From contig NZ_BCXG01000014.1 in NCBI RefSeq assembly GCF_001894985.1, positions 62,001-126,000 on the forward strand: DNA of 64,000 nt, written 5' to 3'. The notes beneath the pieces are model-generated. The model had not been told where the DNA came from and did no database searches. It was given only the letters and a program-made list of their open reading frames with translations. Below, one piece after another: positions 1-64,000 of the stretch. Origin of the DNA: Rhodococcus tukisamuensis NBRC 100609 (GTDB taxonomy: Bacteria > Actinomycetota > Actinomycetes > Mycobacteriales > Mycobacteriaceae). The translations under genes and the position numbers were made by a program. Position 1 is the stretch's first letter. Each line of letters begins with the position of its first letter.

Positions 1-315
1 CCGGGTCTGGTTGCCGATGTCGGCCGGATCCGAGTCGAACCACCGGACAAACTGCGCCGCAACGGCGTCCAGCCCCTCTCCGCGGCCGATGTCCGCGCCG
101 GTGGCGGCAACCTCGGCGATGGCGAGCGCCATGGAGGTGTCGTCGGTCCACTCCCCCGGCGCCCAGTCGAACGGGCCGCCGCCGATCATCTCGATCGCCG
201 CGCCGGCATCCGGGTGGGTGAACTCGTACCCGGCCCCGAGCGCGTCACCGGCGGCGGTGGCGAGCAGCACCCCCGCCGCACGATCGCCCTGCTGCGTCGA
301 CAACTTCACGTTCAT
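1..315 (-). CDS. ADP-ribosylglycohydrolase (DraG-like), N-terminal part, cut by window edge
   Basis: The first 105 codons of a protein that runs off the left edge. It opens with the family's glycine-rich helix (AGVLLATAAGDALGAGYEF, about residues 14-32) and has the metal-binding motif GEWTDDTSMALA at about 54-65, where the Thr-Asp-Asp ligates the two magnesium ions of ADP-ribosylhydrolases. Such enzymes remove ADP-ribose from proteins or small molecules. It is divergent from an NrtR-type regulator whose ligand in characterised members is ADP-ribose, so the pair probably belongs to NAD or ADP-ribose turnover. The start is ATG at 313-315 (minus strand), preceded by a GGGGACC stretch. The substrate cannot be told from this fragment. 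Confidence 0.85.
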   Translation of the reverse strand, partial: MNVKLSTQQGDRAAGVLLATAAGDALGAGYEFTHPDAGAAIEMIGGGPFDWAPGEWTDDTSMALAIAEVAATGADIGRGEGLDAVAAQFVRWFDSDPADIGNQTR

Positions 316-336
316 GAGGTCCCCTTTGATCAACTG

Positions 337-360
337 TGATCTAACAATAGATCATTATTG
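337..360. promoter_or_regulatory. Palindromic operator candidate for the NrtR-type regulator
   Basis: Two overlapping inverted repeats lie in the AT-rich gap between the divergent genes: TGATCTA-ACAA-TAGATCA (337-354, perfect 7-bp arms) and CAATA-N6-TATTG (345-360). A shorter palindrome TTGATCAA is at 326-333. They cover the expected -35 zone of the promoter at 364-369, so a bound protein would block the regulator gene and probably the divergent gene. Assigning them to the adjacent regulator is inference from position. Confidence 0.55.
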
Positions 361-363
361 AGA

Positions 364-369
364 TAAGAT
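364..369 (+). promoter_or_regulatory. -10 box of a leaderless promoter for the NrtR-type gene
   Basis: TAAGAT is followed by exactly six bases and then the GTG start at 376. This spacing puts transcription initiation at or next to the start codon, and no Shine-Dalgarno sequence lies between. That fits leaderless translation, which is common in Corynebacteriales. Confidence 0.5.
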
Positions 370-375
370 GCAACG

Positions 376-1056
376 GTGACCGAATCGACAGTACCGAGCG
401 GCAAGTCCCTGGAGGACTACCCACGCCCGTCGGTGGCGGTGGATGTCGCCGTGCTGACCTACTCCTCCGGTGCACTGCAGGTACTCGTCGTCGAGCACCG
501 CCTCGGCTCGCTGGCACTGCCCGGCACGTTCCTGCACGAGCGCGAACTGCTCACCGACGCCGCCGAACGCGCGCTGCGAGACAAGGCCGCACTGCCGGGC
601 ACACAGTTCCACCAGTTGGCCATGTTCGACGATCCCACCCGGGACGACCGCGGCTGGGTGCTGTCGATGGCGCACGCCACCGCCATCCCGACCGGCGACC
701 TTCCCGCCGACGCCACCCTCGTCCCGATTCAGCACGGGAGGGTCACCCAGAGCCTGGCGTTCGACCACGCCGACATGGTGGGCCTGGCCGTCGAGGACCT
801 GCGGGAGCGATACGCGGCACAGGTCGATCCGGCCGGACTGCTGGGCGAGACGTTCACGGTGCTCGAGCTGCGCCAACTCTACGAGGCCGTGTTCGACCGG
901 GAACTGCAGAAGGACTCGTTCCGGCGGCACGTCAGCAAGGCGCTCGAGAACACCGGGGAGTGGTCGAACCCCGGCAACGGTCGCCCGGCCGAGATCTTCC
1001 GCCGCCGCGGCGACGCCGCCCTGCCCGCCCAGGCCGCGGTGCTGTTCGCCGGCTGA
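376..1056 (+). CDS. NrtR-family Nudix-related transcriptional regulator
   Basis: A 226-residue protein with an N-terminal Nudix-fold domain (about 18-150) and a C-terminal winged helix (about 155-226, with FTVLELRQLYEAVF and FRRHVSKALE helices). The Nudix box around residues 50-72 (GTFLHERELLTDAAERAL) lacks the REUxEE acidic cluster needed for hydrolysis, as in NrtR proteins that sense ADP-ribose instead of cutting it. Family members repress NAD biosynthesis or salvage genes and release DNA on binding ADP-ribose. No NAD gene is adjacent; the divergent neighbour is an ADP-ribosylglycohydrolase. The GTG start is chosen because a -10 box lies six bases upstream. Confidence 0.8.
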   Translation: MTESTVPSGKSLEDYPRPSVAVDVAVLTYSSGALQVLVVEHRLGSLALPGTFLHERELLTDAAERALRDKAALPGTQFHQLAMFDDPTRDDRGWVLSMAHATAIPTGDLPADATLVPIQHGRVTQSLAFDHADMVGLAVEDLRERYAAQVDPAGLLGETFTVLELRQLYEAVFDRELQKDSFRRHVSKALENTGEWSNPGNGRPAEIFRRRGDAALPAQAAVLFAG

Positions 1057-1449
1057 GCCCGCCCCTGCCCGCCCCCAGGGGACACCACCGAAGGGCGGGC
1101 GATTTAATTCAGATCCAAAAGAACGACTCCGAGATATTTCCACGGCTATTGAAGATAAGTTATTTCCGATCCAGAAAGATCTCTCGGCAATTTAAGGACA
1201 TATCTCCGGGTCGCTTCAAATTCGCCCTTAATTTCAAAAAGAATTCCCGCACAAGGCTCGATGACCTGCGGTGACGACGACGATCCGACCACTCCGAGAG
1301 ATTCTCGAGAAACGGTTGACGCGGGGCTCTCCGTTGCTCTAACGTCGTGCCAGCGAACACGGAGCGCACGCCGAACAACGCAAGTCTGGCCAATTACGAA
1401 TTTCCATCAGGCCATATCTCTGTCGATTTCACAGTGAATGGGAGTGATC
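1057..1449. other. 393-bp AT-rich gap with a promoter for the next gene
   Basis: No convincing gene was found. Positions about 1101-1255 are clearly AT-richer than the surroundings. TTGACG at 1316-1321 and CTAACG at 1339-1344, with a 17-bp spacer, form a reasonable sigma-A type promoter, preceded by the 10-bp palindrome TTCTCGAGAA (1302-1311). Initiation near 1350 would leave an untranslated leader of about 100 bases before the gene at 1450. Confidence 0.4.
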
Positions 1450-2283
1450 ATGAACGACCCCCTGACCCAGTCCGGAACCGAACTCTACGACGCGATCGTC
1501 GACGAGATGCCGGACGAGGAATTCACCGACGACTACCCGGCCGAGGCACTGCTCGTCGTGGCCCACGGCATCAAGCGAATCCTGTGCTCGGGCCTCACCG
1601 AGGTGGTCCTCAACGAGCGCGACCACATCATGCCGTCCGACCCGAACTGGTTCTCCGGCAACAGCTTCGCGATGACCGTCGCCATCGGGCAGTACCGACG
1701 TCTGATCGACGAGTCCATCGCCGTCGCAGCGCTGATGAAGCTCGGCTGCGGCGACTCGGCCTGGCACGTCCTCGGGGGCATGAGCGGGCAACTGGTCAAC
1801 CTGGCTCTCTCCGAACTCAACCCGGATTGGGCCATCGCCAGGGCAAAGATCGCGATCGGCTCGTCGACGGAGGCGGCCGCGTTCGGGCACCGCAGGGACT
1901 GCCGGATCAACCTGCCGGACCTGCAACTCGAACTCGCCCTCCTGGGCCTCGAGAGCCCGGGGCCACCCGAGAACGAGCCGAAGAGCGAGGCCCTGTCCCA
2001 GGCGCTCGTGGCGATCCACCTCGGGAGAGACGCAGCCGTGCAGGCACTTCCGCCGCAGGACCTCGACCCGCGTTTCGCAGGGCACGCGGAACCCGACGAG
2101 ACCTCACAGCTGCTGTGGCACACGACGGCCGACGTCCTGCTCCTGGCCACCGAACTGCTCGAGAAGGTGATGCGCGAACTCTGCGCGGACGACATCTACT
2201 GGCAGGGCATCACGGCGGGGCTGCAGACCGCCATCGCCGACATCAGCCCTGGACAGGGTCAGCCCCAGACTGACGCGGCCTGA
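1450..2283 (+). CDS. Protein of unknown function (277 aa)
   Basis: I do not recognise this protein. It is acidic and soluble, with no signal peptide or membrane segment and no cysteine cluster. The N-terminal part (about 1-160) looks helical (TELYDAIVDEMPDEEF, ALLVVAHGIKRIL). A conserved-looking patch FGHRRDCRINLPDLQLELALLG sits near 140-160, and the C-terminal helix (VLLLATELLEKVMREL) is amphipathic. ATG at 1450 is preferred over ATG at 1438 because GGGAG (1440-1444) stands five bases before it. It has its own promoter and AT-rich leader and lies next to another unknown gene, so it may be accessory DNA. Codon usage is ordinary for a high-GC host. Confidence 0.7.
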   Translation: MNDPLTQSGTELYDAIVDEMPDEEFTDDYPAEALLVVAHGIKRILCSGLTEVVLNERDHIMPSDPNWFSGNSFAMTVAIGQYRRLIDESIAVAALMKLGCGDSAWHVLGGMSGQLVNLALSELNPDWAIARAKIAIGSSTEAAAFGHRRDCRINLPDLQLELALLGLESPGPPENEPKSEALSQALVAIHLGRDAAVQALPPQDLDPRFAGHAEPDETSQLLWHTTADVLLLATELLEKVMRELCADDIYWQGITAGLQTAIADISPGQGQPQTDAA

Positions 2284-2358
2284 CCACCGGTCCGCAGTAC
2301 CCAACGCACACCAGCACCACAATCCACCACACTCTCAGCCCGCACCGAAAGGCACACC

Positions 2359-2952
2359 ATGACCCTCGCGCACGGCAACAGCCAGTCCACCCACAGCCTG
2401 CTCGGCAAGGGCCGCAGCGCCGTCCGGCCCGCCGGCGCCCGGTGCGGCCGGCCGGCCGGCCCGTGTTCGGCCGCCGTCGAGACCGCCCGCCAGAGTCTCG
2501 GCGGCCGGGTCCTGATCCACCCCGACGCCTGCCGCGGCATGCGTGACCTGGACTCCGCCCCGCAATCTGCGGCCTGGGGCAAGGCAATCGTGCGTGGTCT
2601 CACCGCACTCGGCGCCTATGCGGTTTCCGCGGAGGCGGGCTTCGCGGGCGGATTCTTCCAGTGGTGCAAGACCTCCGGCCACCCGCAGTCCTGGCCCGCC
2701 ACCCCGAAGAAGCTGGCGATGCGCGAGTCCGAGACCGTGATGAACAGCCCGAAGCTCTACCGTTCCCGGATCCTGCCCGTCGCCACCGAGGTGGACGCGT
2801 CGGGTGCGATCCTGATGCAGGCCCACCTGAAGATCGCCGAGGGCGGCGGTGACCTCGCCCCACGCATCTACTTCACCGTCGACCCGCGCACCACGGCCGT
2901 GCACGTCGGCTTCGTCGGCCCGCACAAGCACATGCGCAACACCCGATCGTGA
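2359..2952 (+). CDS. Protein of unknown function (197 aa)
   Basis: Not recognised. The N-terminus is low-complexity and basic (residues 1-45, rich in Gly, Ala, Arg and Pro). The rest seems folded, with a FAGGFFQWCKTSG segment near 93-105 and a C-terminal strand-rich stretch ending in IYFTVDPRTTAVHVGFVGPH. That ending looks like a small beta domain, possibly nucleic-acid related, but I cannot place it in a family. GAAAGG lies about six bases before the ATG. It follows the 277-aa gene by 75 bp on the same strand, so the two may be co-transcribed. Confidence 0.65.
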   Translation: MTLAHGNSQSTHSLLGKGRSAVRPAGARCGRPAGPCSAAVETARQSLGGRVLIHPDACRGMRDLDSAPQSAAWGKAIVRGLTALGAYAVSAEAGFAGGFFQWCKTSGHPQSWPATPKKLAMRESETVMNSPKLYRSRILPVATEVDASGAILMQAHLKIAEGGGDLAPRIYFTVDPRTTAVHVGFVGPHKHMRNTRS

Positions 2953-3037
2953 CGCCCGGTGCCGGCCGAAGGGCCACACCGAACCGGCAACCTGGCCCCG
3001 GGCTCCACCGGACACGACGCCCTCGCCGCGGCTCGAG

Positions 3038-3118
3038 AACGTACGACTCGCTCGATCCGTACGGATTCGGCGTGTCGTACGTTTTCCGCGTTTCGTACTT
3101 TTCGGCGTGTCGTACGTT
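3038..3118. repeat. CGTACG repeat cluster between convergent genes
   Basis: TTCGGCGTGTCGTACGTT occurs twice (3066-3083 and 3101-3118), 35 bp apart. Its end GTCGTACGTT is also present inverted as AACGTACGAC at 3038-3047, and a 12-bp perfect palindrome ATCCGTACGGAT lies between (3055-3066). The inverted arms 3038-3047 and 3074-3083, followed by TTTT, could form a terminator for the upstream gene. Repeat number and symmetry would also suit a protein-binding array. Confidence 0.6.
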
Positions 3119-3168
3119 CTGGATTTCGACCGAACTGTCGTGTCCGGCGGCGCGGGCACCACGCCCGC

Positions 3169-3792
3169 TCACCCGACGATCACCACGTGCAGGTTCCGCG
3201 GGCCGTGCACCCCCTCGACCCGTTCGAGTTCGATGTCCGAGGTCGCCGACGGCCCGCTGATCATGGTGGTCGGGCGCTCAGGCACCAGCCGCGCCAACGC
3301 CTCCGGCACCCCTACCTCGACGCTCACCAGGGCAACCACGCACACGTGCACGTCCGGCACCAGGGTCAGCGCCCGCCGGCCCTGATCGGGGCTGCCGTCG
3401 AGGAAGATGGTCCCGGTCTCCGCGCACGTCACCGTCGAGGACGTCACCACGGCGTCGAGCGTCGACAGCTCCGGCGCCGGCACGTCCGCCGAGTCCACCA
3501 CCACCTCGCCACCGAACGAGGCCAGCCACGACTCGTCCAGTCCCGCAGGCACTCCCACCCGCGTCGCGCCGAGTTCGGTGAGCACCCCGGCCAGCACGGA
3601 CGCCAACTCCCCCGCCTCGCACGTGTGGACCTGCGCCTTGTAGTCGACGAGCCGGTCCACCAACAGGGACCGGCGCTGCTCGTCGGGCATGGTCCGGCCG
3701 GTCCGGTACCCGCGCGGGATCTCCAGCGCCGCCGGCGGCGCCAACGTCAACGCGTCCCGCACCCGCGCCAGCATCACCTCCCGTGAACTCAC
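3169..3792 (-). CDS. lutC: LutC, lactate utilisation protein C
   Basis: A 207-residue LutC/YkgG-domain protein, third member of the LutABC complex that oxidises L-lactate to pyruvate in the cytoplasm. Recognisable parts are the N-terminal helix with SSREVMLARVRDAL, the central AGVLTELGATRVGVPAGL, the conserved VTSSTVTCAETGTIFLDGS (about 115-133), and the ending HGPRNLHVVIVG. The GTG start at 3790-3792 overlaps the lutB stop as GTGA, indicating translational coupling. Longer reading frames upstream are the lutB coding region in another frame. Confidence 0.9.
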   Translation of the reverse strand: MSSREVMLARVRDALTLAPPAALEIPRGYRTGRTMPDEQRRSLLVDRLVDYKAQVHTCEAGELASVLAGVLTELGATRVGVPAGLDESWLASFGGEVVVDSADVPAPELSTLDAVVTSSTVTCAETGTIFLDGSPDQGRRALTLVPDVHVCVVALVSVEVGVPEALARLVPERPTTMISGPSATSDIELERVEGVHGPRNLHVVIVG

Positions 3793-5303
3793 GACCGCCC
3801 CTCCCGTCGCGCGGCATCGATCTCCGCACGCCCCTCCGCCGAGTCCCACCACTGCCGGAAGGTCTGCTTCGGCGGCGCCGGGATGTCGCGGGCGGCGGTC
3901 CACCCGCGCAGCGGCGGCGGCAGGGTGGAGATCCTGCCCTTCTTCCCCGCCAGCAGCCGCCCCAGGCCGGCGGCCTTCTGCGCCGCGGTGAACCGCCGGG
4001 CCTTCGTCATCGCGTAGGACGCGGCCTTCATCGCGGCGGCCTCGACGCCGAAACCCGACTGCTCCACCTTCTGGTGCCGCAACTCCACCAGCATCGACGG
4101 GATGTCGATCTTGACCGGGCAGGCGTCGAAGCACGCCCCGCACAGGCTCGACGCGAACGGCAGCGTCGAGTTCGGGTCGTCGGCGCCGTCCATCCCGGCG
4201 AGCTGCGGGGTGAGCACCGCGCCGATCGGACCGGGATAGGTGGAGCCGTAGGCGTGCCCGCCGGTGCGCTCGTAGACCGGGCACACGTTCAGGCACGCAG
4301 AGCAGCGGATGCAGTGCAGCGCGGCGCGGCCCACCCGGTCCGCGAGCGCGGCGGTGCGGCCGTTGTCGAGGAGCACCAGGTGGAAGGACTGCGGTCCGTC
4401 GCCGGAGCTCACGCCGGTCCACAGCGACGTGTACGGGTTCATCCGCTCCCCCGTCGACGAGCGCGGCAGCAACTGGAGGAACACCTCGAGATCCCGGTAC
4501 TCCGGAACCACCTTCTCGATGCCCATCACCGTGATCAGGGTCCGCGGCAGCGTCAGGCACATCCGGCCGTTGCCCTCCGACTCGACCACGCCGAGGGTGC
4601 CGGTCTCGGCGATCCCGAAGTTGGCCCCGGAGATCGCCACCGGAACTGTCATGAACTTGTGCCGCAGGAACTTCCGGGCGGCGGCCGCGAGGTGCGCCGG
4701 GTCGTCGTCGAGGTCCGGGTCCACGTCGGCCATCTCGCGCAGGAAGATCTCGCGGATCTCGGCGCGGTTCCGGTGGATCGCCGGCACCAGGATGTGCGAG
4801 GGCTTGTCGTGGCCGAGCTGCACGATCAGCTCCGCCAGGTCCGTCTCGTACGCGCGGATGCCGCGGGCCTCGAGGTGCTCGTTGAGCGCGATCTCCTGCG
4901 TCGCCATCGACTTGACCTTGATCACCTCGTCGGAGCCGGTCGCACGCACCAGCCGGGTGACGATGTCGTTGGCCTCGTCCGCGTCGGCGGCCCAGTGCAC
5001 GACGCCGCCGCGCGCGATCACCGCCGCCTCGAGTTGCTCGAGCAGCTCCGGCAGCCGGTTCATCACGTCGGTCTTGATCGCGGATCCCGCGTCCCGCAAC
5101 GCCTCCCAGTCCGGCAGCTCCCCGGTGACCGCGAGACGTTTGGCGCGGATCGTGTGGGTGGCCTTGCCGAGATTGCGGCGCAGCTGCGCGTTGGCCAGCT
5201 CGTGGTGCGCGGCGGCCGGGAACGACTCGGTGCCGCGCAGGAACCCGGCGCCCCTCGGAGCGCGGGGCGGGAACGGCGGCAGCCCGAGTGCGACACCCCT
5301 CAT
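3789..5303 (-). CDS. lutB: LutB, iron-sulfur protein of lactate oxidation
   Basis: A 504-residue protein with an N-terminal LUD domain and a C-terminal ferredoxin region. Cluster cysteines are visible in CIRCSACLNVCPV (Cys331, 334, 337, 341) and CGACFDACPVKID (Cys388, 391, 395), enough for two 4Fe-4S centres that carry electrons from lactate. The start ATG at 5301-5303 overlaps the lutA stop (ATGA), and its stop overlaps the lutC start. Length and motif order match the family. It works with LutA and LutC at the membrane-quinone interface. Confidence 0.92.
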   Translation of the reverse strand: MRGVALGLPPFPPRAPRGAGFLRGTESFPAAAHHELANAQLRRNLGKATHTIRAKRLAVTGELPDWEALRDAGSAIKTDVMNRLPELLEQLEAAVIARGGVVHWAADADEANDIVTRLVRATGSDEVIKVKSMATQEIALNEHLEARGIRAYETDLAELIVQLGHDKPSHILVPAIHRNRAEIREIFLREMADVDPDLDDDPAHLAAAARKFLRHKFMTVPVAISGANFGIAETGTLGVVESEGNGRMCLTLPRTLITVMGIEKVVPEYRDLEVFLQLLPRSSTGERMNPYTSLWTGVSSGDGPQSFHLVLLDNGRTAALADRVGRAALHCIRCSACLNVCPVYERTGGHAYGSTYPGPIGAVLTPQLAGMDGADDPNSTLPFASSLCGACFDACPVKIDIPSMLVELRHQKVEQSGFGVEAAAMKAASYAMTKARRFTAAQKAAGLGRLLAGKKGRISTLPPPLRGWTAARDIPAPPKQTFRQWWDSAEGRAEIDAARREGRS

Positions 5304-6046
5304 GCCGTCACCGGCCCTACCGACGCCAGGATCTCCGCGAGGTGCACCGTCCTGGTCCCCATCTGCAGCCGGGACATGCCGCCACCGATGTGCATCAGGC
5401 ACGACGAGTCACTGGCGCAACAGAACTCGGCGCCGGTGGCCGCGACGTTGCGAATCTTGTCGCCCAGCATCGCCGTCGACGTCTCCGCGTTCTTGATCGC
5501 GAAAGTGCCGCCGAACCCGCAGCACACGTCGGCCTCCGGCAGCTCGACGAGGTCGATCTCGCGGACCGCCCGGAGCAGGCGCAGCGGCTTGTCGCCGACC
5601 CTCAGCAGCCGCAGCGAGTGGCAGGTGGGGTGGTAGGTGACCCGGTGTGGGTAGTGGGCGCCGACGTCGGTCACCTCCAGCACGTCGATCAGCAACTCGG
5701 AGAGCTCGAAGGTCTTGGCCTTTACTGTCTCGACCCGCTCGCACAGGCCGACGCTGCCGTAGCGCTCGGCGACGATCTGGTGCTGGTGGCGCACCGACCC
5801 CACGCAGGAACCGGACGGGGCGACGATGGCGTCGACGGAACTGTCGCCGAAGTTCTCGGCGTAGTTCTCCACCAGCGGGAGCGCGTCGGGCTGGTAACCG
5901 GTGTTGACGTGCATCTGCCCGCAGCAGGTCTGTCCCGGCGGGAACACCACCTCGTGTCCGAGGCGGGTGAGCAGCAGGGCTGTGGCCTTGGCCGCGTCCG
6001 GGAACAGCGTGTCCCCGATGCAGGTGGCGAACAGCGCGATTCGCAT
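5300..6046 (-). CDS. lutA: LutA, CCG-domain subunit of lactate oxidation
   Basis: A 248-residue protein with two cysteine-rich CCG domains: GQTCCGQMHVNTGY (about 42-55) and DVCCGFGGTFAIKN (about 178-191), each followed by a late Cys, as in GlpC/HdrB-type subunits that bind noncubane Fe-S clusters. It opens the lutABC operon. The ATG at 6044-6046 has GGAG about seven bases upstream, and a possible -10 TACTGT lies about 40 bases upstream. No lactate permease or LutR-like regulator is adjacent. Confidence 0.9.
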   Translation of the reverse strand: MRIALFATCIGDTLFPDAAKATALLLTRLGHEVVFPPGQTCCGQMHVNTGYQPDALPLVENYAENFGDSSVDAIVAPSGSCVGSVRHQHQIVAERYGSVGLCERVETVKAKTFELSELLIDVLEVTDVGAHYPHRVTYHPTCHSLRLLRVGDKPLRLLRAVREIDLVELPEADVCCGFGGTFAIKNAETSTAMLGDKIRNVAATGAEFCCASDSSCLMHIGGGMSRLQMGTRTVHLAEILASVGPVTA

Positions 6047-6239
6047 GCGGTACTCCGGAGTCGTGGGGTGACTTCCGCCCACAGTAGAACCGCCGCCCGC
6101 CGTCGTGCAGGCCGACGCGGCGAGCGGGCCCGAGTCCAGCAAGTTCCCGCGACGCGGGACCCCGCCTCCCACCGCCGCGCCGGAGAGGTCATGATGACGG
6201 AAAGGGTTAGCGATATTAACTAGTCACGAGGTACCTCAG

Positions 6240-7241
6240 ATGAGCGAAGCGACGGCCATCGGCGATGGCATCTTCCAGATTCCTGTTCCCATGTCCCACA
6301 ATCCTCTGGGCAACACCCTCGTCTACGCGATGGAGTCGCCCGGAGGGCTGGTCCTGGTGGACACCGGCTGGGGCGACGACGAGGGCTGGCAGGGCCTGAC
6401 CTCCGGCCTCGAGTCGATCGGGCACTCGGTCTCCGAGGTGGAGGGCGTGGTGCTCACCCACTTCCACCCCGACCACACCGGCCTGTGCGGGCGGGTCCGG
6501 GAGGCGTCCGGCGCGTGGATCGCCATGCACGAGTCCGACCACGACATGTTCGAGAAGATGTCGGAGGGACGCGGTCAGGAGTGGATGGACTACCAGCTGG
6601 CGAACCTGGCCCGCGCCGGCGCGGAACCCGAGGACCTCGCCGCGTTCGAGAAGGCATCGGACGCCAACGCACCGGTCGGCCCCGACGCCGCCCCCGACCG
6701 CAAGCTCGAGGACGGTGAGCTCATCGCGCTGACCGGCCGCGACCTCCGCGCGGTGTTCACCCCCGGTCACACGCCGGGCCACGTGTGCTTCTACCTCGAG
6801 GACGCCGACGTGATGTTCACCGGCGACCACGTGCTGCAGAAGACCACCCCGCACGTCGGGAACTTCGTCTACCCGCTCGAGGAGCGGGACGGCCTCGCCG
6901 AGTTCCTGGACTCGCTGCGACGCGTCCAGTCGATGGACGTCACCCGCGGCCTGGGCGCGCACGGCCGGCCGATCGACGACGTCGCGGGCCGCGCGGTGGA
7001 GCTGATCGAGCACCACGAGGAGCGGCTCGACCACCTGTACGAGGCGTTCGCCGACGACCAGATCACCGTGTGGGAGGTGGCCCAGCGGATGAAGTGGTAC
7101 CGGCCGTGGACGGACTTCCACCCGATGGCCAAGGGCATGGCGCTGTCCGAGGCGGCCGCGCACCTGCGGCACCTGGTGACCCGCGAGCAGGTCGCGCAGG
7201 TGCCGGGCACCGAGCCCGCGCTGTTCGTCGCGCGGCGGTAG
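6240..7241 (+). CDS. Metallo-beta-lactamase-fold hydrolase
   Basis: A 333-residue single-domain MBL-fold enzyme. The zinc motif HFHPDH is at residues 74-79, with further ligands in TPGHTPGHV (about 177-185), FTGDH (about 199-203) and LGAHGRPID (about 239-247). The C-terminal 60 residues form the helical substrate lid typical of glyoxalase-II-like or thioesterase-like members. GAGG about eight bases ahead supports the ATG. It is divergent from lutA and is followed by an aldehyde dehydrogenase, so a role in cleaving a thioester or lactone of the same pathway is possible. The substrate is unknown. The upstream gap holds GTTA-N7-TAAC (6206-6220), a weak operator candidate. Confidence 0.85.
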   Translation: MSEATAIGDGIFQIPVPMSHNPLGNTLVYAMESPGGLVLVDTGWGDDEGWQGLTSGLESIGHSVSEVEGVVLTHFHPDHTGLCGRVREASGAWIAMHESDHDMFEKMSEGRGQEWMDYQLANLARAGAEPEDLAAFEKASDANAPVGPDAAPDRKLEDGELIALTGRDLRAVFTPGHTPGHVCFYLEDADVMFTGDHVLQKTTPHVGNFVYPLEERDGLAEFLDSLRRVQSMDVTRGLGAHGRPIDDVAGRAVELIEHHEERLDHLYEAFADDQITVWEVAQRMKWYRPWTDFHPMAKGMALSEAAAHLRHLVTREQVAQVPGTEPALFVARR

Positions 7242-7302
7242 CCGCTGCGCCGATCCATGGCGCATCACTGCCAAAGCGACGAAGATCGGAACTGTAGGTC
7301 CT

Positions 7303-7361
7303 TCGAGGGCGTGGTCGTCCACGCCCTCGACCGGACGGACGTCCCTCGGAGGCTTCCGTCC
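7303..7361 (+). terminator. Two consecutive hairpins between the MBL and aldehyde dehydrogenase genes
   Basis: TCGAGGGCGTGG (7303-7314), loop TCGT, CCACGCCCTCGA (7319-7330) is a perfect 12-bp stem. It is followed by GGACGGA (7333-7339) pairing with TCCGTCC (7355-7361). The first may terminate the MBL transcript, although no T-run follows. Together they could also be a folded leader just ahead of the aldehyde dehydrogenase ribosome-binding site (AGGAG near 7370). Confidence 0.5.
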
Positions 7362-7380
7362 CCGGAGACAGGAGTCCGCA

Positions 7381-9099
7381 GTGAGTGATCCCGCAACCCC
7401 GACCGCCTACCCGGAGGTCGACCAGGCCCTCACCGACCTGGTGGAGGGCGAGAAGACCTGGGCCGGCCTGCCCCTGAGCGAGCGACGCAGACTGCTCGAC
7501 CGGGTGCGGGAGCTCACGGTGGCGAACGCCGGCGACTGGGTGGACGCCGCAGTCGCGATCAAGCGGCTCGACCCGGACTCCCCGCTGGTCGGCGAGGAGT
7601 GGATGTCCGGTCCGTACCCCCTGGCCACCTCACTGACCGCGCTGTCGGCGAGCCTCGCCGCCCTCGAGTCCGGCGCCAGCCCGCTCGCCGACGCCGACTT
7701 CGGCACCGCCCCCGGCGGCCGCACCACCGTGCGGGTGCTGCCCCTGAACGTCTTCGACCGGTTGCTGCTGAGCGGGTTCAGCGCCGAGGTGTGGCTGCGG
7801 CCGGGCATCGACAAGGCGACGGCGCAGCGCGACGCCGGACTCGCCGAGCTGGACCCGACCCGGACCAACGGCGTCGGCGTGGTGCTGGGCGCCGGGAACA
7901 TCACCTCCATCGCGCCGCTCGACACGCTGTACGAGCTGATCGCCCACAACCGGGTGGTCGCGCTCAAGCTGAACCCGATCACCGACCCACTGCTGCCCGT
8001 GCTGGAGCGGGTGCTCGAACCGCTCGTCTCGATCGGCGTGGTCCGCCTGCTCACCGGCGGCGCGGACGTCGGGACGTACCTGACGCGGCACCGCCTCGTC
8101 GACCACGTGCACATGACCGGCAGCGCGCTCACCCACGACGCGATCGTGTTCGGCACCGGAGAGGACGGCGCGCGCCGCAAGGCCGCCGGCGAGCCGGTGC
8201 TCGACAAGGCCATCTCCAGCGAACTCGGCGGGGTGTCGCCGACCATCGTGCTGCCCGGCAAGTGGAGCCGTTCCGACATCGAGTTCCAGGCCGAGCACGT
8301 CGCGACGCAACGCCTGCACAACGGCGGCTACAACTGCGTCGCGGCCCAGGTGGTGGTGCTCTCGTCGGCCTGGCCCCAGCGCGACGAGTTCGTCGAGGCG
8401 CTCCGGAAGGCCGTCGACCGCGCCCCGGCCCGCGCGCCCTACTACCCGGGCAGCGACAACCGGGTGGCCGCGGCGACCGAAACCTTCCCGCGCGCCGAGA
8501 AACTCGGCGATCGCGGCGGCCGGGTCCTGGTGAGCGGTCTGCCGCCGGACGAGTGCACCCCACTGCTGCAGACCGAGTACTTCGCCCCGGTCCTCGGGGT
8601 GATCGACCTGCCGCACGACGGCGCCGAGTTCGCCACCCGCGCAGCGGAAATGGTCAACGACCAGTTCGTCGGCACCCTCGGTGTCAACATCATCGCCGAG
8701 CCCGGCACCATCGACGCGATGGGCGGGCGCTTCGACTCGCTGCTCGAGTCCCTGCGGTACGGCACCATCGCCGTGAACGCCTGGACCGGCGTCGGGTACC
8801 TCACCGCCACCGCGACCTGGGGCGCCTTCCCCGGCCACACGCTCGACGACGTGCAGAGCGGCATCGGCGTGGTGCACAACGCCCTGCTGATCGACAGCCC
8901 CGAGCGCACGGTGGTCCGCGGACCGTTCCGGCCGTCGCCGCGGTCGTTGCTGCACCGCGAGGCGTCGATCTCGCCGAAGCCGCCTTGGTTCGTCGACAAT
9001 CGCACCGCCGCCCGCACCGGGCGACTGCTGACCGGCTTCGCGGGCGCGCCGTCGTGGACCAAGCTGCCGGCGATCTTCGCGTCGGCGCTGCGCGGATAA
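7381..9099 (+). CDS. Aldehyde dehydrogenase family protein (long form)
   Basis: A 572-residue NAD(P)-dependent aldehyde dehydrogenase. The catalytic cysteine is Cys319 in GGYNCVAAQ and the general base is Glu281 in SSELGGVSP. The Rossmann glycine motif is in HMTGSALTHDAI. It is about 80 residues longer than the usual 490, with an extended N-terminus and a C-terminal tail, like a little-studied actinobacterial subgroup. The GTG start has AGGAG about six bases upstream. The next genes, a GMC oxidoreductase and an acyl-CoA ligase, suggest it oxidises an aldehyde made by the GMC enzyme to an acid that the ligase activates. The substrate is not known. Confidence 0.85.
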   Translation: MSDPATPTAYPEVDQALTDLVEGEKTWAGLPLSERRRLLDRVRELTVANAGDWVDAAVAIKRLDPDSPLVGEEWMSGPYPLATSLTALSASLAALESGASPLADADFGTAPGGRTTVRVLPLNVFDRLLLSGFSAEVWLRPGIDKATAQRDAGLAELDPTRTNGVGVVLGAGNITSIAPLDTLYELIAHNRVVALKLNPITDPLLPVLERVLEPLVSIGVVRLLTGGADVGTYLTRHRLVDHVHMTGSALTHDAIVFGTGEDGARRKAAGEPVLDKAISSELGGVSPTIVLPGKWSRSDIEFQAEHVATQRLHNGGYNCVAAQVVVLSSAWPQRDEFVEALRKAVDRAPARAPYYPGSDNRVAAATETFPRAEKLGDRGGRVLVSGLPPDECTPLLQTEYFAPVLGVIDLPHDGAEFATRAAEMVNDQFVGTLGVNIIAEPGTIDAMGGRFDSLLESLRYGTIAVNAWTGVGYLTATATWGAFPGHTLDDVQSGIGVVHNALLIDSPERTVVRGPFRPSPRSLLHREASISPKPPWFVDNRTAARTGRLLTGFAGAPSWTKLPAIFASALRG

Positions 9100-9153
9100 G
9101 TGCTGGGTGGATAGACGGTTCTCCCCAACACTTCTCGAAGTGGAGGCCAACAA

Positions 9154-10746
9154 ATGAACAGCGAGAAGTCGGTCGCCGACTACGTCGTGGTCGGGGCGGG
9201 GTCGTCCGGCGCCGCGCTGGCCGGCCGGCTCAGCGCCGACCCGCACAAGGACGTCGTCCTGCTCGAGGCCGGGCCGCCGGACAAGAACAGATTCGTCCAC
9301 ATACCCGCGGCCTTCTCGAAGCTGTTCCGCAGCGAACTCGACTGGGACTACCTGACCGAGCCGCAACCCGGGCTCGGCGGCCGCCGGGTCTACTGGCCCC
9401 GGGGCAAGATGCTCGGCGGGTCGTCGTCGATGAACGCGATGATGTGGATACGCGGTTTCGCCGCCGACTACGACGAGTGGGCCGACCTCGCCGACCGGTC
9501 CTGGGCCTTCCACAACGTCGTGGAGTACTTCCGCCGGATCGAGAACGTCGAGGGGGCGGCGTCCGACGACGCCGGCACCTCCGGACCACTCTCGGTGAGC
9601 CGCCAGCGCAGCCCACGCCCACTCACCGCGGCGTTCCTCGAGGCCGCACGCGAGTGCGGGTACCCGGTGGAACGGGCGAACACCGCTCGGCCCGAGGGCT
9701 TCTCACAGACCATGGTGACGCAGAAGCGCGGCGCCCGGTGGAGCACCGCCGACGCCTACCTGGTGCCCGCACGCCGACGCCCCACCCTGACGGTGCTCAC
9801 CGAGGCCAAGGCCACCCGGGTGATCTTCGAGGGCACGGCCGCCGTCGGGGTGGAGTACCAGAAGGACGGCGCGCGCCGCACCGTGCGGGCCCGCAGGGAG
9901 GTGGTCCTCGCGGGCGGCGCGATCAACTCGCCGCAGCTGCTGATGCTCTCCGGCATCGGCGACGAGCAGCACCTGCGCCGGCACGGGATCGCGGTGCGAC
10001 ACCACCTGCCGGAGGTGGGTCGCAACCTCGCCGACCACCTGGTCTCGATGCTCGGCTACCGCGTCCAAACCGACACGCTGTTCGCCGCCGAGAGGCTCCC
10101 CGAACTGGCGAACTACCTCGCCCGGCGGCGCGGGATGCTCACCTCCAACGTCGGCGAGGCGTACGGGTTCGCCCGCAGCCGTGAGGAACTCACGCTGCCG
10201 GACCTGGAGATGATCTTCGCCCCCGCCCCGTACTTCGACGAGGGCCTGGTGCCGGCCACCGAGCACGCCGCGGTGATCGGCACGATCCTGCTCAGGCCGC
10301 AGAGCCGCGGGGAGATCACGCTGCGGTCGGCGTTCTCGGAGGACAAGCCGGTCATCGACCCCCGCTACCTCAGCGACGCCGGCGGCGCGGATCGTCGCGC
10401 GATGCTCGAGGGTCTGCGGCTGTGCACAGCCCTCGCTGCGGCCCCCGCGCTGAGGTCCCGGCTCGGCACGATGCTCCGGCCCGACCTGCCGGCGCACACC
10501 CCCATCGACGAAGTGCTCGCGGTCGCGCTCGAGCGGAACTCGCACACCCTGTACCACCCGGCTGGCACCTGCCGGATGGGCAAGGACGACGGCAGCGTCG
10601 TCGACCCCCAGTTGCGGGTGCGCGGGGTGGAGCGGCTGCGGGTGGCGGACGCGTCGATCATGCCGACCCTCATCCGCGGCCACACCCACGCGCCGTCGGT
10701 CGTGATCGGGGAGAAGGCGGCCGACATGATCCGGGCGGCGGCCTGA
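9154..10746 (+). CDS. GMC-family FAD oxidoreductase (choline/alcohol dehydrogenase-like)
   Basis: A 530-residue flavoprotein. The FAD-binding motif [16 protein letters not shown] is at about 11-26. The second GMC signature is in [17 protein letters not shown] (about 86-102), and [19 protein letters not shown] is at about 250-268. The C-terminal catalytic part includes [13 protein letters not shown] and [16 protein letters not shown], with the expected active-site histidines. Members oxidise primary alcohols to aldehydes. It lies 54 bp after the aldehyde dehydrogenase, with GGAGG ahead of the ATG, so co-transcription is likely. An AlkJ-like role in aliphatic alcohol oxidation is inference. Confidence 0.88.
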
Positions 10747-10761
10747 CCGGCCTGTCGAACC

Positions 10762-10807
10762 GAAGGGTCTTTCGAAACCCTTCCGAATTAGTTGGACGTC
10801 CTATAAT
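10762..10807 (+). promoter_or_regulatory. Inverted repeat and promoter of the acyl-CoA ligase gene
   Basis: GAAGGGT (10762-10768) and ACCCTTC (10777-10783) form a 7-bp inverted repeat around the self-complementary TTTCGAAA. It could be an operator or the terminator of the GMC gene. TATAAT at 10802-10807, a perfect -10 box, ends nine bases before the ATG at 10817, so the transcript has almost no leader. The element AACCCTTCCGA (10776-10786) recurs ahead of the enoyl-CoA hydratase at 47409. Confidence 0.55.
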
Positions 10808-10816
10808 CTGACGCGC

Positions 10817-12340
10817 ATGAGCATGGACCCGCGCACCAACACTGTCGACGGCGTGCTGCGCCGCTCGGCCGCCAAGTTCCCCGACCGCACGGCGCTGACC
10901 TTCGACGGTCGCAGCTGGACCTACCGCGAGCTCGACGCCGCGGTGACCCGCGCGGCCGGCCACCTGCTCTCGCTCGGCCTCGAGCACGGCGACCGGGTGG
11001 CCGCGTACGGCACCAACTCCGACGGGTACGTGATCGGGTTCCTCGGCTGCGCGCGGGCGGGACTGGTGCAGGTGCCGGTCAACTACGCCCTCAAGGGCGA
11101 GGAGCTGCGGTACCTGGTCGCGCAGTCCGGTGCCCGGGCGGTGCTGGTCGACCCCGGGCTCTCCGGCACCCTGGACTCGGTGCGCCCGGATCTCGCCGTC
11201 GAGCATGTGCTCGCACTGCGGGATGCGGACGGCTCGCTGGTCGAGGTCAGTGCCGGCGGTGAGGTGCCGGAGCTGCGGCAGCAGGCCGCGTCCACTGACC
11301 TGGCCCAGCTGCTGTACACGTCGGGAACCACCTCGAAGCCCAAGGGCGCCATGATGACCCACGGTGCGCTCGTGCACGAGTACGTGTCGTCGGTGATCGC
11401 GCTGGGCCTGTCCGCCGACGACAACCCGCTGATCTGCATGCCGCTGTACCACTCGGCGGGCATGCACGTGTTCATGATGCCGTACCTGTCGGTCGGCGCG
11501 ACCGTGAATCTGATGGCGGCACCGGACATCCCGGAGATCCTGCGCCGCATCGAGGCCGACCGGATCGGGTCGCTGTTCCTCGCGCCGACGGTGTGGGTGC
11601 CGCTGGCGAACCACCCGGACCTCGACACCCGCGACCTCTCGTCGCTGAAGAAGGCGCAGTACGGCGCGTCCATCATGCCGGTGACGGTGCTGAACCGGCT
11701 GCGCGAGAAGTACCCGGACCTCGGGTTCTACAACTGCTTCGGGCAGTCGGAGATCGGGCCGCTGGCCACGGTGCTCGGGCCCGAGGACCACCAGGACCGG
11801 CCGTCGTCGTGCGGGCGTGCGGTGTTCTTCGTGGAGACCCGGGTGGTGGACGCCGAGGGCAACGACGTCCCCGACGGCGTCGCCGGCGAGGTCCTCTACC
11901 GGTCCCCGCAGCTGTGCCAGGGCTACTGGGAGAACCCGGAGGCGACGGCGGAGGCGTTCCGCGACGGCTGGTTCCACTCCGGCGACCTGGTCACCCGCGA
12001 CGCCGAGGGCTTCATCACGGTGGTGGACCGCATCAAGGACGTCATCAACACCGGCGGGATCCTCGTCGCCTCACGCGAGGTCGAGGACGCGATCTACACG
12101 CACCCCGCGGTCGCGGAGGTCGCCGTCGTCGGCACCCCGGACGAGAAGTGGATCGAGGCGATCACCGCGGTGGTGGTGCTCCGCGAGGGCGGCCAGCTGA
12201 CGTCCGAGTCGCTGATCGCGCACGTCAAGGAGCGGATCGCGCCGTTCAAGGTTCCCAAGCAGGTGGTGTTCGTCGAGGAACTGCCGAGGAACCAGAGCGG
12301 CAAGCTGCTCAAGCGGGAGTTGCGGACCACCGGGGCCTGA
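10817..12340 (+). CDS. Acyl-CoA synthetase (AMP-binding, FadD-like)
   Basis: A 507-residue member of the ANL superfamily that activates a carboxylic acid with ATP and CoA. Motifs are the P-loop-like YTSGTTSKPKGAMM (about 166-179), the FYNCFGQSEIGP adenine-binding segment (about 305-316), the hinge region with GWFHSGDLVTRD (about 384-395), and the C-terminal lysine in NQSGKLLKREL (about 492-502). It closes the alcohol-aldehyde-acid-CoA series of the three genes before it but has its own strong promoter. ATG at 10817 or 10823 are both possible; 10817 fits the leaderless spacing better. Chain-length preference cannot be read from sequence. Confidence 0.88.
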   Translation: MSMDPRTNTVDGVLRRSAAKFPDRTALTFDGRSWTYRELDAAVTRAAGHLLSLGLEHGDRVAAYGTNSDGYVIGFLGCARAGLVQVPVNYALKGEELRYLVAQSGARAVLVDPGLSGTLDSVRPDLAVEHVLALRDADGSLVEVSAGGEVPELRQQAASTDLAQLLYTSGTTSKPKGAMMTHGALVHEYVSSVIALGLSADDNPLICMPLYHSAGMHVFMMPYLSVGATVNLMAAPDIPEILRRIEADRIGSLFLAPTVWVPLANHPDLDTRDLSSLKKAQYGASIMPVTVLNRLREKYPDLGFYNCFGQSEIGPLATVLGPEDHQDRPSSCGRAVFFVETRVVDAEGNDVPDGVAGEVLYRSPQLCQGYWENPEATAEAFRDGWFHSGDLVTRDAEGFITVVDRIKDVINTGGILVASREVEDAIYTHPAVAEVAVVGTPDEKWIEAITAVVVLREGGQLTSESLIAHVKERIAPFKVPKQVVFVEELPRNQSGKLLKRELRTTGA

Positions 12341-12427
12341 CCGCCGGCGACGACCGGCCACCGCAGAAACGGCGCAGCCGACGGGGCGCGTGTGGGAGGG
12401 TGGCCGGACCGAACCGGAGGAGGCCCC

Positions 12428-13201
12428 GTGAGCCGGAAGATCATCCGAAAGACCGGCATCGCCGCGGCGGTGGCGCTGGCGGCCGTCGGGCTGAGCGGCT
12501 GCTTGGCCCCCGGCACGCCCCCCGGGTGGTCGAGCTACACCATCGAGCGGGGCGCGCACAGTGCGACGGTGGGTCGCCCCGCCGGGGTTGCCGGTCCCCT
12601 GGCGGGTTGGGTCAGCCCCGGTGGGGCGTCGCGGACGTACGACTTCGTACTGACCCCCACGGCGGAGTACGTACTCACCGCGCCCACCCAACCCGAGGAC
12701 CAGTTCGACTGGAACAAGCTGCCCGGCTTCTCGGACTGCGGCGACATCGACCTGGCACGCAACGGCGCCATGTTCGGGTGGCGGTGGCGCACCGACACCT
12801 CGCCCCGCGTGCTCGAACTGGTGCCGTACGCGAATGCCGACGGCGTGCACCAGTACCCCGACAGCGCGCTCGTCACCCTCTCCCATGACGACCTCGCGGC
12901 CAATGCGCCGCTGCGGTACTCGATCCAGATCGACGGGTCCGTCTACCGTTTCGCCATCGACGGCACCATCCGCGGCCGGGACATCCACGAGACGGCCACG
13001 CTTCCGCGGTCCTGCCCCACCAACCCCACCAGCACCGGAAAGTGGTACGCCGGCTTCTACTTCGGCGGCACGTCCACCTCGCCGTCGCAGATGTACGCCT
13101 ACGTCCGCGAACCCGCCGGCGGCTCGGCGCCCGGCCAGACCGGTGGCGACGGTTCGCTCGGCTCGAGCGGACCGGCAAACCGACTCACCGAGAGCGCGTG
13201 A
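12428..13201 (+). CDS. Putative lipoprotein, unknown function
   Basis: A 257-residue protein with a basic N-terminus, a hydrophobic stretch (about 10-22) and the lipobox LSGC, Cys25 being the lipidation site. The mature part is rich in aromatic residues and Gly and ends in a disordered Gly/Ser tail; the pattern suggests an exported beta-rich domain. The GTG start at 12428 is chosen because GGAGGAGG stands just upstream and because it places the signal peptide at the N-terminus; an upstream ATG would add a non-signal extension. It converges on, and overlaps by 17 bp, the end of paaI. No family recognised. Confidence 0.75.
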   Translation: MSRKIIRKTGIAAAVALAAVGLSGCLAPGTPPGWSSYTIERGAHSATVGRPAGVAGPLAGWVSPGGASRTYDFVLTPTAEYVLTAPTQPEDQFDWNKLPGFSDCGDIDLARNGAMFGWRWRTDTSPRVLELVPYANADGVHQYPDSALVTLSHDDLAANAPLRYSIQIDGSVYRFAIDGTIRGRDIHETATLPRSCPTNPTSTGKWYAGFYFGGTSTSPSQMYAYVREPAGGSAPGQTGGDGSLGSSGPANRLTESA

Positions 13202-13589
13202 GGGAGCGGCTGTCGCCGCGGAACTCGGCGACAGACCGGCCCCGAACACGCACCGTGACGTCGTAGATACCGTTGCGTCCATATCTTTCTCGCTCGACCG
13301 CCTCGGCGACGAGCTCGTCTCCCAGGCGTGTGGGGGCCAGGAACCGAATGTCCGCCCGCGCGGCGACCGCAGGTTCACCGTATCCGTTGCACGCGAGCGC
13401 AAATGCCGTGTCCGCCAGGGCGAAAACGAATCCGCCGTGCGTGATTCCGTGCCCGTTCACCATCGTCTCGCCGACCGTCATCGATGCGACCGCACGGCCC
13501 GGGGCCAGCTCCCGAAGCTCGATCCCGAGCGCCTGCGACGCCACATCGGCATCGAACATCTCTCGCGCCGACCGGCATTCGGCGGTCAT
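13185..13589 (-). CDS. paaI: PaaI, hotdog-fold phenylacetyl-CoA pathway thioesterase
   Basis: A 134-residue hotdog thioesterase. The family signature is NGHGITHGGFVFALADTAFALA (positions 49-70), with the catalytic acid Asp65 and HGG loop, followed by ADIRFLAPTRLGDEL. PaaI hydrolyses stalled ring-hydroxylated acyl-CoA esters to rescue CoA during phenylacetate breakdown. It is the last gene of the paaZ-ethD-paaI operon; its ATG overlaps the preceding stop as ATGA. Expression is probably controlled by the PaaR site ahead of paaZ. Confidence 0.9.
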   Translation of the reverse strand: MTAECRSAREMFDADVASQALGIELRELAPGRAVASMTVGETMVNGHGITHGGFVFALADTAFALACNGYGEPAVAARADIRFLAPTRLGDELVAEAVERERYGRNGIYDVTVRVRGRSVAEFRGDSRSLTRSR

Positions 13590-13915
13590 ACGTCTCCCAC
13601 CGGCCCCTGGACCGATTCCACTTCCTGGGTGAACATCGTCACCCCTCCGGTGGCGAAGTTCCGGACGTCCCTGCCGGCTTCCCGCATCTCCTTCGACGCC
13701 AGTCCGGCGTGCATCGTCTCGGCATCGGGGAAGGACAGCGACGCAATCGAATAGTAGGCGGGGCTGCCGCCGTCGAGCGCGCTGCACTTCCCCCAGGTGT
13801 AGCCCGACAGTCCGGGAATCCTTCGCGCCAACGGGATGTGCGTGGCGCGATAGTGAGCATCGAAGGCGTCGGGATCCTCGGGATGGCCATAACACACCAC
13901 CACCTTGAAGCCCAT
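13586..13915 (-). CDS. EthD-like dimeric alpha/beta-barrel protein in the paa operon
   Basis: A 109-residue protein with the EthD/stress-response barrel pattern: first strand FKVVVCYGHPEDPDAFDAHY, then THIPLARRIPGLSGYTWGK, and the later YYSIASLSFPDAETMHAGLASKE. Such small proteins bind or rearrange reactive intermediates, or are accessory to oxygenases, but few have known reactions. It lies between paaZ and paaI, one base after paaZ and overlapping paaI, so it is certainly in the operon. It is not one of the standard paa enzymes. The role may be handling of an unstable epoxide, oxepin or semialdehyde intermediate; that is inference. Confidence 0.8.
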   Translation of the reverse strand: MGFKVVVCYGHPEDPDAFDAHYRATHIPLARRIPGLSGYTWGKCSALDGGSPAYYSIASLSFPDAETMHAGLASKEMREAGRDVRNFATGGVTMFTQEVESVQGPVGDV

Positions 13916-13916
13916 G

Positions 13917-15968
13917 TCAGAGCCCTCCATCGTCGGACGCGCCCTTGGCGACGAGGGTGAGGACGTCGTAGGTCGCCACCACATCGCCGTTCTGATTCGC
14001 GACCACGGCGTCCCACCGCACCTCGCCGTAGTCGGCGCTGCTGCGCGGTGTGATCAGCTTCGCCGTCAACGTCACGGTCAGACTGTCATCCGCCTTGACC
14101 GGGGTCAGGAAACGGAGGCTGTCGACGCCGAAGTTCGCGAGGACAGGTCCCGGGTTCGGCTCGACGAACAGCCCGGCCGCGAGCGAGACCACGAGGTAGC
14201 CGTGTGCGACGATACCGCCGAAGAGGGGGTTCGCCGCCGCGGCATCGGGATCGGTGTGCGCATAGAAGGTGTCGCCGGTGAACTCCGCGAAATGGTCGAT
14301 GTCCGCCAGTGTGACCTGCCGCGGTCCTCCGACGACAGTGTCCCCGATCCGCAACTCCGCCAGATTCTTCCGGAACGGGTGGACGCCCTCGTCGGATCGC
14401 CGTGATCCGGGAAACCAACGGTTGCCGACGGCGGTCAGGATGTCGGGGGTCGCCTGGACCGCGGTGCGCTGCATGTGGTGCAGGACTCCGCGGATGCCAC
14501 CGAGTTCCTCACCGCCGCCGGCGCGGCCCGGGCCGCCGTGCACGAGCACGGGCAGCGGCGAGCCGTGCCCGGTCGATTCCCGCGCATCGTCCCGGTTGAG
14601 AACCAGGACGCGTCCGTGGAAGGGCGCCAGCCCCAGCACGACGTCGCGGGCGAGCCCGGCCTCGCGGGTGACGAGGGAGGCGACGAGGCTGCCCTTGCCG
14701 CGGGCCGCGAGTTCGAGCAGTTCGTCGGTGCCGTCGTATCCGATCACCGTGCTCACCGGCCCGAACGCCTCGATGTCGTGCGGCTCGTCGGCGGTCTTGT
14801 CGTCACAACGCAGCAGGATCGGGGGGAGGAACGCGCCGGTCGACCGGTCCGCTCCCACGACCTCGAAGTCCTCCGGGTCCCCCACCACAATCTGCGCCGA
14901 CTTCGTCAGTCCGCGAAGCGCTTTCAGCACCTCGTCGCGCTGCTCGACGCTCGCCAGGGCGCCCATGGTGACCCCCTCGGCATCGGGGGCGCCGACCACG
15001 ACCCGCGCGAGGCGGCCCCGCACGGCCTCGACCACGTCGTCGACCAGGCCCGACGGAACGAAGGCACGGCGGATCGCGGTGCACTTCTGGCCGGCCTTCA
15101 CGGTCATCTCCGTGACGAGTTGCTTGACGTATAGATCGAACTCCTCACTGCCGGGTTCGACGTCCGCACCGAGAATGGAGGCGTTGAGCGAATCCGCCTC
15201 GGCGTTGAAGTGCACGCCCTCGGCGACAACCCTCGGATGGGCCCGTATCAGCGCCGCAGTGTCCGCGGATCCGGTGAACGCGACCGAGTCCTGCCCACCG
15301 AGGTGGTCGAGCAGATCGCGCGCGCTGCCCGAGAGCAACTGGACCGACCCTTCCGGTAGCAGTCCGGACTCGACGATGCGACGGAACACCAGTTCGGTGA
15401 GATAGGCCGTCTGGCTTGCCGGCTTGACGATCGACGGCACTCCGGCGATGAATGCCGGCGCCAGCTTCTCGAGGAAGCCCCACACGGGAAAATTGAATGC
15501 GTTGATCTGGACGGCGACACCGCGACGCGAGGTGTAGACGTGCTGACCGAGGAACGTCCCCGCCTTGCCCAATTGCTCGTGGGGCCCGTCGAGGTGGACG
15601 GTGTCGTTCGGCAGTTCGCGCCGCGCCTTGCTCGCGTAGCTCAGCAGGGTTCCGAAGCCACCGTCGATGTCGACACCGGAGTCGCGTCGCGTCGCACCGG
15701 TGGCCGTGGACAGCTCGTAGAACTCGTCCTTGCCGGCCATGAGCGTCAGGGCCAACGCCTTCAGCGCTGCGGCGCGCTCGTGGAAGGTCAGTTCGGCCAG
15801 CGCGGGCCCACCGACCGCACGGGCATACGTCACCATCCCGGCAACGTCGAGCCCGGTCGACGAGATGCGCGCCACCTCGGAACCGTCGACTGCGCTCAGC
15901 AGCGGCGTTCCGGCATCGGGTGCCGTGTACCAGCTCCCGGCTACATAACTTTGCACTAACCTGCTCAC
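13917..15968 (-). CDS. paaZ: PaaZ, oxepin-CoA hydrolase / 3-oxo-5,6-dehydrosuberyl-CoA semialdehyde dehydrogenase
   Basis: A 683-residue bifunctional enzyme that opens the seven-membered oxepin-CoA ring and oxidises the resulting aldehyde. The N-terminal aldehyde dehydrogenase domain (about 1-515) has Glu257 in FNAEADS and nucleophile Cys296 in AGQKCTAIRRAF, matching Glu256/Cys295 of the E. coli enzyme as I recall it. The C-terminal MaoC hydratase domain (about 530-683) has FYAHTDPDAAAANPLFGG followed by IVAHGYL with the Asp/His pair. GTG at 15966-15968 is chosen because AGAGAGG stands five bases before it and it gives the expected length. A PaaR-type palindrome is 15 bases upstream. Confidence 0.95.
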   Translation of the reverse strand: MSRLVQSYVAGSWYTAPDAGTPLLSAVDGSEVARISSTGLDVAGMVTYARAVGGPALAELTFHERAAALKALALTLMAGKDEFYELSTATGATRRDSGVDIDGGFGTLLSYASKARRELPNDTVHLDGPHEQLGKAGTFLGQHVYTSRRGVAVQINAFNFPVWGFLEKLAPAFIAGVPSIVKPASQTAYLTELVFRRIVESGLLPEGSVQLLSGSARDLLDHLGGQDSVAFTGSADTAALIRAHPRVVAEGVHFNAEADSLNASILGADVEPGSEEFDLYVKQLVTEMTVKAGQKCTAIRRAFVPSGLVDDVVEAVRGRLARVVVGAPDAEGVTMGALASVEQRDEVLKALRGLTKSAQIVVGDPEDFEVVGADRSTGAFLPPILLRCDDKTADEPHDIEAFGPVSTVIGYDGTDELLELAARGKGSLVASLVTREAGLARDVVLGLAPFHGRVLVLNRDDARESTGHGSPLPVLVHGGPGRAGGGEELGGIRGVLHHMQRTAVQATPDILTAVGNRWFPGSRRSDEGVHPFRKNLAELRIGDTVVGGPRQVTLADIDHFAEFTGDTFYAHTDPDAAAANPLFGGIVAHGYLVVSLAAGLFVEPNPGPVLANFGVDSLRFLTPVKADDSLTVTLTAKLITPRSSADYGEVRWDAVVANQNGDVVATYDVLTLVAKGASDDGGL

Positions 15969-15982
15969 GACAACCTCTCTCC

Positions 15983-15996
15983 ACCGTACGTTCGGT
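15983..15996. promoter_or_regulatory. PaaR operator, site A (before paaZ)
   Basis: ACCGTACGTTCGGT matches the 14-bp palindrome found at three other places in the paa region (consensus about ACCGAANGTTCGGT). It lies 15 bases before the paaZ start on the minus strand, with a TAATTA-like -10 just beyond it. Confidence 0.65.
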
Positions 15997-16098
15997 CGGT
16001 AATTAGGATCGCCAGAACCTCGCCAGATTGTCAAGGCACGAGACATATTCCGACGACCACCAGTTTCTCGACCGAATCCGTCGAACCCTTGCGCACCG

Positions 16099-16118
16099 AC
16101 CAAAGGTTCGGTTATTAA
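16099..16118. promoter_or_regulatory. PaaR operator, site B, abutting the paaFHG promoter
   Basis: ACCAAAGGTTCGGT (16099-16112) differs by one base from site D. It runs directly into TATTAA (16113-16118), a good -10 box for the plus-strand paaF operon, so binding should exclude RNA polymerase. Confidence 0.65.
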
Positions 16119-16149
16119 TGGAAACCAGCACGCTACGAAGGAGGCGAAA

Positions 16150-16245
16150 GTGGTGCAAGCAATCCTGATGCGCGGAGCCCGCATCCCACACGAGCGCTCA
16201 GGCCGAACCCTCACCCGGCTCCCCCTGCCGAGTGAGGCACCATGA
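16150..16245 (+). pseudogene. Thiolase-like N-terminal remnant (paaJ?) or leader peptide ahead of paaF
   Basis: A 31-codon frame starts GTG-GTG with a strong AAGGAGG five bases ahead (16138-16144) and ends by overlapping the paaF ATG (ATGA). Its product begins VVQAILMRGARIPHERSGRT. The spacing of Ala-Ile, Arg-x-Pro, Arg-x-Gly and Leu resembles the usual opening of acetyl-CoA acetyltransferases such as PaaJ. The homology stops after about 21 residues. The cluster otherwise lacks a thiolase gene, so an internal deletion of paaJ that kept start and coupling is a natural explanation. A regulatory leader peptide is the alternative. Confidence 0.45.
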
Positions 16246-16970
16246 ACACCCTGACGATCGACAATCGAGCGGACCGGATGGTGGTCACTCTCCAGCGTCC
16301 GCAGCAGCGAAACGCGATCAACGCCGAAATGGTCTCGGAGCTGCACCAGGTGTGCGCGCTTCTCGAGGACACGCCGAAGCCGTTGCTGATCAGCGGATCC
16401 GGTGATCACTTCGCGGGTGGGGCCGACATCGCGGAGCTCCGGGAACGGGGTCGCGACGAGGCGCTCGCGGGTGTCAATCGCAATCTTTTCGATCGCGTCG
16501 CAGGCCTGCCGATGCCCACTGTTGCGGCGGTGAGCGGATTCGCGCTCGGCGGCGGCGCGGAACTGTCGTACGCCTGCGACATCCGGGTCGCAACGGACAC
16601 CGCGGTGTTCGGCAACCCCGAGCCGGGTCTCGGCATCATGGCCGCCGCCGGTGCCAGCTATCGACTGCAGGAACTGGTCGGCACGTCGATCGCCAAGCAG
16701 GTGCTCCTCGCCGGCCGAAACCTCGACGCGGCGGCGGCGCTGCGTTGCGGGCTCGTGATCAGCGTCGTGCCCCCCGGCGAACACGTTGCCGCCGCGCACG
16801 ACATCGTCGATCGCATCAACCGGTCCGCACCACTCGCGCTCAGGCTCAGCAAGCTGATCGCCGATGCGCCCGGATCCCACCCCTTCGCCGACGACATCGC
16901 GCAGGCAGTGTTGTTCGAGAGCCGAGACAAACACGACCGTATGACGGCCTTTCTGGAGAAGAAGAAATGA
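16242..16970 (+). CDS. paaF: PaaF-like enoyl-CoA hydratase (2,3-dehydroadipyl-CoA hydratase)
   Basis: A 242-residue crotonase-fold protein. The oxyanion-hole segments are FAGGADIAEL (about 51-60) and SGFALGGGAELSYACDIR (about 92-109); the first catalytic Glu is in NPEPGLGIM, while the second acidic position is not obvious. It ends with EKKK and overlaps paaH by four bases (ATGA). In the paa pathway it hydrates 2,3-dehydroadipyl-CoA to 3-hydroxyadipyl-CoA, the substrate of the next gene's enzyme. Its start is coupled to the small frame upstream. Assignment to PaaF rather than PaaG rests on order and on the retained hydratase Glu. Confidence 0.82.
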   Translation: MNTLTIDNRADRMVVTLQRPQQRNAINAEMVSELHQVCALLEDTPKPLLISGSGDHFAGGADIAELRERGRDEALAGVNRNLFDRVAGLPMPTVAAVSGFALGGGAELSYACDIRVATDTAVFGNPEPGLGIMAAAGASYRLQELVGTSIAKQVLLAGRNLDAAAALRCGLVISVVPPGEHVAAAHDIVDRINRSAPLALRLSKLIADAPGSHPFADDIAQAVLFESRDKHDRMTAFLEKKK

Positions 16971-17821
16971 CGAGCACAATCCCCGGCCGTGTCGGTGTCG
17001 TCGGCGGCGGACGAATGGGCGCCGGCATCGCGCAGGTGTTCGCGACGCTCGGTTCCACCGTCACCATCGCCGAGAGCGGCGATCGACAGGCGGCATTCAC
17101 CCGAGTTTCGGACGGACTGGACCGCGCCCACGAACGCGGAAGGCTCGGCGAATCCGACCCGGCGACCGTGCTCGGACGCGTGTCGCTCGTCGACGCACCG
17201 GACGAGCTGCCCGCCGGACTCGATCTCGTGGTCGAGGCCGTCCCGGAAGCACTGCAGCTCAAGCTCGGCGTGCTCGCCCTCGTGGAGAAGACCGTCGATC
17301 CGACGACGGTGATCGCGACCAACACCAGTTCCATCTCGATCGCCGATCTCGGTGCGGTGCTGGACGATCCCCGCCGATTGATCGGCATGCACTTCTTCAA
17401 TCCGGTACCGGCGTCGACGCTCGTCGAGATCATCCGGACTCCCTCGACCGACACCGACGTCGTGGCACGGGTGTGCGAGTGGGTCTCCCAGCTCGGCAAG
17501 TCCCGAGTACTCGTCAACGATTCGCCCGGATTCGCAACGAGCAGGCTCGGTGTCTGCCTCGGGCTCGAGGCGATCCGAATGCTCGAGGAAGGTGTCGCCG
17601 ATGCCGAGTCCGTCGATCGTGCAATGGAACTGGGATATCGACACCCCATGGGTCCGCTGCGTTCGACCGACCTCGTGGGCCTCGACGTTCGACTCGCCAT
17701 CGCCGAGCACCTGACGGAGACGCTCGGCGAACGCTTCCGGCCTCCCGCCCTGCTCCGCGAGAAGGTCGCGCGAGGCGAACTCGGCCGCAAGTCGGGTCGA
17801 GGCTTCTTCATCTGGTCCTGA
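16967..17821 (+). CDS. paaH: PaaH-like 3-hydroxyacyl-CoA dehydrogenase
   Basis: A 284-residue NAD-dependent dehydrogenase for 3-hydroxyadipyl-CoA. The Rossmann motif VGVVGGGRMGAGIAQVFA is at about 8-25, TNTSSISI and GMHFFNPVPAS (with the catalytic His) are in the middle, and the helical C-terminal domain carries LGYRHPMGPLRSTDLVGLD. Length fits single-domain PaaH/FadB2 enzymes. It would feed a 3-oxoadipyl-CoA thiolase that is missing here and must be supplied from another locus, for example a beta-ketoadipate pathway pcaF. Confidence 0.9.
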   Translation: MTSTIPGRVGVVGGGRMGAGIAQVFATLGSTVTIAESGDRQAAFTRVSDGLDRAHERGRLGESDPATVLGRVSLVDAPDELPAGLDLVVEAVPEALQLKLGVLALVEKTVDPTTVIATNTSSISIADLGAVLDDPRRLIGMHFFNPVPASTLVEIIRTPSTDTDVVARVCEWVSQLGKSRVLVNDSPGFATSRLGVCLGLEAIRMLEEGVADAESVDRAMELGYRHPMGPLRSTDLVGLDVRLAIAEHLTETLGERFRPPALLREKVARGELGRKSGRGFFIWS

Positions 17822-17865
17822 GACGACACTCGGGCCCGTATCCCACTGACAGGAGGCGTTATTCC

Positions 17866-18657
17866 ATGAGCGGCATCGAGACGGTCGGGCTGACCACGAC
17901 TGCGGGCCTGGCGACGATCACCCTGCGCCGGGTCGACGCATCCAACGCGCTCGATCGCGCAGTGAAGGAACAGTTGTCGGCTGCGGTCGAGGCGGTGGCC
18001 GCGGACCGAACGGTGCGCGCGGTCCTCCTCGAGGCCGAGGGCAGGAACTTCTGCGTCGGTCAGGATCTCGCCGAGCATGCCGCGGGCCTGGCGGCGGACC
18101 CCGCACGGGCGATGGACACCGTCGGCGCACACTACAACCCGCTGCTCACTGCGCTCGCCGCGGTGCGCGTACCGGTGGTCGTCGCGATCAACGGCGCGTG
18201 CGTGGGGGCAGGGCTGGGCATCGCGCTGGCAGGAGACATCCGCATCGCCGGGGAGGGCAGCAGGTTCGCCACCGCCTTCACCGGGATCGGACTGGCGGGC
18301 GATTCCGGATTGAGCCACACACTGGTCGAGATGCTCGGTCCGAGCCGTGCGACGGGCCTGCTGATGCTCGGCGACCGATTCTCGGCGGCCCAGGCCCTCG
18401 AGTGGGGTCTGGTCCACCGGGTCGTGCCCGACGGCGACCTCGCCGACGCGGCCCGGGCGCTGGCGCGTGAACTCGCGGCCGGACCGACCGCGGCCCACGT
18501 GCACGTGAAGCGCCTCGTGTCCGCGTCGTCCGCGGGCCTCACCGAGGCGCTCGAGCGTGAACGCGAGGCGCAAGAAGACCTGGGCCGCTCGGCGGATCAT
18601 CGCGCCGCGGTCGACGCCTTCCTCGCCAAACGCGCACCGGCCTTCGAAGGCCGCTGA
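17866..18657 (+). CDS. paaG: PaaG-like 1,2-epoxyphenylacetyl-CoA isomerase
   Basis: A 263-residue crotonase-fold protein. The oxyanion loops are FCVGQDLAEHAAG (about 63-75) and NGACVGAGLGIALAGDIRIA (about 109-128). The usual hydratase glutamates are absent; TGIGLAGDSGLSHTL is in their place, as in the isomerases PaaG and PaaB-type. It converts the ring epoxide made by PaaABCE to oxepin-CoA, which PaaZ opens. AGGAGG (17851-17856) precedes the ATG. It is the last gene of the paaFHG unit; paaA has its own operator 52 bp later. Confidence 0.87.
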   Translation: MSGIETVGLTTTAGLATITLRRVDASNALDRAVKEQLSAAVEAVAADRTVRAVLLEAEGRNFCVGQDLAEHAAGLAADPARAMDTVGAHYNPLLTALAAVRVPVVVAINGACVGAGLGIALAGDIRIAGEGSRFATAFTGIGLAGDSGLSHTLVEMLGPSRATGLLMLGDRFSAAQALEWGLVHRVVPDGDLADAARALARELAAGPTAAHVHVKRLVSASSAGLTEALEREREAQEDLGRSADHRAAVDAFLAKRAPAFEGR

Positions 18658-18708
18658 CCGCGCCGCGCGTGCTTGTGCCGCGCGTCACTTCCATGCATAC
18701 TCCCACCG

Positions 18709-18722
18709 ACCGATCATTCGGT
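18709..18722. promoter_or_regulatory. PaaR operator, site C (before paaA)
   Basis: ACCGATCATTCGGT shares the outer arms ACCGA/TCGGT with the other three sites and overlaps TATTAG (18722-18727), the likely -10 of the paaABCDE promoter, 17 bases ahead of the paaA start. Confidence 0.65.
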
Positions 18723-18738
18723 ATTAGAAGCAGGACAT

Positions 18739-19692
18739 ATGACCTCGTCTATCGCAGAAAATGAGCTCCAGAGCCACTTCGAGGCGACCATCTCGGCCGA
18801 CCTGCGAGTCGAGCCGCGGGACTGGATGCCCGAGGGTTACCGCAAGACCCTGATCCGGCAGATCGCGCAGCACGCACACTCCGAGATCATCGGCATGCAG
18901 CCCGAGGGCGCATGGCTCACTCGGGCGCCGTCACTGCGCCGCAAGGCGATCCTGACGGCGAAGGTACAGGACGAGGCCGGGCACGGCCTGTATCTGTACT
19001 CCGCGGCGGAGACACTCGGCGCCGACCGCGGCGACCTCACCGACAAGCTGCTCGACGGCCGGCAGAAGTACTCGTCGATCTTCAACTATCCGACCCTGAC
19101 CTTCGCCGATGTCGGCGTGATCGGTTGGCTCGTGGACGGTGCCGCGATCTGCAATCAGGTTCCGTTGTGTCGCAGTTCCTTCGGGCCGTACGCGCGGGCG
19201 ATGATCCGGGTGTGCAAGGAGGAATCGTTCCATCAGCGGCAGGGGTACGAGCTGCTCATGACGATGATGCGCGGCACCGACGCCCAGCGCGAGATGGTGC
19301 AGGAGTCGGTCGACCGCTGGTGGTGGCCGGCCCTGATGATGTTCGGCCCGCCCGACGACCGATCGCCGAACTCGGAGCAGTCGATGAAGTGGCGCATCAA
19401 GCGACACACGAACGACGAACTCCGCCAGCGGTTCGTCGACATGTCGATACCGCAGGCCGAAGCACTGGGCGTGACGTTCCCGGACCCGGATCTGAGATGG
19501 AATGCCGAGCGCGGTGCGTACGACTTCGGCGAACCCGACTGGAGCGAATTCATGCAGGTGATCGCCGGGAACGGTGCGTCGAGCGTCGAGCGCATTGCCA
19601 ACCGCCGGGCCGCGCACGAGAACGGTGCCTGGGTACGCGAGGCCGCTACCGCCTTCGCCCGCCGGGCGAGCACGAAGGAGAACGCACGATGA
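18739..19692 (+). CDS. paaA: PaaA, oxygenase subunit of phenylacetyl-CoA 1,2-epoxidase
   Basis: A 317-residue di-iron protein, the catalytic subunit of the multicomponent epoxidase. Metal ligands are recognisable as Glu49 in HSEIIG, Glu79 and His82 in [11 protein letters not shown], and Glu162/His165 in [10 protein letters not shown]. With PaaC it forms the structural core, and PaaE supplies electrons. AGGA before the ATG supports the start. The stop overlaps the paaB start (ATGA). Length and motifs match the family closely. Confidence 0.97.
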
Positions 19693-19994
19693 ATGCAGCC
19701 GACCGAGTCACCAGCGCCGACTGGCCGTTGTACGAGGTATTCCTCCGCGGCAAGCGCGGACTCAATCACGTCCACGTCGGTTCGCTGCACGCCGCCGACG
19801 ACGAGATGGCGCTCAGGCACGCCCGCGACGTGTACACCAGGCGCAACGAAGGCGTGAGCATCTGGGTGGTGCAGTCGAACTCGATCGCGGCATCCAGTCC
19901 GTCCGAGAAGGATCCGTACTTCGCGCCCAGCGGCGACAAGGTCTACCGCCACCCCACCTTCTACGAGATCCCCGACAACGTTCCCCACATGTGA
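19689..19994 (+). CDS. paaB: PaaB, small subunit of phenylacetyl-CoA epoxidase
   Basis: A 101-residue protein with the PaaB core [24 protein letters not shown] (positions 12-35), then [13 protein letters not shown] and SIWVVQS. PaaB bridges PaaAC heterodimers and is required for activity in vivo. Overlap with paaA implies coupled translation. Residues after the core end in [11 protein letters not shown]. Confidence 0.96.
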
Positions 19995-20042
19995 ACCGGC
20001 CGGCTCGCTCGCGCGGCCGTCCACAATCTTCGAGGATGCACT

Positions 20043-20960
20043 ATGACCGACCACGACCACGCCTACGACGGCCTTGTCGACGAGGACAGCCACGGCCAGT
20101 GGGCCTTCGGCACCAGCTTCGACGACCCACTGGCCGGCGTCGACACCACGGTCCCCGACGACGTCGATCTCTCGGCGCTGGCCACCTACTGTCTGATGCT
20201 CGGCGACGATGCGCTGATCAGTTCGCAGCGACTGACCGAGTGGGTCACGCGTGCACCGGAACTCGAGGAGGAGGTCGCTCTCGCCAACGTCGCGCTCGAC
20301 CTGCTCGGCCAGGCGCGCCTTCTCCTGGCGCGGGCGGCCGCGGCCGATGCGGCCGTCGTGCCCCACGTCTCCGACACGGCACAGATTCCGGGCGAGGATG
20401 CGCTCGCCTTCTTCCGCGACGAGAACCAGTTTCGCAACGTCCGACTCGCCGAGATCGGCAACGGCGACTTTGCGCAGACCGTGATTCGCCTGCTGGTGTT
20501 CTCGACGTGGCGACTAGCACTCCTCGACCGGCTACGGGAGTCCCGTGATCCGGTCCTTGCCGCCGTGGCCGTCAAAGGCGTCAAGGAACTCACCTACCAC
20601 CGCGACTACGCCGCCCGGTGGGCCGTCACACTCGGTTGCGGCACAGCCGAATCGAAGGCGCGGATGGAATCGGCCCTCGACGGTGTCTGGCCGTACGTCG
20701 ACGAGCTCTTCGTTCCCACCAGCGAGGAACGCGCGCTCGCTGCGGTGGGTGTGGCGGTCGATCCCGGCGAACTACGGGAGGAGTTCGACACGGTTCTCGG
20801 TCAGGTGTTGCACGCTGCCGAACTGTCCGCGCCGACCGGCCGCGTCGCCGGCACGGTGGGAGGACGCGCGGGCCGTCAGGGCCTGCACAGCGAAGCGCTC
20901 GGACTACTCCTGGCCGAGATGCAGGTGGTCGCCCGGGCACATCCGGAAGGCGTGTGGTGA
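20043..20960 (+). CDS. paaC: PaaC, structural subunit of phenylacetyl-CoA epoxidase
   Basis: A 305-residue ferritin-like partner of PaaA without a functional metal site. Typical blocks are TYCLMLGDDALISSQRLTEW (about 40-59), EEEVALANVALDLLGQARLL, DENQFRNVRLAEIGNGDFAQT, and VKGVKELTYHRDYAARW. The N-terminus carries about 30 extra acidic residues. It follows paaB after 48 bp and precedes paaD by one base, as in other paaABCDE operons. Confidence 0.95.
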   Translation: MTDHDHAYDGLVDEDSHGQWAFGTSFDDPLAGVDTTVPDDVDLSALATYCLMLGDDALISSQRLTEWVTRAPELEEEVALANVALDLLGQARLLLARAAAADAAVVPHVSDTAQIPGEDALAFFRDENQFRNVRLAEIGNGDFAQTVIRLLVFSTWRLALLDRLRESRDPVLAAVAVKGVKELTYHRDYAARWAVTLGCGTAESKARMESALDGVWPYVDELFVPTSEERALAAVGVAVDPGELREEFDTVLGQVLHAAELSAPTGRVAGTVGGRAGRQGLHSEALGLLLAEMQVVARAHPEGVW

Positions 20961-20961
20961 C

Positions 20962-21486
20962 ATGTCCGCTTCCACACACGCCGAGCTGCACGTCCGCGAC
21001 GCGCGGCGCATCGCGGAGTCGGTTCCCGACCCCGAGATGCCGATGCTGACCCTCGCGGATCTCGGTGTCCTGCGCGATGTCGAGGTGGGAGCAGACGGTG
21101 CCGTGGTCGTGACCATCACCCCCACCTACTCGGGTTGCCCCGCCATGGCGACGATGCGCGACGACATCCGGCACCGCCTGCAGCTCGCGGGCTTCCCGTC
21201 GGTCGAGGTGAGGACCACGCTCTCGCCTCCCTGGAGCACCGACTGGATAAGCGACGAGGGACGTCGGAAACTGCACGAGAACGGCTACTCCACTCCTGGC
21301 CCGGCTCCACGCCGCGGTGCGGGCCCGGTGCCGTTGACTCTCACCGCGGCGCCTCGGACGATCGAATGCCCGCGGTGCGGTGGCGCCGACACCCGCCTCG
21401 ACTCCGAATTCGGGGCGACACTGTGCAAGGCCCTCTACCGGTGCCTCGATTGCCTGGAGCCCTTCGATCATGTGAAAGAGATCTGA
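20962..21486 (+). CDS. paaD: PaaD, Fe-S assembly factor for the epoxidase
   Basis: A 174-residue protein with an N-terminal DUF59/SufT-type domain (DPEMPMLTLADLGVLRDVEV near 20-39 and TPTYSGCPAMATM with the conserved Cys) and a C-terminal zinc-binding part with CPRCGG and later CLDCLEPFDHVKEI. PaaD proteins mature the iron centres of the complex. It sits in the standard place between paaC and paaE. Confidence 0.94.
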   Translation: MSASTHAELHVRDARRIAESVPDPEMPMLTLADLGVLRDVEVGADGAVVVTITPTYSGCPAMATMRDDIRHRLQLAGFPSVEVRTTLSPPWSTDWISDEGRRKLHENGYSTPGPAPRRGAGPVPLTLTAAPRTIECPRCGGADTRLDSEFGATLCKALYRCLDCLEPFDHVKEI

Positions 21487-21488
21487 AC

Positions 21489-22586
21489 ATGGACACTGTG
21501 GACACCACGAAACCCGCTGTCTCGAACCGCAACAGGACCTTCCACACCCTCACGGTCGCAGATGTGGAGGCGCTGTGCGACGACGCCGCCGCCGTCACCT
21601 TCGAGATTCCTGCCGATCTTTCCGGGGAGTTCGCGTTCGGCGCCGGCCAATCCCTCACGCTCCGTCGCACCGTGGACGGCGTCGAGCACCGCCGCTCGTA
21701 CTCCATCTGCGCCCCAATCGGTTCCAGCCCCCGCGTCGGGGTCCGCGAAGTCGCCGACGGGCTCTTCTCGAACTGGTTGGTCCACGAGGTACGCCGGGGC
21801 GACAGGATCGATGTCCAGCCCCCTTCCGGATCGTTCGTCGCCGACCCCGCCGCCGGTGGCCGGCACGTCCTGATCGCGGCGGGCTCCGGGATCACCCCGA
21901 TGCTCTCGATCGCCGCGACGATGCTCGTCAACCCCGAAACCGAAGTGGTTCTCCTCTACGGGAATCGGCGCACGCGTTCGGTGATGTTCGCCGAGGAGAT
22001 CGCCGACCTCAAGGATCGATACAGTGCGCGCTTCCATGTCGTCCACGTCCTGTCTCGGGAGCCCCGTGAGGTGGAACTCTTCACCGGCCGTCTCGACGCC
22101 GACCGGCTCCGCGCGATCTTCGGCGCCGTGGTGCCGATCGCCGGTGTCGATCATTTCTGGTTGTGCGGGCCGTACGGCATGGTCACCGATGCCGAAGTCG
22201 TACTCGGCGAGCTGGGCGTCGACCCGAAGCGTGTCCACCACGAACTGTTCTATGTCGACGACGTGCCCCCTCCCGCGGCCCGCCACCGTGAGGAGGGGGT
22301 CACCGGCCCCAGCAGCGAGGTCACCCTCGTCCTCGACGGACGCTCGACCACCGCGACGTTGCCCCGGGACGAGACGATCCTCGACGCAGCAGAGAAGTAC
22401 CGATCGGATCTGCCGTTCGCCTGCAAGGGCGGAGTGTGTGGAACCTGCCGCGCGAAGGTCACCCACGGAGACGTCGACATGCGGCGCAACTATGCGCTCG
22501 AGGACTACGAGGTCGATGCCGGCTTCGTCCTCACGTGCCAGAGCTATCCGGACAGCGCCGACGTGACCGTCGACTTCGACGCCTGA
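21489..22586 (+). CDS. paaE: PaaE, reductase subunit of phenylacetyl-CoA epoxidase
   Basis: A 365-residue NADPH:FAD oxidoreductase fused to a plant-type ferredoxin. The flavin site is HRRSYSICAPIG (about 68-79), the NADPH site GSGITPMLSIAATML (about 137-151) and LCGPYGMV, and the 2Fe-2S ligands are in CKGGVCGTCRAKV plus a Cys about 31 residues later in VLTCQSYP. It passes electrons to the PaaA di-iron centre. The gene starts two bases after the paaD stop. Confidence 0.95.
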   Translation: MDTVDTTKPAVSNRNRTFHTLTVADVEALCDDAAAVTFEIPADLSGEFAFGAGQSLTLRRTVDGVEHRRSYSICAPIGSSPRVGVREVADGLFSNWLVHEVRRGDRIDVQPPSGSFVADPAAGGRHVLIAAGSGITPMLSIAATMLVNPETEVVLLYGNRRTRSVMFAEEIADLKDRYSARFHVVHVLSREPREVELFTGRLDADRLRAIFGAVVPIAGVDHFWLCGPYGMVTDAEVVLGELGVDPKRVHHELFYVDDVPPPAARHREEGVTGPSSEVTLVLDGRSTTATLPRDETILDAAEKYRSDLPFACKGGVCGTCRAKVTHGDVDMRRNYALEDYEVDAGFVLTCQSYPDSADVTVDFDA

Positions 22587-22652
22587 CCGCCTGGCCCGGC
22601 CCTTCACCACATCGACCCCAGTCGCGCCCGACCGCGGCACCCGGAGACCACT

Positions 22653-23948
22653 ATGACCAGCACCGTCACCCCGTCACAGGACATCGAATTCGCAACGCGC
22701 GACCGCATCTCGTCCCTGCAGCTCGAGCGCCTCCAGTGGTCGCTGCGCCACGCCTACGAGAACGTCCCGCACTACCGGAAGGCGTTCGACGACGCCGGGG
22801 TCCACCCCGGCGATCTGAAGGACCTCGGCGATCTCGCGAAGTTCCCGTTCACCGCGAAGGCAGATCTGCGGGACAACTACCCGTTCGGGATGTTCGCAGT
22901 GCCACAGGATCACGTGTCACGAATTCACGCATCGTCGGGAACGACGGGACGTCCCACCGTGGTCGGGTACACCGCTACCGACCTCGACAACTGGGCCGAC
23001 CTGATCGCGCGGAGCCTTCGCGCCGGCGGCGTGAAGCCGTCCGACAAGGTCCACGTCGCCTACGGGTACGGGCTGTTCACCGGCGGACTCGGCGCCCACT
23101 ACGGCGCGGAAAGGCTCGGCTGCACGGTCATTCCGATGTCGGGAGGGATGACCGAGCGTCAGATCCAGCTGATCGAGGACTTCCGTCCGGATGCGATCAT
23201 GGTCACCCCGTCGTACATGCTCACGATCGTCGATGCGATGCTCGCCAAGGGAATCGATCCGGCCCGGACATCACTGCGCACTGGCGTCTTCGGAGCGGAG
23301 CCGTGGACCGAGGAAATGCGCGGCGAACTCGAGCAACAGCTGGGCATGGACGCGGTCGACATCTACGGACTGTCCGAGGTCATGGGCCCTGGGGTCGCGA
23401 TGGAGTGCGTGGAAACCAAGGACGGCCTTCACATCTGGGAGGACCACTTCTACCCGGAGGTGATCGACCCGGTCACCGGCGAGGTGCTGCCCGACGGCGA
23501 GGAGGGCGAACTCGTCTTCACCTCGCTCACCAAGGAGGCGATGCCGATCGTTCGCTACCGCACCCGCGACCTCACCCGACTGTTACCGGGCACTGCGCGC
23601 ACGATGCGCCGCATGCAGAAGGTGACCGGCCGAACCGACGACATGATCATCCTGCGCGGAGTCAATCTCTTTCCGACCCAGATCGAGGAACTCATTCTCG
23701 CGGTAGCCGGTCTGGCCCCCCAGTTCCAGTGCGTTCTCGACCGGCCCGGCCGAATGGACGAGCTGACCGTCCGCGTCGAGTCCCGGCCGAACACCTCGAC
23801 CCTCGAGGCCGACCGTCAGGCCGGCAGGCTGCGGCAGTTGGTGAAGGACCGCATCGGTGTCACCGTCGCCGTGGAGGTCCTGTCCCCGGGGAGCCTGGAC
23901 CGATCGATCGGCAAAGCACGTCGCCTGATCGACAATCGACCTTCCTGA
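22653..23948 (+). CDS. paaK: PaaK, phenylacetate-CoA ligase
   Basis: A 431-residue AMP-forming ligase that starts the pathway. Motifs are the ATP loop HASSGTTGRPTVVGYT (about 91-106), the YGLSEVMGPGVAMEC adenine site (about 238-252), the conserved TDDMIILRGVNLFPTQIEE (about 327-345), and the C-terminal lysine in SIGKARRLIDNR. It ends the plus-strand paa genes and is followed by a strong hairpin. It lies 66 bp after paaE without a separate PaaR box, so it is probably co-transcribed with paaABCDE. Confidence 0.96.
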   Translation: MTSTVTPSQDIEFATRDRISSLQLERLQWSLRHAYENVPHYRKAFDDAGVHPGDLKDLGDLAKFPFTAKADLRDNYPFGMFAVPQDHVSRIHASSGTTGRPTVVGYTATDLDNWADLIARSLRAGGVKPSDKVHVAYGYGLFTGGLGAHYGAERLGCTVIPMSGGMTERQIQLIEDFRPDAIMVTPSYMLTIVDAMLAKGIDPARTSLRTGVFGAEPWTEEMRGELEQQLGMDAVDIYGLSEVMGPGVAMECVETKDGLHIWEDHFYPEVIDPVTGEVLPDGEEGELVFTSLTKEAMPIVRYRTRDLTRLLPGTARTMRRMQKVTGRTDDMIILRGVNLFPTQIEELILAVAGLAPQFQCVLDRPGRMDELTVRVESRPNTSTLEADRQAGRLRQLVKDRIGVTVAVEVLSPGSLDRSIGKARRLIDNRPS

Positions 23949-23956
23949 AAAAGGTT

Positions 23957-23987
23957 GGGGCGCCTCGGATCCGATCCGAGGCGCCCC
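23957..23987. terminator. Terminator hairpin between paaK and paaR
   Basis: GGGGCGCCTCGG pairs with CCGAGGCGCCCC around an ATCCGAT loop (12-bp perfect stem, extendable inward). It sits between two convergent genes and can serve both; a T-run is weak (GTCTTGTC). Confidence 0.75.
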
Positions 23988-24024
23988 GTCTTGTCGGTAC
24001 GTCCGTCACCGGGAACCCCCGGGG

Positions 24025-24633
24025 TCAGGCCCTCATCCCGTCGAAGGTCAGCGCGACTACCGCATCGGCGAGCTCGGAGACCGATTCACCCCCGCGCGGC
24101 CGGTACCACTCGATCAGCGAGTTGACCATCCCGAATACCAGCCGGCTCGTGAGCGCCGGGTCGATCCCCGGCCTGAGGTCGCCTTCCTCGGCGGCGGCCA
24201 CCACCAGATCACTGACGAAGGCATCGAATTCCCGTCGGCGTGCGAGGGCACGTCGCTCGACGGCCGTGTTCCCACGAACCCTGAGAAGCAATGTCACGTA
24301 GGGAAGCTCGGTCACGAGCACCTCGACGCTTCGCCGCACGAGGTACTCGAGTCGATCGATGGACCGACCGCTGGTCACCTGATCCTCGGTCGTGACCGCG
24401 AAGAGCGCGTTGAGGGCCCGGGCCAGCGCGAGTTCCAGGAGCTCCGCCTTGCCGGATACGTGGTGATAGATCGACGACTTCGTGATGCCGAGCCGCTGAG
24501 CGAGCGCCTCCATGCTGGTGCCGTCGTAGCCCTTGTCGTTGAACACCTTCACCGCAACGGCAAGCAACGAGTCGAGATCGTATCCCGGTCGCCCGGGCGA
24601 CCCCGTTCTTCGGACTGGACCTGCCGCCGCCAT
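24025..24633 (-). CDS. paaR: PaaR, TetR-family repressor of the phenylacetate genes
   Basis: A 202-residue TetR regulator. The N-terminal HTH spans about 20-65 (YDGTSMEALAQRLGITKSSIYHHV). The C-terminal ligand domain is helical and fits the TetR_C group typical of PaaR. In Gram-positive bacteria, PaaR represses paa genes and is released by phenylacetyl-CoA. Position at the end of the cluster, plus four matching palindromes ahead of paaZ, paaF, paaA and this gene, support that role and self-regulation. The start ATG at 24631-24633 lies 62 bases from its own operator. Confidence 0.85.
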   Translation of the reverse strand: MAAAGPVRRTGSPGRPGYDLDSLLAVAVKVFNDKGYDGTSMEALAQRLGITKSSIYHHVSGKAELLELALARALNALFAVTTEDQVTSGRSIDRLEYLVRRSVEVLVTELPYVTLLLRVRGNTAVERRALARRREFDAFVSDLVVAAAEEGDLRPGIDPALTSRLVFGMVNSLIEWYRPRGGESVSELADAVVALTFDGMRA

Positions 24634-24694
24634 CTCGCGCGTTCCTTCCAGGACGTGGGCACCCGCCTCAGAACGTGCGGCTCGACGTCAGCCT

Positions 24695-24708
24695 ACCGAA
24701 GGTTCGGT
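24695..24708. promoter_or_regulatory. PaaR operator, site D (before paaR)
   Basis: ACCGAAGGTTCGGT, the most symmetrical copy (ACCGAA-GG-TTCGGT). On the minus strand it is followed directly by TAGGCT, a plausible -10 of the paaR promoter, implying autorepression. Confidence 0.65.
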
Positions 24709-24756
24709 AATCACCGTGGGCCGACCGCGAGATCGGGATGTCCCCGGGCACGACAA

Positions 24757-24797
24757 CGACCACTCCCCCCGCGCGATGTGCGCGGAGGGAGTGGTCG
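24757..24797. terminator. Terminator hairpin after the SDR gene
   Basis: CGACCACTCCCCCCGCGC pairs with GCGCGGAGGGAGTGGTCG (18 bp, one mismatch) around GATGT, 16 bases beyond the stop of the minus-strand SDR gene. It insulates that operon from the paaR promoter. Confidence 0.7.
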
Positions 24798-24812
24798 TGC
24801 CGGGATCCGGGG

Positions 24813-25595
24813 CTACGGGAGCACCGCGCCGCCGTCCACGTGCAGAGACTGCCCGGTGACGTTGGCCGCGTCGGCCGAGAGCAGGTACGCGACGGCTCCG
24901 GCGACGTCCTCGACGGTCTGCGGGCGCTTCATCGGGATGAGCTGGTCGACCATCCCGCCGAAGATCTGCTCGGGCGCCACCCCGGCGAGAGCCGGGTCGT
25001 GCTCGGCGAGCCAGCCGGCGGACTGTCGCCACATGTCCGTCCAGATCAGGCCGGGCAGAACCGCATTGACGCGAACGGAAGGGGCGAGCGCACGGGCCGA
25101 TGACTGGGTCAACGCCAGCACGGCCGCCTTCGACGAGCCGTACGCGGTCAGCAACTCGTGCCCGTTCCGGGCCGCGATCGAGGAGAAGTTGACCACGGCC
25201 CCTTCACGACCACGCGTGGCCAGCTCCGCGGCGAAGGCCTGGATGGCGAAGAAGACCCCACGGACGTTGACCGCGTACGTCTTGTCCCAGGTGTCCACGT
25301 CGAGTGCGTCGTACTGCCGGAATCCGCCGAGCCCGGCCACGTTGACGAGACCGTCGAGGTCGTCGTGCGCGGCGAAGGCTTCCGCGACGGCCGCCCGCAG
25401 CGCACCCACGTCGCAGATGTCCACCACGTGGGTGGTCACTGTCACCCCGCGGGACCCCACTGCGACAGCGGTTTCCGCCAGCCGCTCCCTGTCGATGTCG
25501 AACAGTGCCAGACCCCGGCCGTCGGCGGACATCCGTTCGGCGACACCGCGCCCGAGGCCGCCTCCGGCACCCGTGACGAGGACCGCGCCCGCCAT
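24813..25595 (-). CDS. Short-chain dehydrogenase/reductase
   Basis: A 260-residue classical SDR. The cofactor motif is VTGAGGGLGRGVA (about 7-19), NVAGLGG takes the NAG position, the catalytic Ser lies in NFSSIAA, and YGSSK (about 150-154) gives Tyr and Lys. The ending GQSLHVDGGAVLP is typical. Asp at the end of the second strand (ALFDIDRER) suggests NAD rather than NADP. It starts right after the cupin gene's stop and shares its operon, so it probably oxidises or reduces a ketone or alcohol that is the cupin's substrate or product. Confidence 0.85.
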   Translation of the reverse strand: MAGAVLVTGAGGGLGRGVAERMSADGRGLALFDIDRERLAETAVAVGSRGVTVTTHVVDICDVGALRAAVAEAFAAHDDLDGLVNVAGLGGFRQYDALDVDTWDKTYAVNVRGVFFAIQAFAAELATRGREGAVVNFSSIAARNGHELLTAYGSSKAAVLALTQSSARALAPSVRVNAVLPGLIWTDMWRQSAGWLAEHDPALAGVAPEQIFGGMVDQLIPMKRPQTVEDVAGAVAYLLSADAANVTGQSLHVDGGAVLP

Positions 25596-26180
25596 CTAGC
25601 GGCCCGTCCGAGCAGGCAGGTGCGCGACCGCATCGTTCGCCGCGGCGAGGTCGTAGAGCAGCTCGTGCGTGATGACCCCGGCGACGGTGCCGTCCTCGTT
25701 GTACCCGACGATCGGCCCGTGGAAGATGCCGAACATCAGGGACTCCACCTCCTGCTTGGGCAGATGCACGATGCCGGACGGTTCGTAGATGTAGTGGTTG
25801 GGGCCGATGGATTCGGCCTCGCCCTCGTACGCCCAGCGGCCGAAGATGTTGAACGCCTCCGCGGCGCCGCAATGCATGTGCAGCGGCGCCTGCGCGTTCT
25901 CCGCCACGTACAGCAGGATCGAGGCCGCACCGGTGGTCTCGTTGATGTTCAGGAGCTTGAAAGACGTACCCGGCATCGGGAACGGGGTCCACGGGATGTC
26001 GTCGCAGTTGTTGACCCGGGAGGCGAGGCTGAGCGTCGGCCCGGTCACCAGGGAGCTCGCGCGAGCGAAGACCTCTGCGACCGGAGCGTTGGACTGCGGG
26101 TCGATCTCGGGACCCGTCAGTTGCGGGCGGATCGGATCGACCACACGGGCATCGTCATGGTGAGTGGCGTTGACAGACAT
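25596..26180 (-). CDS. Cupin protein, 2,4'-dihydroxyacetophenone-dioxygenase-like
   Basis: A 194-residue cupin. The first motif is PLHMHCGAAEAFNIFGRW (His pair and Glu as metal ligands, about 97-114) and the second has IYEPSGIVHLPKQEVESLMFGI. The segment DDIPWTPFPMPGTSFKLLNI recurs almost unchanged in the second cupin at 30450, as DDIPWTDWLMPGTQFKLLY. Such proteins are annotated as 2,4'-dihydroxyacetophenone dioxygenase-domain proteins; some cleave carbon-carbon bonds with O2, most are untested. AAGGAGG stands seven bases before the ATG at 26178-26180. Divergent from a LysR gene that probably regulates it. Confidence 0.8.
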   Translation of the reverse strand: MSVNATHHDDARVVDPIRPQLTGPEIDPQSNAPVAEVFARASSLVTGPTLSLASRVNNCDDIPWTPFPMPGTSFKLLNINETTGAASILLYVAENAQAPLHMHCGAAEAFNIFGRWAYEGEAESIGPNHYIYEPSGIVHLPKQEVESLMFGIFHGPIVGYNEDGTVAGVITHELLYDLAAANDAVAHLPARTGR

Positions 26181-26244
26181 CGGATTTCCTCCTTGATTCG
26201 GGGACCCACCCATGCTCCGATGTGGCGGCCGTCACGTCCATGAC

Positions 26245-26273
26245 GTATTCTCGCCCGATCGTTAGACGAATAC
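26245..26273. promoter_or_regulatory. Inverted repeat between the LysR gene and the cupin-SDR operon
   Basis: GTATTC (26245-26250) and GAATAC (26268-26273) are perfect arms 17 bases apart, with ATTC-N17-GAAT inside the T-N11-A style expected for LysR sites. The location, 16 bases before the LysR start, suits divergent control. Confidence 0.45.
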
Positions 26274-26288
26274 CTAAGGTCGTGCACG

Positions 26289-27191
26289 ATGGATCTGAAC
26301 CTACGGCTCGTGCGCTACTTCGTGACTGTCGCCGACGCCGGGACCTTCACGAAAGCAGCTGAGCAACTGCACATTGCGACGCCGTCACTGAGTCAGCAGG
26401 TACGCAAGCTCGAAGAGACACTGGGCGTCTCACTGCTCGAGCGTGACCACCGCGGAGCTCGCCTCACCGAGGCCGGGCAGGACTTCCTCGAAGAGAGCCG
26501 GGCGCTGTTGGCCGCCGCCGAATCTGCGGTCGGCGCGGCCCGTCGCCACAAGCGCAGCTCGTCCGGGAAGGTGCGCCTCGGATTCCTGGCCGGCGGCGCC
26601 GGGGAGCTGACCCGTCCGATTGTCGACGAGTTCCATCGACGAGAACCCGAAGTGGAACTGGAACTGACACAGCTGGCGTGGGGGGACGAGCTGTCGGCGT
26701 TGACCTCCGGTCGGGTCGACATGGTCGTCGCCCGCCCGCCTCTCGAGTCGCACCCCCGGCTACGCCGGGTCGTTCTGTTCGAGGAGCCTCGTGTCCTGCT
26801 GATGGCACACGACCACCCGCTGGCCCGCCGGCGGAAGCTACGGATCGTCGACCTCGCCGACGTCGTCCAGGTGGACACCCGCGAGGGGACCCGGGACTGG
26901 CGCAACTGGTGGTCGATCGATCCGCGGCCGGACGGCACACGTCCCACCTACGGCCCCATGGTGAACAGCATCGAGGAGATGGTCCAGGTCGTCGCGACCA
27001 CCGATGCGGTTGCGATCACCGGCGCAGGGGTGGCCAGCCTGTTCCGGCGAACGGACACCACCGCACGACCCATCGTGGACGCCGCACCGTCGACCGTCGA
27101 ACTCGTTTTCCTGGCCTCGGACCTGCCCCGTGCCGTCGAACGTTTCGTGGCGGTTGCGCTCGGGCTGAGTGCAGTCCTCGGCACCCGCTGA
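26289..27191 (+). CDS. LysR-family transcriptional regulator
   Basis: A 300-residue LysR protein with the N-terminal winged HTH (RYFVTVADAGTFTKAAEQLHIATPSLSQQVRKLEE, divided between about 9 and 43) and a periplasmic-binding-like effector domain (about 92-295). It is divergent from the cupin-SDR pair and is the likely activator. It resembles the second LysR at 29483 in the effector domain: both contain a WW/FW-x-x-x-PRPDGTR motif, suggesting related ligands. Confidence 0.88.
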   Translation: MDLNLRLVRYFVTVADAGTFTKAAEQLHIATPSLSQQVRKLEETLGVSLLERDHRGARLTEAGQDFLEESRALLAAAESAVGAARRHKRSSSGKVRLGFLAGGAGELTRPIVDEFHRREPEVELELTQLAWGDELSALTSGRVDMVVARPPLESHPRLRRVVLFEEPRVLLMAHDHPLARRRKLRIVDLADVVQVDTREGTRDWRNWWSIDPRPDGTRPTYGPMVNSIEEMVQVVATTDAVAITGAGVASLFRRTDTTARPIVDAAPSTVELVFLASDLPRAVERFVAVALGLSAVLGTR

Positions 27192-27335
27192 CCCTCCGTG
27201 GGAACTTCTCGAAGTTGGCGCGCGCGGCGTCATTGCGACGCAAGGGTTCCCGCAGATCATCGGGCGATCTGACGCGGATCGGGCTCCAGCTCGCGGGCCG
27301 CGACTCCGACGATCCCTGACAGCACGCCCTCCGCA

Positions 27336-28748
27336 TCACCGACCCGAACCGGAGACGGAGTCCGCGACGGGGCGCGATGCCTGCGCGACGACGAACAGAA
27401 AGAGCCCACAGGCGGTGACGAGAAGCCAGGCGGGGCCTGACGCGTGCGCGAATTGCGCCGGACCGACGCCGGAGACAATGCTGCCTGCGACGGCGATACC
27501 GACCGCCGCACCGAACTGGCGAGCAGTGGATGTGATCGCGCCGGCGACACCGGCGCGATCCGGCGGGAGCCCGCCGACCGCGGTGTTGGTGATCGGGGCA
27601 TTGGCGAAACCGAAACCGATGCCAATGAGCAGATAGGCCGTCAGGAGCCATATGACTCCGGTGCCGCTGTCGAGAGCGAGAAGCAACAGTCCCCCGGCCG
27701 TGATGAAGCCGCCGGCCAGCGCGAGGGGTGGTCTCGGTCCGAGGCGCCCGACCAGGTGGCCCGACAGTGGTGCACACACGGTCGCCCCGAGGGCGAGGGG
27801 CAGGGTGGCCGCGCCGGCGGCCAGCGGCGTCAATCCGCGGGCCTGTTGCAGATACAGCGTGCTGATCAGCAACGTCACGTTCAGCGCGACGAACACTGCC
27901 ACCGCCCCCACCACCGCACTGGTGAAGGCCGGCCTGCGAAACAAATGCAGATCCATCAACGGCTCGGGTCGGCGAGATTCGAGCCTGCCGAACGCGACTG
28001 CCGCACCGGCGACGCCGGCGTACGCGGCCAGCGCCGCCGGCGAAACCCAACCGATTCGCGGCCCCTCGATCAGCACGCCGACGGACACACCGACAATGAC
28101 CGCGAGCAGGGCCTGACCGGGCACGTCCAGGCTCCGGGGCTGCTGCGCTCGCGACTCCGGCACGAACACCGCGCTCAGCACCAGAGCGATCACGATGATC
28201 GGCGCGTTGATCCAGAACGCCGATCGCCAGCCCCAAACCGAGATGAGCGCACCACCCACGACGGGCCCCACCGCCATGCTGAGCCCGAAGACCGACGCCC
28301 AGACACCGATGGCCCGTGCCCGCTGCTTCGGATCGGAGAACGCATTCACGACGATTGCAAGGGCCACGGGGCTGAGCATCGATCCGCCCACACCCTGAAC
28401 AACGCGGGCCGCGGCGAGCGCGCCGAGCGAAGGGGCGAGTGCGCAGGCCAACGAGGCGACCGCGAACACCGCCAATCCGAGTTGGAACACCCGCCGTCGT
28501 CCGAATCGGTCGGCCAGCGCCCCGGAAGAGATCAGGAGGCCGGCAAGGGCAAGGGTGTACGCATCCACGATCCACTCGAGGCTGCGCACGTCCGCGCCCA
28601 GGTCCTGCCCGATCGCGGGCAGGGCAACATTGACGACTGTCGTGTCCATCCCCACGACGAACATGCTCGAACAGCAGACCGCCAGCACCGTCCACTGTCG
28701 ACGCGGGCTCAACCCCGGTGGGGCGAGGAGTGTCGTCTCGTTCGTCAT
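27336..28748 (-). CDS. MFS drug/solute exporter, DHA2 (14-TM) type
   Basis: A 470-residue membrane transporter. The N-terminal helix has VVGMDTTVVNVALPAIGQDL (DHA2 motif D1), motif A is LADRFGRRRVF (about 77-87), and motif C is in VFGLSMAVGPVVGGALI. About 14 hydrophobic segments fit the EmrB/QacA class that exports aromatic or lipophilic compounds with proton antiport. ATG at 28746-28748 is chosen; a start nine codons upstream is possible but would overlap the regulatory region. It is divergent from an XRE-cupin regulator and probably its target. Confidence 0.85.
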   Translation of the reverse strand: MTNETTLLAPPGLSPRRQWTVLAVCCSSMFVVGMDTTVVNVALPAIGQDLGADVRSLEWIVDAYTLALAGLLISSGALADRFGRRRVFQLGLAVFAVASLACALAPSLGALAAARVVQGVGGSMLSPVALAIVVNAFSDPKQRARAIGVWASVFGLSMAVGPVVGGALISVWGWRSAFWINAPIIVIALVLSAVFVPESRAQQPRSLDVPGQALLAVIVGVSVGVLIEGPRIGWVSPAALAAYAGVAGAAVAFGRLESRRPEPLMDLHLFRRPAFTSAVVGAVAVFVALNVTLLISTLYLQQARGLTPLAAGAATLPLALGATVCAPLSGHLVGRLGPRPPLALAGGFITAGGLLLLALDSGTGVIWLLTAYLLIGIGFGFANAPITNTAVGGLPPDRAGVAGAITSTARQFGAAVGIAVAGSIVSGVGPAQFAHASGPAWLLVTACGLFLFVVAQASRPVADSVSGSGR

Positions 28749-28814
28749 CTGCCGTACCCGGCGGTGTCTGTCCATCCCCGAATGGTCGCGGCGTGGCCCG
28801 CCGACGGCCCAGCG

Positions 28815-28835
28815 ATTTTGCGAAGACCGCAAAAT
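28815..28835. promoter_or_regulatory. Operator candidate overlapping the start codon of the XRE-cupin gene
   Basis: ATTTTGCG-AAGAC-CGCAAAAT is a perfect 8-bp inverted repeat whose right arm includes the first two bases of the ATG at 28834. It lies in the 85-bp gap shared with the MFS exporter, so one dimer could control both directions. Confidence 0.65.
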
Positions 28836-29460
28836 GGTGGTCGTGGACGGCGACGTGGAACGGATCATCGACGACATCGGCCCCCGGCTGCGCAGACTGC
28901 GCAACGACCGAGGCCTCACCTTGGAGTCCCTGTCGGCCGAGACCGGGATCTCCGTCAGCGCGCTGTCCCGGCTCGAGTCCGGCAAGCGCCGGCCCACCCT
29001 CGACCTGCTGATTCCGCTTGCGCGCGCACATCGCGTCGCGATCGAACAGCTGATCGCCGCGCCTGCCACGGGAGATCCCCGTGTCCACCTCACCCCGATC
29101 CGCAAACGCCGCGGCACCACCCTGGTACCGCTGACGCAATTCCCGGGCCGCGTGCAGGTGTTCAAGGAGGTGCTCGCCCCCCGCGAGCCGAAGCTGGTGA
29201 CCCACGCCGGCTACGAGTGGCTGTACGTCCTGGCGGGCGAACTGCGCCTCATCCTCGGTGAGCGCGAATTCATCCTTCGCCCAGGCGAAGTCGCCGAGTT
29301 CGATACCAGTGAGCCGCACTGGTTCGGCCCCGGGGACTCGAACGCAGTCGAGATCCTGCACCTGTTCGGACCGCGGGGCGAACAGGCTGTCGTCCGCACG
29401 CGATCACCAGCCGCGCCCACCCCGGAGGCCGAATTCCACCGCGCCGATCGCACGACGTGA
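28834..29460 (+). CDS. XRE-type HTH regulator with C-terminal cupin domain
   Basis: A 208-residue regulator with an HTH (about 13-65; LRRLRNDRGLTLESLSAETGISVSALSRLESGKRRP, in shorter pieces) and a cupin sensor (about 100-190; VTHAGYEWLYVLAGELRLILG and LRPGEVAEFDTSEPHWFG). Proteins of this architecture bind a small metabolite in the cupin and repress a neighbouring efflux or catabolic gene. The palindrome at 28815-28835 covers its start codon, indicating tight autoregulation and a very short or absent leader. Confidence 0.88.
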   Translation: MVVVDGDVERIIDDIGPRLRRLRNDRGLTLESLSAETGISVSALSRLESGKRRPTLDLLIPLARAHRVAIEQLIAAPATGDPRVHLTPIRKRRGTTLVPLTQFPGRVQVFKEVLAPREPKLVTHAGYEWLYVLAGELRLILGEREFILRPGEVAEFDTSEPHWFGPGDSNAVEILHLFGPRGEQAVVRTRSPAAPTPEAEFHRADRTT

Positions 29461-29482
29461 GCGCGTGGACGAAGCCCGAGCT

Positions 29483-30391
29483 TCACCCCACTGGCCGCTC
29501 GAGCGCTACCTGGCGACAGGCCTCACCGATCGCATCCTGAAGCGTTGCCAGCTCCGGCCTGCGGTTGCCTTCCAACGTGCACAGGGTGACCACGCTCGGG
29601 CTGATGTCCTCGATCGGCACGAAGCTGACCAACGGATGGCGGTAGTACATGGGCAGCGACGCCGGCGTGGTGGCGACCCCTGCGCCGGCGGCGACCGCTT
29701 CGAGTAGTTCTTCCACGGTCGACACCGCAAGGCTCGGTTCGGCTCGGGTGCCGTCCGGCCGCGGGTTCACCATCCAGAAGTCGGTCCATTCCGGCGGCCC
29801 GCCGCTGCTGCTGATGAACGGCTCTGCGGCAATCTCGGCGAACCGGATCGACTCCCGGGCGGCCAACGGGTGGTCGTGCGCAAGCACGGCCACCCGTCGC
29901 TCGGACAGAAGTCGCCGGCGCCGGACTCCCTCGGCAGGAAACGGTTCGCGAACGAAGACCGCGTCGATGTCGCCGGCCAGCAGTGGCGCCAGTTGTTGGC
30001 TCCACTCGAGATGATGCAACCTCACCTGCAGATCCGGATCGGCGGAGCGGAGCCGATCCAACACGGCCGTGGTGAGCTGACCGGCACCGGTTGCCATGAA
30101 CCCGATGTCGATGCTGCGACGGCCCAGGCGGACCGATTCACGCCACCGCAGAAGGCTCTCGTTGGCGGCCACGACGGCGCGTGCCTGCGGGATCAGCGCG
30201 CGCCCGGCTTCGGTCAGCTCGACGTGTCGGGAGTTGCGTTCGAAGAGCAGGAAACGCAGGTCCTTCTCCAGCCGGGACACCTGCTGACTGAGCGCCGGTC
30301 CGGTCATGTGCAGCTGCGCGGCGGCGCGTCCGAAGTGCAGCTCGTCTGCCACGGCGAGGAAACACCGAAGCGCCTGCGGCGAGACATACAT
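29483..30391 (-). CDS. LysR-family transcriptional regulator
   Basis: A 302-residue LysR protein: HTH at about 5-62 with FGRAAAQLHMTGPALSQQVSRLE, effector domain about 90-295. It is downstream of and codirectional with the second cupin gene and the zinc dehydrogenase, which it may control. The segment WTDFWMVNPRPDGTRAEPSLAV parallels DWRNWWSIDPRPDGTRPTYGPMV in the other LysR, indicating duplicated regulators that go with duplicated cupins. Confidence 0.87.
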   Translation of the reverse strand: MYVSPQALRCFLAVADELHFGRAAAQLHMTGPALSQQVSRLEKDLRFLLFERNSRHVELTEAGRALIPQARAVVAANESLLRWRESVRLGRRSIDIGFMATGAGQLTTAVLDRLRSADPDLQVRLHHLEWSQQLAPLLAGDIDAVFVREPFPAEGVRRRRLLSERRVAVLAHDHPLAARESIRFAEIAAEPFISSSGGPPEWTDFWMVNPRPDGTRAEPSLAVSTVEELLEAVAAGAGVATTPASLPMYYRHPLVSFVPIEDISPSVVTLCTLEGNRRPELATLQDAIGEACRQVALERPVG

Positions 30392-30418
30392 GCTTCACCT
30401 CGCACACCATCGGTTGGA

Positions 30419-30444
30419 GAATCGGCTGTCAGGTTAGCCGATTC
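30419..30444. terminator. 9-bp inverted repeat between cupin 2 and the LysR gene
   Basis: GAATCGGCT (30419-30427) and AGCCGATTC (30436-30444) are perfect arms with an 8-base loop, starting six bases after the cupin stop on the minus strand. Either an intrinsic terminator without T-run or an operator of the downstream LysR gene. Confidence 0.45.
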
Positions 30445-30449
30445 GGCGG

Positions 30450-30983
30450 CTACCCGATCGCCTGGGCGTGCATGTCCTGAGACGGATCGGTGGCGTAGTC
30501 GACCAGTTGGAGCTTCTCGACGGCGCCGTTGTCACGCGCCATGTAGTAGTGCAGTCGGGCGTCGGCGACGACCCCGAGTCCGCCGTCGGGCAGGTAACCG
30601 GCGATCGGGCCCTCGACCATGGCGAGCATGACGCAGCCGTCCGGGGCAATCGGCGTGTGCACGGCGCCGGCTACCTCGCAGGTGTACATACCGGCCATGC
30701 CGGGATCGTCCTCCTCGTAATAGAATCCGCCTTCCAGTAGATATGCCTGCACATTTCCCATATGCCAATGCGGAGTGGCAACAGTTCCGGGATCCACTTT
30801 CAGAATGAGCGTGAATGCGCCGGACACGAGGTTGCAGTACAGAAGCTTGAATTGCGTTCCGGGCATCAGCCAGTCGGTCCACGGAATGTCGTCGGGGTCG
30901 ACGAATTCCTTTCTGGCACCCTTCGGCGTGACGCCGGGGTCGGTCATCCAGAATGTCGGTCCGAGGTTCGAGGCAGCGGTCAT
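30450..30983 (-). CDS. Second cupin protein, 2,4'-dihydroxyacetophenone-dioxygenase-like
   Basis: A 177-residue cupin. Motif 1 is TPHWHMGNVQAYLLEGGFYYEE (His pair, about 69-90); motif 2 has GAVHTPIAPDGCVMLAMVEGPIAGY. It is a clear paralogue of the cupin at 25596 (shared DDIPW and MPGTxFKLL blocks, same GPIxGY loop). It follows a zinc-type dehydrogenase by 39 bp. The two cupins may attack related acyl or hydroxy-ketone substrates, or one may be a regulator or isomerase; the sequence alone does not decide. Confidence 0.78.
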   Translation of the reverse strand: MTAASNLGPTFWMTDPGVTPKGARKEFVDPDDIPWTDWLMPGTQFKLLYCNLVSGAFTLILKVDPGTVATPHWHMGNVQAYLLEGGFYYEEDDPGMAGMYTCEVAGAVHTPIAPDGCVMLAMVEGPIAGYLPDGGLGVVADARLHYYMARDNGAVEKLQLVDYATDPSQDMHAQAIG

Positions 30984-31022
30984 GGGCTTCTCTTTCTATT
31001 CCGTGGTTGGGGTTTCGGTCCG

Positions 31023-32081
31023 TCAGCCGACTGCGGTCATGTCGACCAGGATCTTGATGGCTGTCTGGTCCTTGAGCGGACCGAACCCGTCGGTGATGAG
31101 GTCCTCGAATGCGATCGTCTGCACCCAACTCTCCAGCGGGTACGCCCCCCGAGCCATGAGCTCGATGGTCTCCGGGTAGTCGCGGCAGTACGCGATGGAG
31201 CCGACGATCTCGCACTCGTTGAACAGGATCTCGGTGGGGTTGAACTCGACCGGCTTCTGATGCACCGCGACGACCACGACTCGGCCGTGTCGAGCCGTCG
31301 AGCGGACTGCGTTCAGGAAAGTGGCCGGCACGCCGGCAGTCTCGAACGACCTCGCGACACCGGCTCCATCGGTGTGCGCGCGCAGTTCCGCGACGACATC
31401 CGTCTCATTGGGATCGATGACCTTCGTCGCTCCGACAGCTTCGATCGCCGCGCGCCGGGCCGCCGACGGCTCGATCACGGTGATGTCCTCGATGCCTATG
31501 GCCCGCAACGCCAGAAACACCCCGATTCCGATGGGACCGGCCCCATGAACCGCGACACTGTTCCCCGGCGCGACATCGCCACGATGCACGGCGTGCAGGG
31601 CCACGGCGAGGGGTTCGATCAATGCCCCGTCCCGGGTGCTCATCCCGTCGGGAAGCCGATAGACGTGATCAGCGTCGACGACCGCATACTGTCCGAGTCC
31701 ACCCCCACCCGCCCAGCTGTAGCCGACTGCGGCGATGCTGCTGCAGAGGTTGTACGAGCCGGCCAGACAGGCCGCGCATCGTCGACAGTTGACGGTGGGC
31801 TCTACCGCCACAGCGTCGCCGACCGACAACCCGTCAACCTCTGAACCTATCGCCACGACCTCGCCGGAAAACTCGTGACCGAGGACGACAGGGACGCTCA
31901 CCCCAGTGAGAGGATGCGGCGTGATCGGCGCCATCATGGGCGCGTGGTAATACTCGTGCAGATCACTTCCGCACAGGCCGTTGAAATGAACTCGAACTTT
32001 TACCTGACCAGGACCTGCAATAGGCTCCGGAATATCGTCGAAGCGAATATCCCCAACTCCGTGATAGCGGGCTGCCTTCAT
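31023..32081 (-). CDS. Zinc-containing alcohol dehydrogenase, 2,3-butanediol dehydrogenase-like
   Basis: A 352-residue medium-chain dehydrogenase. Catalytic zinc ligands are Cys in NGLCGSDLHEY (about 35-45) and GHEFSGEV (His-Glu). Structural zinc cysteines are in NCRRCAACLAGSYNLC. The Rossmann motif GAGPIGIGVF is at about 170-179. It resembles (R,R)-butanediol/acetoin dehydrogenases, which act on vicinal diols and hydroxy ketones, matching the dihydroxyacetophenone-like theme of the adjacent cupin. ATG at 32079-32081 is chosen over one five codons upstream because GGGAG lies eight bases ahead. Confidence 0.86.
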   Translation of the reverse strand: MKAARYHGVGDIRFDDIPEPIAGPGQVKVRVHFNGLCGSDLHEYYHAPMMAPITPHPLTGVSVPVVLGHEFSGEVVAIGSEVDGLSVGDAVAVEPTVNCRRCAACLAGSYNLCSSIAAVGYSWAGGGGLGQYAVVDADHVYRLPDGMSTRDGALIEPLAVALHAVHRGDVAPGNSVAVHGAGPIGIGVFLALRAIGIEDITVIEPSAARRAAIEAVGATKVIDPNETDVVAELRAHTDGAGVARSFETAGVPATFLNAVRSTARHGRVVVVAVHQKPVEFNPTEILFNECEIVGSIAYCRDYPETIELMARGAYPLESWVQTIAFEDLITDGFGPLKDQTAIKILVDMTAVG

Positions 32082-32213
32082 TCTTAGAACTCCCATGTTC
32101 GAGACTCATACAGGTTCCGACGTGATGTGGACAACAATCGCACCGGGCGGGTAGGGAAGTCCAGGTACTTTCTTTCGTGTATCGATAAGCCGCGCTTACC
32201 GATCGGAAAAAGG

Positions 32214-32337
32214 TCGAGCGGCCGACACGGACGGTGGAACGGCCTTCGCCGAAGACGACGTCACGGTCCCAGTGCAGCCGGTTCTCGATTCCCCAGGGAC
32301 CTCGGATCCAGGCCGCGGCCTGTTGTGGATCGGTCTC
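32214..32337 (-). pseudogene. ISAs1-family transposase remnant
   Basis: Reading from about 32337 downward gives AWIRGPWGIENRLHWDRDVV, then FGEGRSTVRVGRS, the hallmark C-terminal block of ISAs1-type DDE transposases (W-x-IEN-x-LHW-x-RDV-x-F-x-E). No start, no N-terminal domain and no terminal repeats were found; only about 40 codons remain. It directly abuts the stop of the next gene, marking an old insertion or deletion endpoint. Confidence 0.7.
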
Positions 32338-33145
32338 ATTGCCCCTCCCGCCTGCTGATTGCGGTGATGACCTCGCCCGTGGGTGACCCGGACTTGCCGA
32401 CGGTGGTGACCGCCTGCCGGTACCGGGTGGTGGCGCCGTCCGGGCGACGCTCGAACAGGTCGACCGCGTATGCGCCCTCCCCCGTCCGTTTGACCACGAC
32501 GCAGTGCGTCGTGCCGACCGGGATCGACTCCGTGATTCCCCGGGTCAGGACCTCCGCGGATCCGACCCGCGCGTTCTCTGCCACGAAGGTCCGGGCCTTG
32601 GCCCCGTCCCGTGCCCCGTAGTAGGCGTCCTCGAACCCCGCGATCGCGGCCGCCCCCGGATCCGGCGAGTCCACGGTGGCGGGCTCGCCCGGGGCGAGTC
32701 CCGCACACCACAGATCCTCCGCCGACGCGGGAACCGTTGCCGCCCAGCCTGATTCGTCGGCGCCAACGCCCACTCCGGACTGCTCGGCTGCCGCGACCGC
32801 GGAGTCCTCGCTCGGCCCGGACCGGTCCCCGAGGGTCACCGCCGCGAACACCCCACCGGCGACGAGGAGTGCCACAGCAGCAATCGCCGGGACACCCCGG
32901 CGCCGTCGACGAGTGGACGCCGCCAGCGGCCCGGACACCGACCCTGCGACATAGGCGGTCAGCTCGCCCTCGGCCGGCGGCACCCGCTCGGGCCCGTCCG
33001 ATGAATCCGCCTGTGACGCTTCCACGCTCGCCGCATCGATCGCGCCAGCGCGCGGCTTGGCGCCGCCGCCACCGACATCCGGCGTGGACTCCGCGGCCGC
33101 GAACCAGTCGTCGCGGACGCTCTGCCAGGTCGGACGCGTACCCAC
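32336..33145 (-). CDS. Single-pass membrane protein, unknown function
   Basis: A 269-residue protein with a cytoplasmic acidic N-terminus (1-79), an arginine cluster (79-83), one transmembrane helix (about 84-106) and an exported domain (about 107-269) with a conserved-looking part SAEDLWCAGLAP and ending VGKSGSPTGEVITAI. Topology resembles mycobacterial anchored proteins of unknown role or anti-sigma-like proteins, but no sigma factor is near. It follows the glycine-zipper protein after 31 bp on the same strand, so the two probably act together at the cell envelope. GTG start. The stop borders a transposase remnant. Confidence 0.7.
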   Translation of the reverse strand: MGTRPTWQSVRDDWFAAAESTPDVGGGGAKPRAGAIDAASVEASQADSSDGPERVPPAEGELTAYVAGSVSGPLAASTRRRRRGVPAIAAVALLVAGGVFAAVTLGDRSGPSEDSAVAAAEQSGVGVGADESGWAATVPASAEDLWCAGLAPGEPATVDSPDPGAAAIAGFEDAYYGARDGAKARTFVAENARVGSAEVLTRGITESIPVGTTHCVVVKRTGEGAYAVDLFERRPDGATTRYRQAVTTVGKSGSPTGEVITAISRREGQ

Positions 33146-33176
33146 GCTGCCGGAACTCCCCTCCCCGCCGCGACCG

Positions 33177-34463
33177 CTAGGCCAGGCCCGCGCGCACGGC
33201 CGTCAGGACCTCTTCGACCTGGCCGCCCACCGGGCCGACCGGCGAATTCACGACGGCCGATTCGAGCGAGGTCACTCGCTCGAGCCCGCCGGGCTGCGAG
33301 ATCGCCACGGTCCGTACGACATCGACCCGACCGGTCACGGCGCCGGCCACGTCCTGCGCCACCCGCGGCGCCGCGTCGGCGACGACGCGCACGCCATCGA
33401 CCACCTCGGGACCACCGGGCCCGGCCTCGACCTTCGCCACGACCGCCCGGGTCTGCTCGGTGACCGCATCGGTGTCGATCACGACCGGAGCGGGCGCGGC
33501 CGGCTCCGGTGTGGAGGTCGGGGTCAGGTCGACTAGCGGCTCGCCGTCGACGTCACCGGCGCCGAACGCGGTGCCGGCCGCGCCGCCGACGAGCCCACCA
33601 GCGGTGCCTCCGACGACGGCGGCCGGAATGCCCAACACCGCGGCGCCGGCCGCGGCACCGATTCCCGCACCGGCGACGGTGCCCACCGTGCCACCCGGAA
33701 CCCAGCCGACACCCGGTAGCACCACCCCACCAATCGCACCGCCCGAGAGTCCGCCGATCGTGCCGCCGATGAGAGCGCCGGGTACCGCACCCACCACCGC
33801 CGCCGGCGCACCCAGAGCGGTGCCGCCGGCCAGCGCCCCGCTCGCCGCGCCCGCAGTGGTCGCCGCCGCCACCTTCTGCGCCCGCTCCGGCTCGAAACCG
33901 ACGGACTTCCAGAAGGTCGCGACCTGCGACTCCGCGATGGCGAACTGGTTGTTCGTGCGCTCGAGGTCGTCGTCGCTCAGCCGCACCGTCTGCTGGTCGA
34001 CCATGAAGTCGCCCGCGCGCAGCATGCTCTTGGGCGCCTGGATCGGCGCGACCGTCTCCACCGCCGTCGGCAGGTGCAGCACCTGCGGTTCCTCGTACAC
34101 AGGCTCGCCGTACCCGGCCGGCTGCTCGTACCCGGGCACGTCGTACGTGCTCGGCGCCTGGTACGGCTGGTACTCGATCTGCTGGTACTCCGTCGGCGGC
34201 GCCACCCAGTACTGACGCGGCGCCGGCTCGGGTTCCGGCACCGGCGCGGGCTCCTCGGCGGGCGCCACTCCGGGCTGGTCGGCCTCGGCCGTGACCACAC
34301 CGGGTTGCGACTCCTCCGGTACCGAAACGCCGGGTTGCTCCGTCGGCGCGGCGACTGCCACCCCGGTGCACACGATCGTGATCGCGAGCGGAACCGCCCC
34401 CGCCAACGTCGCTCGCTGTACGCGTCGGCGCCGATTTCGCACGCCGAATTCCCTGTCCTGCAT
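33177..34463 (-). CDS. Secreted glycine-zipper ('insoluble domain'-type) protein
   Basis: A 428-residue exported protein with a signal peptide of about 39 residues (hydrophobic 20-38, cleavage near AVA-AP). Three QPGV units follow at residues 43, 53 and 63, an exact 10-residue period, then a Pro/Glu/Tyr-rich spacer with YQQIEYQPYQAP. The centre (about 205-305) is a long Gly/Ala tract with many GxxxG steps (GALIGGTIGGLSGGAIGG), able to pack into membranes or aggregates. Rhodococcus annotation often calls such proteins 'insoluble domain protein'. No known activity; envelope location is inferred. ATG with a GGGGGG-type ribosome site. Confidence 0.75.
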   Translation of the reverse strand: MQDREFGVRNRRRRVQRATLAGAVPLAITIVCTGVAVAAPTEQPGVSVPEESQPGVVTAEADQPGVAPAEEPAPVPEPEPAPRQYWVAPPTEYQQIEYQPYQAPSTYDVPGYEQPAGYGEPVYEEPQVLHLPTAVETVAPIQAPKSMLRAGDFMVDQQTVRLSDDDLERTNNQFAIAESQVATFWKSVGFEPERAQKVAAATTAGAASGALAGGTALGAPAAVVGAVPGALIGGTIGGLSGGAIGGVVLPGVGWVPGGTVGTVAGAGIGAAAGAAVLGIPAAVVGGTAGGLVGGAAGTAFGAGDVDGEPLVDLTPTSTPEPAAPAPVVIDTDAVTEQTRAVVAKVEAGPGGPEVVDGVRVVADAAPRVAQDVAGAVTGRVDVVRTVAISQPGGLERVTSLESAVVNSPVGPVGGQVEEVLTAVRAGLA

Positions 34464-34769
34464 GATCCCCCCTGGATCTGTCCGGACGCTCCTGTGTCGG
34501 GAGGGAGCGTCGCGCCGACGGTCGTCCGACGGCGGCTGCTCCTCATCTCTCGCCGCCGCGGACCTTTCGATCTGCGGCGCCCGCGAGTCGCGAACCGGGC
34601 CCCCACCCAGCCCGCGACGAAAGCGAATACTAAGCGACATTCAGGAGATCTGCAGTGAAATGCGGTGAACGGCAAACCCGCACGTCAACAGGCACGTGCC
34701 GGCGAAACCGGCCGCCGATGTCGGCGAAACCGGCCCCGCCGACCGGCGGCTACCGGGGCCGGCCGTGCC
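34464..34769. other. 306-bp gap: direct repeat and pepN terminator hairpin
   Basis: No gene seen. CGGCGAAACCGGCC is repeated at 34700-34713 and 34722-34735 (22-bp period). CCGGCCCCG (34730-34738) and CGGGGCCGG (34754-34762) form a 9-bp stem that begins eight bases after the pepN stop on the minus strand and is a likely terminator. The left half carries the leader of the glycine-zipper gene. Confidence 0.45.
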
Positions 34770-37253
34770 TCAGCGGACTCCCCGCACGCGCAGGTCCCGC
34801 GCCAGGTGGTCACGCTGTTCGAGCACCAACCGGTGCAGCGCCGTGGGCGCCTCCGCATGCTCGTCGAGCCAGGCGTCGACCGTGCGCAGGGAGTCCGCGG
34901 CCGGGAACAGCCCGACCACGATGCGGCGGGCGATCTCGATGCTGCGCGATGCCCACACGTCACCGATCGAGGCGAAGTACTCGCCGTCGTACCGGGCGAT
35001 GAGGTCGCGTCGTGCGCCTGCCCGGAAGCCGCCGATGACCGCGTCGAGGTGGTCGTTGGTCAGCGACGTGTCCTCCAACGCCGACGCCCAGGCGCGGGCC
35101 TTCACGTCCTCGTCCGGGCGCGCCGCCATCGCCCGCAGGTGCGCAGTGCGGCCCGACGCGGTGTCGTCGCGGGCCAGCTCGGCGTCGAGGTCCGCGGCGT
35201 CCGCGTCACCGGTCGCGGCGAGCGCGGTCCACAGGGACCAGCGCAGGTCGGGGTCGAGCCGCAGCCCGGGCACCGTTGCCCCGCCGTCGAGCACCGCGCG
35301 CAGGTCAGTGGCGCGGTCGCGTTGGACGGTCGCCGCCGCCGCGACCGCCCGGGCCCACGCGAGCTGCTCCCCCGATCCCGGTTCCGCGGCGGACATTGCG
35401 GCCCAAGAGGATTCGAGCCACTCGCTGCGCCACCGGTCGCGGGCCTCGGGGCGCAAGTAGTGCCCGACGGCGTAGGACGCGTTCGCCAGCGCCGCGGTGA
35501 GCAGTGCCATGTTGGATTCGGTGGGCGCGAAGGTGCGGGCCATCGTCAGGTAGCGCTCGGTGGGGAGCACGCCGTCGCGGGTGGCGTTCCACAGCGCCGA
35601 CCAGACCAACCCGCGCGCCAGCGGGTCGACGACGCGGTCCAGCGAGGCCTCGACGGTGCGGAGGGAGAACCCGCCCAGCCGGACCTTGGCGTAGGTGAGG
35701 TCGCCGTCGTTGAGCAGCACCAGGGGCGTCTCGGTCAGCTCGACCGGGGTGCGCACACCGGAGATGTCCACCTCCAGGCGCTCGGTCAGCACCAGCGAGC
35801 CGGCGTCGTCGAAGTCGTAGAGCCCGACGGCGAGGGTGTGCGGCCGCGGGTTGGTCTGGACGATCTCGTGCCGCTTGCCGCGGCGCTCGAGCGTCAGCGT
35901 CGAGACCCCGCTGGTCTGCAGCCAGGCCTGCGCCCACGCCGTCAGGTCCCGGCCGGACGTCGCCGACAGCTCCGCCAGCAGGTCCTCGAGCGTGGCCGTG
36001 CCGAACGCGTGCGCGCGGAAGTAGCGGCGCGCACCCTCGAAGAACTCCACGCGCCCGACGTGGGCGACCAGCTGCTTGAGGACGCTGGCGCCCTTGGCGT
36101 AGGTGATGCCGTCGAAGTTGAGCTTGGCCGCCTCGAGATCGACGATGTCCGCGACGATCGGGTGCGTCGTCGGCAGCTGATCCTGCGAGTACGCCCAGGC
36201 CTTGCGACGGTTCGCGAACGCCACCCACGCGTCGGTCCACCGGGTGGCCTCCGCGCTGGCGAGGGCGCCCATGTAGTCGGCGAACGACTCCTTGAGCCAC
36301 AGGTCGTCCCACCACACCATCGTGACCAGGTCGCCGAACCACATGTGGGCCATCTCGTGCAGGATCGTGTTGGCCCTGCCCTCGTACTGCGCGGCGGTGG
36401 CGGCCCCCCGGAACACGTACGCCTCGGTGAAGGTGACCAGGCCCGGGTTCTCCATCGCGCCGAGGTTGTACTCGGGGACGAAGACCTGGTCGTACTTGCC
36501 CCACGGGTACGGGTAGTCGAACTGCTCGGCGAAGAAGTCGAGGCCCTGCGCCGTCACCTCGAGGACGGTGTCGGCGTCCAGGTACTGCGCCAGCGATGCG
36601 CGGCACAGAACGCCGAGCGGAACCGTGAGATCTCCCCGGCTCCAGGAGGATTCGACGCGGGCGTAGGGACCGGCGACGACCGCAGTGAGGTAGGTGGAAA
36701 TGGGCAGGGTCGGCTCGAACTCGACGACCTGCCGGGCGTCGTCTGCCTCGCGGGTGGCGACGGTCCGGTTCGAGACCACCTCCCAGCCCGCTGGGGCGGT
36801 CACGGCAAAGGTGAACGGCGCCTTCATGTCCGGCTGCTCGAAGCAGGCGAACACCCGGCGCGCATCGGCCGGCTCGTACTGGGTGTAGAGGTAGGTCTGC
36901 CCGTCGACGGGGTCGTGGAAGCGGTGCAGTCCCTCTCCCGAACGGCTGTACTCGCCCGTCGCAGCCACCGTCACCACGTTCGACGGACCCAGTCCGCGGA
37001 CGGCGATGCGGGCGCCGTCGTACTCAACGGGCACGGTCTCGCCGTTGACCGTCACCGACTCCACGGACAGGCCGAGGAAGTCGATCCACGTGTGCGCGGC
37101 GGTCGCGTCGAACTCGAGGGTGGTGGTGGTCGCGAAGCCCGGCCGGGACTGGTCGGGGGCGGCCGCGAGGTCCAGTTCCACGCGGTAGGCGCGGACGGTA
37201 ATCGCCGCCGAGCGCGCTGCGGTTTCGTCACGGGTCAGATTCGCGGTGGTCAC
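34770..37253 (-). CDS. pepN: Aminopeptidase N (M1 metallopeptidase)
   Basis: An M1-family zinc aminopeptidase of about 827 residues. The exopeptidase motif is LGAMENPGLVTF, and the zinc site is HEMAH followed after 18 residues by Glu (LKESFADYMG). The N-terminal beta domain opens with ANLTRDETAARSAAITVRAY as in mycobacterial PepN, and the C-terminal half is the helical ERAP-like domain. It removes N-terminal residues from peptides in the cytoplasm. GTG at 37251-37253 is preferred because it matches the family's usual N-terminus; another GTG at 37269-37271 would add six residues. A monocistronic unit ending in a hairpin. Confidence 0.93.
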   Translation of the reverse strand: MTTANLTRDETAARSAAITVRAYRVELDLAAAPDQSRPGFATTTTLEFDATAAHTWIDFLGLSVESVTVNGETVPVEYDGARIAVRGLGPSNVVTVAATGEYSRSGEGLHRFHDPVDGQTYLYTQYEPADARRVFACFEQPDMKAPFTFAVTAPAGWEVVSNRTVATREADDARQVVEFEPTLPISTYLTAVVAGPYARVESSWSRGDLTVPLGVLCRASLAQYLDADTVLEVTAQGLDFFAEQFDYPYPWGKYDQVFVPEYNLGAMENPGLVTFTEAYVFRGAATAAQYEGRANTILHEMAHMWFGDLVTMVWWDDLWLKESFADYMGALASAEATRWTDAWVAFANRRKAWAYSQDQLPTTHPIVADIVDLEAAKLNFDGITYAKGASVLKQLVAHVGRVEFFEGARRYFRAHAFGTATLEDLLAELSATSGRDLTAWAQAWLQTSGVSTLTLERRGKRHEIVQTNPRPHTLAVGLYDFDDAGSLVLTERLEVDISGVRTPVELTETPLVLLNDGDLTYAKVRLGGFSLRTVEASLDRVVDPLARGLVWSALWNATRDGVLPTERYLTMARTFAPTESNMALLTAALANASYAVGHYLRPEARDRWRSEWLESSWAAMSAAEPGSGEQLAWARAVAAAATVQRDRATDLRAVLDGGATVPGLRLDPDLRWSLWTALAATGDADAADLDAELARDDTASGRTAHLRAMAARPDEDVKARAWASALEDTSLTNDHLDAVIGGFRAGARRDLIARYDGEYFASIGDVWASRSIEIARRIVVGLFPAADSLRTVDAWLDEHAEAPTALHRLVLEQRDHLARDLRVRGVR

Positions 37254-37330
37254 ACCCGTAGATCCTGCCACCGATCCGGCCGCGAGAGCGCATCCGTTGG
37301 TTCACTGGACGGACGAGAAGGGAGCCAACC

Positions 37331-37891
37331 ATGGGCAGGCTGATCTATTCGGCGATCGCCTCGATCGACGGTTACACGGCGGACGCGGACGGCAACTTCG
37401 ACTGGGCCGCGCCGGACGAGGAGGTGCACGGCGCCGTCAACGATCTCGAAAGGACGGTCGGCACCAACCTGTACGGGCGCCGGATGTACGAGACGATGCG
37501 CTACTGGGAGACCGCACCCACCGGCCCGGACGAGCCGGCCGAGATGCGGGACTTCGCGCGGATCTGGCGGGCGGCGGACAAGGTGGTCTACTCCAGGACT
37601 CTCGAGTCGGCACCCGGCGCCAGGACCCGGATCGAGCGGGAGTTCGACCCCGAGGTGGTCCGCCGGATGAAGGCGTCGGCAACGCGGGACCTCAGTGTCG
37701 GCGGCCCGGGCCTGGCCGGACAGGCGATCCGGGCCGGGCTGGTCGACGAGTGCCACCTGTTCCTCGTGCCCGTCCTGGTGGGCGGCGGGACCCGGGCGCT
37801 GCCCGACGGCGTCCGGGCGCGGCTCGAACTCGTGGCGGAACGCCGGTTCGGCGGCGGCACGGTTCACCTGCACTACCGGTTCGGGACCTGA
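37331..37891 (+). CDS. RibD C-terminal / dihydrofolate-reductase-like protein
   Basis: A 186-residue protein with the DHFR-like fold of the RibD_C family: IYSAIASIDGYTADADGNFDWA (about 5-26), LYGRRMYETMRYWE (about 48-61), LSVGGPGLAGQAIRAGLVDE (about 121-140) and FLVPVLVGGGTRALP. These are NADPH-dependent reductases of undefined substrates, often called YyaP/YwjB-like. GGAGCC before the ATG supports the start. It stands alone, divergent from pepN. Confidence 0.88.
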   Translation: MGRLIYSAIASIDGYTADADGNFDWAAPDEEVHGAVNDLERTVGTNLYGRRMYETMRYWETAPTGPDEPAEMRDFARIWRAADKVVYSRTLESAPGARTRIEREFDPEVVRRMKASATRDLSVGGPGLAGQAIRAGLVDECHLFLVPVLVGGGTRALPDGVRARLELVAERRFGGGTVHLHYRFGT

Positions 37892-37929
37892 CCGAGCCGG
37901 TAGTACTGGTGACCCACGCCCCGCCCGGC

Positions 37930-38040
37930 CTACGCCCAGCCGCCGCCCCGCAGCTCACTGGTGGTGGTCACCAGCCCGCGGCCGCGGTCGTCGAGCTCGA
38001 TCACCTCGCTGACCGTCAGGTCCTCGGCGTACCGGGTCAC
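37930..38040 (-). pseudogene. MaoC-like dehydratase remnant coupled to the acyl-CoA dehydrogenase
   Basis: A 36-codon frame whose GTG overlaps the stop of the acyl-CoA dehydrogenase (GTGA). It reads VTRYAEDLTVSEVIELDD and then RGRGLVTTTSEL. The first part resembles the opening of MaoC-like hotdog hydratases; the second resembles their late strand (GRGLVTT-x-x-EL). About 100 central residues would be missing, consistent with an internal deletion that left both ends in frame. It may still be translated, but cannot be an active enzyme. Confidence 0.45.
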
Positions 38041-39185
38041 AGCGACCGCGCGATGATCGACTTCATCACCTCGTTGGCGCCGGCGTAGATCCGCTGCACG
38101 CGGGCGTCCTGGTACATCCGCGCGATCAGGTACTCGCGCATGTAGCCGTAGCCGCCGTGCAGCTGGACGCAGCGGTCGATCACCTCGCACTGCTTGTCGG
38201 TGAGCCAGTACTTGACCATCGCCGCCTCGGACGGGTCGAGCTCGCCGGCCAGGTGCGACTGGACGCAGTGGTCCAGGAACACCTCGCAGGTGCGGGCGAT
38301 GGTCTGGCACTCGGCCAGCTCGAACGCGGTGTTCTGCAGCTCGAAGAGGCTCTGCCCGAACGCCTGCCGCGACTTGGTGTAGGCGACGGTCTCCTCGACC
38401 GCACGCTTCATGGCGCCGGCGGCCTGCGCGCCGATGATCAGCCGTTCCTGCACCAGCTGCGCCATCAGCTGCCCGAAGCCCTGGCCCTCGGCGTCGCCGA
38501 GCAGGTTCGAGGCGGGCACCCGGACGTCGGTGAACGACAGCTCGGAGGTGTCGGCGCCCTGTTGGCCCACCTTGTCCAGCACCCGCCCCACCACGAACCC
38601 AGGGCAGTCCCGCAGGTCGACGATCAGCAGGGACACGCCCTTGGCGCCGGCCTTCGGATCGGTCTTGACGGCGAGCACGATCATGTCGGCGGACGAGCCG
38701 TTGGTGATGAAGGTCTTGGACCCGTTGACGATGTAGTCGTCGCCGTCACGGAGGGCGGTGGTCTTGATCGCCTTGAGGTCGGAGCCGGCGCCGGGCTCGG
38801 TCATGCCGATGGCGCCGAGGATCTCGCCGGTCGCCATCCCCGGCAGCCACGCCCGCTTCTGCTCCTCCGAGCCGTACTCGGCGATGTAGTGCGCGACGAT
38901 GCCGCTGTGCACCGAGACGCCGAAGGCGAGGTCGCCGGCGTAGCCCTGGGCCTCGAAGACGGCGAGGTCGTGGGCGAAGGTGCCGCCCCCGCCGCCGTAC
39001 TCCTCCGGGATCGAGCAGAGCAGCAGGCCGAGCTCACCGGCCGTGCGCCACACGTCGCGGTCGATGCGGTGCTGGGCGTCCCACTTCTCGTTGTGCGCGA
39101 CCACCTCACGCTCGAAGAACCCGAGCGCGAGCTCGGACAGGGCACGGACCTCGTCGTCGTGCCAGGTGGGGACGTACTTCTTCAT
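38037..39185 (-). CDS. Acyl-CoA dehydrogenase
   Basis: A 382-residue flavoenzyme of the acyl-CoA dehydrogenase family. FAD-binding segments are GAIGMTEPGAGSDL (about 124-137) and FITNGSSADMIVL (about 158-170); the signature QLHGGYGYMREYLI is near the C-terminus, and catalytic Glu is in YAGANEVMKSI. It introduces a double bond in acyl-CoA in the cytoplasm and hands electrons to ETF. GAGAAGG lies upstream of the ATG. The small MaoC-like frame that follows suggests it was once paired with a hydratase. Confidence 0.92.
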   Translation of the reverse strand: MKKYVPTWHDDEVRALSELALGFFEREVVAHNEKWDAQHRIDRDVWRTAGELGLLLCSIPEEYGGGGGTFAHDLAVFEAQGYAGDLAFGVSVHSGIVAHYIAEYGSEEQKRAWLPGMATGEILGAIGMTEPGAGSDLKAIKTTALRDGDDYIVNGSKTFITNGSSADMIVLAVKTDPKAGAKGVSLLIVDLRDCPGFVVGRVLDKVGQQGADTSELSFTDVRVPASNLLGDAEGQGFGQLMAQLVQERLIIGAQAAGAMKRAVEETVAYTKSRQAFGQSLFELQNTAFELAECQTIARTCEVFLDHCVQSHLAGELDPSEAAMVKYWLTDKQCEVIDRCVQLHGGYGYMREYLIARMYQDARVQRIYAGANEVMKSIIARSL

Positions 39186-39354
39186 GAAACTGACCGCCTT
39201 CTCCGCTGTGCCGGACCAATGGCGTGCGGCCGAGGGGCGCGCGCCTGATCATTACCGTTACACACGACGGTACCGACGCCGGCCTCGGGCGCGCCTCGGC
39301 GAGATCGATTCGACGGACGGTGCGGTCTGCCCTCCCGTCGAACCGGTCACCGCG

Positions 39355-40302
39355 TCAGACGGTCGCGGCTGCCCTGCCGGCCTGCACCGCCTCGCCGATC
39401 CACGGCACCACCGCGGACCGCACATCGACGGTGCGCGGCAGCAGACCGTTGGCGGCCAACAGGTTCGCGGTGTGCTGCTGCTCGTCGAGGAACGACTCGC
39501 TCACCGGGTCGACGCCCCACGGGCGACCGCGCAGTGCCCCCTCCCAGGTGTCCAGGTCGGCCTGCCCGCCGCGGGCGACGGCGTCGTCGACGAAGTACCG
39601 GGCCGCCTCGCGGGGGTTCGCCTCGATCCAGGCGTCGGACTCCTGCAGCGCCTCGACGACGGCCCCGAGCGCCTCGCGGTTGTGCTCCGCGAAGTCGCGG
39701 CTGGTGAACCACAGCGACTGGTGACCGAACAGCGACTCCGTGTCGACCAGGGTGCGCACGTCGTGGGCGTTCTCGACGGCGGCCAGGCCCGGGTAGGCGC
39801 CGACCCAGGCGTCCAGGTCGCCGGCGACCAGCGCGGCCCCGCCCTCGAGCACACCGGTGTCGACGGGCTCGACGTCCGCCCACGTCAGCCCCACCCTGTC
39901 CAGGGCGAGCAGCAGCAGGCTGGTCTGCCAGGACCCGTGCGCGATGCCGACGCGCCGCCCCTTCAGGTCCGCGACCGTCTCGATGCCGGAACCGGCGAGG
40001 GTGACCAGGCGGCCGTTCTCGATCCGCGGCCCGGAGATCCCGATGTAGATCACGTCGTGACCCTTGGCGAGCGCGGTGAGCGGCGGGGTGAAGCCGGTGC
40101 CGATGACGTCGTAGCCGCCCTCGGCGAACAGCCAGTCCGAGTGCAGGCTCGGCAGCGCGGTCCTGACGTCCACCGGCGCGGGCTCCGGAAGGGCGCGCAG
40201 GTCAACCCATTCCACGTCGGGTAGGGCGCGCTCGAGGATCCCGCGGTGCCGCAGGACGAACAGGGAGTTGTTGTGCGGGAAGTAGCCGACGCGAACGGTC
40301 AT
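39355..40302 (-). CDS. Binding-protein-fold protein of the organosulfur locus, no signal peptide
   Basis: A 315-residue SsuA/NMT1-like protein: TVRVGYFPHNNSLFVLRHRGI (about 2-22, cut here), then GYDVIGTGFTPPLTALAKGHDVIYIG, LKGRRVGIAHGSWQTSLLLLAL and AYPGLAAVENAHDVRTLVD. The fold is that of sulfonate or taurine binding proteins, yet the chain starts directly with the first strand: there is no signal peptide, lipobox or any cysteine. It may be a cytoplasmic binding or enzyme derivative, as is the DszB-like protein upstream. It is the last gene of the locus, 99 bp after the aldolase and behind a strong hairpin, so it may be expressed at a lower level. Confidence 0.8.
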   Translation of the reverse strand: MTVRVGYFPHNNSLFVLRHRGILERALPDVEWVDLRALPEPAPVDVRTALPSLHSDWLFAEGGYDVIGTGFTPPLTALAKGHDVIYIGISGPRIENGRLVTLAGSGIETVADLKGRRVGIAHGSWQTSLLLLALDRVGLTWADVEPVDTGVLEGGAALVAGDLDAWVGAYPGLAAVENAHDVRTLVDTESLFGHQSLWFTSRDFAEHNREALGAVVEALQESDAWIEANPREAARYFVDDAVARGGQADLDTWEGALRGRPWGVDPVSESFLDEQQHTANLLAANGLLPRTVDVRSAVVPWIGEAVQAGRAAATV

Positions 40303-40341
40303 CGAATTGCTCCTGAGTCGAGACGGGAAGTGCGGTGCGGG

Positions 40342-40387
40342 CCGGTGCGCCCTTCTCGGCAGGGGGACTACCGAGAAGGCGCACCGG
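40342..40387 (-). terminator. Long hairpin between the aldolase and the last gene of the organosulfur locus
   Basis: CCGGTGCGCCCTTCTCGG (40342-40359) pairs with CCGAGAAGGCGCACCGG (40371-40387), 17 bp with one bulged base. On the minus strand it begins 14 bases after the aldolase stop. It probably terminates or attenuates transcription before the final gene. Confidence 0.65.
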
Positions 40388-40401
40388 CGGTGGGGCGGGG
40401 G

Positions 40402-41109
40402 CTAGACGAGCCCCCGCCTGCGCGCCTCGTCGACGAGTCCGCTGCGGGACCACTGCGCGACGAGGTTGGTCTTGTCGAATTCGACGGTGCCGCCGACGGA
40501 CTCGCCGATGGCCTGGTACTGGGCACCCTCCTCCAGCAGCACCACGAACTTCGCGAGCTCGAGCAGCCCGGCGCGGCCGATGACGTTGACGCCCCCGTTG
40601 GCCTCGAAGATCGCGACCAGGTCGGGGTCGCGGACCAACTGCTCGAGGATGAACTCGCCCGCGCCGACGCTGCGGTCGATGTGCGGCGGGATCTCGCGGG
40701 ACAGGGTCAGCCGCTGCGAGGCCGCGTACCGGATCGGCAGGCTCTTGTGGGTCTGGGCGAAACCGCCGAGCCACGGGGTGTGCACGTGCACGACGGAGGT
40801 GATCTCCGGGTGCTCGCGGAACACCTTGGCGTAGCCGGTGACGAAGCCGGCGGAGCCACGACCGGAGAGCACCTCGCCGTCGAAGGTGGCGATCACCGGC
40901 GTGACGGTGCGGTCGTCGGCCCAGGGGCCGGGCTCGTTGAGGGCGACGGCGATCTCCTCGCCGGGCACCCGCTCGACGAAGTTCACGGTGCCGTTGGCGG
41001 AGACGGTGCCGGTCTCGCGGAAGACGCGGAACGCCTTCTCCGCGTCGCGGGTGGCGCTCGCCGCGAAGTCCGCGACGGTCTCGGAGATGCGGGATTCGGT
41101 GGTGGTCAT
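40402..41109 (-). CDS. Class II aldolase/adducin-family protein
   Basis: A 235-residue protein with the class II aldolase fold: GTVSANGTVNFVERVPG (about 33-49), the zinc ligands in VVHVHTPWLGGFAQTHK (about 105-121) with a third His in the ring segment EIPPHIDRSV, and NGGVNVIGRAG. Family members do retro-aldol cleavage, dehydration or decarboxylation with a divalent metal. It starts eight bases after the SsuD-like gene and so is in the operon. In this setting it may process the carbon skeleton left after sulfur removal. The usual catalytic Glu near the N-terminal third is not certain. Confidence 0.82.
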   Translation of the reverse strand: MTTTESRISETVADFAASATRDAEKAFRVFRETGTVSANGTVNFVERVPGEEIAVALNEPGPWADDRTVTPVIATFDGEVLSGRGSAGFVTGYAKVFREHPEITSVVHVHTPWLGGFAQTHKSLPIRYAASQRLTLSREIPPHIDRSVGAGEFILEQLVRDPDLVAIFEANGGVNVIGRAGLLELAKFVVLLEEGAQYQAIGESVGGTVEFDKTNLVAQWSRSGLVDEARRRGLV

Positions 41110-41117
41110 GTTTTCTC

Positions 41118-42305
41118 CTAGCGGGTGATGAGTCGTGTGTGGTTGGGGTGGTCCTGATCGCCGGAAGGGCGCACGGGCGGCGCCGTCGCCTGGAGCAGCG
41201 GGAGGACCTCCTCGCCGACGCGGTAGGCCTCCTCGAGGTGTGGGTTGCCGGCGAGGATGAACGCGTCCACGCCGAGCTCGCGCAGTTCGTCGAGGCGCTG
41301 CGCGACCTGCTCGTAGCTGCCGACCAGTCCGAACGCGGGTCCCCCGCGGATCAGGCTGAACCCGCACCACACGTTCGGCTGGACCTCGAGATCTCGGTAG
41401 CCGGTGATGTTCTCGGGCACCCAGCCCTTGATGCGGGCGGCACCGACCGAGTCGCCCTGCGCGGCCCTGTTCGCCGCGTCGCGGTCGACGAAGGCCCAGC
41501 CCTTCTCGATCTCCGCCCAGGCCGCCTCCTCCGTGTGCCGGGCGACGACGTCGATGCGGACCGCGAACTTCGGTGTCCGCCCGAGCTTCTCGGCGTGGGT
41601 GCGGACCCCGTCGAACTTGGCGCGCAGATCCGCGAACGGCTCGAGCCAGGACAGGTAGTAGTCCGAGTGCCGCCCGGCCGCACCCACGGCCGCGGCCGAC
41701 GACCCGGAGAAGTACACCTCCGGGAACGGCTGACCGGCCAGGCCTGGGGGCAGCGCGGCGCCGTCGGTGGCGTAGAACCGGCCCGCGTGCTGGTACGGGT
41801 CGCCGTCCCAGACGCCGCGCAGCACGTCGAGGAACTCGCTGGTGCGGGCGTACCGGTCGTCGTGGTCGACCTTGTCGCCCCACCACAGCTGCGCCGGTCC
41901 CCCGCCGCCGCTGATGATGTTGTAGACCAGCCGGCCGCCGGTGGCCCGCTGCAGGCTCGCCGACATCCGCGCCGCCTGGACGGGATGCAGGAATCCCGGC
42001 TGGAAGGCGACCATGAACTTGTAGGTGGTGGTCTCGCGGGCCAGCGCCGACGCCACCGCCCACGGGTCCTCGGTGACCGGGAACGACGGCAGCAGCCCGC
42101 CGAGGAACCCCGCCGACTCGGACGCCTTGGCCACGGCCGCGATGTGGTCGATGTACCCGTAGCCGTCCAGTTCGCCGCCGCGGATGGCGGGCGCGATGTT
42201 GCCCGGGCCGTATCCGTTCGCATGACCGCGGTTGTAGCGCCGCGGGGTGCGCAGCGACGCGTGGTCGCCTTCCATGCCGATCCGCCAGTAGAAGTCGGTG
42301 CTCAT
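41118..42305 (-). CDS. SsuD-like FMNH2-dependent monooxygenase (LLM class), copy 1
   Basis: A 395-residue bacterial luciferase-like monooxygenase. The SsuD-type C-terminus DAFILAGNPHLEEAYRVGEEVLPLL is present (in two pieces: FILAGNPHLEEAYR, VGEEVLPLL), as are FMVAFQPGFLHPVQAARMSA, GRLVYNIISGGG and YFSGSSAAAV. SsuD enzymes use reduced FMN to split the C-S bond of sulfonates, releasing sulfite and an aldehyde. It overlaps the second copy by four bases. No flavin reductase (SsuE) gene is in the locus, so reduced flavin must come from elsewhere. Confidence 0.88.
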   Translation of the reverse strand: MSTDFYWRIGMEGDHASLRTPRRYNRGHANGYGPGNIAPAIRGGELDGYGYIDHIAAVAKASESAGFLGGLLPSFPVTEDPWAVASALARETTTYKFMVAFQPGFLHPVQAARMSASLQRATGGRLVYNIISGGGGPAQLWWGDKVDHDDRYARTSEFLDVLRGVWDGDPYQHAGRFYATDGAALPPGLAGQPFPEVYFSGSSAAAVGAAGRHSDYYLSWLEPFADLRAKFDGVRTHAEKLGRTPKFAVRIDVVARHTEEAAWAEIEKGWAFVDRDAANRAAQGDSVGAARIKGWVPENITGYRDLEVQPNVWCGFSLIRGGPAFGLVGSYEQVAQRLDELRELGVDAFILAGNPHLEEAYRVGEEVLPLLQATAPPVRPSGDQDHPNHTRLITR

Positions 42306-43402
42306 GCGGTGGCCTCCTGTCCTGCGATGGTGCGTCCGGCCGGGTCCACCAGGTGCAGCAGGTGCTCGCCGGCGCGGTGCAGTTCCTCGATGTGCGGGCG
42401 CCCGGTGAGGACGAAGCTGTCGATTCCGGCGTCGACGTAGGCCGAGAGCTGTTGCGCCACCTGCTCGTAGCTGCCGACCAGTCCGATCGGCTCGTCGTAG
42501 CCCAGCTCGGTGAACCCGGCCCAGCGACCGCCGCCGAGGTCGAGTTCGTGGGCGACGGGGCTGTCCGGATGGACCTCGCGCCACTGCCGCTCGACCCGGG
42601 CCCACGCCTCGTCCTCGCTCTCGCGGGCGATGATCGGCAGCTCCAGCCCGGCGCGCACCGTGCGTCCCTGCGCCGAGGCCCGCTCGGTCAGCGCGGCGAC
42701 CAGGTCGCCGACACCGTCGACGGTCTCGGTGAACAGGTGCACGTCGCCGTGACTCGCCGACAGGTCCAGCGCCTCGTCCGAGGAACCGGACAGGTACACC
42801 GTGGGGAACGGCAGCCCGGACAGGATTCCGCGGAAGCCACCGTCGACGACGTCGAAGTACTCGCCGGTGAAGTGGAAGTCGGTGCCCTTGAATCCGGCAC
42901 CGGCGAGCGGGGTCTCGTTCCACACCCCGCGGGCCACGGCGAGGAACTCCGCGGCCCGGGCGTACCGGTCGGCGCCGGCGACCCGGTCGCCCCTGGCCCG
43001 GGCGTCCGCCTCGTCGGTCTCCACCTGGATCCGCCAGGCCAGCCGGCCGGCCGACAGTCGCTGCAGGGTCGCGGACACCTTGGCCGCGTACACCGGGCTG
43101 CCGAACGCCGGCTGGAACTCGACGACCACCCGGGCGTGCCGGGTGTCGCGCAGGGCCCCGCCGCCGACGATCCACGACTCCTCCCCCAGCGGGTCGTAGG
43201 GCGCGAGCACCCCGTCGAGGCCGGAGAGCTCCGCGGCCAGCACGATCTGGGCGAGGTCGTCGAAGGGCCCGAAGTTGCCGGGGCGCAGGTCCGTTGCCAC
43301 CGTGGGCACCCGCGGTCCGCCGAAGCCGCCGCGGTTGCGCGTGCCGGGCGTCGCGTGTCGGCCGTCGCCGCGGGAGGGCAGTTGCCAGAGGAGCTCGGTC
43401 AT
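42302..43402 (-). CDS. SsuD-like FMNH2-dependent monooxygenase (LLM class), copy 2
   Basis: A 366-residue paralogue of copy 1. Shared blocks are VVVEFQPAFGSPVYAAKVSA, GRLAWRIQVETDE, VYLSGSSDEAL, LVGSYEQVAQQL and the ending SFVLTGRPHIEELHRAGEHLL. An N-terminal Gly/Arg/Pro-rich extension (about 10-40) is peculiar to this copy. Two divergent SsuD-like enzymes in one operon suggest two substrates or two consecutive oxygenations (for example sulfone to sulfinate to sulfite). It overlaps the DszB-like gene by four bases. Confidence 0.86.
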   Translation of the reverse strand: MTELLWQLPSRGDGRHATPGTRNRGGFGGPRVPTVATDLRPGNFGPFDDLAQIVLAAELSGLDGVLAPYDPLGEESWIVGGGALRDTRHARVVVEFQPAFGSPVYAAKVSATLQRLSAGRLAWRIQVETDEADARARGDRVAGADRYARAAEFLAVARGVWNETPLAGAGFKGTDFHFTGEYFDVVDGGFRGILSGLPFPTVYLSGSSDEALDLSASHGDVHLFTETVDGVGDLVAALTERASAQGRTVRAGLELPIIARESEDEAWARVERQWREVHPDSPVAHELDLGGGRWAGFTELGYDEPIGLVGSYEQVAQQLSAYVDAGIDSFVLTGRPHIEELHRAGEHLLHLVDPAGRTIAGQEATA

Positions 43403-44445
43403 GACGCCGCCCTCCCCGAGGCCAGCAGTTCGCGGGCACGCTCGAGCGGCTCGCGGGCCACCCAGGACTCGAGGTCGAAGTCCGCGGCCAGGAAGCCGTG
43501 CGTGTAGAGGAACTGCTTCTGGATGTCGATCAGCTCGACCCGCTCGTCGGACAGCGACGGGTGCAGGTCCAGGTGGAAGCCGTCCTTGTAGGCCGCCGCG
43601 ACTCCCTCGGGGCCGGAGAGGGTTTCGCGGGCGAGGACCTCACGGACCCGGTCGAGGTTGTCGGCCGCCCAGTCCGCGGCGCGCAGGCTCTGCGCCAGGA
43701 ACCCCACCACCAGCTCGGGCCGGGACTCGAGCAGGTCCGCGTGCACGGTGATCGGCCGCGGAGTGCCGTTGTTCACGCGCCGCCGCTTCGCGTCGGTGGC
43801 GTCCAGGTCCACCGCGACCCGCAGACCGTGCTCGCGGGCCACCTCCTGCGCACGGGCACCCTTGACGTAGATCGCGTCCACGTCGCCACGCAGCAGCTCG
43901 TCGACGCCCCAGGTGGTGGTGCGCCGACTGCCGCGAACAGCACTGCGCACCTGTGGGTTCCGTTCGACGTCGACCTCGACGGCGGTCACGTCGGCCAGCG
44001 TCAGGCCGCCGAGGCGCAGCGCGTTGGCGAAGCCGTGCAGGGCCATGGCCCGGGGGAAGCTCCGTGCCTGGTCCTGGGCCCAGGCCGGGACACCGATCCG
44101 CAGCCCGGCCAGGTCGGACGGCCCCGCGACCGCGGACTCGGGGCCGACGACGACGGCCTGCGACTCGTCGATCCAGGTGAGGCCGACCAGCCGGGTGGAC
44201 GAGCCCTGGGCGCGGGCGGCGATCGCGGGGACGTTGCCGCCCTCGCGGACCAGCCCGAGCAGCTGGTGGTCGAAGTGACGGACGGCCAGCTCGGGGCCGG
44301 CCTCCTGCAGCACGCCCAGGCTCACTCCCGCGTCGGCGGCGGCGTCGGCGAGCCAGCCGAGGCTGTGCGCAAGGCCGCTCGCGGTGGGCACGGGGCAGCG
44401 GGTGTACCAGAGGGTGTCGAGGGAGGTGGCGGCTACTGCGGTCAT
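43399..44445 (-). CDS. DszB-like aryl-sulfinate desulfinase homologue
   Basis: A 348-residue protein with binding-protein fold, no signal peptide and no lipobox. It carries the local signatures of DszB, the 2-(2'-hydroxyphenyl)benzenesulfinate desulfinase: WYTRCPVPTAS (DszB has YSNCPVPNA), VRHFDH (VHFTYD), REGGNVPAIA (RFGGEIPPLL) and KQFLYTHGFL (QQFLLTNNLL). DszB's catalytic Cys27, His60 and Arg70 have counterparts Cys17, His57 and Arg67; the His-Arg spacing of ten is identical. It should cleave a sulfinate to sulfite. Automatic annotation would probably call it a transport binding protein. ATG at 44443-44445 is preferred over GTG at 44448 because AAGGAG stands six bases ahead. Confidence 0.8.
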   Translation of the reverse strand: MTAVAATSLDTLWYTRCPVPTASGLAHSLGWLADAAADAGVSLGVLQEAGPELAVRHFDHQLLGLVREGGNVPAIAARAQGSSTRLVGLTWIDESQAVVVGPESAVAGPSDLAGLRIGVPAWAQDQARSFPRAMALHGFANALRLGGLTLADVTAVEVDVERNPQVRSAVRGSRRTTTWGVDELLRGDVDAIYVKGARAQEVAREHGLRVAVDLDATDAKRRRVNNGTPRPITVHADLLESRPELVVGFLAQSLRAADWAADNLDRVREVLARETLSGPEGVAAAYKDGFHLDLHPSLSDERVELIDIQKQFLYTHGFLAADFDLESWVAREPLERARELLASGRAAS

Positions 44446-44455
44446 CACGTGCTCC

Positions 44456-45253
44456 TTAGGTGGTGTCGTCGGAAGCGGCGCGGCCGACTCCGAGTTCGGC
44501 GAGAAACGCTGCGCGGTAACGCAGGGACTCGGGATCGGTGCGGTCGCGGGGGCGGGCCAGGTCGATGTCCACGTCGACGGCGAACCGGCCCTCGTTGAGG
44601 ATCAGCACCCGGTCGGCCAGCCGCACGGCCTCGTCGACGTCGTGGGTGACCAGCAGCACCGCGGGACGGTGCCGGGCCACCAGGTCGCCCACCAGGTCCT
44701 GCATCTGCAGCCGGGTCAGGGCGTCGAGCGCGGCGAACGGCTCGTCGAGCAGCAGCAGTTCCGGCTCCCGGACCAGCGCCCTGGCGAGTGCGACCCGCTG
44801 GGCCTCGCCGCCGGACAGGGTGGCCGGCCACTGCCTGGCCTTGGTCTCGAGGTTCACCTCTGCCAGTGCCCGCACCGCGCGGGCCCGGTTCTCGGCGGTC
44901 CGCCGCTGGCCGACGGTGACGTTGGCCAGCACCCGCTTGGACGGGATCAGCCGCGGCTCCTGGTAGACGGTGGTGCGCTGCCCGGGGACCAGGATCTGCC
45001 CGGCGTCGGGCCTTTCGAGCCCGGTGAGCAGCCGCAGCAGGGTGGTCTTGCCGGTGCCGCTGGGCCCGAGCAGCACCACGAACTCCCCGCGGTGGATCTC
45101 CAGGTCGACGCCGTCGAGGACGGTCTTGTCGCCGAAGGCTTTGCGGACCCCGCGCAGGGAGACGGCGACGGGCTCGCCGGCCCGGCGGGCGCTGGCCGCG
45201 GTCGCGGTGCGCTCGCGGATCGCCAACGGCGGCAAGGGCGTGTCGGTGCTCAT
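44456..45253 (-). CDS. ssuB: SsuB-like ABC transporter ATPase (sulfonate import)
   Basis: A 265-residue ATPase. Walker A is LLGPSGTGKTTLL (about 56-68), the Q-loop has TTVYQEPRLIPSKRV, the signature is LSGGEAQRVALARAL (about 143-157), Walker B LLLLDEPFAALD, and the switch His is in LLVTHDVDEAV. The sequence fits the nitrate/sulfonate/taurine importer class. Its ATG overlaps the permease stop (ATGA). It powers import by the SsuC and SsuA homologues next to it. Confidence 0.9.
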   Translation of the reverse strand: MSTDTPLPPLAIRERTATAASARRAGEPVAVSLRGVRKAFGDKTVLDGVDLEIHRGEFVVLLGPSGTGKTTLLRLLTGLERPDAGQILVPGQRTTVYQEPRLIPSKRVLANVTVGQRRTAENRARAVRALAEVNLETKARQWPATLSGGEAQRVALARALVREPELLLLDEPFAALDALTRLQMQDLVGDLVARHRPAVLLVTHDVDEAVRLADRVLILNEGRFAVDVDIDLARPRDRTDPESLRYRAAFLAELGVGRAASDDTT

Positions 45254-46128
45254 CGGACAGCCACCTGACCGCGCCACGGCATTGCGAACTTCTCGATCAC
45301 CCGGACGACGGCGTCGAAGACCAGGCCGAGGACCGCGTAGAGCACCACGCACAGCACCATGTAGTCGGTGCGGTTGTACTCCTGCGCCAACGTCACCAGG
45401 TAACCGATGCCCTCGCGGGTGCCGACCTGCTCGGCGGCGATGAGTCCGGTGATGGAGATCGACAGGCAGATCCGCAGCGCCATCAGCACTCCCGGCAACG
45501 CGGCCGGCAGGATCGCCCCGACCACCAGCCGCCAGCCGCGCAGCCCGAAACTCTGTGCGGCCTCGACCATCTTGCGGTCCACGTTGCGGACCCCTAGGTA
45601 GGTGTAGGCGTACATCGGTCCGACGGTGGCGACCGCGATGAGCAGCACCTTGAAGGTCTCGTCGATGCCGAACCAGGCGATGAACAGCGGCACCAGCGCC
45701 AGGAACGGGATGGCCCTGTTGATCTGCATAGTGGAGTCGACGATTTCCTCACCGAGGCTGGACAGCCCGGCCAGCACACCGAGCACCAGCCCGATCACCA
45801 CGCCGAACAGCACACCGACAGCGGCGCGCTTTAACGACGCGATCGAGAAGTCCACCAGCTGCCCGGTCTGGTACAGCTCGGCGAAGGCGGACCACACCTT
45901 CGGCGGTCCGGCCAGGATCTCCTCCGGCACGGCGCCGGTCGCCGAGCCGATCCACCAGACGGCGACGATCAGCGCCGGGACCAGGAAACGCAGCGGGATC
46001 GACACCCAGCGCGGCCGGCTGCGACCGGCCCGGTAGCGCGGCTCCTCCAGCTCGAGCTGCCCGGTGGCGGCGCCGCGACCCGCTGCCATGGTCCCGCCCG
46101 GCGCACGGGGCGCGGTCAGGGTGGCCAT
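45250..46128 (-). CDS. ssuC: SsuC-like ABC transporter permease (sulfonate import)
   Basis: A 292-residue permease with about six transmembrane helices after a 45-residue cytoplasmic tail. The EAA coupling loop is VEAAQSFGLRGWRLVVGAILPAALPGVLMAL (in pieces around residues 188-218), which docks on the ATPase. RAIPFLALVPLFIAWFGI is typical of SsuC/TauC. It starts one base after the binding-protein gene. Confidence 0.9.
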   Translation of the reverse strand: MATLTAPRAPGGTMAAGRGAATGQLELEEPRYRAGRSRPRWVSIPLRFLVPALIVAVWWIGSATGAVPEEILAGPPKVWSAFAELYQTGQLVDFSIASLKRAAVGVLFGVVIGLVLGVLAGLSSLGEEIVDSTMQINRAIPFLALVPLFIAWFGIDETFKVLLIAVATVGPMYAYTYLGVRNVDRKMVEAAQSFGLRGWRLVVGAILPAALPGVLMALRICLSISITGLIAAEQVGTREGIGYLVTLAQEYNRTDYMVLCVVLYAVLGLVFDAVVRVIEKFAMPWRGQVAVR

Positions 46129-46129
46129 G

Positions 46130-47227
46130 TCAGTTCCCCTTGGTGGGCGCGGACTGGTTCTGCGCAGACGGGTCCGGCGTGGTCGGCTTCTGCGCGGACC
46201 CGGCGAGCTTGTCCTGCAACGGGTAGAAGACGTCGCCGGCGGTGAGCGCGCGGGTGGTCACCCCGTTCTGGAAGAACAGGTCCGCGACCTCCTGCAGGTC
46301 CGCGGCGTCGTCCGCGGTCGGGTAGTGCGGCACCGATGCCCGGCGCCCGAGGTCGACCGCCCGGGCCAGCCGGTCACCGGACAGCGCCCGCGGGCCGGCC
46401 TTCTCGAAGACGTTCTGGTAGTCCTCGGGGTTGCTCCGCTGTCCCTCGGTGAGGGCCTGCAGCGTCTCGAGGTACTTCGACGCGACGTCGGGGCGCTGGT
46501 CGAGCACCGCGGTGCGGAACGCGACGATGGTGTTGTCCCTGGAGTCGATGGAAGCCTCGGTGGCGATCTCGACGACGCCGTCGCGGGCCTTCGCCTCCTG
46601 GTAGGGGTCGTTGAACGACGCCCACGCGTCGACCTGGCCGGTGGAGAACGCCGACGCCGCGTCCGACGGCTGCAGCGGCACCCGCTCGACCTGGTCGAAC
46701 GGGACGTTGGCCCGGCGCAACGCCTTCAGGGTGATGTACTCGCCCTTGCCCGCCGGGTTGACCGCGATGCGCTTGCCGACGAGGTCCTTGACCTCCTTCA
46801 CCCCCGAACCCGGGGAGGCGATGATGCCGCTCTGGTCCTGGTCGACCGGGTCGGCCACCGCGATGATCCGCACGGCCACGTCCTTGGAGAGCGCGCCGAC
46901 CACCGGGCTGTAGGCGCCGCCGGAGACGTCGAGCTGGCCGGCGTTGAACAGCTTGAGGTTGGCGCTGAACGCGGGCGGCGCCTTGACCCACTCGACCTTG
47001 GCGCCGAGCGGGGCCAGCGCCTTGTCGAAGGTGCCGTCGCGCTTGCCGACCGCGAGCGGGCCGGCGTTGCCGGGGTCGGTGACCTTGAGGACGAAGGTCG
47101 GCTCGGCGCCGGACGTGGCCGTCGAGGCGGCGTCGTCACCCCCCGAACCGCAGGCGGCAACCAGCGCGACGACGGGGAGGATCGCGAGCGCGGCGCGCGC
47201 TCGGGGCAGTCGGCGGGTGCGGGACAT
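46130..47227 (-). CDS. ssuA: SsuA-like substrate-binding lipoprotein
   Basis: A 365-residue lipoprotein: basic N-terminus, hydrophobic helix, lipobox LVAACGSG with Cys26. The mature domain has the SsuA pattern FSANLKLFNAGQLDVSGGAYSPVVGAL, VKEVKDLVGKRIAVNPAGKGEYI and PLQPSDAASAFSTGQVDAWASF. It ends in a disordered Thr/Pro/Gln tail. It is the first gene of the eight-gene locus and the only true exported binding protein in it. The 181-bp gap upstream is shared with an enoyl-CoA hydratase gene. Confidence 0.9.
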   Translation of the reverse strand: MSRTRRLPRARAALAILPVVALVAACGSGGDDAASTATSGAEPTFVLKVTDPGNAGPLAVGKRDGTFDKALAPLGAKVEWVKAPPAFSANLKLFNAGQLDVSGGAYSPVVGALSKDVAVRIIAVADPVDQDQSGIIASPGSGVKEVKDLVGKRIAVNPAGKGEYITLKALRRANVPFDQVERVPLQPSDAASAFSTGQVDAWASFNDPYQEAKARDGVVEIATEASIDSRDNTIVAFRTAVLDQRPDVASKYLETLQALTEGQRSNPEDYQNVFEKAGPRALSGDRLARAVDLGRRASVPHYPTADDAADLQEVADLFFQNGVTTRALTAGDVFYPLQDKLAGSAQKPTTPDPSAQNQSAPTKGN

Positions 47228-47368
47228 CTACGGGCTCCTGTTCGAAGGCGTGTCGTTCAGTGCCCCAAAAACTAGGATCCGCAATCCCCGCTGGCTAGCT
47301 ATAGTTTTCCGCCGGTTGGAAGGGTTGACAGATCAGGCGGGGAGGCTTCGGCCGCAGCCCGCCCGCCG

Positions 47369-47402
47369 AACCCTTCCGAGAAACTGACACACGTTCTAGC
47401 AT
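47369..47402 (+). promoter_or_regulatory. Leaderless promoter and shared element before the enoyl-CoA hydratase gene
   Basis: TAGCAT (47397-47402) is followed by six bases and the ATG at 47409. AACCCTTCCGA (47369-47379), 17 bases before the -10, is identical to the element ahead of the acyl-CoA ligase at 10817, and its inverse GGAAGGGTT occurs at 47318-47326. A common fatty-acid regulator could bind there. Confidence 0.5.
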
Positions 47403-47408
47403 GCTGAC

Positions 47409-48194
47409 ATGAGCCTGCTGATCGCGGACGACAAGCGTGTCCGGACCCTGACCCTCGACCGACCCGACGCGCTCAACGCCTTCGACGAGGCCCTCTACGA
47501 CGCCACCACCGAGGCGCTGCTGGACGCGGCCACCGACCCCGACGTGGCGGTGGTGCTGCTCACCGGCAACGGCCGGGCGTTCACCGCGGGCACCGACCTG
47601 CGCGAGATGCACGCACGCACAACCGATCCGGACTTCAAGCCCGGCAAGCACGGCTTCCGCGGGCTGCTCGACGCCCTGGTGGAGTTCCCGAAGCCGCTGA
47701 TCTGCGCGGTCAACGGGATGGGGCTGGGCATCGGCGCGACCGTCCTCGGGTTCGCCGACCTGGCGTTCATGTCGAGCGACGCGCGGCTCAAGTGCCCGTT
47801 CACCGGGCTGGGCGTGGCGCCCGAGGCCGCGTCGAGCTACCTTCTGCCCGCCCTGATCGGCAGGCAGAACGCGGCGTGGGTGTTGATGTCCTCGGAGTGG
47901 ATCGACGCGGCGCAGGCGAAGGAGATGGGCCTGGTGTGGCGGGTCTGCGAGCCCGAAGACCTGCTGCCGGAGGCGCGGAGGCATGCCGAAGTGCTGGCGG
48001 CCAAGCCGATTTCGAGCCTGATCGCGGTCAAGCGGACGATGACCGCGCCGCTGCGCGCCGAGATCGACGCGGCCCGCGAGCGGGAGAACGAGTGCTTCCG
48101 CGAACTCATGGGCGGACCCGCCAACCTCGAGGCTCTCGCCGCGTTCGCCGAGGGCCGGGCGCCGGACTTCACGGCGCTGCCCGCCGGCTGGTGA
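47409..48194 (+). CDS. Enoyl-CoA hydratase/isomerase family protein
   Basis: A 261-residue crotonase-fold protein. Oxyanion segments are FTAGTDLREMHAR (about 58-70) and NGMGLGIGATVLGFADLAF (about 99-117); the Glu of the hydratase site is likely that of GVAPEAASS. It acts on acyl-CoA in the cytoplasm; the substrate is open. It is monocistronic, divergent from the sulfonate locus, and probably regulated together with the ligase at 10817 through the shared upstream element. Confidence 0.88.
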   Translation: MSLLIADDKRVRTLTLDRPDALNAFDEALYDATTEALLDAATDPDVAVVLLTGNGRAFTAGTDLREMHARTTDPDFKPGKHGFRGLLDALVEFPKPLICAVNGMGLGIGATVLGFADLAFMSSDARLKCPFTGLGVAPEAASSYLLPALIGRQNAAWVLMSSEWIDAAQAKEMGLVWRVCEPEDLLPEARRHAEVLAAKPISSLIAVKRTMTAPLRAEIDAARERENECFRELMGGPANLEALAAFAEGRAPDFTALPAGW

Positions 48195-48210
48195 GGGACC
48201 GGGCCCGGCG

Positions 48211-48708
48211 TCAGACCAGGTCCTCGGCGGCCTCGAACCGGGCCTGACGCCGCTGCTTCGCGCGGACCACCAGCGCCGCCCCGGCGATTCCGACGGCCGC
48301 GCCCACCGCCGCACCGGACCAGGTGGACGCGCCGTCCTGCGCGCCCGCAACGACCAGTCGGTCGATCAGGCCGACCACCCCGACCGCGTACAACGCCCCG
48401 GCGAGGAACAGCCGCGGGCGCACGCGGAAGGCGGTGGCATGCAGGTCGACGTGGCGTCGGCGCGCGAATTCGATCGTGGCAATCGAGATCACGGCGGCGG
48501 CGACGAGCAGCCCGAGCCCGATCCAGGCGCCGGTTCGCCCGGCCACCCAGGGCAGCACCGCGGCCGCGGCGAGGGCCGCCCACAAGAAGAGCTGGAAGCC
48601 GACCGCCGCCGCCTCGTTCCACACGTCCCGCTGCCGCTCGTCGAGGTAGAACTCGTCGTCCAGGTCGCCGACCGAACGCATGGCCCGTTCGAACGCACTC
48701 ATCGTCAT
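48211..48708 (-). CDS. Small integral membrane protein paired with an XRE regulator
   Basis: A 165-residue protein with four hydrophobic helices (about 37-54, 59-77, 97-116 and 127-146) and an acidic N-terminal tail with DLDDEFYLDERQRDVWNEA. This architecture (two TM pairs, gene following a tiny XRE regulator) matches widespread YdaS/DUF3796-like regulator-membrane pairs, but I cannot name the family. Its ATG overlaps the stop of the regulator (TGATG), so translation is coupled. Confidence 0.7.
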   Translation of the reverse strand: MTMSAFERAMRSVGDLDDEFYLDERQRDVWNEAAAVGFQLFLWAALAAAAVLPWVAGRTGAWIGLGLLVAAAVISIATIEFARRRHVDLHATAFRVRPRLFLAGALYAVGVVGLIDRLVVAGAQDGASTWSGAAVGAAVGIAGAALVVRAKQRRQARFEAAEDLV

Positions 48709-48923
48709 CACTCCTCGGTCGTCAGCGGAAACAGGTCTTCGACGGTGGCGCCGAGCACCCTCGCCAGGCGCAGCGCCAGGTACACGCTCGGCGCGTAGTC
48801 GCCACGTTCGACGGACACGATGGACTGCCGACTGACCCCGCCCGCCTGGGCGAGCTGTGCCTGGGTGATCCCGGCCTGCTTGCGGTGCTCGCGCACCCGG
48901 TTGTCCCGCGGTGTTCCGGACAT
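48708..48923 (-). CDS. Short XRE-family HTH regulator (YozG-like)
   Basis: A 71-residue protein that is almost only an HTH: NRVREHRKQAGITQAQLAQ, then VSRQSIVSVERGDYAPSVYLAL and ending VEDLFPLTTEE. This matches the small stand-alone regulators that sit before membrane-protein genes. ATG at 48921-48923 is chosen (an upstream ATG would add six residues) since it coincides with the operator-like repeats and the family's usual length. Probably autoregulated. Confidence 0.85.
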   Translation of the reverse strand: MSGTPRDNRVREHRKQAGITQAQLAQAGGVSRQSIVSVERGDYAPSVYLALRLARVLGATVEDLFPLTTEE

Positions 48924-48970
48924 ACAAGAAGTAAAGAACACTTGTCATTTGTATGTCAAGAATTCTTTAC
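48919..48970. promoter_or_regulatory. Nested inverted repeats over the XRE start codon
   Basis: Perfect pairs GACATACAA (48919-48927)/TTGTATGTC (48949-48957) and GTAAAGAA (48931-48938)/TTCTTTAC (48963-48970), plus the palindrome AAGAATTCTT (48958-48967), in an AT-rich patch. The first arm contains the start codon of the XRE gene. Confidence 0.65.
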
Positions 48971-48984
48971 ATAGGCCGCGGGTC

Positions 48985-49530
48985 TCACCCACCGACCGGC
49001 GCGCCCAGCACCTTCCCGGCGGACGGCCAGAACGGCAGCCCGGCAAAGAATGTCGCCCCCGCCGCGATCACCGCGACCGCGGCGTCGACACTCGTGCGGC
49101 CTTCCTTGGCCCAGTACACGTCCTCGAGGTCCAGCAACAGCGCCAGCTCGTCGACGATCAACGCGCCGCCCGAGCCGTAGGCGATCGCCACCGCCGGGTG
49201 CCGCCGGTCCTTCTCGGAGCCTCGGGTGGCCACCGCACCGACCGCGCCGAGCAGCGCGATGCCGATGTTGTAGTGGTGGAAGTGGCGTCCGCCCAGGCTG
49301 ATTCCGCCACCGGCCGGTCCGTGCCCCGCCCGGATCCAGTGCGTCAGCACCCGGACCGACCCGAAGGTCGCGGTGAAGGCGGCCCAGGAGATGACGGCCG
49401 ACTGCTCGCTGGGGTCGAGCCGGTGGTGCCATTCGTGGCGCAGTCGGTCCCACCGGGTCTTCTTGACGCCGTTCTCGCTCGGGATGCCGGCATCGGGTGC
49501 GACGCCGGACAGGCCGCGGTGATCGGACAT
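48985..49530 (-). CDS. Integral membrane protein, unknown function
   Basis: A 181-residue protein with a soluble N-terminal third (RWDRLRHEWHHRLDPSEQSAV) and four to five hydrophobic helices. A histidine-rich turn GGRHFHHYNIGIALLG (about 94-109) could bind metal. It is a common actinobacterial hypothetical protein; no reaction known. GAGGGAG is placed about six bases before the ATG at 49528-49530. It faces no obvious partner; the two-component system downstream is on the same strand 39 bp away. Confidence 0.72.
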   Translation of the reverse strand: MSDHRGLSGVAPDAGIPSENGVKKTRWDRLRHEWHHRLDPSEQSAVISWAAFTATFGSVRVLTHWIRAGHGPAGGGISLGGRHFHHYNIGIALLGAVGAVATRGSEKDRRHPAVAIAYGSGGALIVDELALLLDLEDVYWAKEGRTSVDAAVAVIAAGATFFAGLPFWPSAGKVLGAPVGG

Positions 49531-49569
49531 GGCACTCCCTCGGTTCGGGACGACCATCCGACCGTACGA

Positions 49570-50208
49570 CTACCCCCGCAGGTAAGCCAGCACCGCCAGC
49601 ACCCGGCGGTGTCCGCTGTCGGCCGCGGACAACCCGAGCTTGGCGAAGATGTTGCCGATGTGCTTGCTCACCGCGGTCTCGCTGACCACCAGCCGCGCCG
49701 CGATGGTGGTGTTGTCCAGGCCCTCCGCCATCAGTCCCAGCACCTCGGTCTCGCGCGGGGTGAGCGAGCGGATCGGGTCGTCGGCGCGGCGCCGGCTCAT
49801 CAGCTGCGAGATCACCTCGGGGTCCATCACGGTGCCACCGTCCGCGACGCGCCGCAGTGCGTCGACGAACTCCGCAACCTTGCCGACCCGCTCCTTGAGC
49901 AGGTAGCCCAGGCCGTGGGCGCCGTCCGCGAGCAGCCCACCGGCGTACCGGTCCTCGACGTACGCGGAGAGCACCAGGACCGGGAACCCCGGTCGACGCC
50001 GCCGGGCCTCCGCCGCCGCCTGCAGCCCCTCGTTGGTGAACGTCGGCGGCATCCGCACGTCGAGCACCGCGGCATCCACCGAGTCCAACACCTCGAGGAA
50101 GCCGTCCGCATTGTCCACCGCCGCAACGACATCGAATCCCTCGCTGCGCAGCAGCAGGGCGAGGCCCTCCCTCAGCAGCGCGTCGTCCTCCGCGATCACG
50201 ATCCGCAC
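49570..50208 (-). CDS. NarL/LuxR-type response regulator
   Basis: A 212-residue response regulator: receiver domain 1-120 with Asp50 in AVLDVRMPP as phosphoacceptor and acidic pocket EDDA; LuxR HTH about 145-205 (LTPRETEVLGLMAEGLDNTTIAARLVVSE). The GTG start overlaps the end of the histidine kinase gene by 13 bp. It likely controls the ABC exporter on the opposite strand. Confidence 0.92.
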   Translation of the reverse strand: MRIVIAEDDALLREGLALLLRSEGFDVVAAVDNADGFLEVLDSVDAAVLDVRMPPTFTNEGLQAAAEARRRRPGFPVLVLSAYVEDRYAGGLLADGAHGLGYLLKERVGKVAEFVDALRRVADGGTVMDPEVISQLMSRRRADDPIRSLTPRETEVLGLMAEGLDNTTIAARLVVSETAVSKHIGNIFAKLGLSAADSGHRRVLAVLAYLRG

Positions 50209-51446
50209 GGCAACTCCACTCTCAACGTCGTCGGCCCACCGTCGGGGCTCACCAGTTCCACGCTTCCCTCGAAAGCCTCTGCCCGACGCCGGATCCCGGC
50301 CAGGCCGCCGCCCGCACGTGCGGCGGCGCCGCCCCGCCCGTCGTCGGCGACCACGATCCGCAGCACCTCGCCGGACGGGCCGACGTCGGTGGTCGCGGTG
50401 AGGACGACCCGGCCCGCCCCGCTGTGCTTGGCGACGTTCGTCAGCCCCTCCGCCGCCACGAAGTACGCGGCCGACTCCACCGCCGCGGGCGCCCGGCGCA
50501 GGCCGTCGACGTCGAGTGCGCACGGCACCGGGCATCGGCCGGCCAGCGCCGACAACGCGCCGTCGAGACCGAGCTCGTCGAGGATCGGTGGGTAGATGTC
50601 GTGGACCAGGGTGCGCAGCCCGGCTAGCGCGTCGGTGGCGGCGTCCTGCGCCCGGCGCAGTTGCGGCAGCGCCTGTTCCGGGTTCGTCGTCAGGGACCGC
50701 TCCGCGATGCCGAGCATCATCACCACCCCCACCAGCTTGTTCTGCGCGCCGTCGTGCAGGTCCCGCTCGATCCGTCGCAGCTCCGCGGCGTGCGCGTCGA
50801 GGGCCGCGGCGCGACTCGCGGTCAGCGCGCTCACCCGCTGCGCCAGCTGCGACGCCCGGGTCGGGGCCAGCAGTCGCAGCGTCACCGCGCACATCCCGCG
50901 CGCCATCGCCGGCACCAGCCACAGCGCGACCGCGGCGTACCCGAGGCCGATCAGCGGCATCGCCGCCGCGCCCCACCACGAGGTCACCGGGTACAGGTTG
51001 CTCACCGGCTCGTCCGCCGGCATCGCCTGCCAGTACGCGGGGACGAGCAGGGAGTTCAGTGCGCCGGCCGGGAGTCCGACGGCGAGCAGCGCCGCGGCCG
51101 GCGCGACCAGTGCGTGCACGGCCACCCAGCCCGCGTCCCGCAGCGTCGACGGCGCACTGACCAGTCGTCGCAGGTCCTCGAACGTCGGGTCGGCCGGGAT
51201 CGGCGGGTACCGCTCGCCCACCGGTTCCCCGGTGAACCGTCCCGCCCGTTGCCGCGCCAGCGCCGTCCACCCGCGCAACGCCCGCACCGCCGTCGGCGCG
51301 ACCAACCAGCCGGGTCCGAGCAGCAGGAACGGCGCCAGCACCAAACCGGCGATCAGCATCAGCAGCGACACCGTCCCGGCGACGCCCTCGACCACCAGGT
51401 AGGCGAGCGCCCGCCCCCACCGCCGCAGTCGTGCGCTCGTAGTCAT
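50196..51446 (-). CDS. Sensor histidine kinase (NarL-partner type)
   Basis: A 416-residue kinase. Four transmembrane helices lie in the first 185 residues and act as an intramembrane sensor. The HisKA_3 motif RRIERDLHDGAQNKLVG places the phosphorylated His at 231. ATPase motifs are GLTNVAKHSGA (N box) and VADDGRGG (G1). It forms a pair with the overlapping response regulator gene. Intramembrane-sensing kinases beside MacB-like exporters commonly respond to cell-envelope stress or peptide antibiotics. Confidence 0.92.
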   Translation of the reverse strand: MTTSARLRRWGRALAYLVVEGVAGTVSLLMLIAGLVLAPFLLLGPGWLVAPTAVRALRGWTALARQRAGRFTGEPVGERYPPIPADPTFEDLRRLVSAPSTLRDAGWVAVHALVAPAAALLAVGLPAGALNSLLVPAYWQAMPADEPVSNLYPVTSWWGAAAMPLIGLGYAAVALWLVPAMARGMCAVTLRLLAPTRASQLAQRVSALTASRAAALDAHAAELRRIERDLHDGAQNKLVGVVMMLGIAERSLTTNPEQALPQLRRAQDAATDALAGLRTLVHDIYPPILDELGLDGALSALAGRCPVPCALDVDGLRRAPAAVESAAYFVAAEGLTNVAKHSGAGRVVLTATTDVGPSGEVLRIVVADDGRGGAAARAGGGLAGIRRRAEAFEGSVELVSPDGGPTTLRVELPCGS

Positions 51447-51556
51447 GGCCCCAGCATGCCCCACCCGTTCGGCCGTGTCGGTACAGCCAGCTACACCATG
51501 GATCCGGTAGTCCGCCGGATCGAGACCCGCCCACGCCGTCAATAGCGTTGGTGCCC

Positions 51557-52333
51557 ATGACGACACAAGCCATGCCGACCGCCGCGGCGCGTCCCGTGCC
51601 GGGCCCGCCCACCGCCATCCGCCTCGACGGCGTCACCAAGAAGTACGGTGCCGGCGGCGGTGCCGTCACCGCGCTGCGCGGGGTCAGCCTCGCCCTGCCC
51701 CGCGGCGCCTTCACCGCGGTCATGGGTCCGTCCGGCTCCGGCAAGAGCACCTTCCTGCACTGCGCGGCCGGCCTCGACCGGCCGACCACCGGGTCCGTGT
51801 GGCTCGGCGACACCGACATCTCCCGGCTGAAACCGAAGGCCCTGACCGTGTTCCGGCGCGATCACGTCGGCTTCGTGTTCCAGGCCTACAACCTGCTGCC
51901 CGCGCTGTCGGTGGAGCAGAACATCACCCTGCCACTGCTCCTCGCCGGCCGGGAGGCCGACCACGGCTGGCTCGACTTCGTGGTCGGTGCCGTCGGTCTC
52001 GCCGACTTCCGCGGGCGACGACCAGCGGAACTGTCCGGCGGTCAGCAGCAGCGGGTCGCCATTGCCCGCGCGCTGGTGACCCGGCCGAACGCCGTCTTCG
52101 CCGACGAGCCGACCGGTGCGCTGGACTCGCGGACCGGCCGGCAGGTACTGGAACTGCTGGGCCGCACCGCCCGCGAACTAGACCAGACCGTGGTGATGGT
52201 GACCCACGACCCGGTCGCCGCGTCCCACGCGGACCGGGTGCTCTTCCTCGCCGACGGCGCCTTCGTCGGTCACCTCGACCGTCCGAGCGCGCAGCAGGTC
52301 GCCGACCACATGACCCACCTCGGGGAGTGGTGA
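51557..52333 (+). CDS. MacB/LolD-like ABC transporter ATPase
   Basis: A 258-residue ATPase. Walker A is MGPSGSGKSTFLH (about 56-68), the Q loop FVFQAYNLLPAL, signature LSGGQQQRVAIARAL, Walker B AVFADEPTGALD, and His-switch VMVTHDPVAASHADRV. This set is typical of the MacB class that drives exporters with FtsX-type permeases. Its stop overlaps the permease start (GTGA). ATG at 51557 is preferred to TTG/GTG codons just upstream. Confidence 0.9.
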   Translation: MTTQAMPTAAARPVPGPPTAIRLDGVTKKYGAGGGAVTALRGVSLALPRGAFTAVMGPSGSGKSTFLHCAAGLDRPTTGSVWLGDTDISRLKPKALTVFRRDHVGFVFQAYNLLPALSVEQNITLPLLLAGREADHGWLDFVVGAVGLADFRGRRPAELSGGQQQRVAIARALVTRPNAVFADEPTGALDSRTGRQVLELLGRTARELDQTVVMVTHDPVAASHADRVLFLADGAFVGHLDRPSAQQVADHMTHLGEW

Positions 52334-54822
52334 CCGTGCGGAGGTCGTCGGTGACGACGCTGGCCGGTGCGAACATCCGGCGCCATCGCGGCGGGTTCGC
52401 CGGCATGTTCGTCGCCGTGTTCTTCGCGGCCCTGCTGGTGACCGGGTTGGGGGTGCTGATCGAGTCCGGGATCCGCGGCGGCGTCGAGCCACAGCGGTAC
52501 GCGGGCGCCGACGTCGTCGTCGGCGGCCGGCAGAGCCTCGACGTCAGGGAGGACATCGACCAGCCGTTCGCGGAACGGGCACCGCTGGCGGCGGGCACCG
52601 CCGCGGACCTGGCCGCTCTCCCCGGGGTGGCGCGGGCCGTCGCCGACGTCACGGTCCCGCTGACCTGGTCCGGCAGGCCGGTCGAGGCACACGGTTGGGG
52701 CTCGGCGGCGTTGACGCCGTACGCGATTCGTGACGGCCGGGCGCCGGAAGGCCCGCGCGAGGTCGTCGTCGACGACGCCCAGCCGGCCCGGGTCGGCGAC
52801 CAGGTTCCGTTGGCGCACGGCGGGATCACCGCCGACTACACGGTGGTCGGTGTCGCGGCGGCTAGCGCGGGAACGAGCCCCGACCGCGCCGCGCACGTCT
52901 TCCTCACCGACCAGCGGGCCGGCGCGCTCTCGCCGCACCCCGACCGGGTCGCGGCCGTCGGGGTGACCGGCCGTGACGGGATCTCGGCAGACGCCCTGGC
53001 CGACACGATCCGCCAGCGCCTGCCCGAGGTGGACGTGCACACAGGCCGGGCTCGCGGGGACGCCGAGTTCCTCGACTCCGGCGGCGCACGAACTGAACTG
53101 GCGATGATCGGCGCCTCGTTCGCCGGCACCGCGGTGCTGATCGCGATGTTCGTGGTGGCGAGCACCCTGTCGCTGTCCATCCAGCAGCGCCGTCGGGAGT
53201 TCGCGCTGCTGCGGGCGGTCGGTGCGACGCCGGGGCAGATCCACCGACTGGTCGGCCGCGAGGTGATGCTGGTCGCGGGCGTCGCCGCCGCGGCGGGCGC
53301 CCTCCCCGGGTTCCTGCTCGCCGGGTGGCTTCGGGCGCGGTTCGCGGGTGCGGGAATCCTGCCGGCCGACTTCGCCCTGGCCTTCAGCCCGCTGCCGGCG
53401 CTCGCGGCGGTGGTGCTCAGCGTCGCGACCGCACGCGTGGCCGCAGCCGTCGCGGCGCGAAGGCCGGCCCGGATCAACCCGGTCGACGCCCTGCAGGAGG
53501 CGTCGGTGACCCCGGCCGGCCTCGGTCGCGGACGGGTGGTCACCGGACTCGCGCTCGGCGTCGCCGGGCTCACCGTCTCGCTGCTGCCCGCCGTGGTGCC
53601 GGGCGAGGCGGCCCTGGCCGGAGCCGGGAGTTCGGCTGTGCTGCTGATGATCTCGGTGGCGCTGCTCGGGCCGCGGCTGGTCACCGGTGCGATCGCCCTG
53701 CTCGGCGGCCCGCTGCGCCGTTCGGGTTCACCGGCGCTGTTCCTGGCGGCCGCGAACACCCGTGGCAACGCCCGGCGCCTCGCCTCCGCGATCACCCCGC
53801 TCGCCCTCGCGATCGCGATCGGGTCGGTGCAGATCTTCGCCTCGAGCACGGTGGCGGCGGAGGCAGGCGTCCAGTCGAGGGAGGGCGTCACCGCGGACCT
53901 CCTGGTCACCGGCGGGGCGGGCGGCCTCTCCCCCGACGCCGTCGACGCGATCGCGCGGACACCCGGGGTGCAGGCGGCAAATCCGGTGGCCCGCAGCCAG
54001 GCGTACTTCACCCGTCAGGAAGGCGACACGACCAGCACCCTGCCGTACGCGGTGCAGGGCGTCGACCCGGTGGCGACCGCGTCGACGATGGACCTGAAGG
54101 TGGTCAGCGGTGACATCGCGGCCCTCGCGGGCCCGGACACCGTGGCGCTGAGCGTCGATGCCGCGCAGTCGGCGGGCGCGCGGGTGGGCGACGCGGTTCC
54201 GCTGCGCCTCGGCGACGGCACCCCGATCGCGCCGACGCTGGTCGCCACCTACGGACGCGGCCTCGGCTTCGGCGACGTCACGCTGGCGAACGAGACGGTC
54301 CGCGCCCACACCACCGCCGGCCTCGACGACTACGTGCTCGTCCGCACCGAAGCGGGCCGGCAGTCCGAGGCGGACGCGGCGCTGACCACGGCGGGATTCG
54401 TCACGACCGACCGGGACGGGCTGGGCGCCGCCGGTGCGGCCGAGCGCGATGCGCAGTCTTGGACCAGCCTGATCGCACTGTCGGTGCTGCTGGCGTACCT
54501 GGCGGTCGCGGTGGTCAACACCTTGGTCATGGCGACGGCCGAACGCGGCCGCGAGTTCGCGCTGCTGCGCATGGTCGGGTCGAGCCGGCGGCAGGTGCGG
54601 GCGATGATGCGCACCGAGGCGGTGATGGTGACCGTGATCGCGTCGGTGGTCGGCACCGCGATCGCGGTGCCGCCGCTGGTCGGCGTCAGCATCGGAGTGT
54701 CGGGGCAGCCGGTGCCGGCGGTCTCCCTCGCTGTCTACGCCGCCATCGTGGGCACCACCGTCCTGCTGGGGCTGGTCGCCATCGCGGTCCCGACCCGCAC
54801 GGCGCTGCGCCGGCACGGCTGA
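52330..54822 (+). CDS. FtsX/MacB-like ABC transporter permease
   Basis: An 830-residue permease with duplicated FtsX domains. After the first helix (about 23-46) comes a large extracytoplasmic domain (about 50-255), three helices with the motif RREFALLRAVGATPGQIHRL, a second exported domain (about 480-690), and three more helices with RGREFALLRMVGSSRRQVRAM. These mechanotransmission exporters remove antibiotics, peptides or lipoproteins. It is coupled to the ATPase gene and controlled presumably by the neighbouring two-component system. Confidence 0.9.
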   Translation: MTVRRSSVTTLAGANIRRHRGGFAGMFVAVFFAALLVTGLGVLIESGIRGGVEPQRYAGADVVVGGRQSLDVREDIDQPFAERAPLAAGTAADLAALPGVARAVADVTVPLTWSGRPVEAHGWGSAALTPYAIRDGRAPEGPREVVVDDAQPARVGDQVPLAHGGITADYTVVGVAAASAGTSPDRAAHVFLTDQRAGALSPHPDRVAAVGVTGRDGISADALADTIRQRLPEVDVHTGRARGDAEFLDSGGARTELAMIGASFAGTAVLIAMFVVASTLSLSIQQRRREFALLRAVGATPGQIHRLVGREVMLVAGVAAAAGALPGFLLAGWLRARFAGAGILPADFALAFSPLPALAAVVLSVATARVAAAVAARRPARINPVDALQEASVTPAGLGRGRVVTGLALGVAGLTVSLLPAVVPGEAALAGAGSSAVLLMISVALLGPRLVTGAIALLGGPLRRSGSPALFLAAANTRGNARRLASAITPLALAIAIGSVQIFASSTVAAEAGVQSREGVTADLLVTGGAGGLSPDAVDAIARTPGVQAANPVARSQAYFTRQEGDTTSTLPYAVQGVDPVATASTMDLKVVSGDIAALAGPDTVALSVDAAQSAGARVGDAVPLRLGDGTPIAPTLVATYGRGLGFGDVTLANETVRAHTTAGLDDYVLVRTEAGRQSEADAALTTAGFVTTDRDGLGAAGAAERDAQSWTSLIALSVLLAYLAVAVVNTLVMATAERGREFALLRMVGSSRRQVRAMMRTEAVMVTVIASVVGTAIAVPPLVGVSIGVSGQPVPAVSLAVYAAIVGTTVLLGLVAIAVPTRTALRRHG

Positions 54823-54828
54823 CCCGCG

Positions 54829-54861
54829 AGGTCGGTGCGGGTCCGCGGCCCGCACCGACCT
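54829..54861 (+). terminator. Terminator after the ABC exporter
   Basis: AGGTCGGTGCGGG (54829-54841), loop TCCGCGG, CCCGCACCGACCT (54849-54861): a perfect 13-bp stem seven bases after the permease stop. The final T is also the first base of the next gene's -10 box. Confidence 0.75.
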
Positions 54862-54872
54862 AGGCTCCGACC

Positions 54873-55169
54873 ATGACCTCCTTCGACGACTCCGTCATCG
54901 CCGCCGTCACCGGCCACATGAACGGCGACCACACCGCCGACAACCTGCTCATCGTGCGCGCCTTCGGCGAGCCGTCCGCGACCGCGGCTCGGATGACCGG
55001 ACTGGACACCGAGGCCGGCGAGTGGGCGGCCGAGGTGGACGGCGCCGAGACGACGGTGCGGGTGCCGTGGCTGGGTCCGGTCACCGATCGCGGCTCGATC
55101 CGCACGGAGGTGGTCGCGCTCTACCAGGCGGCGTGCGAACGGCTCGGTGTGCAGCCCGGTACGCACTGA
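54873..55169 (+). CDS. DUF2470-domain protein
   Basis: A 98-residue protein matching the DUF2470 domain: VTGHMNGDHTADNLLIVRAFG (about 12-32, the conserved His pair), then ARMTGLDTEAGEWAAEV and VPWLGPVTDRGSIRTEVVALY. The domain is otherwise found as the C-terminal part of haem-utilisation and pyridoxamine-oxidase-like proteins, so a stand-alone version may bind haem or pair with such an enzyme. TAGGCT (54861-54866) six bases before the ATG indicates a leaderless message. Confidence 0.85.
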   Translation: MTSFDDSVIAAVTGHMNGDHTADNLLIVRAFGEPSATAARMTGLDTEAGEWAAEVDGAETTVRVPWLGPVTDRGSIRTEVVALYQAACERLGVQPGTH

Positions 55170-55244
55170 CGAAAAGTCGGTCGCGCGGCCGCGGCGGGAC
55201 CGCTAGCGTCGGGTCATGTCTCCCCCGTCCTGAAGGAACCCGAC

Positions 55245-56510
55245 ATGACTGCGACGACGGCCACCGCCGCCCGCCGGTTCGGTCCGCTGGCCCTGATCAA
55301 CCTGGCGACGCTGCTGTCGGCAACCGGCAACGGCATCACCATCGTCGCGTTGCCGTGGCTGGTGCTCGAGCGCACCGGGCGGGCCACCGACGCGGCGATC
55401 GTCGCGGGTGCGGCCACCCTGCCGCTGCTGCTGTCGAGCCTGTTCTCCGGGACCGTGGTGGACCGGTTCGGCCGCCGTCGCACCTCCCTGGTCTCCGACT
55501 TCCTGTCCGCGGTCTCGGTGTCGCTGATCCCGCTGATGGCGGCGACGGCGGGCCTGTCGGTGCCGGTGCTCGCGGCCCTGGCGGCGCTCGGGGCGACCTT
55601 CGACCCGGCCGGCATCGCGGCCCGCGAGTCCATGCTCCCGGCCGCGACCAAGGAGGCCCGCTGGTCGCTGGACCGCGCGAACAGCCTGTACGAGGCGAAC
55701 TACAACGTCGCGTACCTGATCGGCCCCGGCGTGGGCGGCGTGCTGATCGCGACGGTCGGCGCGGTGAACACCCTGTGGGTGACCGCGGCCTGCTTCCTCG
55801 CGTCGATCGTCACCATCGCGTTCCTGCGCCTCGACGGCGCCGGGAAGCCCGATCGCGAGACCCGGCCGGAGTCGATGTGGACCGGGACCCTCGACGGGCT
55901 GAAGTTCGTCTGGCACAACAGGTTGCTACGCACCCTCGCCCTGGTCGACATGGCAGTCGTCGCGCTGTACATGCCGGTCGAGAGCGTGCTGTTCCCCGCG
56001 TACTTCACCGAACTCGACCAACCGGCCCAACTCGGCTGGGTGCTGATGGCGATGGCCGTCGGCGGCGTGATCGGCGCGCTCGCCTACGGAGCGCTCGCCG
56101 CGCACGTCCGCCGCCGCACGCTGATGCTGCTGGCCGTCACCGCGCTGGGACTGTGCATGGTCGGCATGGCGTTCCTGCCCCCGTTGTGGGTGTTGCTCAC
56201 CCTGGCGCTGATGGTCGGGCTGGTGTTCGGCCCCGTCGGGCCGATCGCGAACTACGCCATGCAGACCCGAAGCCCGGAGCACATGCGCGGCCGGGTGGTC
56301 GGCGTGATGACCTCGACGGCGTACGCGGCCGGACCGCTCGGCTACCTGCTGGCGGGCCCGCTGATCGACTCGGTCGGTATCCGCACCACGTTCTTCGTGC
56401 TGGCCATCCCGGTGGTGGGGATCGCGGCGGTCTGCTTCGGCCTGCCCGCGCTGCGCGAACTCGACGCGTTGGTCGTCGAATCCGAGGTCGCCCATTCGTA
56501 CCGAGAGTGA
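55245..56510 (+). CDS. MFS transporter, DHA3-like (12 TM)
   Basis: A 421-residue permease with about 12 helices: NLATLLSATGNGITIVALPWLVLERTG opening (in pieces), motif A VDRFGRRRTSL (about 70-80), and a second-half motif with RGRVVGVMTSTAYAAGPLG. DHA3 members export macrolides and other drugs; the substrate here is unknown. GAAGGA precedes the ATG. It stands alone. Confidence 0.88.
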   Translation: MTATTATAARRFGPLALINLATLLSATGNGITIVALPWLVLERTGRATDAAIVAGAATLPLLLSSLFSGTVVDRFGRRRTSLVSDFLSAVSVSLIPLMAATAGLSVPVLAALAALGATFDPAGIAARESMLPAATKEARWSLDRANSLYEANYNVAYLIGPGVGGVLIATVGAVNTLWVTAACFLASIVTIAFLRLDGAGKPDRETRPESMWTGTLDGLKFVWHNRLLRTLALVDMAVVALYMPVESVLFPAYFTELDQPAQLGWVLMAMAVGGVIGALAYGALAAHVRRRTLMLLAVTALGLCMVGMAFLPPLWVLLTLALMVGLVFGPVGPIANYAMQTRSPEHMRGRVVGVMTSTAYAAGPLGYLLAGPLIDSVGIRTTFFVLAIPVVGIAAVCFGLPALRELDALVVESEVAHSYRE

Positions 56511-56545
56511 GGCGCCGGTGTCCGGCCGCGGCCGACGGGTTCGGG

Positions 56546-56980
56546 TCAGCGGCTGACGACCAGCAGGAACCCGCCGCCGCCCGGCTCGATCTTCGTCTCG
56601 AGTGTCAGCTCCGGCGCCAGCCGCGAGAGCCGGTCGAGCAGCCAGTCGGAGGCGTCCTGCGCGTCCGACTTCGAGGGGCAGCGGGCCACGGCCACCCGCC
56701 CCGGCTTGCGGGTGAGCTGCTCGACCACGCCGATGATCGGCGCCGGATCGATCACGAACAACGCGTCCGACCAGGGCACCACGGGCTTCACCGCGCCCTT
56801 CTTGGTGTTGCAGGCGCGGTGCGCCAGGCGCTCCGGGCCGCCCTTGCCCTTCTTTGCCGTGTTGATGCTGTCGATGCTCGGGCCCCGCGGGTCGTTGACC
56901 GACATGTCCGGATCCACCGGCTCGTCACACAACCAGCAGCGCCACGACTCGCGTTCGCCGACCTCGTCCATCTTGCTCAT
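56546..56980 (-). CDS. HNH-like zinc protein with substituted catalytic histidine
   Basis: A 144-residue protein. The N-terminal half has the HNH layout: CWLCDEPV (zinc pair), GPSIDSINTAKKG, LAHRACNTKKG (second zinc or metal part). Functional HNH nucleases have Asp-His at the 'IDSI' position; here it is Asp-Ser, so the general base is missing. The C-terminal half (about 75-144) with LTRKPGRVAVARCPSKSDAQDASDW forms a separate small domain. Possibly a DNA-binding protein derived from a nuclease. Not linked to a restriction system. Confidence 0.65.
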   Translation of the reverse strand: MSKMDEVGERESWRCWLCDEPVDPDMSVNDPRGPSIDSINTAKKGKGGPERLAHRACNTKKGAVKPVVPWSDALFVIDPAPIIGVVEQLTRKPGRVAVARCPSKSDAQDASDWLLDRLSRLAPELTLETKIEPGGGGFLLVVSR

Positions 56981-57028
56981 GTGTACGACGCTACTTCACC
57001 TGGCGAGCGGCGACCCCGTCCGGCGAGG

Positions 57029-58594
<1,566 letters not shown>

Positions 58595-58798
58595 GGCCGC
58601 CTCCTGGTGGCTGGGGAAGATTCCTGGTCCTTCGCCTGGCTCCACTGTCAATCCTCCGCCAACGTACCAAGGCGGGGTGACATCTCCGTGGCACCGACCT
58701 TCCCGCCACGGCGCCCACCAGCGGAAACCGTCCTCGACCGCCACCGTTCTCCCGCTGGGCGAGACTCCCCTCACAGTCCGGGCCGCCGACGGCGTGAA

Positions 58799-59623
58799 AT
58801 GACACCCATGTCGTTGCGTTCCGCATTCAGTCCAGGCGCCATGCTCGTCGGGCGCCGAGCCGTCGTGACCGGCGGGGCGGCCGGCATCGGCGCGGCCGTG
58901 GCCCGGTCGTTCGCCGCCCACGGGGCACACGTCCTGGTCGCCGACGTCGACCCCGTCGGCGACCTCGAGTTCGACGGCACCGCGGGCGGCTCGGTCGCCT
59001 CGGTCCGTTGCGACGTGCGGGACGAGGCGGCCTACGAGACTCTGGTCGCGCACCGCCCCGACATCCTGGTCAACAACGTCGGGCACTACCTGCGCGCGCC
59101 CCACCCGTTCGCGGCGAACAGCCCGGACCTGTGGCACGACCTGCACGAGGTGAACCTCGGCCACGCGCTGCGACTGACCCACGCGGTGCTGCCGGGGATG
59201 GCCGACCGCGGCGGCGGGTCGGTCGTCAACCTCACCACCGTCGAGGCGCACCGGGCGATGCCCGGGCACACCGTGTACTCCGCCTACAAGTCCGCGCTCA
59301 TGCAGTTCACCAGGTCGCTCTCCGCCGAGGTCGGGCCGGCCGGGATCCGCGTCAACGCCGTCGCGCCGGACCTGATCGAGTCGGTGCAGGTGCCCTACGA
59401 CGAACTGGTACCGACCGAGCAGCGCGCGCTGTGGCCGAACTGGTCGCCGCTCGGCGGCCCCGGCCAACCCGAGGACGTGGCCGGCGCGGCCCTGTTCCTG
59501 GCCTCCGACCTGTCCCGGTTCGTCACCGGCAGCACCATCCACGTCGACGGCGGCACCCACGCCTCCGGCGGCTGGGTGCCCCGTGCCACCGGCGGCTGGA
59601 CCAACCGCCCGCTCAATCCGTGA
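58799..59623 (+). CDS. Short-chain dehydrogenase/reductase
   Basis: A 274-residue SDR. Cofactor motif VTGGAAGIGAAVA (about 22-34), Asp after strand two (VADVDP) pointing to NAD, NNVGHY in place of NAG, and active-site YSAYK (about 158-162). The usual catalytic Ser position reads Thr (NLTTVEAH), an uncommon but functional replacement in some SDRs. The C-terminus is extended by about 20 residues after HVDGGTHAS. ATG at 58799 or 58808; no clear ribosome site. It precedes an LLM oxidoreductase by 20 bp, probably one operon. Confidence 0.85.
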   Translation: MTPMSLRSAFSPGAMLVGRRAVVTGGAAGIGAAVARSFAAHGAHVLVADVDPVGDLEFDGTAGGSVASVRCDVRDEAAYETLVAHRPDILVNNVGHYLRAPHPFAANSPDLWHDLHEVNLGHALRLTHAVLPGMADRGGGSVVNLTTVEAHRAMPGHTVYSAYKSALMQFTRSLSAEVGPAGIRVNAVAPDLIESVQVPYDELVPTEQRALWPNWSPLGGPGQPEDVAGAALFLASDLSRFVTGSTIHVDGGTHASGGWVPRATGGWTNRPLNP

Positions 59624-59643
59624 ACCACCTCGGAAGGACTGTC

Positions 59644-60555
59644 GTGCCCACGCTCAGCCTGAACGTCCCGAACTTCGGGAACCTGCTCGCCACCGATGAC
59701 TTCGAGCACCTGCTGGCGGTGTGCCGCGCGGCCGACGCCGCGGGCGTGGACCGTCTGCTGGTCACCGACCACGTGGTGATGGGCCCGGACACCAGCGCCT
59801 ACTCGTGGGGCCCCTTCCCGACCGACCCGGACGCACCGTGGCTCGAACCGATGACCGTGCTCGCCCTCGTCGCCGGCCAGACCAGCCGGATCCGGCTCGG
59901 CACCGGCATCGTGATCGCGGCGTTGCGGGGCGGGGCGATGCTGGCGAAGACGGCCGCCACCCTGGACCTGCTGTCCGGCGGCCGCCTCGACCTCGGCGTC
60001 GGGACCGGCTGGCAGGCAAAGGAGTACGAGGCTGCGGGGCTCGACTTCGCCAAGCGTGGTCCGCTCCTCGACGACACCCTCGCCGTATGCCGCGCGCTGT
60101 GGGACGGCCCCCCGGCGGCGGTCGACCGCCCGGGCATCTCGTTCTCCGAGGCCTACTGCTCCCCGCGTCCCGCCGCCGGACGGCGCATCCCGGTCTGGGT
60201 GTCTGGCACCCTTTCGAAGCCGGTGGTGCGCCGGCTCACCACCTGGGGCGACGGCTGGATTCCCATCATGGGCGCCACCAACGACGACCTCGCCGCCGGA
60301 ATCGGTTTGCTGCACGCCGCTTTCACCGCGGCCGGTCGGGACCCTGAGGAACTGCAGGTGCGTGGTCGCCTGACCGTCGAGCGGGACCCGGACGGCGGCA
60401 TCGACCTGCCGTCGACGATCGCGAACGCCGCGGCCCAGATCGCTCTCGGCGTCACCGACGTAGTGGTCGCGCTGCAGGCCCTGGACGCCGACCCCGACGT
60501 CGCCGTCGCCGTGCTGCCGGACCTGGTCGCCGCGTTCCGGGCGGAGTTCGGGTAG
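59644..60555 (+). CDS. LLM-class oxidoreductase, F420-dependent type
   Basis: A 303-residue luciferase-like protein. Typical segments are AGVDRLLVTDHVVMG (about 32-46), RIRLGTGIVIAALRGG, LDLLSGGRLDLGVGTGW (about 113-129) and RIPVWVSGT. The pattern fits the F420-dependent group of actinobacteria (mycobacterial MSMEG-type reductases) more than SsuD. GTG start with GGAAGG upstream. The substrate is unknown; neighbouring SDR and esterase suggest small-molecule detoxification or catabolism. Confidence 0.85.
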   Translation: MPTLSLNVPNFGNLLATDDFEHLLAVCRAADAAGVDRLLVTDHVVMGPDTSAYSWGPFPTDPDAPWLEPMTVLALVAGQTSRIRLGTGIVIAALRGGAMLAKTAATLDLLSGGRLDLGVGTGWQAKEYEAAGLDFAKRGPLLDDTLAVCRALWDGPPAAVDRPGISFSEAYCSPRPAAGRRIPVWVSGTLSKPVVRRLTTWGDGWIPIMGATNDDLAAGIGLLHAAFTAAGRDPEELQVRGRLTVERDPDGGIDLPSTIANAAAQIALGVTDVVVALQALDADPDVAVAVLPDLVAAFRAEFG

Positions 60556-60564
60556 CCGCCCGCC

Positions 60565-60570
60565 TAGGGT
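60565..60570 (+). promoter_or_regulatory. -10 box of a leaderless promoter for the HNH gene
   Basis: TAGGGT, then six bases, then GTG at 60577. Ten bases only separate this box from the stop of the preceding gene. Confidence 0.5.
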
Positions 60571-60576
60571 TACAGC

Positions 60577-61491
60577 GTGAGCAGCGCCGATCCCACCATG
60601 ACGTTCGCGCAGCGGCTCGTCGCCCTGCTCGAGAGCGGACGCCGCGAGTCGACGTACAAGCTGGCCGTGGTCCTGGCACTTATCGACGTCTGCGTGGAGT
60701 CCTCCCAAGCCGCGGACGGCGCGCTGCACGTCCCGGTACAGGAACTGGCACACCGGGTGGTCTCGTACTACTGGCCGCAGGTCCGCCCGTATCACGAGCA
60801 CGGCCGGCTCGCCCAGCTGAAGGGCTCCGGAAGCTCGATCCCCGACTAGGTCGCCGCGCTGCGAGACATCCTCGCCGGCAAGAGAATTCGTAGTGCCGAG
60901 GCGGCGAGGGAGGCGGAGGACCCCGACTACCTGCGGGCCGTCCGACGGATCGAGCAGCGCCTCGCGCAGCAGCCCCTCACACACCTGCAGACGCCGCCGT
61001 CCCGCGGCGCCCCGCTGGACGACCAGCACTTCATCTTCGACGCCACCGGCCTGCACAAGAAGATCACCATGGCCGAACTGTCCGCCCACGGCCCCATCGT
61101 GCTGCGGCCCGGTGTCGCCCGGGCGTTCCGCGACCTCGCTCCGCTGCTGCGGCCGATGGTCGAGATGCTCTGGGTGGCCGATCGCCCGATCACCACCGGC
61201 GGACACGTCGACCACGTGCTGCCCTGGTCGAAGGTCCCGATCGACGGCGTCGCGAACCTCGTCCTGGCCGACGAGCGATGCAATCTGGACAAGTTGGCCA
61301 GTCTCCCGGTGTTCGAGCACGTCACCAGGGCCACGACGAGGCCGCGCGACGATCTGGTCGAGGTGTCGCGGCGGGCCCGGTTCCCGGTGCTGCTGGACCG
61401 GACGCGGCGCGCGGCCGGCGGACTGTACGGTGCACTGCCACCGGGCTCGCCGCTGTGGCGGGCGGTGAAGCAGTTCGAAGCCCACCGGTAG
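60577..61491 (+). pseudogene. HNH endonuclease-like gene interrupted by one in-frame amber codon
   Basis: Codons 1-90 and 92-304 form one continuous frame broken only by TAG at 60847-60849. The first part has YKLAVVLALIDVCVE and ELAHRVVSYYW; the C-terminal part contains the HNH motif VDHVLPWSKVPIDGVANLVL followed by ADERCNLDKL. This matches actinobacterial HNH nuclease proteins of about 300 residues. A CAG-to-TAG change would explain the stop (SIPD-stop-VAALRDI). There is no frameshift, no other stop and normal codon usage afterwards, so the lesion is recent, a sequencing error, or read through. Residual translation could begin at internal ATG 61069. Confidence 0.75.
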
Positions 61492-61511
61492 CCGGACCTA
61501 CGATGGCGGCC

Positions 61512-62099
61512 ATGGGTGTTTCTCGAGCCGGGTGGGTACTGGCGGCGCTGGCCGCATCGATGCTGGTGTCGGCATGCGGCGACGACTCCGGCGGAGATCC
61601 TCCAATCCCGGCCCCTCCCACCACCGCCTACACCGGCCCGACCACCACGTCGGCCGCCCCGCGTTCGACCACGACGGTGGTCCCGACCACCAGTCCCGTT
61701 GCGGCACAGGTCGCGGACTACGCGGGCGATCAGACCGGGACGTACTACTTCACCAGCCCGTCGACCAAGTTCGAGTGCGCGATCATCACCGCGGCCACCC
61801 CGGTCGCCGGCTGCCACGGCGCCTTCCCTGCCGACGTGCCGCGGGTGGGCCCGCTCGGGACGGGCGGAACCCCGCTCGCGCCCAACGCCGTCCGGGTGAC
61901 CTCGGACCGCGCCGGCGAGTTCGTGCACCTGGGCGATCCCGCCTTCCACCGCTTCGACGGCCCTGCCCGTGCCCTCCCCTACGGCAGCACCCTGAAGATC
62001 CAGGGGTTCACCTGCTCGGTGGACGAGCGTACCGGTGTCACGTGCGAGCGACCGGACCACGGATTCACCGTGTCCGACAGCGCGTTCCGGCTCTGGTAG
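61512..62099 (+). CDS. Putative lipoprotein, unknown function
   Basis: A 195-residue lipoprotein: signal peptide of 21 residues (GWVLAALAASMLVSAC, lipobox VSAC, Cys22), then a Pro/Thr-rich linker (about 25-60) and a folded domain with TGTYYFTSPSTKFECAIIT and an ending FTCSVDERTGVTCERPDHGF; four mature cysteines may form two disulfides. Similar small lipoproteins are common in mycobacteria and rhodococci with no known role. ATG 61512 is preferred to 61503 because TACGAT (61499-61504) is then a leaderless -10. Confidence 0.75.
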   Translation: MGVSRAGWVLAALAASMLVSACGDDSGGDPPIPAPPTTAYTGPTTTSAAPRSTTTVVPTTSPVAAQVADYAGDQTGTYYFTSPSTKFECAIITAATPVAGCHGAFPADVPRVGPLGTGGTPLAPNAVRVTSDRAGEFVHLGDPAFHRFDGPARALPYGSTLKIQGFTCSVDERTGVTCERPDHGFTVSDSAFRLW

Positions 62100-62132
62100 G
62101 TCGCCCGCGCGGATGGGCCGCCGTGCGGCGCG

Positions 62133-63920
62133 TCAGACGTAGAGGCCGTCGATGTCGTCGGCGAACCGCTCGGAGACGACATTGCGCTTGATCTTCAGGG
62201 TCGCGGTGAGGTCGCCGTCCTCCTCCGTGAGGTCGCGGGGCAGCACGACGAATTTCTTGATCGCCTCCGTGTGCGAGACAGTGGAATTGGCGTCGTCGAC
62301 GACCCGCTGCAGGTCTGCGAGCAGTTCCGGGTCCCGCCGCAGGTCGGAGAGGCTCTCGCCGTCTGCCTTCCCGTGCGCGGAACGCCAGCGGCCGAACTCC
62401 TCGGGGTCCACCGTGATCAGCGCACCGATGAACGGACGGGCGTCACCCACCACCACGGCCTGCGAGACCAGTGCATGCGAGCGCATCCGATCCTCGAGCG
62501 GTCCGGGCGAGACGTTCTTGCCGCCGGCCGTGACCAGCAGGTCCTTCTTGCGCCCGGTGATGGTGAGGAACCCGTCGTCGTCGAGCTCGCCCAGGTCGCC
62601 GGTGCGGAGCCAGTCGCCGTCGAATGCGTCCGCGGTCGCCAGCTCGTTGCGCCAGTAGCCGCCGAACACGACGCCGCCGGCCAGTTCGATCTCGCCGTCG
62701 GCTGCGATCCGGACGCTGTTGCCGCCCATCGGCTGTCCGACGCTGCCGATCTTCTGGGCACCCGGCACGTTGACGCAGTGGGCGGCCGTGGTCTCGGTCA
62801 GTCCGTAGCCCTCGAAGATCGGCACCCCGATGCCGCGGTAGAAGTGCCCGAGCCGCGGCATCAGGGCGCCGCCGCCGGAGATCGCCCACCAGCACTCGCC
62901 GCCGAGCACCGCGCGGAGCTTGGCGTAGACGAGGCGGTCCGCGACCAGGTGCTTGAGCCGCAGCAGCAGCGAGGGGCCGCCCTGGTCGAGCGCCTCGCTG
63001 TACTCCACCGCGGTGGACTCCGCGAAGGCGAACACCGCCTTCTTCACGGCGCCGCCGTCGGCCGCGGACTGCGCGGCGGCGTCACGCACCTTCTCGAACA
63101 CGCGGGGCACGCCGAGAATCGTGTGCGGACGGAACCGGGCGAACTGGCCGACAATCGTCCCGAAGTTCGACCAGTGTGCCTGCGCCCCACCCGCCTCGAA
63201 CATGGCCAGCGACACCGCCCGGGCCAGCACGTGGGCGAGGGGAAGGAAGGTGAGCATCCGGTTGCCCGGCTTCGCCACCTCGCCGATGGACGCGGAGAGG
63301 ATGCCCCGCACTTCGGACAGGAAGTTCCGGTGCGTCAGGACGCAGCCCTTGGGCCGGCCCGTCGTGCCCGAGGTGTAGACCAACGACGCCAGGTCGTCGG
63401 CGCGGATCGCGTCGACGCGACGACGAACCTCGTCGTCGTCGATCTCACGTCCGGCTGCTACCAATGCCTCGACCGCGCCGTCCTCGATCTGCAGCAGTCG
63501 CACGGCCGGAGCGTCGAAAGAGCCTGCATGCGCCGCAGTCTCGACGATCGCGACCTTCGCGCCGGAATTCTCGACGATCCAGGAGATCTGCTCCGGCGAG
63601 GACGAGTCGTAGATCGGTACCGAGGCCGCGCCGGCCGCCCAGATGGCGAAGTCGAACAGCGTCCACTCGAACCGGGTCGCGGACAGCAGCAGCACCCGAT
63701 CACCGGGCTCCACGCCGTACGCGATCAGGCCCTTGGCCACCCCGGTGACCAGTCGCTCGAACTCCGCGGCGGTGACGTCCGCCCACTGCTCACCGACCGG
63801 TCGGGAGAACAGGACCAGCTCGGGGTCCCTGCTGGCGTGGGTGAAGACCGTGTGGACGATGGCATCGTCGTCGGCGATGGTGAAGGTGGCGTTGGACTTG
63901 TACTCACGCACTGGTGTCAT
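62133..63920 (-). CDS. Long-chain fatty-acid-CoA ligase, FadD15-like
   Basis: A 595-residue AMP-forming ligase of the long-chain class. Motifs are YTSGTTGRPKGCVLTH (about 186-201), the characteristic long-chain insert with LPLAHVLARAVSLAMFEAG, GYGLTETTAAH (about 372-382), WLRTGDLGELDDDGF, and GRKKDLLVTAGGKNVSPGPLE. The late lysine is in LKIKRNVV. Overall layout equals mycobacterial FadD15. It activates long-chain fatty acids for degradation or lipid synthesis. The start codon lies inside the end of the upstream gene, so the two may be coupled. Confidence 0.9.
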   Translation of the reverse strand: MTPVREYKSNATFTIADDDAIVHTVFTHASRDPELVLFSRPVGEQWADVTAAEFERLVTGVAKGLIAYGVEPGDRVLLLSATRFEWTLFDFAIWAAGAASVPIYDSSSPEQISWIVENSGAKVAIVETAAHAGSFDAPAVRLLQIEDGAVEALVAAGREIDDDEVRRRVDAIRADDLASLVYTSGTTGRPKGCVLTHRNFLSEVRGILSASIGEVAKPGNRMLTFLPLAHVLARAVSLAMFEAGGAQAHWSNFGTIVGQFARFRPHTILGVPRVFEKVRDAAAQSAADGGAVKKAVFAFAESTAVEYSEALDQGGPSLLLRLKHLVADRLVYAKLRAVLGGECWWAISGGGALMPRLGHFYRGIGVPIFEGYGLTETTAAHCVNVPGAQKIGSVGQPMGGNSVRIAADGEIELAGGVVFGGYWRNELATADAFDGDWLRTGDLGELDDDGFLTITGRKKDLLVTAGGKNVSPGPLEDRMRSHALVSQAVVVGDARPFIGALITVDPEEFGRWRSAHGKADGESLSDLRRDPELLADLQRVVDDANSTVSHTEAIKKFVVLPRDLTEEDGDLTATLKIKRNVVSERFADDIDGLYV

Positions 63921-64000
63921 CTCCGATGGTCTCGGGTGGTGTGGACGGGGCGGGACTTGCCGTGGGCGAGCCGAGGCGGAACCGGTGGAGCAGGCGGGCG
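63904..64000 (-). CDS. C-terminal end of an unidentified protein, cut by window edge
   Basis: The last 32 codons of a minus-strand frame, ending at TGA 63904-63906 and overlapping the ligase start by 17 bases. The visible tail, ARLLHRFRLGSPTASPAP then STPPETIGDDTSA, is proline-rich and disordered. Nothing can be said about function. The overlap with the ligase gene suggests an operon. Confidence 0.5.
   Translation of the reverse strand, partial: ARLLHRFRLGSPTASPAPSTPPETIGDDTSA

Follow-up and report, generated by a model that had tools for sequence, protein, structure and literature searches.

The 64,000-nucleotide stretch of the Rhodococcus tukisamuensis NBRC 100609 genome analyzed here (the window; contig NZ_BCXG01000014.1, positions 62,001 to 126,000) encodes a DszB-like protein that is very probably a cytosolic, DszB-fold sulfinate desulfinase, related to the enzyme DszB of oil desulfurization and fed by two divergent SsuD-like monooxygenases for sulfur scavenging. 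Its homology to DszB, its fold and catalytic positions, and the operon and its conservation are documented below. The protein represents a further example of a known actinobacterial operon and not a new kind of enzyme. Its gene lies on the minus strand, with an ATG at 44445 and a stop codon at 43399-43401 (348 aa), and takes fourth place in a run of eight genes that share one direction, in the order SBP1, permease, ATPase, DszB-like gene, LLM1, LLM2, class II aldolase-like gene and SBP2. The features of the operon are:

46130..47227, minus strand: SBP1, which opens the operon; SsuA-like binding lipoprotein with a VAAC lipobox, exported
45250..46128, minus strand: SsuC-like ABC permease
44456..45253, minus strand: SsuB-like ABC ATPase
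44452..44457, minus strand: AAGGAG ribosome-binding site of the DszB-like gene, 6 nt upstream of the ATG (from the sequence)
43399..44445, minus strand: DszB-like desulfinase candidate, 348 aa; catalytic positions Thr15, Cys17, His57, Arg67 and Gly70
44395..44397, minus strand: Cys17 codon, equivalent to DszB Cys27 (from the sequence and alignment)
42302..43402, minus strand: LLM1, a divergent SsuD relative of the luciferase-like flavin monooxygenase type; overlaps the DszB-like gene at an ATGA
41118..42305, minus strand: LLM2, SsuD-like flavin monooxygenase; ATGA overlap with LLM1
40402..41109, minus strand: class II aldolase/adducin-like protein
39355..40302, minus strand: SBP2, second SsuA-like protein, with no signal peptide and no Cys

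The stop codon of the DszB-like gene overlaps the LLM1 start in the ATGA at 43402-43399. Rfam, promoter and terminator scans of the operon found nothing. A search for an export signal at the N-terminus of the DszB-like protein, which begins MTAVAATSLDTLWYTRCPVPT, likewise found none; signal peptide and lipobox are absent, unlike in SsuA transport proteins. The reading frame has no room for an N-terminal extension because the upstream ATPase gene ends at 44456, and the orthologues have consistent starts. The absence of an export signal asserted in the original prediction therefore holds.

A PDB-wide sequence search returned DszB as the sole significant match of the DszB-like protein (E 3.5e-18, residues 9-335), with the next-best match at E 0.26. 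Cys17, His57, Arg67 and Gly70 align with DszB Cys27, His60, Arg70 and Gly73, and Thr15 aligns with Ser25; these DszB residues have been assigned to catalysis or sulfinate binding (PMC6100217). In a family alignment of 121 members that includes DszB, the Arg and Gly70 positions are invariant (121/121 each), while the Thr/Ser15 position is retained in 120, the His in 118 and the Cys in 115, and this conservation extends across phyla. Because DszB is the only significant PDB match and the Cys, His and Arg are kept throughout this alignment, we consider the resemblance to be far from chance. The equivalence of the three residues to their DszB counterparts, first proposed from the letters alone, is thus borne out, as are the identical His-to-Arg spacing (10 in both proteins) and the presence of all four predicted blocks (CPVPTAS, VRHFDH, REGGNVP and KQFLYTHGF). 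Among profile libraries, Pfam gave a weak NMT1/THI5 match alone, and the score against the NCBIfam SsuA model TIGR01728 was 51.2 bits, below its curated cut-off of 163.5.

Six relatives in the alignment lack the Cys. Each of them adjoins a Cys-bearing copy, and those inspected, some of the six, share the same start point and carry no extra leader. Cys-less paralogues with Ser or Gly at this position were observed at L092 335, L096 420, L102 327, L104 87, L098 10582 and L023 2216. A C27S mutant of DszB is inactive, so the Cys-less paralogues may be pseudo-enzymes. A Cys lying outside the cleft, or close relatives that are transport proteins lacking the Cys, would have counted against the original prediction; as far as tested, neither was seen.

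The AlphaFold model of the DszB-like protein, built with an alignment of 41 homologues, has a mean pLDDT of 88.7. Its top three structural matches are all DszB chains (E 3e-21, TM 0.76-0.78), followed by the much weaker E. coli SsuA (E 5e-14, TM 0.65), so the structure prediction called for in the original prediction favors a DszB-like fold. The catalytic positions align to DszB without gaps and fall mostly inside confident parts of the model, and on the basis of this ungapped alignment the Cys, His and Arg are predicted to converge as they do in DszB. When the family profile was run against 296 Actinomycetota genomes, two matches exceeded 430 bits, one of them in the R. tukisamuensis genome, and the rest scored below 39; members of the family reach 434 bits or more. 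In a phylogenetic tree, DszB and the DszB-like family group together, apart from the SsuA-like proteins of the operon, with branch support of 100/98; DszB forms a separate deep branch, and given the long branches this split is surer than the exact order. Neither SBP1 nor SBP2, the SsuA-like pair encoded in the operon, has the Cys or the Arg. SsuA and the DszB-like protein thus share a general fold and a place in an ssu-type operon, but SsuA is exported and serves transport, whereas the DszB-like protein is signal-less and has DszB-type catalytic residues.

The genes flanking the DszB-like gene are SsuD-like, as originally predicted, and not DszA or DszC: no DszA match was found in the genome, and DszC gave weak matches alone (28%), with no close dszC. 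LLM2 is the closer of the two monooxygenases to SsuD (E 8e-64) and keeps the equivalents of Arg226 and Arg297, but has Asp at the position of SsuD His228 (in 71 of 77 sequences). LLM1 is farther from SsuD, with Glu, Pro and Gly at the Arg226, His228 and Arg297 positions, and the residues at these positions vary among LLM1 orthologues. We take these three SsuD residues to be functional, and from the substitutions LLM1 and LLM2 may be something other than standard sulfonate-cleaving enzymes; producing a sulfinate is a role that would suit them. SBP2 is predicted to be a cytosolic binding-fold protein. Its orthologues begin directly at the first strand (M-x-x-RVGYFPHNN), and it is 58-79% identical across most of them, often above the value for the exported SBP1. 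In the class II aldolase-like protein the HxH motif is retained, but an invariant NGG stands where NHG, with the third metal-binding His, would be expected; because of this replacement it may be no ordinary aldolase.

An identical eight-gene order is found in the bds operon of Gordonia terrae C-6 (BdsA is GTC6_01605, KC831580). From GTC6_01585 to GTC6_01620 the published order is binding protein, hypothetical protein, bdsC, bdsB, bdsA, ATPase, permease and binding protein, with bdsC annotated as an alkanesulfonate monooxygenase, bdsB as an FMNH2 monooxygenase and bdsA as a desulfinase (PMC3868597). All of these genes were strongly induced on benzothiophene, and an extract of E. coli with bdsABC and DszD, with the three enzymes acting together, converted benzothiophene to o-hydroxystyrene (PMC3868597). 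The orthology of BdsA to the DszB-like protein, across different genera, rests on gene order and annotation. We found orthologues of the DszB-like protein in five Gordonia genomes; where the Gordonia protein is 66-68% identical, the genome has precisely the bds eight-gene order, and three genomes of this genus whose DszB-like genes are of another kind are without it. The peg4799-4806 locus of R. qingshengii IGTS8 also fits the R. tukisamuensis operon: peg4799 and peg4806 are listed as SsuA, peg4801 as SsuB and peg4804 as SsuD, and IGTS8_peg4802, listed as dibenzothiophene desulfurization enzyme B, is enriched in DBT-grown cells (PMC8557817). The function of IGTS8_peg4802 is known from annotation and abundance only, and this strain also has a genuine dsz operon, separate and on a plasmid. 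The eight-gene operon occurs in R. qingshengii IEGM 1359 as well, with a protein 72% identical to the DszB-like protein.

Since the bds operon and the IGTS8 locus are already published, the original prediction was right in substance but does not describe something new. What stands is that a sulfonate-type operon encodes a protein of DszB fold that is probably a desulfinase; the implied novelty does not, the orthologous operons having already been called desulfinase or DszB in both strains. These calls also do not support the expectation that automatic annotation would miss the gene, yet annotated plasmid homologues are mostly labeled "ABC transporter substrate-binding protein". A literature search for DszB-like proteins in connection with sulfinates found no papers.

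We infer a reaction, a mechanism (by analogy with DszB) and an order of steps in which an SsuABC-type transporter (SBP1, permease and ATPase) would import an organosulfur compound, which LLM1 and/or LLM2, as FMNH2-dependent enzymes, would oxidize to a sulfinate. The sulfinate group would then be held by Arg67, Gly70 and His57 of the desulfinase, and Cys17 would protonate the carbon of the C-S bond, releasing sulfite for sulfur assimilation. A benzothiophene-type sulfinate is a possible substrate, because the G. terrae C-6 operon with the same gene order is reported to act on benzothiophene.

The binding-protein fold and the low scores against the SsuA and NMT1 models would also suit a cytosolic, non-catalytic binding protein that buffers, senses or passes a sulfonate or sulfinate to the monooxygenases, and the operon does contain a second signal-less SsuA-like protein without the Cys, SBP2. 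We regard such a role as unlikely, given that the DszB-type Cys, His, Arg, Gly and Ser/Thr are conserved across phyla while SBP2 is without both Cys and Arg, that the SsuA model score (51) is well under the cut-off of 163.5, and that DszB is nearest in both sequence and fold. A transport binding protein was rejected on the lack of a signal and the conserved catalytic set. If the protein is an enzyme acting through the Cys, it might still perform other chemistry in the same pathway, for example as a sulfinate ester (sultine) hydrolase or another C-S lyase. Pocket residues outside the catalytic set do differ from DszB (Lys195, Arg223 and Arg230), but the residues with which DszB binds and protonates the sulfinate are all kept and the extract of the orthologous operon gives a desulfinated product (PMC3868597), which makes this distinctly improbable.

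Barely tenable is an identification as DszB proper, the 2'-hydroxybiphenyl-2-sulfinate desulfinase (EC 3.13.1.3) of dibenzothiophene desulfurization. The DszB-like protein shares with DszB its fold and the catalytic Cys, His, Arg, Gly and Ser/Thr, but is about 30% identical to it, compared to 63-99.7% for true DszBs (99.7% in one related genome, L015/L019; 63% in another, L014; 66% on plasmid pMyong1), and these form their own group in the tree while the DszB-like protein is a separate lineage. Trp155 and Phe203, aromatic residues of the hydrophobic DszB pocket, have no counterpart, their positions being deleted or lying in a loop that does not align. The segments around DszB 128-137 and 151-157 are deleted, and NNGTPRP and Lys195 stand in the place of NAYASVW and Trp225 of DszB. 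The partners also differ, SsuD-like monooxygenases accompanying the DszB-like gene and DszA/DszC accompanying DszB. On pocket residues, partner genes and tree, a true DszB was rejected. Because the DszB pocket residues are missing, NNGTPRP takes the place of the DszB segment, and DszA and a close DszC are absent, the desulfinase likely acts on a different sulfinate than DszB. A downstream acyl-CoA dehydrogenase gene (38037-39185) was tried as DszC and rejected, scoring 30 bits against a DszC model cut-off of 850 and more than 300 bits against an ordinary acyl-CoA dehydrogenase-type model.

Relatives of the putative desulfinase number at least 551 in a species-level genome scan. The eight-gene order is kept in Rhodococcus, Nocardia, Gordonia, Williamsia, Tsukamurella and Amycolatopsis, and Streptosporangiales and other Pseudonocardiaceae keep the operon order without the aldolase-like gene. 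The neighbors of relatives in Pseudomonas, Sphingobium and Methylococcaceae are DszC-like or DszA-like monooxygenases, which independently supports a relay from monooxygenase to desulfinase. It is conceivable, though we hold it somewhat more doubtful than not, that DszB is a small specialized branch of a large, mostly mislabeled family of desulfinases that are cytosolic and spread over actinobacteria, rhizobia, Pseudomonas and methylotrophs, and that the R. tukisamuensis lineage, without the aromatic pocket of DszB and its segments close to the active site, takes common small or polar natural sulfinates from SsuD-like or sulfone monooxygenases. If true, this would be a general sulfur-scavenging route beside direct sulfonate cleavage. 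Confirmed activity would mean that a family often annotated as transport binding proteins consists of enzymes that cleave C-S bonds, and would change the genome-based reading of sulfur scavenging by soil bacteria. It would also make available naturally occurring enzymes of DszB fold that are missing some of the segments around the active site, which is useful for biodesulfurization; lid loops in this region of DszB have been blamed for its product inhibition (PMC12168087).

Several further features were observed around relatives of the operon. A putative regulator, IclR-like to judge by its N-terminal sequence, lies between LLM2 and SBP2 at three loci (L071, L073 and L076) and upstream of the operon at two others (L063 and L065); present in or near the operon in several genera, it is a candidate operon regulator. 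In Mycobacterium intracellulare subsp. yongonense, dszA, dszB and dszC are found on plasmid pMyong1 beside IS256 and IS3 elements (L106 437-4118). The cluster around a relative in Variovorax paradoxus (L022 8001-15939) includes genes for a sulfurtransferase, a member of the cysteine dioxygenase family and cystathionine beta-lyase, a hint that the substrates may be sulfinates derived from thiols.
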